Below, piece after piece: positions 1-64,000 of a stretch of DNA of 64,000 nt (positions within the stretch are counted from its first letter, which is position 1; every line of letters starts with the position of its first letter). The notes under the pieces are model-generated. The model did no database searches. It was given only the letters and a program-made list of their open reading frames with translations, and was not told the DNA's origin. This DNA is from Hysterangium stoloniferum. Its lineage: Eukaryota; Basidiomycota; Agaricomycetes; Hysterangiales; Hysterangiaceae. Both the position numbers and the translations under genes were made by a program. Location of the stretch: the NCBI GenBank assembly GCA_015178975.1, contig WHVD01000004.1:620001-684000 (forward strand), written 5' to 3'.

Positions 1-302
1 CTCTCAGTGAGTTACCAATTGGGAACCAAAGGATAAGTTGAGAGTCAGGTCGAGGGATCGGAGACCGAGAGTGAGCGAGCGCAAGCAAAGGCGGAGAGTG
101 GAATACTTAGAGTGAGACTATGAGAGATGTGTACGAGTGTTCTGAGTTGATATTCTGATTGCCTTGTAGCTACATTACAGTTGGACTTAAATACTAGTTA
201 TCAGCATCTCGAAATACTATCTAAGGTAAAAGCAGAAATGTCCAATTAGTGACAAATAAACTTTGACTAGAAACCAGAGGGTTACAATATGATCAGAAGC
301 TG

Positions 303-1044
303 TGTTATGACCCTGTCACAACCCGACGGTCCCCGAGGTTATCACCACCTATCGACATTTCAAGTTATCACTCAAGTCATCATATCGGAAACCGTCAGTC
401 TCCCAATGCTGATGTATGCTTTTATGGTGATCAAACTCCATTTATGCCCCTGTCAAGATATACTCGTACTATCTGGTTATACTCTGATACATCCCCTTTT
501 ATTATGATGATCTGTTCAACCCTATGTTTCACATATGCCTATATAGACTTGTAATCCTCGGACTATTTCCTTTTCTCGTAATTCTGCTCTCGGTTAATCA
601 TGGCCTCCGGACTAATTGTAACCTTCCTGTTCCTGGTCAAGCTTATTTGTCAAATAATGTTTTCTGCTCTTCTCCTAGTTAGTATTTCCTAGACACTGAT
701 AACTTGTATATGAACTCACTGTAGTTGTAGTTACTAGGCAATCAGAATATCAACTCAGAATACCCACATACATCTCTAGAAGTCTCATACTAAGAATTCT
801 GCTCTCTGCCTCTGCATGTGCTTGCCCACTCTCGGTCTCCGACCCCTTGGCCCGACAATCGACTTATCCTTCAGTCCTGATCAGTAACTCACCGAGAGGT
901 AGTTGTTAGGACTAGTCTTTGCCCGTCTGAAATTTAAGGACACCCAACAGATATTTGCGAGGGCGCAGCATATAAGCTGAAGCCAAGTCCTTCCAATTGG
1001 TCCCTGTCAGCCTACCAACATCAGTCAGTTTTCAGTTCTTAACA
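303..1044 (+). mobile_element. Solo LTR, Gypsy family A
   Basis: A 742-bp LTR starting TGTTATGACC and ending TTCTTAACA. It has perfect 5-bp target duplications AGCTG at 298-302 and 1,045-1,049. No internal region is present, so it is the product of LTR-LTR recombination. It sits inside an older, oppositely oriented LTR of the same family. The family core ATAAGCTGAAGCC is at 972-984. Confidence 0.88.
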
Positions 1045-1328
1045 AGCTGTGATTAACCAAGAGCGGAATTATGAGAAAAGGAAATACTCCGAGAGCTACA
1101 AGTATATATGGGCATATGTGAAACATAGAGTAGAACAGATCATCATAATAAAAGGGGATGTATCAAAGCATAACCAGATGGTATGAGTATAACCTGACAG
1201 GGGTGTAGATAGGGTTTGATCGCCATGAAGGTATACATCAGTGTTGGTTTACTGATGGTTGCCGATACGATGACTTGGCTAGTAACTTGAAAATGCAGGC
1301 AGACGATAATATCATCAGGGGCCATCGG

Positions 1329-1732
1329 TGTGAGGAGTATGCTTTTACCACAGTTTCATTGTGGTAAAACACTCCTTTTATTTTATTTATATTTTACACA
1401 TTTTATTCATATTTTTCTATCCTTTATATTCTTCGAATATTGTACCATTTCATTAGTTTGAAGCTTTGTGTATACTTGTAGGTGCACTCGGCACCAAATA
1501 GAACTCAGACACACTTTTACCCAAGAACCACCACTCGTAAGACATAAACTAGGTGTACTATGAGTGGTGATCAGGGTAACGTGTCAGCTACTACATAGGT
1601 AGCAATATCTGAACTATCTAACACTTCTGGCCTCGAACTGTAACAGTCGAGGCCTCCACTCAAATCATCCATCTTCCCATTCTACTCATTTCTTTGTATA
1701 TAGAATGGTCAGAACTTATACCACTCTTCACA
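1329..1732 (+). mobile_element. Solo LTR, Gypsy family D
   Basis: A 404-bp LTR running from TGTGAGGAG to CTCTTCACA. It is flanked by ATCGG (1,324-1,328) and ATCAG (1,733-1,737), a target duplication with one transition. The end, and a middle block around 1,500-1,520, match the LTRs of the Gypsy-D element at 33,163 and 44,161. A hairpin with a 10-bp stem lies at 1,343-1,369. Confidence 0.72.
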
Positions 1733-1768
1733 ATCAGGTTGGGACAGGCTTGTGACATGGTCATAACA

Positions 1769-1938
1769 GTATCCCCCCATTTGGCCAAAATCCCAAGGAG
1801 GCCGAAATCTAGATCTTGTACATAAAACTTGTTGGGTATGGGTGGTGTGTCAAGACATCATGTGACCTGGTAAAAATTTACATATAAAAATTGAGGGGTG
1901 TTGGCACTTGAGATTTTAACTCTTTTCCTTCAACCTCG
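1769..1938 (+). promoter_or_regulatory. Promoter of the Gypsy-A antisense accessory gene
   Basis: The 170 bp between the LTR edge and the accessory ATG hold the motif GGCCAAAATCCCAAGGAGGC (1,783-1,802), matching a GCCGAAATCCCA-type motif at the same place in the Gypsy-B and Gypsy-C copies. A TATA box, TATAAAAA at 1,883-1,890, ends 49 nt before the ATG, as in the other two copies. A GTGTCAAGACATCATGTGA block is shared in similar form with the Gypsy-B copy. Transcription would run inward from the 3' LTR, antisense to pol. Confidence 0.6.
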
Positions 1939-2926
1939 ATGACCATGGGTTCAGGATTGAAGCCTTTTCCATCCAGGCCAACCATTGCCCCCTTATTGGA
2001 TCCAAGTGGACCCCTGAACACACAAGAGCGTCAAAGGCTTCTTGAAGAGAAGAAGAAGGCACACAAGGAGGAGGAATGTAGGGAAAGGGAAGAGCTGACG
2101 GTGATAGAGGTGGAGGAGAAAAGGTTGGCAGAGGAGGAGGTTGCTTGCAAGCATTGGGAGGCCAAGCTTGTGAAGAAGAAGCAATGGGAGGCTGATTGGG
2201 TGCGAGAAGAGGAGGTGAAAAAGAAGTGGGAGGGTAAAGTAAGTCAGAAGTTTTTCATTCTTGTAACCTTGCTGACATCCTTTACAGTGCAAGGCAGCGA
2301 CACCATCAGATTCCAATGACAAAGAGGATGGGGAGGATGAGGAGGAAGTGCTGGGGCCTTCGAGCCCATGTTCAGACTTCTAATATTTAGTTTTTATTTT
2401 ATTTTTTCAGTTATAGAAACAAAAATGGGCCCCCAAGGTGGGGCCAGAAAACAACCCAAAGTGCAATCGATGCACTAACTGTGGTTGGATTTGCCATCCA
2501 CAGGCCAATGGTTGGGGCAACACCTGTCAAGAGTGTGCCAATCAAAAACTCAGTTGCATCTTCCCAGATACCAACAGGAACAGGCCCTATCAAGAGCGGC
2601 AGGCAGATGCATTGGAGGAGCAAAATCAGCTCTTATGCATGTACTTCTTGGAGACTAGTCGGTTCCAACACAAACAACTGTGACAACAAGCATTGTTCAC
2701 TGAACAATTGTAATTGTTGGGCTTGGGGCTGGAGAAACAAACCAGCATCATAGAGTATCTTGGAGGAAAACTTGAACAGTATTTAGAGGTGTTGAGTTCC
2801 GATGAAGTTGGGCCAGGGGTTATGACTTTGGAGAAGGTCAGTGAGAAGGAGGTGTCAGTGGCTGTCAGTGAAGGGGAAATCTTGGAGGCTGGGGAAGGAG
2901 AGGTCGTAGAGGAGACTTATAGATAG
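1939..2926 (+). pseudogene. Antisense accessory gene of Gypsy-A: coiled coil plus six-Cys cluster (decayed)
   Basis: Three exons are readable. Exon 1 (1,939-2,238) encodes about 100 residues, the last 70 a charged coiled coil rich in E, K and R. Intron 1 is 2,239-2,287 (GTAAGT...TTTACAG). Exon 2 starts at 2,288 and is acidic. Its donor is degenerate (GTTCAG near 2,370). Exon 3 starts near 2,417 and carries six cysteines spaced C-X2-C-X6-C-X10-C-X2-C-X6-C (residues around CNRC...CQEC...LSC), the spacing of fungal Zn(II)2Cys6 clusters, then an acidic tail to 2,926. In-frame TGA (2,681) and TAA (2,711) break exon 3. Layout, intron positions and cluster match the genes at 18,222-19,206 and 48,759-49,870. 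Function is unknown; the cluster suggests DNA binding by inference only. Confidence 0.7.
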
Positions 2927-3019
2927 TTGAATATAATGGTTTTTTTCTTTTAAAACAAAACAAACAAAAAGTGAAAAACATAAGACATAGTCAGAAAGTG
3001 GTCAGTTACTGCATGAAAA

Positions 3020-3298
3020 TTAGAGAGAGCCTAAGGGACTACATTTGTTTGGGTATGCTTGATGAAAACCTAAGACAATTTCTGATGCATTGCTGAACTC
3101 TGTGGCTAGGATCCATGAAGTTTCTTCATCTGTACCTTCATAGCCAGCCCATTTAACCAAATAAAGTAACTTGCATGAGCATTGGTGATTGTCAATCTTG
3201 GAGTCTAGGATTTCTGATATCTCAAATTTGGGTTCTCTGTCAATAATCATGGGTAGTGGTGGTGGTGGTGGTGGTGGTTGTATGGTGCCCATGTACAT
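3020..3298 (-). pseudogene. Gypsy-A pol C-terminal fragment (chromodomain)
   Basis: The minus strand encodes the last about 90 residues of a Ty3/Gypsy polyprotein. A proline run and IIDREPKFEISEILDSKI are followed by a chromodomain (LLYLVKWAGYEGTDEETSWI), which in chromoviruses guides integration to modified chromatin. Nearly the same C-terminus ends pol in Gypsy-B (about 17,780-18,011) and Gypsy-C (49,973 side). Pol homology stops near 3,300, so the rest of the element was lost. The accessory gene at 1,939-2,926 converges on it from the other strand. Confidence 0.85.
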
Positions 3299-3984
3299 GA
3301 ACTACCTTTAGAGCTCCACTGAACACCCATCAGTCCAGTACCTCCATACATATGGCTACCCCTTTAGAAGTAACTGTTAACAATGACATCCTGATGAAAT
3401 CTCACAACTTCAGTAGACAGCTTGCTGAACACCTCAGTATGTCTTTACACAGCAGTTGAATATACTTAGTGTTTACTTTCCAATCACACTCACAGGGGTG
3501 TTCTGCAAAGGGTTATTCAACTGTTTCAACACAATGATGTCCTGAAGAGGATTAAGTAAAAGAGTAGGGGAACTCAAGTTGATATTCAGACTGAAGAACT
3601 ACAGTCAGTATCACATACAAGATGAGAGTTATATACTAAAAGTGAGATAGGTGATTGGAAAACTGATCACAGAGGTAAGAAGATAAACAGATCAAAGGAA
3701 GTATGCAATGAGATGGAGGGATGATAGGAACTAAATACAAAGTAATAGTAGAATACTAAAAGGGTTTGAGGTGGCAAATGGTGTGTACATGTAGAGTGGA
3801 TGATGGGAAAGCATTGGGATAGGAGCAGAACAGAATGATTAAAAGGATAACCTATAGTAAACCAAGTATTGGGTGCCAGGGGCAGTGATGCCATAGTTGG
3901 GGGTACCAATATGGGGAGGCCAGAGGTTTGTCAGAGTGAAAACAAGCTGCAGGGGCCCAAAAAGGTGAGGATCCTAACAAATGG
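3299..3984. other. No recognisable gene
   Basis: The stretch between the truncated Gypsy-A fragment and the dispersed repeat has only short open frames with no motif I recognise. It is AT-rich and lacks LTR ends. Confidence 0.5.
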
Positions 3985-4440
3985 GGATTGGATGCAGGTA
4001 CTCATCAGAATAAATGGAGTCCATATCCTTTTGTTCCCTACTCTTGGAATGAATGTATGTAATATTCCTGAACCAGAGGAAACTGAATATATGTACTTTA
4101 CTATCAATTTGAAAATCTGATACAGATTAATGCTCATACTTTCATGTAGCATGGGCCAGAATTTATTAAAGGCAGTAAACCAGTCACTCAAGAATCTCAC
4201 ATTTTCCCTCTAAATAGATGAAAACCCCAACCAGGTCAGAAACACAAAGCAGAGGGAATGTGTGAGTTTGAGAAGCAGTCTGAAAGAATATTCAGAAAAC
4301 AACCCAGGCCAAATTATAAAGAAACTTAAAGGTATCAAATATTTTAATGCAAATAAAAGATTCTGTATGTAATTTTCATTTTAAGAGCATATAACACAAT
4401 ATGGGACATTTCACACATAGTATTTGACATTTTTTAGAGT
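3985..4440. repeat. Dispersed repeat, copy 1
   Basis: This stretch, starting near GGGGATTGGATGCAGGTA, aligns by eye with about 29,805-30,139 continued at 30,978-31,105. The match runs through shared blocks such as TTCCCTACTCTTGGAATGAA, TTTCATGTAGCAT and TTTTCCCTCTAAATAGA. The second copy is interrupted by a solo LTR. Short peptides can be read in both copies but with stops and frame changes. I do not recognise the family. Confidence 0.6.
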
Positions 4441-4478
4441 CTCTGTCATCCACAAGTAAAGTTGTTTCAGTGTCACAG

Positions 4479-4508
4479 CAGTTACCTTCCTAATTAGGAA
4501 GGTAACTG
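4479..4508. repeat. Perfect 30-bp palindrome
   Basis: The 15-base arm CAGTTACCTTCCTAA is followed directly by its exact reverse complement, with no spacer. It lies about 45 bp from the Copia insertion point. It could be a joined transposon end, a MITE remnant or a cruciform. Confidence 0.85.
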
Positions 4509-4554
4509 TTGCATCATACAAGTTTTGATGTAAACCTAGAACCCATGTCAGTTA

Positions 4555-4882
4555 TGTAACAAAATATACTCAGTCAATACAATAGTATACTTTGACTATA
4601 TTTGTTACCTGTAACAAAATACGCTATGGTACATTTTGTGAGCTAAGAGAAAGGAGAAACAAGATGATTATGATATACCTCAGTTGATACAATAGTATAC
4701 TTCAACTGAGGTATGAAGCTACAAATACTGTGCTTAAATATACTACTGTCAATGTGACCATGTCACATTTGTATATGTGTCTAAGGTACCATTCCACTTG
4801 GTATGGCCATGTAGGCTTGATGTAGACTTGTGTGCTAGGTGTAAGGTTGACACAGACTCAGGCACTTGAGCCTATTTCAACA
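4555..4882 (-). repeat. Copia 3' LTR
   Basis: A 328-bp LTR running TGTTGAAATAG...TTTTGTTACA on the minus strand. Next to it at 4,883-4,895 the minus strand reads CCAGGGGGAGTG, a Copia-type polypurine tract. It matches the split LTR at 11,947-12,139 plus 20,241-20,370. Inverted repeats around AGTATACTTTGACT occur in both LTRs. Confidence 0.88.
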
Positions 4883-5032
4883 CTCCCCCTGGCTCAATGC
4901 ACTCTCGCACAGTCACAATGCGATGCACTGTTTGTTGAATACAGTTCTTACCAACAGCTTTGTGAACATCTCTGCAAGGTTATCAGCAGACGTGACTTGT
5001 TGTACCTCAATATCCCCTTCTTCAACCTGTTC

Positions 5033-6694
5033 TCATATGTAATGATAATGTATGTCAATATGCTTTACATGTGCATTGTGCTTTGTGTTTTTGGTTAGGA
5101 GTATGGCCCCCGAGTTATCATTATATAGCCTCACTGGCTTGGGCTGTGGGAAGCTGACTTCATCCATAGCTGTGTACATCCATAGGATCTGCTTCATGCC
5201 TCTGGTAAGTGCCATGTACTCTGCCTCTGTTGTGGATAGCTACTGTTGGTTGGTACTTGGAGCCCCATGCAGTAGGTTCCCTGGCTTGGATGAAGACATT
5301 CCCAGAGCAAGATTGCCACATATTGATATCACCAGTGTAATCCGCATTGAGGTACCCAATTTGGGAAAGTTCCTTGTTTGAGCCACCATATGTGATCCCA
5401 TAGTCAAGTGTTCCCCTGATATAATGCAGTACGTTGTTCCAGTGTGCTCTCCCTGGGTTCAAGGTGAACTTTCTGAGTGTGGTTACTGCATAGGAAAGGT
5501 CTGGTCTCATAGTGATCTGTGCATACATGATTGACCCTAACAGCTCATGATATGGCTTGTTCGAGATAAAGACACACTCCTCGACCATCTGTGGGGCCTG
5601 TTCCCTTGTCAATATGATGCCTGGGGGGTAAGGGTGTTGCATGAGGGTTCGATTCTACCATTCTGAAATGTTCAAGGACACATTCAAGGTATGCACATTG
5701 TGATATCCTTATTGTCCTGCACTCCCTATCTCTATCAATTTGTATCCCTAGGATGAGGTTGGCATCCCCCAGATCCTTCATCTCATAGGTCCACCCTAGT
5801 TCCTCCTTTGCTTGTTCGGCTTCTTTGGGAAAGGAGGATATCCCAGTTGTGTCATCAGTGTAAGTACTTGTTATGGTTGTGTGTCCATTTGCATGTCTGG
5901 AGCATACTGATGGGTCTGCCTTTGAGCAATAATATCCCAGCTCACCCATTTCTCTGTCAAGAGTACCCCACCAGTTGTTGGCACTGTCCATTGTGCCATA
6001 GAGTGTTCTTTCCAGTCATCCGACCTTTCCTGCTTCCTTTGCTCCATCAGGTAGTTCGATATATGTTGTGGCCTGGGGAATGGAGTTTAGGTACACTGTG
6101 ACATAGTTGATTTGCCAGGCTTCCATATTGGTTGCCATGGCAATCATGAGGTTCATTTGTAATGACTTGTACTGTACTACTGAGGCATATGTTTCGAAAA
6201 AATTGACACCAGGGATTTGAGTGAAGCCTTTAGCAATGAGTCATGCTTTGCATGTGGTGAGTTCACCATTTGTCATACTTATTTGCAAAGGTCCACTGGG
6301 TCTTTATTAATCTAGCACCCTTGGGGCAATCCACTACTGTCCACACTCCATGTTTCCTCATTATGGCCAACTCTTTGTTTATTGGGCCCTCCCGTATGTC
6401 AGGATGTGTCATCACCTCACTATATGTATTGGGGAGCCAAATGTTTCCCGGGTCTGGAACTGTTGTGTCTGTGTGGAAGGCTCTAACCTGGTCACTGTCA
6501 GTTGTGTGCATCCCATCATCCACCCATGCTTCTCCTGCTGCTTTAGCATCCCATATATTGTTCTCTGAGGTGATTGAGTCTTTGAGTGTCTGCATTCGCA
6601 TGGGGACACGCAATAAGTGGCATGGTATGATTTCCATTGTGGTTGTTTCTGGGATGTGCGGAGGTGTGTTGGTTGGTGGTATGTGGTCATGCAC
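5033..6694 (-). pseudogene. Copia reverse transcriptase-RNase H (decayed)
   Basis: On the minus strand, 6,694-6,263 encodes the start of the RT domain (GPINKELAIMRKHGVWTVVDCPKGARLIKTQW). Region 5,991-5,545 carries the palm with YTDD at the YVDD catalytic site and LGWTYEMKDLGDANLILGIQ. Region 5,642-5,033 carries the RNase H part with YHELLGSIMYAQITMRPDLS and LYNDNSGAILLTKN. The frames overlap and shift several times, and a stretch around 6,000-6,260 is poorly preserved. The role would be cDNA synthesis. No working product is expected. Confidence 0.85.
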
Positions 6695-6976
6695 TGGTAC
6701 TAATCCCCTGTGAGTCTCGTCTAGTTTCTCAATTTCTCACTAATTGGTGTGTCAAGTGTAACGTGATTCATCTCCCCCTCACTCAATACATCACTCAATG
6801 TTTTATGACTTTGGGTTTCCTCAAAGATCATGTCGCAAGAACGAAAAATGCGGTGGGTTTCTGGGTCATAAATTCAGTAGGCATCACATCTGAAATATCC
6901 TATGTGGGTGCCTTTTATTGAGTGTGGATCCAGTTTACTGAGCCCACCTCCAGCCTTGACTGGTATTTTGGCATAG

Positions 6977-7704
6977 TGTTATGACCATGTCACAACCTGA
7001 AGGTAACCAACAATACTACTGGCTTACAACACTAAGTTATTGTTCATGTCCTTGTATCAGCAACTGTCAGTATACCTGACACTGACATAAACTTTCACAG
7101 TGATCAACACCACTTACAACCCTGTCAAGTTATACTCATACTATCTGGTTATACTTTGATATGTCCTTCTAATCCTTTTGATGATCCATTTCACATATGC
7201 CTGTATATATACCTGTAACTCATGGACTGTTTCCTTTTTTGTAGTTACCACCCTCAGTATTCACAGCTTCTGACTTTATTGTAACCTTCCTGTTCTTGGT
7301 CAAGTTTATTTATTATTGGAGTATTTCCGCTCTTCCCTTAGTTAGTATTTTCTAGATGCCTATATAAACCCACTGTAATGTAGCTACTAAGCAATCAGAA
7401 TATCGACTTAGATACACCTCTAGTCTCTGACTCCGCTATCTGTTCATGACCTCCACATTCTGATGCCATCCAATTTCATGACCCAACCTACATTTATGAC
7501 TTTGACCTCAACTTCAATATTCATCACTTCAGTTTCCGACTATTTGCATATGGCTCAGTTTCCGATCACTGAGTATTACCCTATACATTTGAAATTTAAG
7601 GACATTCAATGGTACTTTTGTGAGGGTGCAGCACATAAGCTGAAGCCAAGTCTTTCCGTTTGGTCCCCATCGGTTCCCTGAACCTCCCGTTCCAGTTCTT
7701 AACA
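6977..7704 (+). mobile_element. Solo LTR, Gypsy family A (in Copia pol)
   Basis: A 728-bp LTR (TGTTATGACC...TTCTTAACA) with perfect CATAG duplications at 6,972-6,976 and 7,705-7,709. It is inserted between the Copia integrase and RT segments. The family core ATAAGCTGAAGCC is at 7,635-7,647. Confidence 0.88.
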
Positions 7705-7709
7705 CATAG

Positions 7710-8436
7710 GTGATACACCTGAGGGGTCACAAGTGAGAGATATTGGGTTTTTACCGTGCCATAACTCAAAAAGTGTCATGTTGGGGTGTCTGGTGGTGGG
7801 GATGAAGTCCATCACATATGTGATTGCTGCCACGATCTCACACCATAATGATGGTGGGAGGTTATTCTCATACATATCAGCAGATGCGTACTCTTTCAAT
7901 GATGGTGCAGTGACACTGTTCAACAATGCTGTTGGATGACGAGTAAGTGGTTGTGAGCTCATGTACTATGCCTTGTTTGCTGAGGTGTTTGTTCCATGAG
8001 GATTGGAGAATTCAGTTCCTTCATCTGTACATATGGTGTGCACCTTCTTTTTTGTTTAATGCTCAGTTAATGCCATGTAATGTTTAAATGCAGACAAAGT
8101 TGCTTTGGCTTCCTTAGTTGACAGGAAGAATACCTTATGGTGATTGCTATACCCATCGACACAGGGCATTATGTAGCTCCTACCACTAGTGGATTTTACT
8201 CAGGATGGTCCCCACAGATTGATGTAGGCACATTCCCCAATTTCTGTCTCTTATTCGTCATTAATGTAGAAAGGGTGGCAGGTGTGTTTCCCTATGATGC
8301 AGCCTTCTCATGTTTCTGGTTGAGTGGTTAGGGTGGTAATTTGCATCCTGCAGATGACATTGCATGTGGACATGCATTGAACAGTGTCATAGCTAATGTG
8401 GCCAAGGCATCAGTGCCAGGTGTTGATATCAGTAGG
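7710..8436 (-). pseudogene. Copia integrase fragment (decayed)
   Basis: The minus strand reads part of a Copia integrase core. The region near 8,170-8,060 resembles the conserved block around the second catalytic aspartate, with a stop in it. The later part (about 7,962-7,710) reads APSLKEYASADMYENNLPPSLW and NMTLFELWHGKNP, typical of the conserved Copia segment after the catalytic glutamate. Several stops and frameshifts are present. It lies directly downstream of gag-protease, as expected. Confidence 0.7.
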
Positions 8437-9508
8437 TCAGTCATGGGACTTGGCAGTGAGGGTGCTCATATTTGTGCCAGCCACAGTTGTTGGGTGCATG
8501 GTCATCTTGTGGGGCAAGGTGGTATTCGGGAGAGGGCCAGTTGGTGGGAAAACCTCGATCCTATACATTGATCCTTCTCCCTTCCCATACATAAATGGTC
8601 GACCATCTGGGCTAGTAAAGGTGACTCCTCCTCCTCCGAAAAGGGCATAGCATCCATTACTGTCAAGCTTCCTGATGGACACAAGGTTGTGCGATAGTGT
8701 TGGGCAGTGGAGTGCATCTCTAAAGGTGAGGTTTATGATATGTCCATCATACATACAGTGTTTATTGACCATCCCCTTTCCAAGTATTGGGAAAGTACTA
8801 CTGCTGTTTGCTGTGGACCCGCCCTTCCCTGTGTATGGCTCATACAACATGAAATCATTTATATTTATGAAGAAGTGGTCGCTTGCTACCGAGTCTGCAT
8901 AAGTGATGATTGTCAATGTTAGTGGGGCCACCTGTGTCATGAGTGCATGGAACTCCCCGGACCCGTGAGTAGAAGGCACTACTGCCACATTCACCATTGG
9001 CTTTGGGGGTGCATTGTTTGGTGGTTTCTGTTGTTGTGGGCTTTGGTTTCTGCCAGTTACAACCCCTTTCTTCCTCCACCAGTCTGGATACTGGCCTTCC
9101 ATCCCTCCTCCAAGTTTGAAGCATTTGTCGATGGTATGCCTTATGCACTTGCAGTTTGGATTAGTGCAGACATCAGTGGATCGGTTAGGTCTGGTTGTCG
9201 CAAGGGCTTGTGATGATTGGGGAGTTTGTTTTCTGTGCTGGGCAAGCATTGCGTCATATAAGGTAAGATTCACTATCACTTCCTGTGATGTTTTTAGGGA
9301 GAATAATGTGCCGATGACTACGTCCCACTCCTTGGGCATTGATGCAATTACAATTGTACAGAAAGTTGAGTTGCTCATTTTTCCTCCTTGTGCATTAACC
9401 TTTGTCCATCCCTCCCTCAACCTTGCAAAATGGGTTATGATATCCATGCCATCTGTATGTTTTAACCCACAAAGCTTGTTATCAGCATTTAGCAAACCTA
9501 TATCAGTG
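8437..9508 (-). pseudogene. Copia gag 3' part and protease
   Basis: A 352-residue open frame on the minus strand, entered from 9,508. It begins in the gag domain (KHTDGMDIITHFARLREGW), then has a cysteine-histidine knuckle (CTNPNCKCIRHTIDKC). Next comes a protease-like region whose active-site position reads ADSVAS rather than D-S/T-G, followed by the GAG-pre-integrase-like HNLVSIRKLDSNG. The altered protease site suggests an inactive enzyme. The 5' end of gag lies at 11,431-11,810, beyond an insertion. Confidence 0.8.
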
Positions 9509-9510
9509 TA

Positions 9511-11428
9511 AGTTTGTCACTAGGAATATACCTAATAACCTGCATGCAACAGTCAAGTCTTTATGATGGTCACTAACACAGTTGTTTGTGAAACCAGTCT
9601 ATAACCAAACACACTTGGAGTGAGAGGCTAGAGATCGGACCTTGGATGACATAATCGAAGATGAATACAAGAGGCTGACATAAGCCCAATGTCGAGGAGT
9701 GTAGAACTTTGTTAAGTGCCATGTCGGGAACTATCGGGAAGTCACCAGGAAGTCGGAAACTAGTGGATAGGGTCAGGACGTCGGCTTCAGCTTATGTGCT
9801 GCGCCTCTACGCAAACGCTCAAAGTCCTTAATTTCAGAAGTAAGGGTTACGATGGAAGATACAGATATTCAGGATTCCGAAGAGTTCCGAATATCGAGCG
9901 TACAGAAAGATGGGAGGAGGAATAAGAAACTAAGTCGATATCAGATCTAAGGTAAAGTACAAATTTGCGGAAACTAATATAAGTCTACTTGTTATTGTAC
10001 TACAAACTAAGACCATAATAAGATGGAAACAGAAGTGTTCTTAAAACGGAAATACAATAAGACATATTAGGAAGACAATATTCCGAAACGGGAATATAAC
10101 AAACAAACGAGTGAATACTTGTCAACGGACAAATTACCAAATGCAGAACAAGGGAAGAATGCGGATGATACGGTAACTATAATGTTTTGTAGTCGGATAT
10201 CGGAAGTCGGATATTGTAACATCCAGGAACGGGTCATAACAAACTTCAACAATAAGAGACACTACAGTATCCCTTACTGGCCTGGCCATAGGAGTGAGAC
10301 TGAGAGTAAGACTTAAGAGATTGTCCTTAAGAATGAGCTTCAAAATGAGATACAATGAAATTGCTTGTTCAATAGTGGGCAAAAGAGAGGCCCTTATATA
10401 CATGAGGAAGCACAGGTCAAAACAAACATCTACAAATGACGACACAATAACGATGTGATATGGTGAGTCATCTCTGAGTCATCACAATAAGAATGTTAGT
10501 AAAGCTGTGAATAATAAAAGGGGGAGGCTGCACTGAACAATAAGAGAATAAGCAAAAGATAAGATCAGACATGTGATATGGATAAATGGGGAAACACAAT
10601 AGAACAATAGGGGAGACTGAGTCAGACAATAGGAGTGATGGAGTGATAGAAGTGATGGTTGATGAAAGATCGATGATACTGAGTAAGAAACACTCAAGAA
10701 TCCCATGATAATGTGTCATCCTCCAATGCTATGCTTGATTTCGAAATCTTGACAATACTACCAATCAATGAACCGAGATTGGACATGTTCTGTTCCTACT
10801 TTTGCAGTATAAGGAGGAGCAACCAATATCTGCATTAGAACCAGGTGGTGAGTAGGCTCCACAACCATACAAGGAACACAAATTGACAATGACCTTGACA
10901 AGGCTCTACTTGGCTCCCTTCTTGAACTGGGAACATCCTCAATGAGGGTCCTCCATGATCTCCTATTGGAATGAACATTGCCTCATAAAAGAATCCCTGT
11001 GATGGTGGGGAACACTCTCACTGGAGTACTCAATCAAATTGATAATGGAAGAGTTCATGAGAGTTATCGTATAGATGAATAAAGACAGGATCATCTGGAG
11101 CATATGGGGGTCAAATAGCTTTTTGATGGAGGTAATGAAGGTGTTCTTTTGAGGAGTATGAATAGGCTGGTTTGGGCTCACATATGATGTCTGAGCATGA
11201 AGAGAATTGAGATGTTACTTCTTCAAGTTCTATTAGGGAGTGAGGAGCTGGTTTCGAGTAGGAACTGAGGGTTACTTTGGAGGATGATGCAGTATTAAAC
11301 ATGATGGAGTTTTTGCACATCTGATTGATGAAACTGATTTGGCTGTGTAGAAGTCGTCTTGAGTGCCAAAGTATGTATATATAGGAATTTGTGCTTGTGA
11401 CATGACTTGAAACTATAGCCATATAGGT
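9511..11428. mobile_element. TA-flanked insertion in Copia gag, type unknown
   Basis: The Copia gag frame stops at 11,431 (minus strand, ...SSIGK) and resumes at 9,508 (YTDIGLLNADNK). Removing 9,511-11,428 with one of the two flanking TA dinucleotides (9,509-9,510 and 11,429-11,430) restores the frame exactly. TA duplication suggests a Tc1/mariner-type insertion, but I see no clear terminal inverted repeats and no transposase. The net size without the solo LTR-C inside it is about 1.38 kb. Confidence 0.6.
9710..10241 (-). mobile_element. Solo LTR, Gypsy family C
   Basis: A 532-bp LTR in minus orientation, with AACTT duplications at 9,705-9,709 and 10,242-10,246. It matches the Gypsy-C LTRs at 47,353 and 56,935. 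The core is on the minus strand at 9,783-9,795. Confidence 0.88.
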
Positions 11429-11430
11429 TA

Positions 11431-11810
11431 CTTTCCAATTGAACTCTCTACATTGGATGGCATGCTATGCACTTCTTTGAGTGTTGACCAGGCTTCGTGT
11501 GCAGTGTCTGTTAGTTCGATACCGTGGCCGATGGGATTTTTAATGTTTAGGTCAATCATCACCTTTGCATATGCATTGCACTGTTCCCACTCCTCAGGTG
11601 AGGGGTTCTTTGATCCCCAGTAGCTTGTTGGTGTGGGTGTGGTATCAGGTGTGATGGGGGAAGGGTTCTTGATGGTTCCATCCAGGTATCCTTGGACACC
11701 TTGTGCACCTGCAGCAGACCAGATAGTGTTGTGCCAGGTGAGCCAGTTATGTCCATCGAAATGGTCTTCTGATTGTAACATGAACAGGGCTGTTGAGTGG
11801 ACATGTTTGT
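11431..11810 (-). pseudogene. Copia gag 5' part
   Basis: The minus strand encodes the N-terminal gag region of a Copia element (residues LQSEDHFDGHNWLTWHNTIW and later HEAWSTLKEVHS). It starts just downstream of the primer-binding site and is cut off by the TA-flanked insertion. The methionine at 11,781 is in frame, but homology seems to begin a few codons upstream, so the true start is uncertain. Confidence 0.8.
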
Positions 11811-11934
11811 TTCTTCAGTATATGTGGGGCAGTTTTTATGGTCAGTTGGGATTGGTAGGGTTTTGAGGTTCAGGTTCAGTCAGTTCTCATTAGTCAATTT
11901 CTGATATGGTTATAGTGTTTAGCAGCTTTGTTCG

Positions 11935-11946
11935 GGGCCCATAACC
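11935..11946 (-). other. Copia primer-binding site, initiator tRNA-Met anticodon arm type
   Basis: Directly next to the 5' LTR the minus strand reads GGTTATGGGCCC. Copia-type elements often prime with a half-tRNA of initiator Met cut in the anticodon loop. The complement of that arm is close to GGTTATGAGCCC, so this site differs at one base. Confidence 0.65.
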
Positions 11947-12139
11947 TGTAACAAAATACACTCAGTCGATACAATAGTATACTTTGACTATATTTGTTAC
12001 CTGTAATGAAATACACTATGGTACATTTTGTGAGCTAAGAGAAAGGAGAAACAAGATGATTATGACATACCTCAGTCGATATGATAGTATACTTTGACTG
12101 AGGTATGAAGCTACAAATACTGTACTTACATAAATATAC
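11947..12139 (-). repeat. Copia 5' LTR, first segment
   Basis: The 193 bp adjoining the PBS, matching 4,555-4,750 of the other LTR. It is interrupted after 12,139 by Gypsy-B and continues at 20,241-20,370. Confidence 0.88.
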
Positions 12140-12959
12140 TGTTACGACCGGACAAATCCCGCCGGACTCCGGGCACTAACTCGTACGCCCCCATGCGCTA
12201 CAAGCACCAATCGTCTGTTTATAGGATTTCCCGCCCGGACTCCGTTACGTCAAGACTCGTTACGTTCGACCTCATTAAGACACATATCAGTCACCGGACT
12301 TCCCCCGGACCCCATCTCTGTCTATGTCCATCTTCGTCCCACGCATCAGTCACCGGAACCCGCTTAGAATCCCGTCACCGCTCTAATCGAGCCCCGTTCC
12401 CGTTTTAGTCAAATGACCTGTCACGATTTAGGACTCCGCTCCCGCTCCGTTTCCCGTTATGGGATATGCTTTGTCACGATTCGGACTCCGCTCCGTTCCG
12501 TCCCGTTCCTAACACCAATTTGGTGTTTACTATTCCCGTTTTATGTTTTGCTCGTTTCGTCTCATTATTACTGGATTCGGTATGTCATGCATTCCACGGT
12601 CTATATAAACTGGCAGATGTTGTACATACAATCCAGTCAGAAAATTAGCTTAGATTCCCCCCAGTAATCTAATACATTTTCCTCTCTAAAAACCTACTCT
12701 TATCAGACCGCTCGCACTAGTCGGAGCCCACGGGCTCCGGCGCATCTATCTCTCTCGACTATCTCGATTCACGACTCTCGACTCACGACCTACGACTCAC
12801 AACCCACGAACCCCCGCCCGGACTCCCCGGGATTCCCATCCGCCTGTCTGAAATTGGACAACACGATCTAGCGAGGGCGCAGCCTATAAGCTGAAGCCAA
12901 GTCCCACCGGATATTCCGCGGGTTTCTCCGGAAACCCGCCCTGTGTGTGTATCCTAACA
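12140..12959 (+). repeat. Gypsy-B 5' LTR
   Basis: An 820-bp LTR from TGTTACGACC to CCTAACA. A TATA-like CTATATAAAC lies near 12,601. The core ATAAGCTGAAGCC at 12,886-12,898 is shared with families A and C. Immediately 3' the sequence is GTATTTTCTGACTAATAC, without the TGG that normally starts a tRNA primer site. Confidence 0.92.
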
Positions 12960-12995
12960 GTATTTTCTGACTAATACTCGCAGATTGTTTTCATT

Positions 12996-14285
12996 ATGCC
13001 ACCAAGAAGAAGTACACGCACACAGTCATCAATACCTGGACCGTCGACTCTTCATTCCCCGTTAACTCTGTATACCAGTCAGACGCTTGCGAACCAGTCG
13101 GAACCCATGGAAGAAGCCCGCATCGAAGAAATCCCGGAAGACCTGGACGAATCCGAGCGCGAGGACGATTCCGTGGCCCCCGACAAGGGCAAAGGTGTCG
13201 AAATCCCTCCTGAAAATCCTCCGCCTTTTCAACGACCGCACACGAGGGATCCTACTTCTGAGTTTTTAGCAGGTACTATAGATAAATTCATGACGCACCT
13301 GCTAGAAGAACGAAAAAGAAAGGAACAAGAACCTCCACGGTCAAAAGTCAATGCTCCGGAACCCTTCACGGGTTCCAACCCAAACAAACTCTCTACTTTC
13401 CTCATGCAATGTCGCTTCAATTTCCGCGATCGCGCCACTGCATTCTCCATGGACTCCCGAAAAGTCAACTACGCACTTTCATATTTGTCGGGATCTGCGT
13501 TGAAATGGTTCGAACCGGCTTTTAGCGGGATTACCGAGGAAGAGCCGCTCTGGCTTGAAAATTGGGAAGCTTTTGTTGAGGAGCTTGAAACCAACTTCGG
13601 CCCATATGACCCGACAGGAGAAGCCGAGAATAGTCTCACAAATCTTCGTATGAAGGACACGCAGCGCATCACGGACTACATCGTCCAATTCAATAATCTT
13701 GCAGCTCGTTGTCAGTGGGGCGATCCCGCTCTCCGCCACCAATTCTATGCCGGTCTGCCGTCCCGCCTTAAAGACGAAGTCTCGAAAGGAGAAGATGGCA
13801 AGCCAAAAACCCTGTCCCGTATGCGCCTCAAAGCTCAAAACGCGGACGCACGTTATTGGGAACGTCGCGCGGAAGTTGCCCGCGAGACGTCCGCGGACAA
13901 AATAAACAAGTCCAAGGACAAAAACAATAACACCAATTCGTCAACCAGCAACCAGAACTCCACGCAATCCGACAAGAAGAACGATAAAAAGTCTTCGAAC
14001 AACAACAACAATAAGGACAATAAGGACAACAACAAGGGTCAACAGTCCAGCAAGCAAGCCGGAAAACCCGACCTCTCAGGCAAACTCGGACCTGATGGCA
14101 AATTAACTCCACAAGAAAGACAACGTCGTATGGACAACAACCTCTGTCTCTTGTGCGGGAAACCCGGTCATCGAGTCCCGGAATGTCCGCTGGCAAAAGC
14201 AAACTCTTCAAAGGGTCAATCAGCCAAGGCCTCCACGGAAACCCCGTCGAAGGATAAACCAGCTGCCGATTCGAAAAAAGAGTAA
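12996..14285 (+). CDS. Gypsy-B Gag polyprotein
   Basis: An intact 429-residue capsid/nucleocapsid protein that would build the virus-like particle and bind element RNA in the cytoplasm. The first about 100 residues are polar and acidic. A retrotransposon gag domain follows (PEPFTGSNPNKLSTFLMQC through FYAGLPSRLKDE), then a K/N/S/Q-rich low-complexity linker, and one CCHC zinc knuckle at residues 384-397 (CLLCGKPGHRVPEC). The ATG lies 37 nt after the 5' LTR. The homologous gag of Gypsy-C (55,608-56,900) aligns throughout. Pol follows in another frame. Confidence 0.93.
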   Translation: MPPRRSTRTQSSIPGPSTLHSPLTLYTSQTLANQSEPMEEARIEEIPEDLDESEREDDSVAPDKGKGVEIPPENPPPFQRPHTRDPTSEFLAGTIDKFMTHLLEERKRKEQEPPRSKVNAPEPFTGSNPNKLSTFLMQCRFNFRDRATAFSMDSRKVNYALSYLSGSALKWFEPAFSGITEEEPLWLENWEAFVEELETNFGPYDPTGEAENSLTNLRMKDTQRITDYIVQFNNLAARCQWGDPALRHQFYAGLPSRLKDEVSKGEDGKPKTLSRMRLKAQNADARYWERRAEVARETSADKINKSKDKNNNTNSSTSNQNSTQSDKKNDKKSSNNNNNKDNKDNNKGQQSSKQAGKPDLSGKLGPDGKLTPQERQRRMDNNLCLLCGKPGHRVPECPLAKANSSKGQSAKASTETPSKDKPAADSKKE

Positions 14286-14401
14286 GCAACCCCGCGGACT
14301 CCGCGCGGGTTAGGGGTTGCGTTGCCTCTCCGCGCATTCAAGAGTTCACTCGCCTCAACGCATCCACTCTTTCACATTCTGATTCATTTTTCGTTAAACT
14401 G

Positions 14402-17400
14402 ATGTCTAATATGATCCCGAAATTCGTTTTTTCAGCTCTCATAGATTCCGGCTCGACTCATTGTTTTTTAGATACAAAATTCACGCAAAAAAATTCTTTG
14501 TCAACTTATTCGATAAATCCCGTCGCTCTCCGCCTCTTCGATGGCACAAGTAATTCGGTTGTTACCCAAGCTTGTGATTTACCCATCAGTTTCCCTTGTG
14601 GAACATCTCAATTGGTCACTTTCTATGTGACCCAGTTAGACTCAAGTTGCTCAGTGGTTCTAGGACATAACTGGCTTACCCGCTACAATCCGTTGATTGA
14701 CTGGATAGCTAACAGTATAACATTCCGGACTCCCGCGGCGACTGAGGAAACTGCGCCTGTCTCGGCCTCCACGGCACCCATGGCCTTCCCGGCACCTGCA
14801 GTCTCGAGGACTCCTGTGATCCCTACGGCACCTACAGCTTCCCCAGAACCCACGGCACCTCCGTCCATTTCTCTGATTAATGCTGCAGCTTTTATTAGGG
14901 CTTCAAAAATGGATGGGTCCCAGGCGTTCACTATCAACTTAAAAATTGATGAAGCAACTGGACGTTTCTCAACCCCAGTATCCGAATCTGAGCAAGCTGC
15001 TGATCTAGAAGGCATCCCGGAGAAATACCATGACTTCGCGGATGTTTTTAGCAAGTGAAAAGCTGACCGGCTTCCGCCTCACAGAGAATACGACTTAAAA
15101 TATCAATCTTGAAGATGGCGCCCAGCCACCCCTAGGACATATTTACCCGCTTTTGTCCACGGAACTATCCGCAATCCGTGATTTCCTGGATGAACATTTG
15201 TCCATAGACTTTATTCGACCCTCAAAGTCTCCTTTTGGAGCACCTGTTTTGTTTGTCAGAAAAAAGGATGGATCCCTTCGACTATGTGTTGATTTTAGAG
15301 GACTCAATGCTGTCACCAAAAAGGACAAATATCCACTCCCACTTATATCTGACCTGCTCGATGCTCTGCGGAATGCCCGGATTTACACCAAAATAGATCT
15401 CAAGCACGCCTATCATTTGGTCCGGATTGCCGCGGGTGATGAATGGAAAACCACTTTTAGAACCCGCTATGGGGCCTTCGAGTGGTTGGTCATCCCTTTT
15501 GGACTCACTAATGCCCCGTCTGTTTTTCAGCGTTTTATCAACGACATTTTCTCCGACATGCTCGATGTATGCGTCATTGTTTACTTGGACGACATTCTTA
15601 TCTACTCCGAGAATCCCGCGGAACACAACAAACAAGTCCGTGAGGTTCTCCGGAGGCTCAGACAACATGGTTTATTCGCAAATGGTAAAAAATGTACTTT
15701 TGACACGGACTCCGTGGAATACCTAGGTTTCATGATGGGACCCGATGGACTCCGCATGGACGAAACTAAAGTACAAGTCATCAAAGATTGGCCCAAACCC
15801 CGAAAAGTTAAAGATATACAATCCTTCCTCGGCTTTGCCAATTTTTACAGACGTTTTATCCGTGGATATTCCGACATCACGGTACCCCTTACCCGTCTTA
15901 CGCATAAGGGTACTCCATGGAATTTTAACGATAAGTGTCAAAAAGCTTTCAATCTTTTAAAAAATTCTTTTTCCACAGCTCCTATTCTGTCGCATTGGAA
16001 ACTGGACTTCCCGCTCATTGTTGAAACGGACGCCTCCGACTATGCACTTGGAGCCATTCTCTCTATCCAGGACTCCGACGGAGAAGTCCACCCCGTGGCT
16101 TTTCTGTCCCGGACTTTTACCGGAGCAGAGCTCAACTACGACGTTCATGATAAAGAACTTCTGGCAATCTTTTCAGCTTTCAAAGCGTGGCGACACTATT
16201 TGGAAGGTTCAGGAGCTCCTATTGACGTTGTAACAGATCACAAAAACCTGGAATACTTTTCTACCACAAAACTCTTGACCCGTCGGCAGGCCCGCTGGTC
16301 TGAATATCTCTCCGCCTTCAACATGATTATCCGTTTTCGACCCGGCCGTCTCGGCGGCAAACCCGACGCTTTAACTAGACGATGGGACGTCTATCCTAAA
16401 GAGGGGAGCAACGACTATGCAACGGTAAATCCGCATAACCTGAAACCTATTTTCACGAATCAACAACTTACCGCATCGGTCCGCGCAACTTTCCTCGTCA
16501 ATCCCATTGTCCGTGGAATTATCATTATGGATATCGAAAAGTTACATCAAGATATTCTATCGGCAATTCCACTAGACCCAGTTACTAAAGCTCATCTGGA
16601 CAATCCTGTGGACCCCGATCAACCTCGGTGGTCTCTTGATCAACATGGTTTCATTAGACTTGACGATAGGATCTATGTACCAGACTCCGACGGCCTCCGC
16701 CTCAGGATCCTTCAATACAAACATGATCATCCACTCTCAGGACATTTCGGGTACAACAAAACTCTATCATTAATAAGAAGAGAATATACTTGGCCCGGAC
16801 TCCGTGGATTTGTTAAGCACTATTGTAAATCTTGCACTACTTGTCCCCGCTCGAAATCTCAGCGACACAAGCCATATGGCCTTTTGAAACAACTCCCGGT
16901 ACCGGAACACCCGTGGAATTCTATATCTATGGATTTCATTGAACACCTACCAGATTCCGAAGGCTTTTCCGCTATTCTAGTCGTTGTTGACAGATTCTCA
17001 AAACAAGGTATATTCATCCCTACTTATGATACAATTACGTCCGTGCAGTTAGCGGAACTTTTCATTATCCACGTATTTTCCAAGCACGGAGTTCCATCCC
17101 ACGTGACTTCCGATTGAGGATCAGAGTTTGTGTCTCACTTCTTTAGATCCCTCGGAAAATCCTTGGACATGACATTACATTTCACGTCCGGACATCATCC
17201 GGAAGGTGACGGACAAACCGAACGCGTCAACCAGACATTGGAACAATACCTCCGCGTATATTGCAACTATCAACAGGACAATTGGAAAACCTTGTTACCA
17301 CTTGCAGAGTTTGCTTACAACAATGCACCCTCGGCCACTACTGGCGTTTCCCCGTTCTTTGCAAATAAAGGATATAATCCAAACATTACAGTACATCCAG

Positions 17401-18011
17401 AACGAAATCTCACCTCTGTTCGTGCTCAAGAGTTCACCATGGACCTCCACGAGCTCCACGAGGAACTCCGGACTGCAATACTGTCCGCCCAAGAGCAATA
17501 CCAACATTCAGCGGACAAACACCGGATCCCGCCACCCAACTTCAAGATTGGCGACCGGGTTTATGTCAAAGCTCAATTCTTCCGGACTACCCGTCCATCA
17601 AAGAAGCTTGCTGAAAAATATTTAGGTCCCTTTGAAATTATCGCACAAGTAGGTTCAGTTTCTTGGACTCTACGGCTTCCGGATAGCATGCGCACGGTAC
17701 ACCCGGTATTTCATGTCTCTATGCTAGAACCTTGTACTGCTAACACTATCCCAGATCGCGTGCAATCTCCGCCTCCTCCTGTCATCATTGACGGAGAACC
17801 CGAGTTTGAAATCTCGCAGATTTTAGATTCAAAAATTGACAAGCATTGATGCACTTGTAAACTGCTTTACTTGGTCAAGTGGGCGGGTTACGAGGGCACC
17901 GATGAAGAAACCTCATGGATTTTGGCCATGGAACTCGGTAATGCCACGGAAATCGTTACTGACTTTCATACAGCTTACCCACTCAAACCTGGACCATTAT
18001 CGTCTCTCTGA
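14402..18011 (+). pseudogene. Gypsy-B Pol polyprotein (protease-RT-RNase H-integrase-chromodomain), broken
   Basis: The protease active site ALIDSGST lies near 14,440. The first segment ends at a TGA (15,056), then one extra base near 15,100 shifts the frame. RT and RNase H follow, open from 15,153: DFRGLNAVTKKDKYPLPL, FGLTNAPSVFQRF, YLDD at 15,582-15,593, and ETDASDYALGAILS. Next is integrase with an HHCC finger near 16,727-16,845 and the first catalytic Asp in SMDFIEHLP. A TGA at 17,115 replaces the arginine after the second Asp. The rest of the core reads HHPEGDGQTERVNQTLEQYL. A third TGA (17,847) precedes the chromodomain, ending at 18,011. All three stops fit CGA-to-TGA change. The role would be cDNA synthesis and integration. 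Confidence 0.92.
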
Positions 18012-18221
18012 CCGCACTCCGCGGACCCCGTGTTACGTTTGGACTCATTTTCACTATTCCCTGTCGCCCTATGTCTCTCTTTGCTTTTACAGGTTCTGAC
18101 ATGTCTTGTCAAGTCTTTAAGCGGATTCCCCGCGGACTTTGGCTTTGACTTTTAATTTTTATGTTTTTCTTTCACGCTTTGCTTTTATGATTCAAATTAT
18201 TTTTTATTCTATACTACTTTT
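18012..18221. other. Gap between convergent pol and accessory gene
   Basis: A T-rich stretch of 210 bp between the pol stop and the 3' end of the antisense gene. It probably holds both 3' UTRs. No other coding signal is seen. Confidence 0.5.
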
Positions 18222-19206
18222 TCAGTCTACATTTATGGGACTGTTCTTTTTCCCTGCTTCCTCAGCTATCTCCTCTGGGAGCTCCACGACCTCCGCGGCA
18301 ACCCCGTCCTCATCCGATCCGGCATCCTCGGAACTCCCGACTTGCGGCTCCTTATAGACATAGCCGCCATACTCCGCCAGGAACTTCCAAAACTCCTCGC
18401 GGAGTCCGGACAGCTCCTTTGCCACCACAATTTGGACCTTGTTGCTCTTCCGGAGCAACTCGTTTTGGGCCTCGATGCCCTCGGCGATCTGTCCAAGGAC
18501 CTCGTCCAACCCGGACAACCCGTCCGTCCCGCTTATGTCTCGCGCCCCGGATCCCGTGGCCTGCTCGTGCACAAGCGAGCACCTCACCTTGAGGTGCACG
18601 CATTGATAACATCCCGGCCCCCGGCCAGCCTTTCGGTTGCATTCCATGTTCCGGTCGTTGCAACCGGAACACCGCGGCTCGTTCTGCGTCGGAAGATGGA
18701 CTGGTGCCGCCTTCCTTGCCTTCTGTTGATATGGTCAGTTTCCACGGGTATTCCATGGACATGAGGCCTACCTTTTGGGGGCTCTCTGGCTCCCCCTCGG
18801 ACTCGGACTCCACCTCTGTCGCTTTGCGCTGAAAATCACAAGTCAGTAAAAAATCGACAAGTTGAATATTGGTACTTACCTTTCCCGCAACAATGGCGGC
18901 CCTCTCCGCGGCCAACCGGGCTTTCTCCGCAGCCACCCGGGCATTCTCCGCGGCCACTCGCGCAGCCTCCTCCGCCTCACGTTCCCTCTCCTTTGCGGCC
19001 TCTTCCTCCACGGCCAATGCTTCCTGGTACTCTCTGTCCAGGGCCTCCTCAGCCTCCCTTGCCTCTCTCTCTGCTGCTTCACGAAGCTGGCACTGCTCTT
19101 CTCGCCGCGCCAACAATTGGGCCGCCGTCCACGGCGCCCGATACGGAGTGCCCATGGAGGGCCCTGCTGTTGGCATTGGCTTGCGTGGTGTCGGTTTTGG
19201 TCCCAT
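18222..19206 (-). CDS. Antisense accessory protein of Gypsy-B: coiled coil plus Zn2Cys6-like cluster
   Basis: A three-exon gene inside the element, antisense to pol. Exons are 19,206-18,880, 18,828-18,772 and 18,722-18,222. The introns are 51 and 49 nt (GTAAGT...TTTCAG; GTAGGC...CAACAG). The product is 294 residues with no stop. Residues about 28-108 form an Ala/Glu/Arg-rich coiled coil. Exon 2 is acidic. Exon 3 has a six-Cys cluster (CSGC...MEC...CYQC...VRC) spaced C-X2-C-X6-C-X9-C-X2-C-X6-C, a second possible helix (LDEVLGQIAEGIEAQNELL), and an acidic tail. Spacing fits fungal Zn(II)2Cys6 domains, but the basic residues usual after the second Cys are lacking; the second half (CYQCVHLKVRC) looks more like the canonical first half. 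It could regulate element or host transcription. I do not recognise it as a named family. Confidence 0.78.
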
Positions 19207-19402
19207 GGTGATGAAGATGGGGGTAATAAAGAAGAAGAAATTTCTATTTTTCAATTTTTTATATAGGCTCGTCGCGTTTGAACCTTACCTTCCAGATCAC
19301 ATGACTCTTTGACACATACGTGTAACTGACATGACTTTTGACACATGCGCGTAGCCGACAAGAACCTTATTTAGGTCTAGAGCCTCTTTGGGACTTCGGC
19401 AT
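19207..19402 (-). promoter_or_regulatory. Promoter of the Gypsy-B accessory gene
   Basis: On the minus strand, GCCGAAGTCCCAAAGAGGC (19,382-19,400) lies just inside the polypurine tract, as in the other two elements. Then comes a repeated GTGTCAAA...TCATGT block. A TATA box (TATATAAAAAA, ending at 19,255) lies 49 nt before the ATG. The same 49-nt spacing recurs in the Gypsy-A and Gypsy-C copies. Confidence 0.65.
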
Positions 19403-19415
19403 AAAGGGAGGATAC
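19403..19415 (+). other. Gypsy-B polypurine tract
   Basis: AAAGGGAGGATAC directly precedes the 3' LTR. It is the expected plus-strand primer site. Families A and C have the equivalent GGGGGG(A)TAC at the same place. Confidence 0.75.
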
Positions 19416-20235
19416 TGTTACGACCGGACAAATCCCGCCGGACTCCGGGCACTAACTCGTACGCCCCCACGCGCTACAAGCACCAATCGTCTGTTTATAG
19501 GATTTCCCGCCCGGACTCCGTTACGTCAAGACTCGTTACATTCGACCTCATTAAGACACATATCAGTCACCGGACTTCCCCCGGACCCCGTCTCTGTCTA
19601 TGTCCGTCTTCATCCCACGCATCAGTCACCGGAACCCACTTAGAATCCCGTCACCGCTCTAATCGAGCCCCGTTCCCGTTTTAGTCAAATGACCTGTCAC
19701 AATTTAGGACTCCGCTCCCACTCCGTTTCCCATTATGGGATATGCTTTGTCACGATTCGGACTCCGCTCCGTTCCGTCCCGTTCCTAACACCAATTTGGT
19801 GTTTACTATTCCCGTTTTATGTTTTGCTCATTTCGTCTCATTATTACTGGATTCGGTATGTCATGCATTCCACGGTCTATATAAACTGGCAGATGTTGTA
19901 CATACAATCCAGTCAGAAAATTAGCTTAGATTCCCCCCAGTAATCTAATACATTTTCCTCTCTAAAAACCTACTCTTATCAGACCGCTCGCACTAGTCGG
20001 AGCCCACGGGCTCCGGCGCATCTATCTCTCTCGACTATCTCGATTCACGACTCTCGACTCACGACCTACGACTCACGACCCACGAACCCCCGCCCGGACT
20101 CCCCGGGATTCCCGTCCGCCTGTCTGAAATTGGACAACACGATCTAGCGAGGGCACAGCCTATAAGCTGAAGCCAAGTCCCACCGGATATTCCGCGGGTT
20201 TCTCCGGAAACCCGCCCTGTGTGTGTATCCTAACA
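19416..20235 (+). repeat. Gypsy-B 3' LTR
   Basis: 820 bp, the same length as the 5' LTR. The 13 differences I see from the 5' copy are all CG versus CA or TG. The core is at 20,162-20,174. Confidence 0.92.
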
Positions 20236-20240
20236 TATAC

Positions 20241-20370
20241 TAGTGTCAACTGTGTCACATTTGTATACATAAGGTACCATTCCACTTGGTATGGCCATGT
20301 AGGCTTGACCTAGACTTGTGGGCTAGGTGTAAGGTTGACACAGACTCGGGCACTTGAGCCTATTTCAACA
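20241..20370 (-). repeat. Copia 5' LTR, second segment
   Basis: The 130 bp continuing the split LTR to its outer end (TGTTGAAATAG on the minus strand). It is followed by the element's AGTTA duplication. With the first segment it makes 323 bp, against 328 bp for the intact LTR. Confidence 0.88.
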
Positions 20371-20375
20371 AGTTA

Positions 20376-22087
20376 GAAGTTACATTTTGTTATTTTAGAC
20401 TTTAATAAGTGTATTTGAGCACTAATACTACTCAAGGAAAGGCTAAAACTAAGTATGTGCCAATTAAAGTAGTGCACAAGGTATGTATATTTCACCAGGA
20501 AACTGTACACTACATCAGGAAATTGGGAAATCCATGCATACTTTAGCTAGGTTGTATAGTAGGCCAAGCTCAGCTATTTACTTAGTGGTATTTTTTTTAC
20601 CCTGAGTTGGTGTATACTAGCTAGCCTAGCCTTGAGCTAGGTGCTCTAGGATCACTAGGTGACTTGTCATTATTTACATTATATTATATTTATATTAGAT
20701 TATTAACAAATAGAGTTCAATATAAATAATAAGATTAACTTATATTCTAATTAAGTACAATACATGGAATACATAAGAAGGGTATATGTAAGTGGAAATA
20801 TAGACAGTTGGTTGGTCATGGATTTATATGACTGGTCAGGTATGGACTATAATGGAATAATAAATAAATAAAAATAAAAATAAACAAAGAAATAGATAAC
20901 ATGTAAGCAACTTTCACACTACATGTAACAACACAACCATATAATTGGATGTTGGGAAAACATGTAGTGTTTGTTGTCCCAGCAAAGTAAATATTGCCCA
21001 GTGAGAAAGAGCACAGCAACTATGCTGGCTCTCACATCACAACACAGTCATGCAATGTAACCAATAGATGGGTCAAGGGTGAAGATGTCAGAGACAAGTG
21101 TCACACTGGATGCAAAGGCAGAGGCAAAGATGATGAGGGCACAAAGGTAGGAGGCAAGGCAAGGCCCTGCTATATAAGTATTTTGGTAATGTCACAGAAT
21201 GTTTGAACTGTGACTGTAGTGTTACTGTGACTGATCGAGGCAACAACCAAATGCTTGTCACACTTTGTCACGATATGTCAGAGTGATATGGTGATAGAGC
21301 CGCTAGAATATCTAGCCGACATTGTCTGGTGCTAGCCCGGGGTATAAACTGTAGCTACGAGATATAGACTACTTAAATTCCTTTATTCTATGGACCATTT
21401 ATGCGCCCCTTCCCAATTCCCTGATGTAGATGCAACAGTTCTCATGTTTTGATGATCTAATGTGAAATTTTATTTTATTTTGGTAATTTCTAATACAAAA
21501 TTGATTAATGCTATGAGTAAAGGCCAGTGCATGCCCAGGTCACGTTTCGATCGGAGGACAACGGAAAACGATTGTTCTTTGTCTTTCAAGCCACATGTGA
21601 TCACAGGACAATGGAACTCACTTGTCTTGGACCTGTCTCGAACACGTTACCCATTGTTCATGTCTCACCTTTTGTCTTGACAATTTTCCTTTTTGTTTTC
21701 AAATTACTTAAATCTACCACAGACCGACATGTAATAGTCGATTCCACTATTCTTGTCGACTGAGGTAAGGTATAAATTGGAAGTTCTTTCGTTAGATTCA
21801 AATACTGATTCAGTATTAGCTATTATATTTGTTATAATGAAGTGTCTACTTATTTTGAAAGAAGAAACATGTCGCGGCACTTGCGCCGCAGCGCGACACC
21901 CTGCACAGCACTTTCCTATAGCCCCGTGACATCAATGGTCTCCAGATGCACAAGCTGAAGCGGAACCCTCGTATCCATAGATCAAGAATAAGGGTGTAGT
22001 TTAAATTGCCACACTGAGAACAATTCAAGTCATAGGGACGGGATTAACACTTCACAGATGGTTTTGTGTGGTATACGAGTGTCAACA
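20376..22087. other. No recognisable gene
   Basis: This continues the DNA that flanked the Copia target. It is AT-rich with short open frames only. Around 21,870-21,910 there is a GC-rich patch (TCGCGGCACTTGCGCCGCAG) resembling one near 26,740-26,790. Confidence 0.5.
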
Positions 22088-25000
22088 GAGCCTTGAAGCA
22101 TCGTGAAAGAAAGATGCCCTATTCCAGTCGAGGTGTACATCCTATACTAAAAGTAAAGATGACACCGAACGTTGCAGCCTTACATCACATGAGCACCGCG
22201 GTATTCGATAAATTTCCCAAAAGTCCAGACATTTGCATTTTTCCCAAGAAAGAAAGGAGTCGGGTGGGGAAGCCATGTGTAGTTGTCTTGATAGGAACAT
22301 TTCCCATCCCCCCCCCCCTTCCCCCCCCCTTTTTCGTCAGCCCACTCCTCGTGGCACAGGTGTTAGCCCCACAGATTTTAGGAGTCGCCAGTCTCAAACC
22401 CAGGCCAATCTGTATGTAGAAGCTGGTGACAAAATCGAAACCACGCCAACGATCCTCAGGATTACGATAGGTTCTTGGGGAAATCTTCAAGGGTTTTTTT
22501 ATACATATATTGCGAGTCATATGATTTTGAACCCTCACAGAGTGTGATGTCGATATGGATTCCGAGACCGACACCCACAGGTATAGCAGGAGTCCCTGAC
22601 GACATCACTCAGCCAGCTGTTGCTTTGTATTGGTTGTACCTTGCATATGTATTATCAGGATTTCCTGGACGGGCCGACAATGCAAAAAGGTTGATTTTGA
22701 TGTTGCTGCTACGTTGTGGTAATGAACAGGACGAGAAGATCTGGAGAGTAACATGCGTAGTTGTCTTGATAAGAAGATTCCCCCCTTCTTCGTCGGCCCA
22801 CTCCTCTTGGTACAGTAAACCGAGAGCTACAGGTGTTAGCCCCACAGATTTTAGGAGTCGACAGTCTCCTTAACCAAACCCAGGCCAATCTGTAGAAGCT
22901 GGTGACAAACCTGAAACCACGCCAACGATCCTGGGGATTATGATAGGTTCTTGGGGAAAACTTCAAGGTTTTTTTTTATACATATATTGCAAGTCATATG
23001 ATTTTGAACCCTCACAGAGTGTGATGTCGATATGGATTCCGACACCCACAGGTATAGCAGGAGTCCCTGACGACATCACTCAGCCATCTGTCGCTTTGTA
23101 TTGGTTGTACCCTGCATATGTGTTATCAGGCTTTCCTGCCGACAATTGCAAAAAGGTTGTTTTTGATGTTGCTGCTACGTTGTGGTAATGAACAGGACGA
23201 GAAGATCTGGAGAGTAACAAGGCAGGCTCCACTCAAGAGTGCATCTTTGTTTTACCATTAAGGATCATGGGTCAGTGTGTAAAGGTATAAGTCTAATTGC
23301 CCTTTTACTTTAGTATGTGGTGGTTCAACGTCAGGAAAAGAGGCGCTTTTAACGCCCCATTTATCTAGGATGATCATTTGGTGCCTTCATCTATTTAAAC
23401 AAATCTAACTGCCCTCTTATTTTAGTATGCGCCGTTTCAACGCCCTCCATTCTAGCCCCAGCACCTCATACCTTCGGTTCGACGGATCAGGTGGAATTCC
23501 GAAAATCGGACATGTTGACAAGGGTTCGATTAAGGGCGTGAAACGACGAAGGAGGCGGCCTCGAGGGAGATGGCTCTCGAGGCGGCTTCCGTCGTCGAAA
23601 CCGTTTCCTTCCTCTCCCGTTGCCTTTTTACTTTTCTATCCGCCGCTCCAACCTCTTTCGTTGCCATTTCCATATCTCATGCTTCGATCCAACGGCTCGA
23701 GTGGAATCTATCGGACCAAAGGCAGGTGAACAAGGGATCGACGAATGGCGCTGAACGAAGGAGACGGCCTCGGGAGAGATGGCTCCCAAGGCAGCTTCCT
23801 TCATCCAAGCATTTCCTTCGTCTTCCACGTGTCGCACCCGTAGATGAGAGGATATTGTTAGGGAGTTTAGTGGCGTGGGGAAACCAGATACTGGATGCGT
23901 CCAACAGCTTACGGTTTTTATATGCTGTGGGCGCAGTTTGAACCCAGGGACAAGTTCATAACCTAATTTTCACAACTACCTGTAAACAAAGCACACAAAG
24001 CGCTGAAACCGCCGACAACTTGTCTACTGGTGAACGGCAATGAACAATTGCCCGTATTGCAATATTTCCACTTGTAAGCAGGCCTACATATTTTAATAAT
24101 GCACGCATTTAGATTTATGATGCCGTGACACTCAAGAGATGGTTTTTTCCGAACGGCATTCCAACACAACTCCACAGGTGTAGGTTTCATTCAATATTAA
24201 ATATTCACACAATAGTACTTTCTTCCACGCAAAGTGTGTTGGTGAGCGCAACATTTCACCACAAAACCGTAGCCTAGGGACTAGTCTCCATACAAGCAGA
24301 GCGCAAGGTCGTCAAATGATTTGTTAGGTGTGGACGATATATTTGACGACCTTGCGCTCTGCTTGTATGGAGACTAGTCCCTAGGCTACGGTTTTGTGGT
24401 GAAATGTTGCGCTCACCAACACACTTTGCGTGGAAGAAAGTACTATTGTGTGAATATTTAATATTGAATGAAACCTACACCTGTGGAGTTGTGTTGGAAT
24501 GCCGTTCGGAAAAAACCATCTCTTGAGTGTCACGGCATCATAAATCTAAATGCGTGCATTATTAAAATATGTAGGCCTGCTTACAAGTGGAAATATTGCA
24601 ATACGGGCAATTGTTCATTGCCGTTCACCAGTAGACAAGTTGTCGGCGGTTTCAGCGCTTTGTGTGCTTTGTTTACAGGTAGTTGTGAAAATTAGGTTAT
24701 GAACTTGTCCCTGGGTTCAAACTGCGCCCACAGCATATAAAAACCGTAAGCTGTTGGACGCATCCAGTATCTGGTTTCCCCACGCCACTAAACTCCCTAA
24801 CAATATCCTCTCATCTACGGGTGCGACACGTGGAAGACGAAGGAAATGCTTGGATGAAGGAAGCTGCCTTGGGAGCCATCTCTCCCGAGGCCGTCTCCTT
24901 CGTTCAGCGCCATTCGTCGATCCCTTGTTCACCTGCCTTTGGTCCGATAGATTCCACTCGAGCCGTTGGATCGAAGCATGAGATATGGAAATGGCAACGA

Positions 25001-26225
25001 AAGAGGTTGGAGCGGCGGATAGAAAAGTAAAAAGGCAACGGGAGAGGAAGGAAACGGTTTCGACGACGGAAGCCGCCTCGAGAGCCATCTCTCTCAAGGC
25101 CGCCTCCTTCGTCATTTCACGCCCTTAATCAAACCCTTGTCAACATGCCTCCGGTTTGCGGAACTCCACCTGATCCGTTGAATCGAAGGTATGAGGTGCT
25201 GGGGCTAGAATGAAGGGCGTTGAAACGGGACATATACTGAAATAAGAGGATAATAAAATTGTATATTGCCTGACTGCCTTGAGGTGCCAGGCGTTCTCAA
25301 CGCCTCAGAATCCAAAAGGACATGTCCCTTCAGGAAATTCTTGATAAATAAGTGAAGGCACTAAATGATCCATCCTAGATAGATGAGGCGTTAAAAGCGC
25401 CTCTGTCCCTGACGTTGAAGCACCGCATACTAAAGTAAAAGGGCAATTAGAGTTATACCTTTATACACCGACCCACGATCCTTAATGGTAAAACAAGGAT
25501 GCATTCTTGAGCTGAGTCGGCCTTGTTATTCTCCGGATCCTCTGGCCCTGTTCATTACCACGACGTAGCGGCAACGTCAAAAACAACATTTTCTAATCGT
25601 CAGCCCGTCCAGGAAAGCCTGATAACACATATGCAGGGTACAACAAATACAAAGCGACAATGGCTGAGTGATGTCGTCAGAAACTGTCCTGCTATACCTG
25701 TGGGTGTTGGTCTCGGAATCGATATCGACATCACACTCTGTGAGGGTTCAACATCATATGGCTCGCAATATATGTATGAAAAAAACCTTGAAGCTTCCCT
25801 CAAGAACGTATCGTAATCCTGAGGATCGTTGGCATGGTTTAGGTTTTTGCCCCAGCTTCTACAGACTGGCCTGGGTTTGGTTAAGGAGACTGTCGACTCC
25901 TAAAATCTGTGGGGCTAACACCTGTAGCTCTCGGTTTACTGTGCCAAGAGGAGTGGGCCGACGAAGAAGGGGGGGGGGGATCTTCTTGTCAAGACAACTA
26001 CGCATGACTTCCCTACTTTTCCCAGAGAAAAAACTGGTTATTAATGAAGTACCCGACTCCTTTCTTTCCTGGGAAAAATGCAAATGTCCAGACTTTTGGG
26101 AAATATATCGAATACCGCGGTGCTCATGTGATGTAAGGCTGCAACGTTCGGTGTCATCTTTACTTCTAGTATAGGGTATACACATCGATTGGAATAGGCA
26201 TCTTTCTTCCGCGAGGCTTCATCGG
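22088..26225. repeat. Large inverted repeat (about 4.1 kb)
   Basis: Two long arms of opposite orientation are separated by 23 nt (24,318-24,340). From 23,565-24,317 on the left and 24,341-25,093 on the right the arms keep one symmetry axis without indels and look identical. Outside that, to about 22,088 and 26,225, they are clearly related but diverged, with indels. The left arm holds a tandem duplication absent from the right. I see no transposase and no typical transposon ends. Open frames of up to 132 residues appear in mirror copies, but only because the DNA is mirrored. It could be a foldback element, a palindromic duplication or an assembly artefact. Confidence 0.88.
22266..23217. repeat. 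Tandem duplication in the left arm of the inverted repeat
   Basis: Two diverged direct copies of about 465-485 bp (22,266-22,750 and 22,751-23,217). Both contain GTGTTAGCCCCACAGATTTT, then a GATAGGTTCTTGGGG block, and end in GACGAGAAGATCTGGAGAGT. The first has a C/T homopolymer run near 22,310-22,335. The right arm has a single copy. Confidence 0.75.
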
Positions 26226-28230
26226 GGATTTGGGAATGTCTACACCCACTATCTAGACTCCCTAGCCTTCCTAGACCCCCTAGATCTATAGTAAGCTTTT
26301 ATACCAACTAGTAAATAGGGATCTCGCGAAAGTACAGTGTTTAGCCGAGCTAGCTAGCTCTCCTAGATGGCTTTAGACAATATAGATGGCATACTTACTG
26401 ATCTTCCCACTTTCCTGATGTTCAAGGTTCTGTTGACACTTGTATACTACACAAAAACCGGGCCATGGGAAAGTGCCGCGCAGGTGTCGCAACTGCCGCG
26501 AACACCTCAAAATGCCCTCAAAAACACATTTGATTAGCATAAATAGATATAACCTCCATCTATTCTTCATAATATATCAATATGTGTACTGGGGGCCTGT
26601 TAATTTACTTTAAGACTTAGTTTTAATGTTTAAAATGGTGTATTAAGCCCTTTTCTAATAGCATATATCATTTAACATGATATTTTGAGTATTTCCTTTT
26701 AAAATATGACTCTGTTTTAGTTTGAAACCAAAATGTGTGTTCGCGGCAATTGCCCACTTTTCGCGGCACCCCTCGCAGCAGTGCGCGGCACATTGCTGTG
26801 TCGGAGTTTGAAATATTTTGAGCCTCTGGCAGTCAACTTCTACACTTCCTATCCAAATCACATTATATTCCTTGTTGAGACTCTGATTAGCCTTTCTATT
26901 AATCAATTCCTATTTGTGATTTTTTTCTTTCCAGTTACTCTACACTTCTGTAAGAGTTGTGAGAATTTGTTGCTTTGGAGCACTAGTATCTGTGAAAATC
27001 TAAGATGGACAGGCCTTAAATATATATAATGGTAAATCAGGTTTTTTGTTAGAGCGTATATGTAAAGGACTCAGGTGTCAATCCAAAAAGCCCAAATACA
27101 AAATACAACTAGGATAAAGAATGGGCAGAATAATGTCAGTCCAAGCCCATGATGATTCCTTTGCCTTAGACAGTATGTATATAAGCAGTCTACTTAGTGA
27201 TGTTGCACTAGATATATAACAAACATTGGATATTGCTATTAAATCAGCTGAGTTTGGTCAAAAAAAGAGGTTGGATGATATTGATCATGAGTCTACAATG
27301 ATATTGCTGCCTTGTACAGCTTTATATGTATCAGGAACAAACTGGGTCACAGCTTAGTAAGTGTCTAGAGAATATGGGAAGTCCATATGAGGTCCAGGTC
27401 AGAAGCCACCCTTAATAGCAAGAAAGGGCTATTACTGGAAGGATCTGGGGCCCAGGTCCTAACAACACAATACAATGAGACTAAGATGGGAAAACAACAA
27501 GAACAATAAACCCCAATGAGAATGGATCTTGGATACTAAGAAGTCAGCTGAGATATATTGATTGGGTATAACATTATAGCTGAGAATATGGTCAGCATGG
27601 TCCTAACAATATTCATTCTCTTAGGTGATATTTTCTTTCTGCATTATTATAGCTTTCTCTTTGATTGTGTCATGTAACAGGTAAAGTTGATATCAATTAT
27701 GTACTCCAGCCATCAATTAAACTGTCATGCTACAGTCCATTTTACCACCCTCAATACAATCTGGGTTCAATTAGTCTACCTTTCATTCTCTAATCTTGCA
27801 GAGATAATTGCTATGATGCACATGTTCAACATGTGAACATTACTGCTTCACCTCCATTGACCTTACTTGCTTTCTAAACTATTGATGTTTGATACATATA
27901 GTTAGGATAGCTATTTGTGAATGAACAGTCAATACTCAAGATGTATATCTTTTCTTAGCTAAATTAGTTTAAGACAATTGTAACTGTGCATGTACAGTTA
28001 TGTGCAGCCACACTGTATTCTGTCATGTGCAGTTATTGCATAGCAGCCATGATTTTTATACATAGTAATGTGCAGTTGCACAGCATCATTTTATATATAT
28101 AAACAACGGAGCTGCATTATGAAATATAACCCTTTTGAACCATCTTAAACTACACAGTATCATCCCATTTGCAGTCATGCATCTTATTCACATGTTCCAG
28201 GTTTACGGGATCTTACCTTTCTCAGGTTAG
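26226..28230. other. No recognisable gene
   Basis: AT-rich DNA with short open frames only. Near 26,740-26,830 a GC-rich patch ends in GTCGGAGTTTGAAATAT, a string also found near 54,125 in the 2-kb insertion. Around 27,960-28,090 GTGCAG/GTACAG strings recur irregularly, followed by a TATA-like TTATATATATAAAC at 28,092. These could be LTR remnants. Confidence 0.45.
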
Positions 28231-28962
28231 TGTTACAACCATGTCGTAACCCAACGGTCCCCAATGATACTATTGTCCATCAGCACTTCAAGTTACTGGC
28301 CAAAGTCATTGTATCAGAAACCATCGGTAAACCAACACTGACACATACCCTCATGGTGATCAAACCCCATTAACACCCCTGTCAAGTTCATCTGGTTATG
28401 CTTTGATACATCCCCTTTTACTTATGATGATCCATGCTATGTTTCACCTATGCCTGTATATACATGTACTTGTAACCCTTGGACTATTTCCTTTTCCTGT
28501 AATCCCACTCTCAGTTAATCGCAGCTTCCAATCTTATCGTAACCTTCCAGTTTCTAGTCAAGTCTATTTGTCAAATAGTATTTCCACTCTTCCCTTAGTT
28601 AGTAGTTTCTAGACACCGATAACTCGTATATAAACCCGCTGTAAATGTAGTTACTAGGCAATCAGAATATTGACTCAGAACACTTGTATACCTCTCTCAT
28701 AGTCCTGCCCTAAGTATCCCACTCCTGCTCTTGCTTGTGCTCACTTACTCTCAGTCTCCAACCCTACAACCCACAACTATCCTTCAGTTTCCGATTGGTG
28801 ACTTCCTGAGAGGATTATTCAATAGGACTTAGTTTTCCACCTGCCCAAAATTTAAGGACACCCAATGGTAACTTGAGAGGGTGCAGCACATAAGCTGAAG
28901 CCAAGTCCTTCTGTTCGGTCCCCATCGGTCTTCCGACATCAGTCAGTTTTCTGTTCATAACA
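28231..28962 (+). mobile_element. LTR of Gypsy family A without target duplication
   Basis: A 732-bp LTR from TGTTACAACC to TTCATAACA, with the family core at 28,890-28,902. Its flanks (GTTAG and ACTCA) do not match, unlike the clean solo LTRs. It may be half of a rearranged element or a product of recombination between elements. Confidence 0.78.
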
Positions 28963-29029
28963 ACTCATTCCCACATGAAGATGACAAGATCTTGGATTAC
29001 CTTCATAATCCATCATCTCCAATGTTTGA

Positions 29030-29560
29030 TACTCTTCTTAAACCTCACCTTCCATTGCTTAACAAACTGGTGAAGATATCAAAACAAGTTAGAAGAGAAG
29101 AATATCCTGCTTTGGATTACCTGTATACTGACTGCTATGTCAGAGTTGAAGGCTGAATCCACCTACCTCAAAAACCATGTCATATTGTTTTCCAGAAATC
29201 TCTCTTCAATACAAATTGCCATGATACATTATTGTTGGGGGTATGTAGGATGGAGTCCAGGAGCCCGGAGGCTGGCAGGTTTTCCGGTTCCTGTTTGATA
29301 CTCTTCTGAAACCACCTTCCATTCCTTAACAAGCTGGTGAAGACACCAAAACAAGTTAGAAGAGAAGAATGTTCTGCTTTGGATTACCTGTACACTGGGA
29401 AGGCTATGTCTGAGTTGAAGGCTGAATCCACCTACCTCAAAAATCATATCATATTGTTTTCTGGAGATCTCTCTTCAATACAAATTGCTATGATACAATA
29501 TTGGCTGCATATGAACCTAGACTCTGGTGCAAGGAACAAGGATAAATGGATCCAATGAGT
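29030..29560 (+). pseudogene. Fragment of an unidentified gene with an internal direct duplication
   Basis: Two direct copies of about 200 bp (29,035-29,235 and 29,290-29,505) encode related peptides around LNKLVK-KQVRREE-ALDYLYT. The second stays open as a 73-residue frame (29,337-29,558: GKAMSELKAESTYLKNHIILFSGDLSSIQIAMIQYW). Reading continues with stops to about 29,750. The peptide looks like a protein fragment, but I do not recognise the family. About 50 bp of unrelated sequence separates the copies. Confidence 0.5.
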
Positions 29561-29804
29561 ACCCGCAGCCCATGAAATGACTCTTCTTATCCTGAAACAG
29601 TCCTACACCCAATTATCCCCTGATGGCCCACCTTTTGAAGATCTTCCCAAACACACACAACTATTTCAAGACCTATTGAAGCATCCATGGTATATACAGT
29701 ATAGCCAGGTACCACCATTCCCTGCCATAGATGTTGACCATTGGATTCCTTGAACATGAAATGTTTGAGACTTCAAAAGCAGCAGGGTCTGCCAGCTTTC
29801 AACC

Positions 29805-31105
29805 ATGGGGATTGGATGCAGGTAATCATCAGAATAAATGGAGTCTATATCCATTTATTCCCTACTCTTGGAATGAATGTGATATTCCTGAACTTGAGGA
29901 GACTGAATATCAGGTATTTTACTATCAATTTCAAAATATGATATAGATTAATGCTTATACTTTCATGTAGCATAGGCCAGAATTTAGTGAAGGCAGTGAA
30001 CCAGACACTCAAGGAGCCCCACATTTTCCCTCTAAATAGACCAAAACTCCAACCAACTCAGAAGTGCAAAGGAGAAGGAATGTGTGAGGAAGCTTTGTTT
30101 GAGAAGCAATCTGAAAGAATACTCAGCAAATGACCCAGGTGTTATGACCGTGTCGTATCTGTGTCGCAACCCAACAGTCCCTGAGGATACTACCATCTAT
30201 CGACGTTCCAAGTTATTGATCAAGTCATCATTTTGGTAACCATTGGAACACCAACACTGACATATACCTTCATGGTGATCAAACCCCATTTACACCCCTG
30301 TCAAAATATACTCGTACCATCTGGTTATGCTTTGATATGTCCCCTTTCATTATGATGATCTGTTTTGCTCTATGTTTCACATATGCCTGTATATACTTGT
30401 AGCCCGTGGAATATTCCCTTTTCTCATAATCCCACTCTCAGCTAAATCATGGCTTCCAATCTTATCGTAACCTTCCGGTTTCTAGTCAAGTCTATTTGTC
30501 AATAGTGTTTCCACTCTTCCCTTAGTTAGTAGTTTCTAGATGCCGATAACTTGTATATAGACCCGCTGTAATGTAGCTACTAGACAATCAGAATATCGAC
30601 TTAGATACCCCTCTAATCTCCAACTCCGTTATCTATTCACGACCACCACATTCTGACTCCATCTGATTTATGACCCAACCTACATTGATGACTCCGACTC
30701 TCAGTCTCTGACACTCAGTCTCTGACTCTTAGTCTCCAACTCCCAGTCCCCGACTCTCAGTCTCCAACTCTCCAACCCAACCCTCAACTTATCCTTTGGT
30801 TTCTGATTGGTAGTTTACTGAGAGGTTTACTCAACAGGACTAGTTTCCACCTGCCCGAAATTTAAGGACACCCGATGGTAACTTGTGAGGGTGCAGCACA
30901 TAAGCTGAAGCCAAGTCCTTCTGTTCAGTCCCCATTGGTCTACTGACATTAGTCAGTTTTCAGTTCTTAACACCAGGCTGAATTATACAGAGACTTGGGG
31001 CATAAAATGCTTTTCTGTACACAATATTCATTTTTAAGACATAACACAATATAGAACTTCTAAGACATAATATTTGACATTTTTTTGAGCCTTGGCCCCC
31101 TGACA
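29805..31105. repeat. Dispersed repeat, copy 2 (interrupted)
   Basis: This matches 3,985-4,440. It is split by the solo LTR-A at 30,140-30,972 and resumes at 30,978. The resumed part shares ATAACACAATAT and TTTGACATTTTTT with copy 1 near 4,390-4,435. Only decayed coding traces are seen. Confidence 0.6.
30140..30972 (+). mobile_element. Solo LTR, Gypsy family A
   Basis: An 833-bp LTR with perfect CCAGG duplications at 30,135-30,139 and 30,973-30,977. It is longer than the others of its family, partly because of a short tandem run of GACTCTCAGTCTC-like units near 30,680-30,770. The core is at 30,900-30,912. Confidence 0.88.
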
Positions 31106-31425
31106 TACATATGTAGAGCCTCCTTTGCCCCCTTTGCTTAGATCTAGCCATTTCAATTATGTAAGGTGGAATCAGATTTGAGTGCATAGTAGAATTCATG
31201 TAGAAAAGAAAGTCTTATATCTTCACAACAAAAACACCTAAAATCACAAAACATTGCACAATTATTTATAATATATACAGTATATGCTTATATTTAGGCA
31301 ATAAGAAATTGGTAGAATATCATGCATTCAATTTTCAGTTTTGAGAAGGAAAGTACCATAATTAGGTTCATAATAGGCCATTAAAAAATAAAAATACAGA
31401 CTAACTATTAGATATACTATATATA

Positions 31426-31969
31426 TGTTAAGTACCGGGTCGGAAACTTATTCCGGAACTATCAGAAAGTCTCCAGGAAGTCGGAAACTAGTGGATAGGG
31501 TCAGGATGTCAGCTTCAGCTTATGTGCTGCACCTCTACGCAAACGCTCAAAGTCCTTGATTTTGGAAGTAAGGCTTACGATGGAAGATACAGATATTCAG
31601 AGTTCTGAAGAGTTCCGAATATCGAGCGTACAGAAAGATGGGAGGAGGAATAAGAAACTAAGTCGATATCAGATCTAAGGTAAAGTACAAATTTGCAGAA
31701 ACTAATATAAGTCTACTCGTTATTGTACTACAAACTAAGACCATAATAAGACGGAAATGGAAGTGTTCTTAAAACGGAAATACAATAAGACATATTAGGG
31801 AGACAATATTCCGAAACGGGAATATAACAAACAAACGAGTGAATACTTGTCAACGGACAAATTACCAAATGCGGAACAAGGGAAGAATGCGGATGATACA
31901 GTAACTATGATGTTCCGTGGTCGGAGATCAGAAGTCGGATATTGAAACATCTGGGAATGGGTCGTAACA
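31426..31969 (-). mobile_element. Solo LTR, Gypsy family C
   Basis: A 544-bp LTR with ATATA duplications at 31,421-31,425 and 31,970-31,974. It closely matches the LTRs of the Gypsy-C element. The family core on the minus strand is at 31,511-31,523 with one change. Confidence 0.86.
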
Positions 31970-31974
31970 ATATA

Positions 31975-32357
31975 ATAATTTATAAGCTACTTACATGAAA
32001 AGATAGCCCCTCCGTATGGTGGAATGACAATTATTGTACCAGAATACATGCACAGTGCTAAACCAGTAATTCCCAGCATATTTTCAAGGATTAAAATTCA
32101 CATAATATATTCTAAGTAACAATAATATATGGGGGTAGTAGTATAGGAGTGGTAAACATTCAGGAAATATTATAGTCAGCAACCAGCGATGCTCAGAAAC
32201 TAAGTAAGTGATATGTCACAGTGTGACATCACTAAAAGTTAGCATGTTCAAACTTCACTGCAGCTTTGTAATGCCTAGAGGCTGACCACGACTGAAGTCC
32301 AAGACTCCTGATACAGGTGGGACTCCCACTATTCAGACAGTAGCACAAAATGATGGT
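31975..32357. other. No recognisable gene
   Basis: AT-rich DNA between a solo LTR and the start of the interrupted gene. It may hold that gene's promoter, but I see no clear signal. Confidence 0.4.
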
Positions 32358-33162
32358 GTGGATACCAACAATATCTTGGAAGGACGGTGGCCCCAGGTTC
32401 TCTCCTTTCATGCCCAAGAGGCAGCAAAAAGTCAGGCAGCAGAGTACAGAAAGAAAAAAACCACCATCTCAGCCCTCTTCTCAGTCCCTGAAGAGGAAGA
32501 GGATGACCAATCAGCTGTAGAACAGAATGACTTTTCTTTGGACTTAGACTTTGAGCCGGCACACTTGTCTACTGGTGAAGCTGACCTTGATGATAGGGTA
32601 GCAGTCAATAAGAGTGGCAAAATATTGGGAGGCAGTCAGCCTTTGACTTCAGCAAAAAGAAGTAAACATGTTCTGAGCCAGATGAGAGTAAGTCTTATTT
32701 ATTCTATTAATAGTGTGACAAGATGATATTATTGTTTGCAGTGATACAGTTAAATGTTCCAAGTTGGAGAAGTGGCACAATATGCTATAGTTTACTAGTC
32801 ATATCTTCCACATCTCATTTTTAAGATATTTGAGAAAGCAAAAGCTGCCAAGTGTAAGCCTGAAAAGTGACCAGATCTATCTGTTGTTCTCTCTAGGAAT
32901 AAACGGACACCATATGTATTGGAGAATGATGAGGATTGGTTGCATATTATTGCAGAGTACCGAAAGGCAGTGGGCAAAAAAGGAGATGACACTGTGGTGG
33001 AAATCAAATTTCCAGATAAGGTACGCTGATTGCCTGCCTGTGTATTTATATTGCATACTAAAATATGTTCAGTTTCTCCAACAATTTTCCACAGAAAGAT
33101 ATTCAAAACAAAATGAAGAAGACTGCTAAATCTACCAATAACTCTAAACAGCTGTCTACTGG

Positions 33163-33801
33163 TGTGAGAGGTATGGCGAAATATACTCAGGAAATATAGT
33201 CTGAATGAGCTCATACTATATTTCCATTATTATTTCTACTTTCTCTCTATTTTATTATACACTTATAATTAGTTCGACAACCTATGTATGCAGTACATCG
33301 ACTCTTGTGGGTGCATACATGCCAGACCTATGTATTCTAGCACCCGTAGTTAGAACTCAGACACTTTTTACCCCACAACCATGACTTACCCAGACACCAG
33401 TTAGTGTCCTGTAAGTTGTGATTGGGGTATCATCTTGACCATCACAGATGGGCTTTGACTATCTACGCAATCAGAGTTTCGAACTATACTAGTTGAAACT
33501 CCACCTTTATCACAATCCTCGCAGACTAAATCCATGCTACTCTGTTATTTGACTCTCTCATTATTCTCCTCTACACTCGAGCAGTCATTCAGAACCGCAC
33601 TTCACAGTCAATTCTCCTTATTCGTTTTAGCTCTCTATTCTACTTTAGATAGCTACTTCACTCAACCGTATTGAACTAAACAGTCAATATGTACATGTTT
33701 GGTCTGTATTAGACTTAGATAGTCAATACATCTTTGTGTCATATCTAAACGGTCGATATTCTTTGTATATAGAACGGTTAGAACTTCCACCACTCTTCAC
33801 A
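33163..33801 (+). repeat. Gypsy-D 5' LTR
   Basis: 639 bp from TGTGAGAGG to CTCTTCACA. The last about 460 bp align with 44,161-44,622. A hairpin (11-bp stem, 33,190-33,200 with 33,215-33,225) lies near the start, as in the solo LTR-D at 1,329. Confidence 0.78.
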
Positions 33802-33877
33802 GTGGTGATCTGAGCTGGACCGCTCTTTCCCTACAAAGAAAACATTACTCTACAACTATTAATTTCTAAGCACATAA

Positions 33878-36240
33878 ATGACCACTGGCAAGAACCAAAC
33901 ACTGAGATCTTCAACAACCCCGAGTAGTTCAAAACCTCATCAAAGACCTGCTAGTCTGGAACCACCCCATAACATCACCATGAGGAAGTCTTCATTGACT
34001 TTTCAAAGACCAGCCCCTCCTGGGAATTCCCCCAGAGCAGCAGCTGGACTGTCAACAGATACTCCCTCTGATCCACATGAGGAACGTCCACCAACTGGGC
34101 AGTTGAGCACCCCTGGAGCTAATGTCGAGCCTACCTGTGCACCCGAGCCCGTTCTCTCGTTCCCACCAAGGCAGGTCATCCTCAAGCAGTTCCTTGGGGG
34201 TTATATGGTTTATGTTGAGCCTATTGACGTGAAGTGGGACATGTACTACGCCGATCGAATCTCTGCTGATGAGCTTACTCCTTTCGTGGAGGAGTATGAT
34301 ACAGATTACCCTTCTTTACCAGTGACTGTAGCAATCTGGTTAGGTCATTATCAGGCCATCTAATTGGTGCAGGACTTATTCACATGACCAGGAACCCTTG
34401 AGGATCTGACCTGCTCGATTCCCGAATGGTCGAGTGATGTTACATCCATTATGGAAGGAGGAAGGTCAATTCTTAGGTGGGAAGTGTTCTCTTTATTCCT
34501 CGAAGCACTTCATGCACACGATGATGTGCTGCAAATCCTTCACATCCTACTTGGTGGGGATCATATTGTGCCCAAGGTTGACTACCAGTATATGTACATC
34601 CGAATGTTGGAGGAATCTCTTAACGGAGTCATGTGAAATGTATCATTCACATACTTTACCCTAAGGGGCCAGTTGAAGCAAAATCAGAGGAGGCTCAATG
34701 AAATGGTTTTGGAGGTGCTTTACCCTTATAATAATTCGATTCAAGTGCCCAATTCGCCCATCTCCATGACTAATTTGTTTGTTCGCAACCTAAATAAATG
34801 GGTCTCCTGATACTCGTTTCCTCCATTCGCTCAATCGTCCTGTCATTTTGCAAGGCTTCCCATTGGATATGAGGATGCAAGTTGCAGATCATCTCCAGGA
34901 AAAGGGGATTGAAGTCTGCACTCCCTTCCATCAGCCTCAGCCGCATTGGCCTTTGAATACAATCGAAATCAAGAGAGAAATCACGACAGAACCCAGCCCT
35001 GCACCCCATCAGGGGATCCATCGCTCTCACATTGCATTCGAAATAATTTCAGATAATCCTAACTTTGGTGATGAACAACCTGCAATTAGGAATCGATCAG
35101 TCACCAACAGGGGTCGACCGTCCTTCTCTACCGCATTCACCAAGGGTATAGCTGGTCAGGTTGCTGGTCAAGGATCGCTGAATCCAGACGATCCCACCAT
35201 TCCCTGCCAATCTCCTCAAATCCCTTTCTGCCACCAGGAGGACCCCCTAGCAGTTCATCTGGGAGTTCTAATAGTTCAGACTATGGAGGGAATCCGGGAC
35301 GTGGGGGGCATCATGGTGGAGTACCTAACTCTCCCTTTCAAACTCTGATGCAGCCTCGAGCCAGTGCACTTATCGATGACTTATCTAAGGATAAAAAGAT
35401 CACTCTTAACACCAATGACATCAAGATAAAATGGTCAGACCTTCCCGAATATGATGGAACTCAATCCAAGACTTTGGACTACACCATGGATATTATGAGT
35501 CTCTTGGAGATCTCAGACTCCATGAGCACATTGTTAGGAGTCGCTCTGCCAAGACGACTCACCGGCAATGCCAAGATCTGGTGGAGCACCCTGGACTGTG
35601 AACATTGCACTGAATTCAGTCGATCTCATGGATTGTTCCTTTGGGGCATCGTAGATGGATTACTCAGAACTCGTTGGCACGAATCCTTAGCCTTAGAATG
35701 GGAAGCCATGAAATTTCAACAGGCCGGCCACAATCATGAGACACCTGTTCACTACATTCAATGGAGAATTAAGCTTTATCGATTCTTGTATGGGTTCCAC
35801 CAAAATCGAAAGGATGAAATGTGCAGACTCATCCTGATGCTGCCCATGGAATGGCTTTACCTTCTACAAGGACAACCCGTCAATGGCATCATGAGCCTGC
35901 AGACTTATGCTAACAATCTACAAGAGGCTCTGATTAATGCTTGGGTTCAAACACATCAAGAGCATTATCAGTTTCAGAAACCCAGAGTCATGATCGCCAA
36001 ACAGGAAGAGTCAGATCCCTGGCATGAGGAAGAACACTCTATAGGAATTGACCCCACTAATTGAGGCCACGTCCTTCTCAGCGAAGCTGGAGATAAAACC
36101 GTCCCTAGGAGATCTAACACAAAACAGGGTAAGAAACACGGCAAGTTCTTTTTCAAATGAAGTGACAAGAAAAGTGTCACTAAACCCCCGAAGGAGTGCT
36201 CGATTTGCAGGAGTTTAGAGCATTTTAAGATTGACTGCCC
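33878..36240 (+). pseudogene. Gypsy-D gag (frameshifted)
   Basis: Coding traces start at 33,878 and pass through several frames (33,878-34,636 with stops; 34,848-35,348; 35,348-36,064). The 238-residue stretch at 35,348-36,064 resembles a retrotransposon gag domain (IKWSDLPEYDGTQSKTLDYTMD, LTGNAKIWW). A CCHC knuckle (CSICRSLEHFKIDC) is at 36,197-36,238. The product would be the capsid protein. It is not functional as it stands. Confidence 0.75.
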
Positions 36241-36639
36241 TCATGCGGGTAGGATGTCGCACTATGTCTCTATTAACAAATGCTCCGCACAGCACCCAAC
36301 TGAGGAGGTGGAAGATCAGAGGCTTATGAAATGGTTTATGGATAAAGCATACAGGGACAAGTACATAACATTGATGAGGAATCATTTTTCATTTCTGTCT
36401 ACCTTCCTCAATCAGAGGATGACATTGTTTTAGATGTGAGTTCACCTTCAAATGAGAACAAAGCATCGCAAGTCTATGTTTCTATATCAGACTGTCATTT
36501 CTTCGAGAAAGGAGACTGGCTGGACGCTCATCATCAGAACCAGAAAGGTCTGACTGAGACGGGAGCCTTATTGCAATGTGAACCTCCTACCATTGAGGAA
36601 ATCGTCTACGAGGAAGTATTTGCGAACCGATCTAAGGAA

Positions 36640-39600
36640 ATAAGTCAGACCTACGTTATAGAAGACCCCTCTGAGTTAGAGGGATCGGAGGAGGAGAACT
36701 TCCTATTAGAATCAAGCTGGATGCTGGGGCTGACCTCTCCTTAATTTTGAAGCATTTCTATAAGGAACTAGAGGACTGCCCCAAGCTCAAGCAAGGACTC
36801 AAGTTGCACCTCGTACAGCTTACTGGTAATGCTAAGGTATTAGGATACATCAATGTCCCCATTTACCTCGAAGACGACACCGGTATGCTCCTTAAATTTA
36901 CTGCTGAAACATACATTGTCTGAGGCATGACCATTCCGATTCTTCTCAGAGAGGACTTTCATGTGAACTATGAGATTGGGACACTATGAGACCAGCTGTT
37001 GGGCTCTAGATTGATTCTATCAGGGAGGGTGGGGTCTATCCCAGCCAGTTCCTCCAAGGAGCCGCAGTCTTTAGCCTTCTCGATTAGCAAGATCCCCCTC
37101 GAGGAACTAGCCAATGACTCACCTGAATTGACTTCCAAACCAGACAAAGGGGTGCATACTGAAAGAGTCACACAGGCCCTGCAGGATTGTACTATAGAGC
37201 CGGAATCAGCTCAATTAGTACCAATCTTTGTCGGAGATCGTATTGGTGACCAATGGATAGTTGAGGGAGTTGTCTTGCAGAATGACAATGGAAGTATACT
37301 AGCCGCTCCCACCACTGCTATCTCTAGGGAATGCACCACGATACCTCTCACTAACCCCTCTCTGACACCAAGAATCATTAGACGAGGGGAAACCATTGGA
37401 TTAATTCATGACGTGAACAAATGGGCCCAGATGCCTAGATCTTCAACTGAGAAGGCATTGATGCAGTCAACAGCAACTAATATCACTCACCTCATAGAGA
37501 GCCTATCAAGAATAGAGGAGGAGTGTGTCCTTAATCCTCGACCTTCCAGACAGCCCCCAGAATGGGAACTCGCAGACAATTTCGACCCAGCAGGCCCTAA
37601 AATGTCAGAGGTTGCCACCATGGAAAAATTTCGTGTGGAGGATCTACATAAGTTGGTTAACTTAGGACCTGACATTCCTACTGACGTCTCCTCCCACTTG
37701 GAGTCGGTATTGACTAAGAACGTCCAAGCCTTTGGAGTAGACGGGCATTTAGGACAAGTAGATGTCAAAGTCAATGTCCCATTGAAAGAAGGCATGCAAC
37801 CTATTTCGATGTCAATGTTTCCAACTTCCCCAGCTAATAGGAAGGTCATTGATGAACAAATGGATACTTGGTTTCAACAGGGAGTAATTGAACCGTCCAA
37901 AAGTCCTTGGGGGGCACCAGCCTTTGTCATCTATTGCAATGGGAAACCACGAGTGGTGATTGACTATAGAAAGTTGAACAGCCTAACAGTTCCTGATGGA
38001 TTCCCGTTGCCAGGCCAGGCAAGCACTTTCAGGATCCAACATCTTATCTTCCTTTGATGCACTAGCCGGCTTTACCCAATTTGAAATATTAGAAGAAGAC
38101 AAACCGAAGATCACCTTCAGATCCCATCGAGGACTGTGGCAATTCAGGAGAATGCCCTTTGGACTTCGTAATGGACCTTCTATATTCCAGAGAGTTATGC
38201 AAACTGTACTTGCACCTTACTTATGGATATTCTGCCTAGTTTATATTGATGACATTGTGATCTTTTGTTACGACTGGAAATCCCGCCCAGACTCCAGGCA
38301 CTAACTTATACGCACCTGCACCCTATACGCACCCATTATCAGTTTACTGGAATTCCCACCGGACTCCATACATCAGACTCGTCTTCGTTCATCTTTGTTA
38401 CATTGTGTTTCAGTCACTGGAAAACCCACCAGACTCCACCTCTGTCTATTTCTGACCTCATCCCGCACGTCAGTCACCAGACCCCACTCAGAAAACCCGT
38501 CACCTCTTTAACAGAGCCCCGTTCCCATTTTAGTCAAATGACCTGTCACGATTCGGACTCCACTTCCACTCTGTTTCCCAATATGGTTTATGATTTGTCA
38601 CTATTCAGACTCCGCTCCATTCCGTCCCGTTCCTAACACCAATTTGGTGTTTACTATTCCCATTTTATATTTTGCTCATTTTGTTTCATCATTACTGGAT
38701 TCAGTATGACATTCACTCCACAGTCTATTTAAACTGGCAGATGTTGTACATACAATCCAGTCAGAAAATTGGCTTAGATTCCCCCCAGTAATCTAATACA
38801 TTTTCCGCTCTAAACTCCTACTTGAATTATACCACTCACACTAGTTGGAGCCCACGGGCTCCAGCACATCTATCTCTCTCACCTATCTCAACTCATGACC
38901 TACGACCTCTGACCTATGACCCCTCGACCCATGACCCCCACCCGGACTCCCCGGGATTCCCATCTGCCTGTCTGAAATTGGACAACACGATCTAGCAAGG
39001 GTGCAGCCTATAAGCTGAAGCCAAGTCCTACCAGATATTCCACAGGGTTTTCCAGAGACCCGCCCTGTACATATCCTAACATCTTTCTAAGACATGGGAT
39101 GATCATCTAGAGCATTTAGACCAGGTTCTACAAGCCATAATTGCAGTGGGAATCACTCTCTCACCCAAAAAGTGCTACATTGGGTATAACTCGATTCTAT
39201 TACTAGGACATAAGGTGACTAGACTCAGTTTTTCGACCCATCAAGAAAAGGTCACTGCCATACTAGAACTAGCTACACCTTCCAAGATAGCAGATCTTCA
39301 ATGTTTCCTCGGGATGGTTCTGTACTTCTCTGCTTACATACCATTTTATTCCTGGACGGTTGCTCCACTCTTCAACCTCTTAAAGAAAGGAGTCCATTGG
39401 ACTTGGGATTCCAAACACGCCCGAGCTTTTGAAGACATCAAGGTTGTGTTGAGCTCTGCTCACAGTACTCAGACACCCCACGAGTGGCATGCCTTATCAG
39501 TTATACACAGACGCTTCAGACTTCACGCTGGGATGTTTTCTTCAACAAAGACAGAAAATGACGCTCAAGGACCTAAAAGATACTAAAATTTACACCCAAG

Positions 39601-41718
39601 CAAGATCAGCCTTTGATCAATCACGAGACGTGCCCATTTTCATTACTCGTTATAAAACCAAGGAGCCAGAATTCACTTGAATGGATTCCTGGGCCTCAGA
39701 TTTTGATGACACCAGTGTCACTGTCGAGCATGTCATCGCCTATTGGAGCCGCACGCTCAAGAAAGCAGAATGTAATTACTCAGCCATGGAGTGAGAAGCA
39801 TTAGCTGCTAAAGAGGGACTAGTCCATTTCCAGCCCTTTATCGGGGGAGAACATATTCTTCTGATCACTGACCATGTGGCATTACAATGGGCCAGATCTT
39901 ACGAGAATACCAATCGTCAACTGGCCGCATGGGGGGCAGTATATGCTGCATACCCCGGTCTGGAAATCTTACATCAAGCAGGACGGATACACAGCAATGT
40001 TGACCACTGTCTATACAACCAGAATGACAACGAGACATTATGGGAGAACAAACCAGTGGAAAAGGCTGTCTTTCTCACTCATCACGAGTTAGTTGAACCA
40101 ATCGGAACGATGGAAGAGGTCCCCCAAACAAAATGGGATCTGCACAACCTCCCAAGAAACGATAAAATTGATGAGGCAAACTTTACTCTCTTGAATCCCC
40201 AATTGCTTATAGAAATCGATGAGAATTACACTAAGGAACTTCGCGATGGATATCAGAAAGATCCCATCTTCAGAAATCATTACACTGCCGATCCCATTTC
40301 TCCAAATATGGTAGCTACCCCTTCACACTATTTCATCGGCAAGAATAAGCTATTGTTCTTTTGAGATTCGGACTGGAAAAGTCAAATCTGCATACCTAGC
40401 AGCATGGCGTCAACCATACTCAAATTGACAACCCCTTCGAAGGAGCTCATGCAGGTGGCCACAGACTTTTTCAGCTGATGAAGGACCGTTTTTCTGGCTG
40501 AGGATGTTGCAGGACTGTGTGGTGTACACTCACAGCTGTGACATATGCCAGAAAACTAAGGTTGATCATTCCGCTTGACAAGGAGCTCTTCGACCCGCAG
40601 ATGTACCCTTAAGGCTGTTTGAGGTTGTCTCAATGGACCTGATTACCAGATTGCCTCCTTCTGCAGAGGGTGCTTACTCAGCCATCTTTGTTGCTGTGGA
40701 TAAACTCACGCATTTTTTAATTTGTGAGCCCACAACTTCAGATCTATCCGCAGAAGGATTCGCGTGAATCTTTGTGAATAAAGTAGCCGCTCCTTTTGGC
40801 CTACCTTCAAGGATAATCTGTGATCGAGATAAGAGGTGGACCTGTAGGTTCTGGAGAGAGGTCTGCAAGGTATACGGAAATGCCCTTGCGGTATCCTTGT
40901 CCCATCATCCTCAAACTGACAGTCAAACAGAGAATGCCAATGCTATCATTGAGCAAATGCTCAGAGCATACTGCACTTCTTTGAAAGAGGAATGGTCCAA
41001 ATGGACTCAGGTGGTGGCTCATACCTACCCTTTGATGGTTCAGAGTTCAACAAGCTATGCACTGGCCTTTTTGCTGATGGGATACTTACCGAGAGGAATG
41101 TCTTGCTGCCTAGGAGGGGATGGCCCCGTGGTTCCCAGGGAATTGTTGGATAGCCCTTTAGCCGACCAATGGATCTTAGAATTGGAAAACCATCAACAGG
41201 TGGTGCGGGATTCGATTGCGTGAGCACAGGAAACACAAGCTCGCAGCTACAATAAGAAAAGGAGATTGGTGGAAGATATCTCAGAAGGAGATTATGTTCT
41301 AATCAATCCCCATTCCCTCAAGCTTGTTGAAGCCAAAGGACCTGGGAGGAAACTTATACAAAGATGGATAGGGCCGTTTGAAGTCTTGGAGAAGATCAAT
41401 CCTCAAGTCTTGCAACTCTGCATTCCCTCAGAATATCAACTACACCCAGTGATCAACCGAGACCATCTTAAAAAGTACCATCTCTCCCCCAAGGAATTCA
41501 GATCAAGGGAGCTACTCGAGAATCCTTGGGAACTAGACCGTAACGACGAGGAGTATGAAGTAGAAGCTATAGTAGGACACAAAAAGCATCAAAATCAACT
41601 CCTTTTCCAAGTTCGATGGAAAGGATATGGACCAGAAGAGGACACCTGGTTAAATGGCAATGACCTTCGTAATGCCCCCGCTCTTCTCAGAGCTTACAAA
41701 ACTATTTATCGAATCTAA
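36640..41718 (+). pseudogene. Gypsy-D pol (protease-RT-RNase H-integrase-chromodomain), decayed
   Basis: The protease motif LDAGADLSLIL lies near 36,717. A linker frame (36,999-38,057) runs into RT (GVIEPSKSPWGAPAFVIY, MPFGLRNGPSIFQRV). The catalytic YIDD is at 38,242-38,253, just before the solo LTR-B. RT continues at 39,087 (LSPKKCYIGYNSILLLGHKV), then RNase H (LYTDASDFTLGCFL) and its tail. Integrase follows: an HHCC-type finger near 40,445-40,550, first Asp in VSMDLITRL, and HHPQTDSQTENANAIIEQML. The C-terminal frame 41,266-41,718 ends in a chromodomain (QLLFQVRWKGYGPEEDTW). There are several stops and frameshifts, including TGA codons in the integrase. Confidence 0.87.
38266..39081 (+). 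mobile_element. Solo LTR, Gypsy family B (in Gypsy-D pol)
   Basis: An 816-bp LTR (TGTTACGACT...TCCTAACA) with TCTTT duplications at 38,261-38,265 and 39,082-39,086. It is clearly related to the 820-bp LTRs of Gypsy-B, but diverged. It interrupts RT just after YIDD. The core is at 39,010-39,022. Confidence 0.9.
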
Positions 41719-42650
41719 TGATCATTTCATCTTCTCATGATGACAACACTGTTTATTTACTTTTAACTCTACCCTTCACTATTCATCCCCTTCAACCTTT
41801 CACCTCACTAACCAAGCAGCACTTGAAATTAATATAAAATATGTAAATCCACTAAAGAAAATTTTATCCCCCTGTCTCTTCCCTCCACATCAACCTCTCA
41901 AATCAGTACACTATGTCACAGGAACAACAACCCAAACTGTCACGAATCGACTATTTTTCAATAAAGTCAAATAATATTCTATTGATCGAACTCAAAAGCC
42001 TCATTCGACGAAGTATATATTCACCCTGTCGATGAAGTAAGAGGCTATTACCAGTTGCGAGAACTCACAGAAGTAGTTGTCGAAGAAGTTACAACAAGTA
42101 GATTACTAGTATCACTAATTTACAGATATTTCGACTGACTTCCCTTGCTCCTTTCATAGCCCTTTTATGCTTTTCTCCATATCGTTATGACTATGTTATG
42201 AACTAATAATGAAATCAAATATGACATCGAAATGAGACATGTCGAAAGAAATTCGATGGTGTCGAATAATGTTCAGGTTTGTCAAGTCAAATTCGATGAG
42301 TCAAAGAGTTTGTCAAAAGTTACCTTTGAATATTTGTGACAGTATTGTGATTTGTGACAGTTGTGACACAAACCCAAGTTCCCCAACTTCAAAAGAATAC
42401 CATGACCCCAACCTATTAATACTTCTACCACATCGTCTCATACTGAAAATGTTGAGCACTGTATGGGTAATTCTGGGATGCCATTGTCGATGTACTCCGC
42501 TGCACAGGACAACACAGTAGGACCCTCCACCAACTCGGGGAGTGGAACTGCTTTCACTCCATATACTCCTCCCCCCAGACTCTGACTTCCCAACTTTAAA
42601 AGGATACCTCGACCCCAAACAATAGTTCCTCCTTCCCCACCACCTTGAAC
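41719..42650. other. Non-coding stretch after Gypsy-D pol
   Basis: AT-rich, with TCGAATC/GTCGAA-type short strings between 41,940 and 42,310. I see no supported gene. A gene start for the downstream coding region may lie here. Confidence 0.4.
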
Positions 42651-42653
42651 GGA

Positions 42654-44151
42654 AATTGTCAAGTGCTTGGAGGAGGCCTCTTCATCCACATACCCTACAT
42701 GGACAGACCCTGTTCCAAAAGCTATGCCCCTGTCCTCTGGTACTTGGGGGGCTCCCTCGGGAACATGGAGCAAAACCCCACCTCCTCATAGTATCTTCCC
42801 TTCCACTGAGGAGATCAGGAAAAAATGGCAGTCTGAGGCTTTCTCCATGCAGGTTCAGGAGGAATTAAAAACACTCAAGAGGAAGAGGAGGGAGGAGTAC
42901 TTAGAAGGACAGTGAAAGAGGGGTACTAGGGATAATGTCCCCTCAAAGTGGACACGGCAGGAATGGAGGAGAATGGAAGGAAACAACAACCCTTCAACCA
43001 TTGCTCCCCCCCCAGGCCATAAGTGGACAGATTTCACTGAGATGGATTGCAGCAATGGGGGCATGCCATGTGTTCGGAGTGTAGGACAGAAAAGCAGGAA
43101 AGGAAAAGACGGGGTCACCTTCTATGATTGGGACAAAGTACAGAGGATCAAACTACAAAGCATTGCATTGCGACGTGGGGATGGAGTTGCACTACCTCCC
43201 AGACCTCCTTCCCAATGTGGGCCTTAGGAATGGACCTACCGGATGGGGCCCATCAATTTTTCATCCAATTCGGAGGATGACCGATCGCGCTACCCCACCT
43301 ACGACGGCAAGTACCTCGGCACTGATTGCCACGAAGGTTTTTTACTTCCTGACAACATTCACTTCTTCATGAGTGACCCTAATCAATGACAAAAACTGCC
43401 AACTTCTGTCAGAGTTTGGAGGGGGTATCGTCCAGCCGATCCTGCGATGCCGTCCAGCTCCACTCACCTCTCTCCACCTCCACCCATTTCTTCCACACCC
43501 CCACTGCAGCACTTTACACCCTTTTCAGAGCTGCCAGGAGGTCTTGAACCATCCACTGACCCACCTTCTCTTCCCCCTATACCATTACCCCTCCCCTCTG
43601 CAGGACATTCCCTCATACCACTGCCCTCACCCACACCCAAGCCTTCTCCAGCACCGTGGCCAACCCCACCCCCCCGCACGTCACCTGACCCCCTTGTCAC
43701 CACCCGCTCTACCCCGATGCCATTGTTCCCTGTGGTGTCAGACACTTCCCTTGTTCCCCTGCCAGTGCAGGGTCCACTGCCCATCTCTCCCTACTCACCT
43801 TGTGGTTCCCTGGGGAGCCCCATTCATCAACCCAATATTACATTGATGGATGTTTATCACCCTATCCCGGAAGTCCTTGTGGTGCCTCCCTCAGCCACAG
43901 AGGTCTTCAAGGAACCTCCCCCAGCCATGGAAGTCTTCGAGGAGCCTCCCCCCCTTAAGCGAAAAGGCAAAGGGGAAGTGGAAGGCTGATGTTCAGGCCG
44001 ATGAGCCCCTTGCCATTGACCCTTTCCCGGCTGACCCCATTTGCAGCCCCCCACCACAGCCGCCCTCTCCCCCTCACTCTCAGAACACGGCCGACTTGGC
44101 TTGTTTCTTACAGGCAGGTTGGATGTGTGTGTCCATTAACTACCCCTGCCA
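42654..44151 (+). pseudogene. Degenerate sense-strand coding region between Gypsy-D pol and 3' LTR
   Basis: Coding-like sequence spans about 1.5 kb with a few stops. It first has a charged segment (STEEIRKKWQSEAF, EELKTLKRKRREEYLEGQ), then a polar segment (HKWTDFTEMDC, RKGKDGVTFYDWDKVQRIK). A conserved-looking stretch (SRYPTYDGKYLGTDCHEGFLL) is followed by a long proline-rich tail (43,447-43,989) with VFEEPPPLKRKGK near its end. Reading one frame through a TGA at 43,387 joins the last two parts. It is not an envelope protein by any feature I can see. It occupies the slot where families A-C carry their antisense gene, but on the other strand and without the six-Cys cluster. Confidence 0.5.
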
Positions 44152-44160
44152 CATTTTCAC

Positions 44161-44622
44161 TCTAGTGCCTGTAGTTAGAACTCAGACACTTTTTACCCCA
44201 CAACCACAACTTACCCAGACACCAGTTAGTGTCCTGTAAGTTGTGATTGGGGTATCATCTCGACTGTCACAGATGGGCTTTGACTATCTATGCAATCAGA
44301 GTTTCAAACTATACTAGTCAAAACTCCACCTTTATCTCAATCCACGCAGACTAAATCCATGCTACTCTGTTATTTGACTCTCTCATTATTCTCCTCTACA
44401 CTTGAGCAGTCATTCAGAACTGCACTTCACAGTTGATTCTCCTTATTTGTTTTAGCACTCTATTCTACTTTAGATAACTACTTCACTCAACCGTATTGAA
44501 CTAAACAGTCAATATGTGTTCAGTCTGTATTAGACTTAGATAGTCAATACATCTTCGTGCTGTACCTAAACAGTCAATATTCTTTGTATATAGAATGGTT
44601 AGAACTTCCACCACTCTTCACA
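44161..44622 (+). repeat. Gypsy-D 3' LTR, 5'-truncated
   Basis: 462 bp aligning with the last part of the 5' LTR. The first about 180 bp, including the hairpin, are missing or unrecognisable. The ACTGG duplication follows. Confidence 0.78.
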
Positions 44623-45600
44623 ACTGGTGGTGACAACTGGTTTGATGATTCGGACAGTGAGGCCTCCAGACAGGAATGGGACAAAGAGGGCATTGTGGAT
44701 TCTAGGCCACATCATGGGAAACTGTATCAAGAGAAAGAGCAAGCCCTTATCATGGAGCTGAAAAAATGTAGTCATTGTGGAAAGGATTTCATGTGAAAAA
44801 ACAACAAACATGGAGATCACATACACCTGAATTTGGTGCATATTCATGCCTGGGTCCTCGCAATGGTGACACTTCTCACTATTTTATATTTACTTTTTTT
44901 AACTAACAGGATTTTCAGATTGATTTGCCAGAAACAGTCAATGTTCATATGCCACCAAGGCTCCCATTGCTTAAAGATTATCATCACAGTATATCCAACA
45001 CACCTGAATTAGTCTGACATCAAGGTTTCCACACTCACAGAATAACAAATACACAAGCACTACATCAGGGCCTTCAAGGTGTTCCAAATGTCATTGTGAA
45101 CATCCCACGTTACCCCCCACATCATTATCATAATTCACATAGGAGCCGGTCTCATCATCAAAGTTCATATCATTGTCCCAGTCTATCATTTTCAGCATCT
45201 GATGCTAGTGGGAATGAACTTGGAGAAGCCACCCATCCTGTTATCACTGTAGAGGAATGGCTACGAGAGTTACATCAAAATTGTGCTATTGATGTTGAGA
45301 CTTGGGGTACAATTACGGAAAAGTTCAGAGTGGAGGGTTGTCTTGATCTCAGTCTGGACAAATTGGCAAAGTTTCACAGGATGGAAATGAAAACAGGCTT
45401 TCAGCTGATAATGAAGGAATGCCTTATCATTTATGAAGGCCTCTGTCACACTTCAAAGGAGATGGGTTTCCGAGTTCATGATAACTAGCCATCAAGTTCA
45501 CTTCCATTCCTTACTTCATAGATATTGATAGATCTTTTAAACAAGTCTTTATAATTCAATAATTATGGAAGCAACAAGTAAATATCACGAAATATTGAAT

Positions 45601-46093
45601 TCACCAGTAACCTGAATGACACATCCAACCTTGTGCTTTGTCTGCTGTTATTGTTCCCAATGCAGCATAAAGCTGGGTATGAATTGCTACTTGGTTGTCA
45701 GACTGTAAGACAGTATGAAATGAGTCACCATGACAATGTAGATAAGACTTGACATATGTGAAGGCCTCCTCAATTGGATTGAGGTCAGGTGAGTATGGTG
45801 GTAAATAATATAGAATCACACTACTAAGCAGACAATAAGTAAAACATAACATAGATGATAAGATTGGCTCACTGTTCTTCACATAAATATCTAACTTCAT
45901 CAACATGATGGATTGCACAGTTATCCATCACTAAGACACTGCATGGCTCTGGCCAAGGGTTTATGTGTTGAAGGAGAGATTGAATATAGGATATGAAGGA
46001 TGCTCCATCATAAGATCCAGCTTTGATATCACAGTAGATGATTCCGTCACTACATAGAGCCAGCAATAAGGAATACCTACATATACCGAACAA
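45601..46093 (-). pseudogene. Tc1/IS630-like DDE transposase fragment
   Basis: The minus strand reads the C-terminal catalytic half of a DDE endonuclease: GSYDGASFISYIQSLLQHINP, LVMDNCAIHH (second catalytic Asp), then YYLPPYSPDLNPIEEAF (catalytic Glu). A likely intron (GTGAGC...TTAG, about 45,838-45,891) separates the two parts. The N-terminal DNA-binding half is missing beyond 46,093, where a short element begins. Confidence 0.78.
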
Positions 46094-46105
46094 TTAGATA
46101 TAGTT

Positions 46106-46312
46106 ACAGTGAGGGACAAAACCCTTCCAATGATTTTTAGTTGTGCAAAGATTCTTGAATAACTCAAGAACCACTGTAGATACAGACCTGACATTTGGTG
46201 GTTGGTTAGGTCTACATGTTATCTATACACCCTTAAAATATTATGACATAAGCATTAGTATTTCCCACGCTATAAATAAAATAATAATAAAATCACATTG
46301 GAAGGGTTTTGT
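46106..46312. mobile_element. Short element with terminal inverted repeats (MITE-like)
   Basis: About 205 bp. The left end CAGTGAGGGACAAAACCCTT follows TA. The right end carries the inverse AAGGGTTTTGTCCC, then diverges. The inner repeat extends through CCAATG/CATTGG. It has no coding capacity. The ends fit a non-autonomous Tc1/mariner-type element, possibly mobilised by a transposase like the one downstream. Confidence 0.62.
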
Positions 46313-46315
46313 CCC

Positions 46316-46381
46316 AGTCACATGATTAACACAAAACCTTATTGATTATCAGCAAATAAGGTTTTGTTTAATCATGTGACC
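46316..46381. repeat. Long hairpin repeat
   Basis: Arms of about 26 bp (CACATGATTAACACAAAACC and the inverse GGTTTTGTTTAATCATGTG, with AATAAGG/CCTTATT next to the loop) flank a 12-nt loop. It lies between the MITE-like element and the Tc1 transposase, and could be the transposon's end region. Confidence 0.7.
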
Positions 46382-46455
46382 TGTCAAAATTAGATATATA
46401 TATAGTTGTTCACTTTCTAGTTCAACAACATCCCCACAACTCAACATTCTACACC

Positions 46456-47352
46456 ATGAAAGCTCTTACTCCTCCTCAGGTTAGCCACAATCTCATTTTG
46501 CTCAATAAGGGCAAGTCTACTTCTCAGATCTCTGCAATCACTGGCAGAGATCTGTTTACTATATCCAGAATTCACTTTACCCATTGCCCATCACTTGCCA
46601 AAGCACCTGGTGGCCATCCATGCAAGTTTTCTCCCTCAGATATTCATTATTCCCTCTAACAAATCACTTCTCAGAAGGCAGAACATGCCACTGAGGTGAC
46701 CAAAATCCTTCAAAATATGACTGGACAGTCCATTTCAGTGAAGACTGTTCATAGAGCACTCAAGAAGGCTGGAATGAGGGCTGTGGTGGAGAGAAAAGGT
46801 CTTTACTCACTAAGAGACATAGGAGGGCAAGGATGGACTTTGCTCTGGCACACAAGGACTGGACTGTGGATGATTGGAAGAGGGCTGTTTGGTTAGATGA
46901 GACAAAAATCAATTGTTTGGAGTCAGATGGGAGGAAGTAGGTGTGGAAAAAGGCAGGAGAGGGGCTCAGTGATAGGGTGGCTGAGGTTACAATCAGGTTT
47001 GGAGGGGGAAATCTGATGTTGTGAGGCTGTATGTTGTGGGAAGGACCAGGATATTCCACCAAAATTGATGGAAGGATGGATGCTGACCTTTATGTTAGCA
47101 TTATGGAAGATGAACTTCAAGAAATCATGGAGTATTATGGCAAGAACACAGGAGATGTGGTCTTTCAGCAAGACAATGACCCCAAACACAAGAGCAAAAA
47201 GGCCACCAATTGGTTTAAAGACAATGTATTTGTGGTCATGGTATGGCCACCTCAGTCTGCTGACCTTAATCCAATTGAACACCTCTGGTGTTACCTCAAA
47301 AGAAGGCTGGGTGGCACCCAAGAGTATTCATAAGTTGTGGGAGAGGGTTCAG
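46456..47352 (+). pseudogene. Tc1/mariner transposase, broken and truncated
   Basis: An N-terminal helix-turn-helix region (TPPQVSHNLILLNKGKSTSQ) starts at the ATG at 46,456. It is followed by TGQSISVKTVHRALKKAGM and the catalytic motifs VWLDETKINC (near 46,890), VVFQQDNDPKHKS (near 47,160) and SADLNPIEHLWCYLKRRLGG (near 47,260), a DD34E layout. Stops and frameshifts (including TAA near 46,657) break it. The reading INKLWERVQ is cut by the Gypsy-C LTR at 47,353, losing the last residues. Confidence 0.85.
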
Positions 47353-48573
47353 TGTTAAGTGCCGTGTCGGGAACTTATTCTGGAACTATCGGGAAGTCAC
47401 CGGGAACTTGGGAACTGTCCGGTAGGGTCAGGACGTTGGCTTCAGTTTATGTGCTGCGCCTCTACGCAAACGCTCGAAGTCCTTAATTTCAAAGGTGAGA
47501 TTTACGATGGAAGATACAGATATTCAGAGTTCCAAAGAGTTCCGAATATCGAGCGTACAGAAAGATGGGAGGAGGAATAAGAAACTAAGTTGATATCAGA
47601 TCTAAGGAGGATATCTGAAAACTATTAAGTATACCAAATCCTAATATACTCTAAAGGTCATTTAAACATCTGGGATGTGATTCAAACATAATTTGGTTTT
47701 TAAAACTTTCAAAAAGTTTTAAACTCTCTCATACATTACAAACTAATGAATCTTTCTGGACACCAGTAGACAATAAAAAAAATTAGTAGTTTGAAACACT
47801 AATACTTTTAAAAAATAGATACCTTTAAATAGTCCATTCCATGCATATCTATATCATTGGCACCTCTAAATACATATGTATTACTTCGGAATAGATCTGT
47901 CAATCTAAACAGATTTCTACTTGATTCAACATACCCAGAATATATAGGGGGTTTTACTTAATAAAGACAGCTGTGGTATGAAAAATTTCCAACAATATTT
48001 TACATATTTTACATGGAAATAACTTCATTACAACTTTTAAAAAACAAAGTACTAATAAAAGTATTAGTAGGCATCTGTAAAAGGAAGGAAATTATATACA
48101 ATGGAATTTGTTAAATAACTATGGGTTGTATAAGATGTAATATGGAGAACTATTTCTGATGGTTGTTTTTTGATGATATAATTGTTTCAGAATAGATATC
48201 ACTATTTAAAGATGGAGTTTTGTAAAAATAAGACTTTTATTAGTAAATATTTGAGGTTATAGTAATTATAAACACCCTCCTAAGGTAAAGTACAAATTCG
48301 CGGAAACTAATATAAGTCTACTCGTTATTGTACTACAAACTAAGACCATAATAAGACGGAAACGGAAGTGTTCTTAAAATGGAAATACAATAAGACATAT
48401 TAGGGAGACAATATTCTGAAACGGGAATATAACAACAAACGAGTGAATAACTGTCAACGGACAAATTACCAAATGTGGAACAAAGAGAGAATACGGATGA
48501 TACGGTAACTATGATGTTCCGTAATCAGATATCGGAAGTCGGATATCGGAACATCTGGGAACGGGTCGTAACA
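47353..48573 (-). repeat. Gypsy-C 3' LTR, carrying an insertion
   Basis: LTR sequence at 47,353-47,605 and 48,284-48,573 totals 543 bp. A polypurine tract (GGGGGTAC on the minus strand) is at 48,574-48,582. The core motif (minus strand) is at 47,438-47,450 with one transition. Confidence 0.88.
47606..48280. mobile_element. PIF/Harbinger-like non-autonomous insertion
   Basis: A 675-bp AT-rich insertion in the LTR, flanked by TAA on both sides (47,603-47,605 and 48,281-48,283). The ends are GGAGGATATCT and, inverted, GGAGGGTGTTT, differing only by transitions. A TAA duplication and GG ends are typical of PIF/Harbinger elements. There is no coding capacity. Confidence 0.7.
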
Positions 48574-48582
48574 GTACCCCCC

Positions 48583-48758
48583 TGTTAGGCCGAAATCCCA
48601 TAGAGGCGATTAGATACTGAGTGATTGAAGCGACGGCTGATTTATTATGTGTCGTGAAATTTACGCAATTCTGGAGGTGAGAGTTTCGGCTGATATTCTG
48701 AGTATAAAAACCTCCAAATATTCGAATTAACATTTTTGTTTCTTCATCCACAACTTGT
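48583..48758 (+). promoter_or_regulatory. Promoter of the Gypsy-C accessory gene
   Basis: Motif GGCCGAAATCCCATAGAGGC (48,588-48,607) lies next to the LTR. The TATA box TATAAAAA (48,703-48,710) ends 49 nt before the ATG at 48,759. Both agree with the Gypsy-A and Gypsy-B copies. Confidence 0.65.
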
Positions 48759-49870
48759 ATGTCGATACGTCGGCCACTGTTCATTACCACCCCGGAAGAT
48801 TCAGATACTGAAATTGCCATGCTCCAAAAAATGTCGAAGGTCGCAGAACTTCAACAAAAATGACAAAGGATGGAGGAGTTGAAGCAATGACAGGAGGAAG
48901 AGGAAAAGGTGTTGATGCAGGAGTTGAAAGATGTGGAAGAGGCGGAGAAACGGGAGCTGGAGCGGGTGAAGGCGGAAGCTCAGAAAAGGAAAAAGGAGGC
49001 GGAAAGGTTACAGCGGGAATCAGAGGAGGTGAAGAGACATGAGATAAGGGAAGGAAAGGTAAGTGACATCCATAATATCCGTGATTCCAACCGATAACTA
49101 TTGGGTACAGCGAAAAGCCGTGGAGATGGAAGTAGAGGGAGAGGTTGGACTGTCGAGTCCTAAAGTAAGTGCATCTACAAAAAGAACTGGTAATTGATTA
49201 ACTTCCGTAACAGAAGCCAAAGGTCAAGGCTCCAGAACGGATGGAAGTGGTCCATGAAAATCCATGTTATCGATGTTCCATACGGAGTATGACGTGTTGG
49301 AAACAGAAGGTAAAATGGGGCGGAACTTGCTATCCCTGCGCGGTCCTTAAACTTCTGTGCACTCTTGCCTCGAAAAGAGTTCCGAAAGGTGAGAAGGCTC
49401 AGAAAACTAACGACGCGGAAGGTTCGGGAACAGCTAGGGCTGCGGACACTGAGATGCCGAGGACGGATAGTATGGGGATTGAGCTCCTCAAGGACACCGT
49501 CGACGCATCAGTCTTTATTGGGACGGAAGTCATGAAGATGCGGGACACGATGGATCATCATAACGATATCCAGGAAAAAGGTTTCCATTCGTTGATCCGG
49601 AACTTCCGGAGGCAAAACGATTTCTTGGAGAAAATAATGGTTAGCATCAGTGTCATTGCAGTATCTGAGAGATTTTCCGATAAGGCACGGGAACAACCAA
49701 ATGATCCGTTGGCGGAAAGTGTCGAGAAAAGGTGGGGGTCAGGAAATGGGCCAGAGGTGTCGGAGAGTGAAGATGAAGAGGTGCAGGATATGGTGGAAAG
49801 TGCGGAGGTTGCTGAAAAGATGGAAGACGGGATGGAAGGTGGATTTGGGGTATCAGAAACCTTAAGATAG
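48759..49870 (+). pseudogene. Antisense accessory gene of Gypsy-C: coiled coil plus Zn2Cys6-like cluster
   Basis: Exons are 48,759-49,058, 49,111-49,164 and 49,214-49,870. The introns are 52 and 49 nt (GTAAGT...GTACAG; GTAAGT...TAACAG). Exon 1 is a long Glu/Lys/Arg coiled coil with two TGA codons (near 48,861 and 48,888) at places fitting CGA. Exon 2 begins RKA, as in the Gypsy-B copy. Exon 3 has the cluster C-X2-C-X6-C-X10-C-X2-C-X6-C (CYRC...MTC...CYPC...LLC), a second helical region (SLIRNFRRQNDFLEKI) and an acidic C-terminus (SESEDEEVQDMVE). Total length would be 336 residues. It converges with pol, whose end lies at 49,973. Function is inferred only from the cluster. Confidence 0.75.
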
Positions 49871-52800
49871 TTCAATAATATTTTTTTGACTTGCAAAACC
49901 TAAAAACGAGTGTGATATCGGAAGTAGCGGAAGTGAGTGTCAGAAACTGAAACAGAAGAAAAAACAGAAGAGTCAGAGTGATGATAAAGGTCCGGGTTTG
50001 TTTGGATAAGCCGTGTGGAAATCAGTAACAATTTCCATAGCATGTCCTAGTTCCATGGCCAATATCCATGAAGTTTCCTCGTCGGTACCTTCATAACCTG
50101 CCCATTTGACTAAATAGAGCAATTTACAAGTACGTCGGCGATTGTCAATTTTAGAATCCAAAATTTCGGAAACTTCAAATTTGGGTTCTCTGTCAATAAT
50201 GACCGGAGGGGACGGAGGTTGAATACATTCTGGGATGTTGTTAGGAACACAGGGTTCTAACATGGAAACGTGAAAAACGGGATGAACTGCTCGCATACTA
50301 TCGGGGAGTCGGAGAGTCCATGAGAGTGAACCGGCTTGTGCTATAATTTCAAAAGGTCCTAAGAATTTCTCAGCAAGTTTTTTAGAAGGTCGGGTAGTAC
50401 GGAAGAATTGAGCTTTTACAAAAACCTGATCACCAATTTTAAAATTGGGAGGCAGGATTCTGTTTTTGTCCGTGGAACGTTGATAATATTCCTGTGCGGA
50501 AGAAATAGCTTTCCGAAGTTCTTGATGTAATTCATCGAGGTCGGTAATAAATTCTTGAGCACGGACAGAAGCCAAATCTCGTTCGGAATGTACGGTGAGA
50601 TTCGGATTATAGCCTTTGTTGGCGAAAAAGGGAGATACGCTGGTAGTTGCATTCGGAGAGTTATTGTAGGCGAATTCCATGATCGGAAGAAGGGATTTCC
50701 AGTTGTCCTGTTGATAATTACAATAGATGCAGAGATATTGTTCCAATGTTTGATTTATGCGTTCCATTTGTCCATCACCTTCCAGGTGATATCCCGAGGT
50801 GAAGTGTAGTTTCATATCGAGGGCTTTTCCGAGAGCCTGGAAGAAATGGGAGACGAACTTGGAGCCTCGATCAGAAGTTACGTGGGATGGAACTCCGTGT
50901 TTGGAAAATACGTGAATAATGAAAAGTTCTGCTAATTGTAAGGACGTGATTGTGTCATGAGTGGGTATGAAAATGCCTTGTTTCGAGAATCGATCCACAA
51001 CAACTAGAATGGATGTAAAGCCTTCGGAAGTTGGGAGTTGTTCGATGAAATCCATGGAAATTGAGTTCCAGGGTTTTTCTGGTATCGGGAGTTGCTTAAG
51101 AAGGCCGTATGGCTTATGCCTCTGGGTCTTAGAGCATAAGCAGGTGGTGCATGACTTACAGAACTGGGTTACAAAATCTCGGAGGTTGGGCCAAGTATAT
51201 TCTCTACGGATTAAACCAAGAGTATTGTGAATGCCGTAATGTCTGGAGATTGGATGATCGTGTTTATACTGAAGTACGCAGAGTCGGAGATTGTCGGAAT
51301 CTGGAACGTAGATACGTCCATCGAGACAGATGAAACCTTGAGAGTTTTGTGACCATCGGGGTTGATCCGGATTGTCGGGAACTTCTAGGTGTGGCTTAAG
51401 AGCCGGATCGGAAGTGAGGGCGGAAAGGATATCTTGATGTAATTGTTCAATGTCCATAATCATGACGCTACGCATAATTGGATAGTAGAGGGAAGTTGCT
51501 CGGATAGATGTGGAAAGTTGTTGCATAGTAAAAACCAGTTTCAAGTTATGCGGATTAACAACTGCATAGTTACTTTCCCCCTCTTTAGGATAGACGTCCC
51601 ATCATCGAGTCATGGCATCTGGTTTTCCACCAAGACGTCCGGGTCGGAAACGGATAATCATATTGAAAGCAGAGAGGAATTCGGACCAGCGGGCCTGCCG
51701 GTGGGTTAAAAGTTTAGTGGTAGAAAAATATTCGAGATTTTTGTGATTGGTAACGACGTCAACGGGAGTTGCGGAACCTTTGAGATAGTGGCGCCAATGT
51801 TTGAAAGCTTCAAAAATTGCCAAAAGTTCCTTATCATGAACGTCGTAGTTGAGTTCGGACACTGAAAGTGTTCGAGAAAGGAATGCGACCGGATGAATTT
51901 CACTGTCGAAATCTTGAATGGAAAGAATCGCGGCAATTGCATAGTCAGAAGCATCGGTTTCCACAATAATCAGAACATCAGGTTTCCAATGGGAAAGAAT
52001 CGGGGCAGAAGTGAAAGCATTCTTTAAAGTCTGAAAGGCGGAGTGGCATTTGTCGTCAAAGACCCATGGTTGAGCTTTACGGGTAAGACGAGTGAGTGGT
52101 ACCGTAATATCCGAGTAGTTCCGAATAAAACATCTGTAAAAATTGGCGAAACCTAAAAATGACTGAATATCCTTGACTTTCCGTGGTTCGGGCCAATGAC
52201 GGACAACTTGAACCTTGGTTTCATCCATACGGAGACCATCAGGTCCGATAATGAAACCTAAGTATTCAATGGAATCCATGTCAAAGTAGCATTTTTTACC
52301 GTTGGCGAAAAGACCATTTTTATGGAGTCATCGGAAGACTTCACAGACTTGTTCGTTGTGGAGAGTGGGATCCTCGGAAAATACCAAAATGTCGTCCAAA
52401 TAGACTATGACACATACATCAATGTAATGTATTAGCCTTATTTTAATACTATTTTCCGAAAAAGGAGTCCAATGCTCTATCAAAATGTGCAAATACTCAA
52501 TTCACTGCTAGGTAAAATAATTTAAGTATTTGATATTAATCAGTGGCAGCCTAAATAGACTTAGAACCTCTGAAGTCAAGAGTTTACTTGAATATATGCA
52601 CCCTACTTCGCAAAGAAGGTTTTGAGAGCTGCTTGTGCAAGCTTGTTCTTTTTCTGTAAAAACAACCACTAAAATAAGAATAACAATTTACTGATTCCGA
52701 AGCTATATTTAACTTCAATGCTAGCTAGTTTATATATATTTTATACTATTTGTCAAACAGTAAAAATATTTATAAACGGGTCAAAAGATTAGATATAGAA

Positions 52801-53201
52801 TAAAACACTATTTGGCTAATATATGCTTTATTTACATGAACCTACAAGGTCTACTGTGATATTAACTTATCAGGATCTTAATGTAGTCTTAAGGATTCTG
52901 CAAGGATATTCTCAGTATTTGTTTATGTGAATATGCTTTACTGATTCACAATAAATGAACAAAGGAATGGGATTATTTGCAATGTAATAAACAGTCAAAT
53001 TACTCAACTAGAGGTGACTGAAGTCTTAAACTACAAATAACAATGTAGAGAAAACTAATAATCAAATACTCAATTAAGAGATGACTATAGTATAAGATTA
53101 TTTATATATTATTAGTTGATAACCAACAACTCTAACTGAAGTGGAAATAATATATAAAAGATAGCCAACTATTCAATTAAGAAGTGGCAAGGGGGAACAA
53201 A

Positions 53202-53375
53202 AGTCAACAACTCAGATTGAGGTGACAGGGGAACAGCAGATCAGTCAACAGCTCAGATTGAGGTGACAAGGGATCTGATTGGGCCAACAACTCTGATAGA
53301 GGTGGCAAGGGTTTCCAACAGCTCAGATAGAGGTGGAATGAGATGTCCAACTGCCCAGATTGGGGTGGAGTAGCC
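53202..53375. repeat. Imperfect tandem repeat, about five units
   Basis: The unit resembles CAACAGCTCAGATTGAGGTG followed by a short variable spacer, repeated about five times with substitutions. In a presumed LTR this is where U3 enhancer-like repeats would lie, upstream of the TATA-like sequence at 53,460. Confidence 0.75.
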
Positions 53376-53814
53376 TGCTTGCTGCAGTGACACACACAGA
53401 TGTGGTGGGTTGATGTGATGATATGATTGATTTTTTTATTCAAGGCTGGAGCTGAGCTCCTTATATACATTTTAGTCTGAGACATTTAGAAGATTCTAGA
53501 AGATTTAATGATGTCATTCTGGGAGGAGTGATGTCATTTAGAATTTTCTAGAATTTTCTAGAGCATTGTGGAAGGTTCTAACTACTTCTAAGACACTATA
53601 GAATATTCTTGGCATAATGGAACATTGTAGAATTTTATAGAATATTCTACAATATTCTATCTAATATTAGTACCTATTAACTAATGTTCCATTGGAAGCC
53701 ACTGGAATGTTCCAGAGAGTTTCCTGTTTTTGTTGCAGTAGCATATATGATGACATAATGCTCTCGCGCCTGTGCGCGCGCATGACACCCTTCGCGTCTT
53801 GTGACTGTCACGTG

Positions 53815-53911
53815 TTGTGACAGTCGCGCGCCTCTGTGACCGTCGCGCGCCTCTGTGACCGTCGCGCGCCTTTGTGACCGTCGCGCGCCTCTGTGACCGT
53901 CGCGCGCCCTT
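53815..53911. repeat. CpG-rich 19-bp minisatellite
   Basis: Five units of TGTGACCGTCGCGCGCCTC with single-base variants. GCGCGC is kept in every copy. It is embedded in a patch (53,760-54,180) rich in CGCG, unlike the CpG-poor DNA around it. Confidence 0.85.
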
Positions 53912-55607
53912 GTGACAACTGTCACCTGTTATGACGGTTGTCACTCGTTGTGACGATTTTCCCGCGCGCCGTGTAATAAACGCCAGGCCGGTTTTATATT
54001 ATTATATAATTATTATATTTACTTTTAGTTAGTTATAAATATAATATTTTATTATAATAATATAAAAATATATATATATTTCGCCTTGATAATGCGCGAG
54101 TATTTCAAATCGCGTTTTGTCGGCGTCGGAGTTTGAAATATCATGTGAATGTCACATGATTACTCGCGCGTTGTGAATAAGCGCTGAGTCGCCGACATAT
54201 TAATCAAAAAAGAATAAAAAGTAGAAATTCAATAATTTGCTCAATTTATTAGATAAAAATACAAGATAAATTGTATAAATTCAAGATAAATCAAACAAAT
54301 ATTGTACAATTTAATCGTCGCAATATAATTACATTTGAATATTTGTTTTCGCAATTTGTTAGGGGAAATTGTTTAAAAATTGGATAAAACTTAGAAATAC
54401 ATAACAATCAAGCATGTCGGAAAATATATCATTAACAAAATGTTGAAAAGCGGAAGGGGCGTTGGTAAGGCCGAACGGCATAACCAACCATTCAAAGGAT
54501 CCATAGTGAGTCCGAAAAGCAGTTTTCCATTCATCGCCCTCGGCAATTCGGACCAAATGATAGGCGTGTTTGAGGTCTATCTTGGTGTAAATCCGAGCTT
54601 TCTGTGGGGCGTCGAGTAAATCGGTAATGAGTGGAAGTGGATACTTATCTTTCCGTGAGATGGAATTTAATCCTCTGAAATCGACACAGAGTCGAAGGGA
54701 ACCATCCTTCTTTCGGACGAAAAGGATGGGTGCTCCATACGGAGACTTTGAGGGACGGTTAAAACCTATTGACAGATGTTCATCCAGGAACTCCCGAATA
54801 GACGAAAGTTCCGATTGGGATAACAGATAAATAGGTCCTAATGGAGGGTTTGAACCAGGCTCAATATCGATTTTTAAGTCGTAAGGCCTATGTGGTGCAA
54901 GCCTGTCAGCTTTTTGCTTACTGAAAATGTCCACGAAATCATGGTATTTTTCGGGAACTCCTTCCAGGTCGGCTTTTAGCTCGGATAATTCTGGAGTCGC
55001 AAAATGTCCAGATGCTTCATCAACTTTTAAGCTGATCGAAAAACACTGCGAACCATCCAGTTTACTCGCCCTAACAAATCCCGAAGCGTTGATGAGAGAG
55101 ATTTTTGGAGGCATGGAGGTTTTGGTAGAAGCCAGAGGTGCCGTAGATGCCGAAAAGGCGTTGGCCGGAAGAGACACTGCAGGAGGAACTGAAGTGTTGG
55201 GAATCCGGAAATTAATACTGCCCAATACCCAGTCAATCAACGGATTATATCGGGTGAGCCAGTTGTATCCAAGAACTACCGAACAGCTAGAGTCCAACTG
55301 TGTTACGAAAAAAGTAACCGTCTGGGATGTTCCACAAGGGAACTGGATAGACATGTCGCAGGCTTGGGTAATTGCCGTATTGCTAGTGCCGTCAAACAGA
55401 TGCAAGGAAATTGCGGGAACAGAATGGAGTTTCAGATTATGTTTCGTGGCAAAGGTGGTATCTACAAAACAGTGTGTGGAGCCGGAATCTATCAGAGCTC
55501 AGAACACTAAATTTCCAAGAAAGTCAGAAACGAGTTTTACAAATAATGAGTCGGGATTAGAGAGAGCAGACGCGTTGAGACGGATAACCTCGGAAACACG
55601 GGGAGAG

Positions 55608-56900
55608 TCAATGCAACCCTCTGTCCATGCAGATTTCAGAGGGTTGCTTACTCTTTTTTCGACTCCGTGGCAGGTTTTTCGACTCCGTGGCAGGTTTTTC
55701 CTTGGACGTTGTAGTCGTAGTGGAAGTTGCTGCGCGGGCCTTGGAAGAGTTAGATTTAATGGTACAGTCGGAAACCTTGTGTCCACCTTTCCTGCAGAAA
55801 AGGCAGAGGTCGTTGTCCATACATCGTTGTTTCTCCTTCGGGGTGAGTTTACCGTCGGTACCCAACAAATGGGAAATGTCGGGTTTATCGGAAGTTGACT
55901 GTTTTTCCTTGTTGGATTTCTTGTCTTTCTTCCAATCGGAGTTTGATTTGCCAGTATTCGTTCCAGAGTTGCTGGTGTTATTGCCTGAGTTGTTGCCGGA
56001 AGACTTGCTCGTTGACGCCTTGTTATTCTGAGAACGTTCCGTCGGGTTCTCTCGAGAGACCTCGGCTTTTCGTTCCCAATAACGGGCATCAGATGTTTGA
56101 GCTTTAGCCCGCATGGGTTGGAGAGTTTTCGGCTTTCCATCTTTGCAGATCTCGTCTTTAAGGCGTGGTGGAAGTCCCATATAGAAATGGTGTCTGAGGG
56201 CGGAATCGTCCCATCCACATCGTGCGGCGAGGGTATTGAACTTGACGAGATAATCGGAAACTCGTTGATTGTCCTTCATCTTGAGCGTCATCAATTTGTT
56301 TTCCGCTTCGCCAGATTGATCGTAAGGTCCGAAATTAGTTTCCAGTTCTTCCACAAAAGCGTCCCAGTTGTCGAGCCATACGGGTGTCTCATTGGATAAT
56401 CCAGATAGTCCAGGTTCGAACCAATCTTGAGCGGTATCCTTGAGATAAGAGAGCGTGAAATTGACTTTTCGACTGTCAGATTTAAATGTGGTGGGTCGAT
56501 CACGGAAACTGAAACGGCATTGGAGAAGGAAATTCTTCAATTTTTTCGGATCCTTGCCGGTAAATGGTTCAGGTTCTTTGACTCCGGTGCGGGTTGATTC
56601 CTTGTTATCCTCAGCGGATTTCAAGTAGTCAGCGAATTTCACAATGGAGTTGACAAACAACATTTCAGTCGGTTCATCGGAAGATTTCTTCTTTTTAGAT
56701 GATTCTGGCTGATCTTCTGCTTCATTGTCGGAAGTGTGGGGATTTTCGGGATCCTTCATTACCTCGGTGACCTCCTCGGTAACTTCTTCGACTGAAGCTG
56801 ATGTTGTCGGCTGAATTGGGGTTTCGGGTTGAGTGGTGTAAAGTTGCAACAGGGATTGAAGTTGGGATGGTCCTTCAGCAGCTTTGCGTTTGGGACCCAT
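55608..56900 (-). CDS. Gypsy-C Gag polyprotein
   Basis: A 430-residue open frame homologous to Gypsy-B Gag. It has an acidic N-terminus, the gag domain (EPFTGKDPKKLKNFLLQCRF through FYMGLPPRLKDE), an S/N/K-rich linker, and a CCHC knuckle at residues 366-379 (CLFCRKGGHKVSDC). The ATG lies 35 nt inside the 5' LTR edge. A perfect 20-bp tandem duplication at 55,661-55,700 shifts the last codons and adds about 20 residues relative to Gypsy-B, where Gag ends KKE. Otherwise intact. Confidence 0.9.
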   Translation of the reverse strand: MGPKRKAAEGPSQLQSLLQLYTTQPETPIQPTTSASVEEVTEEVTEVMKDPENPHTSDNEAEDQPESSKKKKSSDEPTEMLFVNSIVKFADYLKSAEDNKESTRTGVKEPEPFTGKDPKKLKNFLLQCRFSFRDRPTTFKSDSRKVNFTLSYLKDTAQDWFEPGLSGLSNETPVWLDNWDAFVEELETNFGPYDQSGEAENKLMTLKMKDNQRVSDYLVKFNTLAARCGWDDSALRHHFYMGLPPRLKDEICKDGKPKTLQPMRAKAQTSDARYWERKAEVSRENPTERSQNNKASTSKSSGNNSGNNTSNSGTNTGKSNSDWKKDKKSNKEKQSTSDKPDISHLLGTDGKLTPKEKQRCMDNDLCLFCRKGGHKVSDCTIKSNSSKARAATSTTTTTSKEKPATESKNLPRSRKKSKQPSEICMDRGLH

Positions 56901-56934
56901 GATGAGTGAGTCACAGAGTTGAGATCTGATATAC

Positions 56935-57477
56935 TGTTAAGTGCCGTGTTGGGAACTTATTCCGGAACTATCGGGAAGTCACCGGGAACTCGGGAACTGT
57001 CCAGTAGGGTCAGGACGTTGGCTTCAGCTTATGTGCTGCGCCTCTACGCAAACGCTCGAAGTCCTTAATTTCAAAGGTGAGATTTACGATGGAAGATACG
57101 GATATTCAGAGTTCCGAAGAGTTCCGAATATCGAGCGTACAGAAAGACAGGAGGAGGAATAAGAAACTAAGTCGATATCAGATCTAAGGTAAAGTACAAA
57201 TTCGCGGAAACTAATATAAGTCTACTCGTTATTGTACTACAAACTAAGACCATAATAAGACGGAAACGGAAGTGTTCTTAAAACGGAAATACAATAAGAC
57301 ATATTAGGGAGACAATATTCCGAAACAGGAATATAACAACAAACGAGTGAATAACTGTCAATGGACAAATTACCAAATGCGGAACAAAGAGAGAATGCGG
57401 ATGATATGGTAACTATGATGTTCCATAATCGGATATCGGAAGTCGGATATCGGAACATCCGGGAATGGGTCGTAACA
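56935..57477 (-). repeat. Gypsy-C 5' LTR
   Basis: A 543-bp LTR, TGTTACGACC...CACTTAACA on the minus strand, with the core at 57,020-57,032. The adjoining internal sequence starts GTATATCAG, again without a TGG primer-site start. Confidence 0.9.
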
Positions 57478-58847
57478 GTTTGGTGCTCTGGGAGGTGTAC
57501 ATATAGTGGTTCTGACACACATTAGCCTCCAAATGCATGGTCCACAATTAGCATTTTCATATGAAAAGTTGCAATAATTGGTGGACTCCCCCTATAAAAA
57601 AGGTGTGTTTTGGTCTATGACGAAGATTCTGCTTCACCTTGATTTGATCTATGTACATGTCAGCTAATGATGGATAAGCTTGCGTATTAGTCAGTGAGAG
57701 TTCCATCTGTGTCAATGTAGTTGACATTTACTGATGATATATCCAAATTAACAGAAGAATATGCCACTAGATTTTGAAGATGACTCATTCATCGATGTCA
57801 TGTCAGGAAGCAAGTAGCAGTTTGTGATCCATTGAGTCATTGAAGCTATCTTCATTTATCTGTCAGCTTGTATTAAAAATAGTATGAGTTGACTTATTGT
57901 AATACACAATCTAAAGGGGGTAATAGACTTGTAATAATAGTACTTGTTTGTCAATCAATGTGTCAGTTAGTGAATCACCTTCTGACATGATAGGTTTGGT
58001 GCTAGTTTAGGTGTACACTGGTTCTGGCATGCATTAACCTCAGAATGCATGGTCCACAATTAACATCTTCATATTAAAAAGTGAAGAAGTGGATGAACTG
58101 CCCTAGGAAAAGGGTGCTTTCATCACCAATTCTAACAGCTTGTATGTTCTTATCACCAATGCCTCACCTTACGACATTGGATTCCAATCCCATCCGTGTC
58201 GACTTAGTTTGGGGTTCAACTCTCGTCTCAACCCCAGTACTTATCACATTAATAAACTCGGACAATAGGTACCACGGGTCCAAACACATCAACAACCAAC
58301 GGCCCTTCCACTACATAACGAATCTATTCTTGAAGTCTGATGGGAATTGCAGCCTGAGGTCTTCAGAATATAGACACCGTGGCCGAGCTTTCCCTTTTCT
58401 GTAATAATCCGCACCACCTCCAACTCCTGTAGACAACTGAAAAAATGTCACGAACTAACAGAGAATAATTATTAATTAAGTATTTGTTTTGATAAGCCTC
58501 TGAAGTCAGACCCGAGATCCAGCATATATGTTGTTTTGACCTTTGTCGCGAAAGAATCAACCTTCAACCGGGAGTTATCAGGTTGAGTGTAGCAGCGGCT
58601 CAAAATCACTCATTACAGGAAAGATAAACGCCATACATAATTAGAACCGATGTTTGTAGTAAACCCAAGGAGTTCCTCAAAAGTCTGCCATCTATGAGAA
58701 GGTGATGAAATGCGTCAGAACACATGCAAATTATATCCAAACAATGTGAGTGAATAACAGGAAAATGTCGAAAGGAAGTAATACAATATGCTTGCTGAAA
58801 CAAAAGAATGCACAAAACAAAAATAACAGATGAATGACTACGGAGTC
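57478..58847. other. No recognisable gene; diverged direct repeat
   Basis: Two direct copies of about 100 bp (57,479-57,590 and 57,990-58,100) share TTTGGTGCT, AATGCATGGTCCACAATTA and TTCATAT. The intervening 400 bp is AT-rich. I see no supported coding region. The stretch next to 58,847 should hold the 3' UTR of the DUF300 gene. Confidence 0.55.
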
Positions 58848-61469
58848 TCAAAGCCATGGGTTCTCTTCCTCAAAAGCTAAAGTATATCGTGATACGTCCA
58901 CCTCAGGCTGCGCATGTTGTGGTGGGCTTTGAGTCTTTGTAACCTTCACATCGGTGGCCTCCACACTATCGGCATCACGCAACATGCGATATTCATCTTC
59001 CTCGCCACGTTCTTTGAGAACTTTACTGTCGACACTCTGGGGCTCTTCATCCAGTTCTTCCCTGTCAATTACCCCATGGTCTACGTCACCATCTCCCCCG
59101 TCGAAATCCTGAGCCGTAACCCCTTGTCTGTATACTTGTCTCAGTGCACGTGGTTCCCTAGACGGGCTAGCAATGCCTGAGCCTCCCTTAAGTCCTCCCG
59201 TAGCATGACCAGAGGCAACATCAGGATCTTCGATGACAAGGTCAACAGCGTCGTGGGGTAGCGTAGACTTCGCCGCCAGCGGGGAAGAGGCTCTTCTTAG
59301 TAACGACGGTGAAGAGGAATTCGGGATATAGTTGCGAGGTGAGACAACGGGGGAACCAGACCCCGATTTTGACCCAGAACCAGAGTTGCGCCGTTGATCT
59401 AGGACCACTTTTCCTTTACGTGACCAGTGCATTCGCACGCCGTCGACCACATTGTCTGATATACGATCACCATCAAAATCGATCAGGTTTCCGCGGTTCT
59501 CTGCTAAGTAATCGATGTTCGCGGCGTCCGTTCCTTTACTAACTCCTGCACCAGCTCCTATCCCGGTGGCACCATATCCACTGTTACTGGCTGCCATACC
59601 CTTCCGTTTCCCATATTGATCCTTTTTTCCCGGTAGCTGAACATTGGGATTTAAGGTATGTGAGAAGTACGCAGCGCGTTGATCCCTGAGAACGCGTTCC
59701 TCCTCCTCCCACATCGCATGTCGTGCCGTTTCTCCGCTAACATCGATGCATGGATAGTTATAGTCGCCGAAGAGATAACCGCGACTATACTCGTATAGCT
59801 CATCGTCGCTCGTATCTGGATCACTGTATGTCAGACTCAATCCATCGTCTTCATCATCGGAAGCCGCAGTTGTTTCATCGCGCACAGCAGCACGAGCCTG
59901 ACCCTCTAGCTGCGGCGCATATGCCTCCTCCCCAAGTCCTCCGCCCCCACGCTGTACGCCAGATTCAGCGGCAACATCTGCGTCTCGCATTGGTAGCCAA
60001 TACTTTCGTCGTCCTCCATGTGCATAGCGAAGTCCTGCGCGGATGCGACGATCACGACCAGAACCCTGGTGCATCTTGCCTTCGGCAGGTTCAAAGGCAC
60101 GGTAGTCCATTCCTTCGCCACCGAATGTTGCTTTGATATCCTCAAAGACGTCTTTGAGACCAAAGGCATCGCGAAAGGCGTGGCGTAAGGGCATGCGTCC
60201 AGCGTATTGCAGATGGTGGTCGATGTAGTCCGTGTGAGAAAAGGCGTACATGTGTGCAATGGCAAACAGTGGCATTTCAAGGCAGATGAGAAGATCGGTT
60301 AGCGCGAGAGAGATATAAGATGCTGCTTGCATCATCAGCTGTACCCTTGGCAGTGCCGTTTGTGAATTACTCACGTTCTGTGTATGGTCCGAGACGTTGG
60401 ATGACATCAGCAGCGACGAGAATGGAAATAAGGAATGATTGCCAGAATGAAAAAAAGAGAATCCCTTTGACACAGAGAAACTTCGGCATGGGGCGGAAAG
60501 GCTTAAGATCGGTGTTGACAACCATCCAGAACATTGCGAGGCAGTACAACGCAACACCGATGGAGATATTGTAGGCCTAATAAAATTTGAAAACAACAAT
60601 CTTCAAGTATAAAAAGACTCACAATGGAGATGTAAAGGTATCCGGAACCAGCTTTAAGGTTACCCTCGTCGAATTTTCCCAGGGCCTTGAGTATAATGGT
60701 TGCAGCCGCCAAAATGGGTTTAACCTGCACGTATTCTGTAGTAATAAATTAAGAAAGTGGATATATATAGGACAGTCGGCGTATAGCAGGAAACGACGTA
60801 GATTTGAGCAGCAAGAATCATCATCCAAATGCCGAAAAGAACATCTACATATTTATTTCAGAATAAGTGCGAGGCATACCGAAGCAATTGAAAATGCTCT
60901 GGCTTATTATGCACTTTCCCCCATGAGGGCTATTCTCCTCCAATAGAACCAACATCATAAAATAAGTTTTGAACTCACGTAGAATCCCACGTTTTAACCA
61001 AAGATATGTATAAGGATCAGAAGCATCAAGCTCGCGTTTGAAGAGGTTCAATGGGAAAATTGGATGCACTGGCGGGCGACCATGTAGAAGAATGAGCAAT
61101 GAACGCTCCCCTCCTAAATAACCAATGAGCAACTGAAAGAAGACGTAGATAACGAAAGCTTCATAGACATCGCGGATGGCGTCGATGAAAAAGGCGGCAT
61201 TAAGGGAGAATAACGAGATGAATGAAGCAATGGCATAGATGGGAATCATTATCATTATACGTATGACCATTCTATGAGGCTTTAATTTAGCCACCCAAAT
61301 ATGATCAAGGAAGGTCGGCTCACCGTTGCAATATGTTCCTTCTATAGTTCTTGAGGTGCAAGAATATTGAGCAAAAGGACACCAATGTCGCGATAACAGT
61401 GGCCACTCCAGCACAAGTCAAAAGAACAGGGTTCAGCGCCTTACCCACCCCATCATCTTGTGAAGACAT
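58848..61469 (-). CDS. DUF300 / TMEM184 / OST-alpha family membrane protein
   Basis: Five exons: 61,469-61,324, 61,271-60,979, 60,735-60,623, 60,576-60,375 and 60,322-58,848. All junctions are GT-AG and in phase, giving 742 residues. Introns are 52, 243, 46 and 52 nt. Family blocks are clear: IPIYAIASFISLFSLNAAFF, FIDAIRDVYEAFVIY, LGGERSLLILLHGR, LWLKRGIL followed across an intron by QYVQVKPILAAAT, SFWQSFLISIL, and CLEMPLFAIAHMYAF. About seven membrane helices lie in the first about 300 residues. The long C-terminal tail is Ser/Gly/Asp-rich and hydrophilic. Family members are transporter-like proteins of vacuolar, endosomal or plasma membranes; the substrate here is unknown. The start ATG lies 135 bp from the divergent SNARE gene. 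The 243-nt intron is unusually long and could hide alternative splicing. Confidence 0.92.
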
Positions 61470-61604
61470 TTAAACAACTCTTGATAACTACTACTATACT
61501 GCGGCGCTGACGTCGTTTTAGGCCAAGGATCTCAGTCACGTGATAATTGCTGCGCGTGACTATTTGTGACACTAAGCCTTATCACTTCAACGCAAGGGCG
61601 AGCA
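61470..61604. promoter_or_regulatory. Shared divergent promoter
   Basis: 135 bp separates the ATGs of the DUF300 gene and the SNARE gene, which point away from each other. Both promoters and 5' leaders must overlap here. It contains GGCGCTGACGTCG (a TGACGT CRE/ATF-like string) and GTCACGTGA (an E-box), but no clear TATA box. Confidence 0.6.
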
Positions 61605-62492
61605 ATGTCTTATACGCTTCCTCGATTAACATCCCTATCAACTCAAACACTTACCCTTCTTCTTGAACGACAAAGATTACAATCGTTAGCGGGTTCGGAA
61701 CTATCAGTATCATTACCCTCTTCATCTCTTGCACAGATAACCCGCAATTTGGGACAGTTAAGGACAGGGATTTATGGATTCGAAGGACAGAATGGTAATC
61801 CAGACGCCGTGAGGGCTTTACGAGACCAGTATGATCGGATGCGAGATATGCTAGGCGTGGACAAGGATCAAATCGAAGCGTAATCATCACCAAAGCCCCC
61901 TTTGCGTGTCTCTGCAGTATTAACCTCTAACATGATATAGATTAAAGCCTCAAGAAATTGACACATCCAAGGACGAATATTTGCCGGATGTGGATCCCAT
62001 GACCGCCCCCTACAAGGATGATCCAGACGCGGCACGACCATATGCTGATATTGATTCAAGTACACCATTCGATTCAGCGGAAGTCCTCGAAAGTCAACGA
62101 TTAATGATGCATGGTAAGCCACCATGTGCTTCATATACACTGAAATCCACCTCAATGATGATCCCCAGAACAAGATACACGTCTTGATGTACTTCATTCG
62201 TCGTTAACACGACAGCACTCTATCTCGCAAGAGTTATCTTCCGAGCTGGATGTACAAGCCGGGTTACTTACAGAGTTAGATACTGACCTTGACCGGACCG
62301 CTTCACGACTAGGTCGTGCACGACGGACGCTCGACAAGGTTGGACGCGGATTAGGGGCTAATGGTTGGTGGCTTATTGTCATGGTCTTCGTTCATTTCAT
62401 CATCTTGCATTTTAAATTTTGCAGGATCAACTGTGGCCATCGCGGTGGTCATATTAGTCCTCCTGATACTGATCGTTGTTTTCAAAACCTGA
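61605..62492 (+). CDS. Qc-SNARE, syntaxin-8-like
   Basis: Four exons: 61,605-61,879, 61,941-62,113, 62,169-62,363 and 62,425-62,492. Introns of 61, 55 and 61 nt are all GT-AG and in phase, giving 236 residues. The order is an N-terminal helical region, a linker (DEYLPDVDPMTAPYKDDPD), a SNARE motif from about residue 150 (QDTRLDVLHSSLTRQHSISQ) with the zero-layer Gln in ELDVQAGLL, and a C-terminal membrane anchor (VAIAVVILVLLILIVVF) ending FKT. This is the layout of syntaxin 8 / fungal Syn8, a Qc-SNARE in late endosome and vacuole fusion. I chose MSYTLPRL as start; an in-frame ATG lies 39 nt upstream (61,566). It looks intact. Confidence 0.9.
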
Positions 62493-64000
62493 TATGACAA
62501 ACTCCCTTGGAATTCCTTGGGCGTCGCTCATCGGCACTACTTTGCACATACCCGGCTTATGTCTAATGACTCGCGATTGCAGTGTTTCGATACATTGTAT
62601 CGTTTCCTTCCTTGTTGAGCTTTAGATGCGTTTTACTGTGTGCATAAGTTAACTATCATATATATGTACACGTCAATTATGTATTTATCACCCATTATTT
62701 AGGCAACTCTCACCGTGTTATTTAGCATATCAACCATGGCTGATTCGATTTGGTTATATTATTCATTTTTCCCGCGAATTGTGTCTCTGTTACAAATGTG
62801 ACTATATGAATAAGCATACACCTTAATATGCATGAAAATTGCAAACCTCATAGCTCCTTCAAATGTTGACCAATCACCTTGTGCTTTTGTATATATATTT
62901 TAATACTACATATCTAGTTAATTATGGGGTCCACCCCTCGTCTATTTACAAAAGTGTCAGAGGCCCACCATTCATACACTTACGAAGTTTCTTAGGGGGA
63001 TTGAGGAATTGAGGACAGGAGTACTGTGGTGAAGAGTGTTCAGAGTCATAACGCCACATAATAGACAATGCCCCCCCCCGTGTACGGTCGACCGTTATAG
63101 GAATCATATCATGTTGAGCATTTTTATTCATTATGTATACTAAATTTTATTAGATGCATAGTGTGAGTCCGTTATACTAACTGATATACCAAACTAAGCA
63201 TTGTATTAGGGTCACTTCTCAATGCTGTTGTAATTACAAATTGTAGGGACCGTGTCATTGCGCACAATGCTTCTATCATTTGCCCAGAAATATACAATAT
63301 ATATATATATACTACAATCTATCCTAGTTCAATGCGCAGGACTGCGCGAGATATCGCGGATTTTCTCAGTTCGACCATCATTACATTTTTTGAGATGAGA
63401 GCATTTGCAACTAATGAAATATTGGCAAACTGAATTGGTTCCTGATATTCATATCAGGAATACCATTCAGTTTGCTAATATATATTAATTATTTTATTAG
63501 TTGCAAATACTCTCTATGCCATTCGGATCGATATCCACGAGTCCGATTGTTGTTATGATGGCAGTGACTTATCGAACAACGTTCTTGGGTGGTACTGATA
63601 CTACTATATTGAGATACCGATGTCTAGATAATAGCTGATTCGAAAGATAGACCCAATCGTGTCCAAACACTTGTCACTTGTATCTTTGATGCCATCAGAT
63701 TATGTAAAAATGCTAATGCTCACACACCATAAACTCGGAAATGTTTTGTTTATTCTATTTTTTTTTTAAAGAAAAAACATAATCGCAACTCCAACTTGAT
63801 ATGTTGCCTTCCTGCTCCACTTCGAGCACCACGTGGCCTGAGGACCCTCCTCGGCAAATACTCGGCACAGCTTATTGACTTCTTCGGTTTCAACTTCTTT
63901 GGTAGGCTATGGCCAGCTCTGCCCCAGTGGCAGATCGCCATTTTGGTCGCAGGCCGCAGCAACAGTAAAATTGTACACTACCCGATGTACAGCACAAATC
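62493..64000. other. No recognisable gene to the window end
   Basis: AT-rich DNA with a C homopolymer (63,070-63,080), a TA run (63,297-63,311) and the hairpin repeat at 63,397-63,514. A minus-strand reading near 63,780-64,000 is coding-like but contains a stop, and I could not identify it. It may be the end of a gene beyond the window. Confidence 0.5.
63397..63514. repeat. Foldback (MITE-like) hairpin, 118 bp
   Basis: The arms begin GAGAGCATTTGCAACTAAT and, inverted, GAGAGTATTTGCAACTAAT. They pair again over GCAAACTGAAT and TTCCTGATA around a 4-nt loop near 63,455. The right arm has about 8 extra bases. I see no clear target duplication. It could be a palindromic MITE. Confidence 0.75.

Follow-up and report, generated by a model that had tools for sequence, protein, structure and literature searches.

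A spliced antisense gene encoding a six-cysteine protein in three Gypsy families of Hysterangium stoloniferum

Does the additional gene that three diverged Gypsy elements of Hysterangium stoloniferum carry on the strand opposite to gag and pol belong to these elements as a selected gene, and what might its protein do for them? The question arises from a stretch of 64,000 nucleotides (contig WHVD01000004.1 of assembly GCA_015178975.1, positions 620,001 to 684,000 of the forward strand; hereafter the window, numbered from its first letter), in which members of the families A, B and C each hold one copy. An earlier reading, made from the sequence only, had taken the gene for an accessory gene encoded by the elements and had described its product as a putative regulator with a cluster of the fungal Zn(II)2Cys6 type.

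The copy in element B encodes 294 amino acids in three exons without an internal stop; it starts from an ATG at 19206 on the minus strand, the strand opposite to gag-pol, and occupies the space between pol and the 3' LTR. Exon 1 (18880..19206, minus strand, 109 codons) is charged and, as read from the sequence, coiled-coil-like. It is followed on the same strand by intron 1 (18829..18879, 51 nt, GTAAGT...CAG), exon 2 (18772..18828, 57 nt, RKATEVESESEGEPESPQK), which is NLS-like together with its neighbours, intron 2 (18723..18771, 49 nt, GTAGGC...CAG) and exon 3 (18222..18722), which contains a basic stretch, a cluster of six cysteines (CX2CX6CX9CX2CX6C), a predicted long helix and an acidic tail. 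Both introns are kept in relatives. The TATA box TATATAAA (19258..19265, minus strand) stands 57-59 nt before the accessory ATG.

Copy C (48759..49870, plus strand) is antisense to pol at 49973-52327 and has two in-frame TGA codons in exon 1, and the decayed copy A (1939..2926, plus strand) is antisense to a pol remnant starting about 100 bases beyond. Both share the layout of copy B, with cysteines spaced 2-6-10-2-6 (2-6-9-2-6 in B). The decay of copy A comprises the loss of the intron-2 donor and two internal stops in exon 3; its intron-2 acceptor TATAG gives KQK, matching relatives, and at the site of the lost donor relatives read SPKVC and the model of locus L060 has a donor GTATGT. The three exons and two GT-AG introns reported by the sequence-only reading were recovered in copy B, the defective donor that it had seen in copy A was confirmed as lost, and its cysteine spacing, C-X2-C-X6-C-X9/10-C-X2-C-X6-C, holds in all three copies.

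Element B is bounded by a 5' LTR (12140..12959, plus strand, 820 bp) and a 3' LTR (19416..20235, plus strand) that are 98.3% identical, and is flanked by the 5-bp repeat TATAC at 12135-12139 and 20236-20240. Its gag (12975..14285, plus strand) is a frame of 436 aa that matches Pfam Retrotrans_gag over the cut-off, with a zinc knuckle below the Pfam cut-off. Its pol (14258..18012, plus strand) spans protease, RT, RNase H, integrase, SH3_Tf2-1 and a chromodomain-like end in several frames, with two in-frame TGA codons (17115-17117 and 17847-17849). The pol of C matches the chromodomain PF00385 (26.3 bits, cut-off 25.1), as expected of a chromovirus, and the end of the B pol beyond its TGA reads like this chromodomain-bearing end. 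The purine run AAAGGGAGGA (19403..19412, plus strand, read from the sequence) lies just 5' of the 3' LTR and is likely to function as the polypurine tract. The primer site for tRNA in LTR elements usually begins with TGG; GTATTTTCTGAC at 12960-12971, after the 5' LTR, does not. Both flanks of the element, the left (11947-12142) at 91.9% and the right (20231-20370) at 87.9%, find a match in a repeat at 4555-4882, which resembles a paralogous empty site and so would mark where the element inserted.

Exon-level matches in the H. stoloniferum genome number at least 205 for the B protein and at least 150 for exon 3 of C, and a 77-residue piece of copy A yielded at least 150; the accessory gene is present in many copies per family and is not a one-off capture. 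Sixty loci were extracted with their flanks (30 B, 15 C, 15 A) from the best-scoring matches, a non-random sample that includes the window copies, and 23 further loci were chosen for divergence or open frames. Seven of the latter, referred to as A-young, belong to family A and are in a better state of preservation; L059 and L062 were added to them in an A-young set of nine. Regarding protein matches between families, B matched C with E=4e-19 and A-young with E=5e-16 (composition correction off).

The gene was accompanied by pol downstream on the opposite strand in 58 of the 60 loci, window copies included (30/30 B, 15/15 C, 13/15 A); the exceptions were L057, with pol matches on the same strand, and L061, with no pol match. 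The gap between the end of the gene and the pol match was 71-227 nt in 56 of these 58 loci, 821 nt in L049 and 731 nt in L055. A matching LTR was found upstream in 48/60 loci (29/30 B, 14/15 C and, with a short LTR probe, 5/15 A). The position between pol and the 3' LTR that had been claimed for A, B and C is thereby borne out, and an absence from other elements of the same families, which the sequence-only reading had named as counter-evidence, was not observed.

A spliced-gene finder based on an ATG, two short introns, six cysteines and a stop returned a model in 41 of the 83 loci, as compared with 0 of 20 mononucleotide shuffles of the plus strand of the window. The models were distributed as 25/30 B, 2/10 diverged B, 7/15 C, 4/6 diverged C, 1/15 A and 2/7 A-young, some of them being poor because they start late, rely on different splice sites or have exon 1 frame-shifted. 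On the window itself, the finder recovered copy B and missed copy A, and its model of copy C begins late and uses weak donors. In 63 of 70 copies (38/40 B, 19/21 C, 6/9 of the A-young set), both introns begin with GT and end with AG; intron 1 measures 48-60 nt in 39/40 B copies and 0 in one, and the lengths of all three exons are congruent modulo 3 with the reference in 31/40 B, 16/21 C and 2/9 A-young copies. Both intron positions are common to all three families. The database protein P0003, which stems from an independent gene call, is joined exactly at both predicted junctions, where it reads ...REGK HKAAT... and ...SPK KQKQAP... (compare L063 and L083). Antisense introns read CT...AC in the sense RNA and so escape splicing; because they are antisense and unrecognised in the sense genomic RNA, the introns survive reverse transcription and are inherited by each new copy, with which their conservation among the copies is consistent.

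Upstream of the gene, a TATA[AT]A motif occurs 49-72 nt before the ATG in 64 of the 69 copies with enough upstream sequence (36/39 B, 20/21 C, 8/9 A-young), whereas among 366 equally sized windows elsewhere upstream just one contains it.

The distribution of the gene beyond the sampled loci was viewed at 12 further Gypsy pol ends, chosen by eye, that had no listed accessory gene nearby. Seven of them (L086-L091, L095) do carry a B-type gene antisense behind pol, partly incomplete; the B-type gene at L093 points the other way and probably belongs to a neighbouring element; and at four (L092, L094, L096, L097) the gene is absent in about 2.4 kb. Within this small sample, the accessory gene looks like a trait of one Gypsy clade, the other clade being different in this respect. 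Protein searches gave only three matches, all from H. stoloniferum, in a search so insensitive that one run (E up to 10) missed even those. In the viral contigs searched, neither the accessory protein nor the B pol had a confirmed relative.

Selection on the gene was assessed by pairwise Nei-Gojobori estimates for pairs with dS of 0.08-1.2; the pairs are not independent, and each set of rows holds the reference twice. The median dN/dS in the gene frame was 0.19 for B (479 pairs, 41 rows), 0.22 for C (230 pairs, 22 rows) and 0.17 for A-young (33 pairs, 10 rows). The two shifted frames over the whole CDS gave 1.29 and 1.35 (B), 1.13 and 1.07 (C), and 1.15 and 1.03 (A-young), and exon by exon they ranged from 0.93 to 1.53. 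For the C-terminus of pol at the same loci, the in-frame dN/dS was 0.29 in B and 0.22 in C, as compared with 0.70-0.94 when read out of frame; the strength of constraint on the accessory protein is thus similar to that on pol. Because dN/dS is low in the gene frame and above 1 in the shifted frames of the whole CDS, we conclude that the accessory gene is a selected protein gene. The value near 1 that had been named in advance as speaking against an element-encoded gene did not occur, and the claim of an accessory gene common to diverged families stands, now with purifying selection added to it.

Stop codons were distributed likewise by frame. The gene frame of exon 3 has a stop in 9 of the 70 copies (5/40 B, 3/21 C, 1/9 A-young; in total seven stops in B, three in C and one in A-young), and each of the other two frames of the gene strand has one in 70/70. 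Coding on the pol strand was considered and rejected: the exon-3 frame that shares its wobble positions with the gene has a dN/dS of 0.28-0.33, but it contains a stop in all 70 copies (131 stops in B, 67 in C, 38 in the A-young set). Another pol-strand frame, in B, has a stop in just 15 of 40 copies, yet its dN/dS is 1.19. On these sequences, a chromodomain-type Gypsy clade almost certainly carries an antisense three-exon gene, preceded at constant spacing from its start by a TATA box and under purifying selection, in three families.

In copy B, exon 2 and the start of exon 3 read KRKA...SPQKKARK, an NLS-like basic signal; a KRKA...SPKK-like signal of this kind and the six cysteines are kept in all three families. 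Among seven aligned proteins from open models, which share about 31% identity between families over exons 2-3, the six cysteines are invariant, as are the positions GK.KA, SP and KK, a lysine in the second half of the cluster and the glycine before the fourth cysteine.

The Zn2Cys6 family (PF00172) has the spacing CX2CX6CX5-12CX2CX6-9C, with which the clusters of B and of A and C agree. This part of the claim that the spacing defines a fungal Zn(II)2Cys6 cluster stood; the assignment itself did not. The Pfam Zn_clus model scored 8.8 bits on the whole B protein and 15.1 bits on a 60-residue piece of it, below the cut-off of 21 bits, and did not match a piece of C; five of the seven aligned proteins gave matches, the best with E 0.74. 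In known Zn2Cys6 clusters, the first half is basic (R/K between the second and third cysteine) and touches DNA. Such a basic first half is missing from the accessory clusters: in a first-half profile, nine element clusters scored -10.5 to -0.1 bits, versus 6.1 to 16.4 bits for ten of 11 host clusters of the same genome, the remaining one scoring -8.1. These 11 were chosen by eye from matches in 15 of 22 host loci, with near-duplicates and overlapping readings left out, and several belong to multi-cluster proteins. The halves of the element clusters fall below most of these host clusters. Canonical membership in Zn2Cys6 was therefore rejected, both the Pfam score and the basic first half having failed. 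An arrangement with swapped halves was also tried; it beats the canonical order in seven of nine element clusters, but all scores are low. The name Zn2Cys6 thus has half the support that it would need, and the accessory cluster is classed here as Zn2Cys6-like by its spacing, outside the family proper. Separately, open frames with several back-to-back zinc clusters were seen in this genome, in a number of near copies (C56 27459-45410, C115 74483-75050, C209, C37).

Two structure models, one from a single sequence and one from five sequences, have mean pLDDT values of 43.9 and 53.2, i.e., low confidence. The second shows a hairpin plus a helix in the cysteine region and does not speak for a Zn2Cys6 fold; a long helix is modelled at residues 72-127 of the exon-3 frame, with block pLDDT values of 52-74. 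Foldseek with the second, low-confidence model found no match in the PDB, and a PDB sequence search gave four matches with E 0.084 or weaker, none of them a zinc cluster. Pfam on the accessory protein produced just the sub-threshold Zn_clus match, and no bZIP domain.

Identity between the families is 27-33% for the accessory protein, 48-53% for gag, 55% for the protease part (B versus A-young only) and 75-83% for pol, and the LTRs are nearly unalignable, aligning in short pieces only. One short alignable stretch holds ATAAGCTGAAGCC in B (19416-20235), A-young (L065) and C (L044, L042, L037). Compared with the other copy at 56935-57479, the 3' LTR of the C family (47353-48575) is interrupted by some 670 bases (47608-48279). 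Since the accessory protein is tightly constrained within a family and changed between families alongside the LTR, it is suggested to read the DNA of its own family.

Candidate targets were sought in the LTRs. The LTR of B contains five CGG-N2/3-CCG sites (0.76 expected), in its 3' copy all of the form CGG-N3-CCG, and that of A-young also contains five (0.41 expected); 0 of 500 shuffles reached the observed count in each case. Three C-family LTRs tested contained none. This spacing was picked after a scan of 48 arrangements, and the sites are also raised in pol (6/500 shuffles in B and 2/500 in A-young reach the observed count); the enrichment is a lead rather than a result. Repeated 8-mers containing CGG were compared with dinucleotide shuffles, of which 0 of 300 each reached the observed value in the B and A-young LTRs, and 9, 1 and 0 of 300 in three C LTR copies; for the U3 part alone the figures were 0 (B), 1 (A-young) and 70 (C) of 300. 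The controls for this comparison are thin, as two of the three control stretches are probably C- and A-family LTRs by their repeat matches. These two have 7 and 2 CGG-containing pairs, reached by 0 and 3 of 300 shuffles, and the remaining one has none. Three gene-less Gypsy stretches after pol, which are AT-richer (0.00 expected) and whose LTR ends are not delimited, showed no CGG-N2/3-CCG site and for these reasons carry little weight as controls.

Antisense genes in retroelements have precedents. Zhao et al. (2011, Virology) reportedly described Boty-like elements with brtn. According to the accessible parts of the sources, the Boty-like elements of Botrytis cinerea carry this additional antisense gene (PMC7264820, PMC8365987, PMC4227169). 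Like the present elements, they are fungal LTR retrotransposons that have a CHROMO domain and bear an extra antisense gene, but Botrytis is an ascomycete, and the likeness to brtn is drawn from descriptions. Plant elements have additional antisense ORFs (aORF-3R) between pol and the 3' LTR, namely gene23 of maize Grande and those of rice RIRE2 and Silene Retand (PMC7264820, PMC11963269, in part). The gene23 product is described as nuclear, and its ORF as having a promoter ahead of it (PMC7264820); for the TRP28 domain of Retand, DNA binding is thought probable (PMC11963269); and the functions of such plant ORFs are described as open (PMC7264820), each in the parts of these texts that were available. 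These genes are likewise antisense and in the same position, as far as the descriptions go; unlike here, their proteins are described as other kinds, and the word intron does not occur in the main texts of PMC7264820 and PMC11963269. HBZ of HTLV-1, as portrayed in the available portions of the literature, is encoded antisense at the 3' end, nuclear (PMC11963269), and regulates the sense promoter, splicing being part of its control (PMC12313066). The position at the 3' end of a retroelement is shared, and a nuclear regulatory role would be; HBZ, in contrast, is a bZIP protein with promoter activity in the 3' LTR. VANC proteins of Arabidopsis VANDAL elements, by the accessible text of PMC5735166, are related proteins that act on different sets of elements, with targets varying between related elements. 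By this description they are similar in logic, being encoded by the element and varying by family, although VANDAL is another class of element. The sequence-only reading had known of no published description. That statement was too broad in view of Grande, RIRE2, Retand and brtn, as partially accessible sources describe them; it held for the present form, as none of the papers listed by searches of a library that lacks most subscription journals described a spliced antisense cysteine-cluster gene in fungal Gypsy elements. Antisense extra ORFs were already known, and the spliced cysteine-cluster form is new.

Our preferred explanation of the gene is that a spliced antisense mRNA would give a nuclear protein (with NLS-like signal, coiled coil, two-half cysteine cluster and acidic tail), that this protein would bind the DNA of its own family, most likely in the LTR or the antisense promoter region, and that, once bound, it would set the balance of element expression versus silencing as an activator, repressor or anti-silencing factor. 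As a whole, i.e., the sequence facts together with such a DNA-binding nuclear protein, this explanation has in our judgment about an even chance of being correct. The divergence between families and the near-unalignable LTRs favour a family-specific nuclear regulator of the element, whose mechanism we infer; a regulator of its own LTR would fit the NLS-like signal, the cysteine cluster and a divergence faster than that of pol. Against a regulator it must be held that gag and the protease also diverge more than pol, and the fast divergence of the accessory protein fits other roles too.

A special form of this explanation, which we regard as possible though somewhat unlikely, is that of an anti-silencing factor that would bind repeated family-specific motifs of its element and remove or block host DNA methylation and heterochromatin in the manner of VANC. 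The accessory protein and the noncoding DNA diverge together between families as pol stays similar, close to what the accessible text of PMC5735166 describes for VANC and its targets, and the excess of repeated CGG-containing 8-mers in the B and A-young LTRs points the same way. Changes from Arg to Gln, Trp or stop among the copies resemble CpG decay, which makes methylation likely. The motif evidence, however, is post hoc and weak in C. Retroviral accessory factors do work of the type of packaging, nuclear import of cDNA and integration, and a co-factor at the level of the particle or RNA would be expected to bind RNA or Gag through the cysteine cluster and to aid in these steps. The basic signal and the cluster could bind RNA, but Gag already has a zinc-knuckle-like stretch (below the cut-off), and a separate antisense promoter-like signal with introns suits a regulator made apart from particles, so that we consider this role unlikely.

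It is still less probable that the antisense RNA, and not a protein, is the product. Such an RNA is complementary to the genomic RNA, and could pair with it and feed RNA silencing or translation control, a role discussed for plant elements in the accessible part of PMC7264820; the frame dependence of dN/dS, the few stops in the gene frame and the intact splice sites nevertheless need a protein, to which RNA effects may be added. As for a captured piece of a host gene carried along without function, many copies are indeed decayed and 42 of the 83 loci lack a model, but the contrast in dN/dS between the gene frame (0.17-0.22 in three families) and the shifted frames (1.03-1.35, whole CDS) refutes it as a general account, and we give it hardly any credence.

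Returning to a protein that would bind the DNA of its own family, a tentative extension, for which we would claim a modest chance at most, is that the spliced antisense cysteine-cluster DNA-binding protein of each family and the target repeats in its LTR change together. If true, this would be a system of self-recognition, in which a family switches or shields only itself, and it would correspond among fungi to HBZ by its layout and to VANC by its logic, its introns being kept from loss by their antisense orientation. Because numerous copies exist in families whose proteins and LTRs both differ, the co-evolution of a protein and its target can be tested directly. The elements also illustrate a simple route by which a retroelement may keep introns, namely by placing them on the strand other than that of the genomic RNA.
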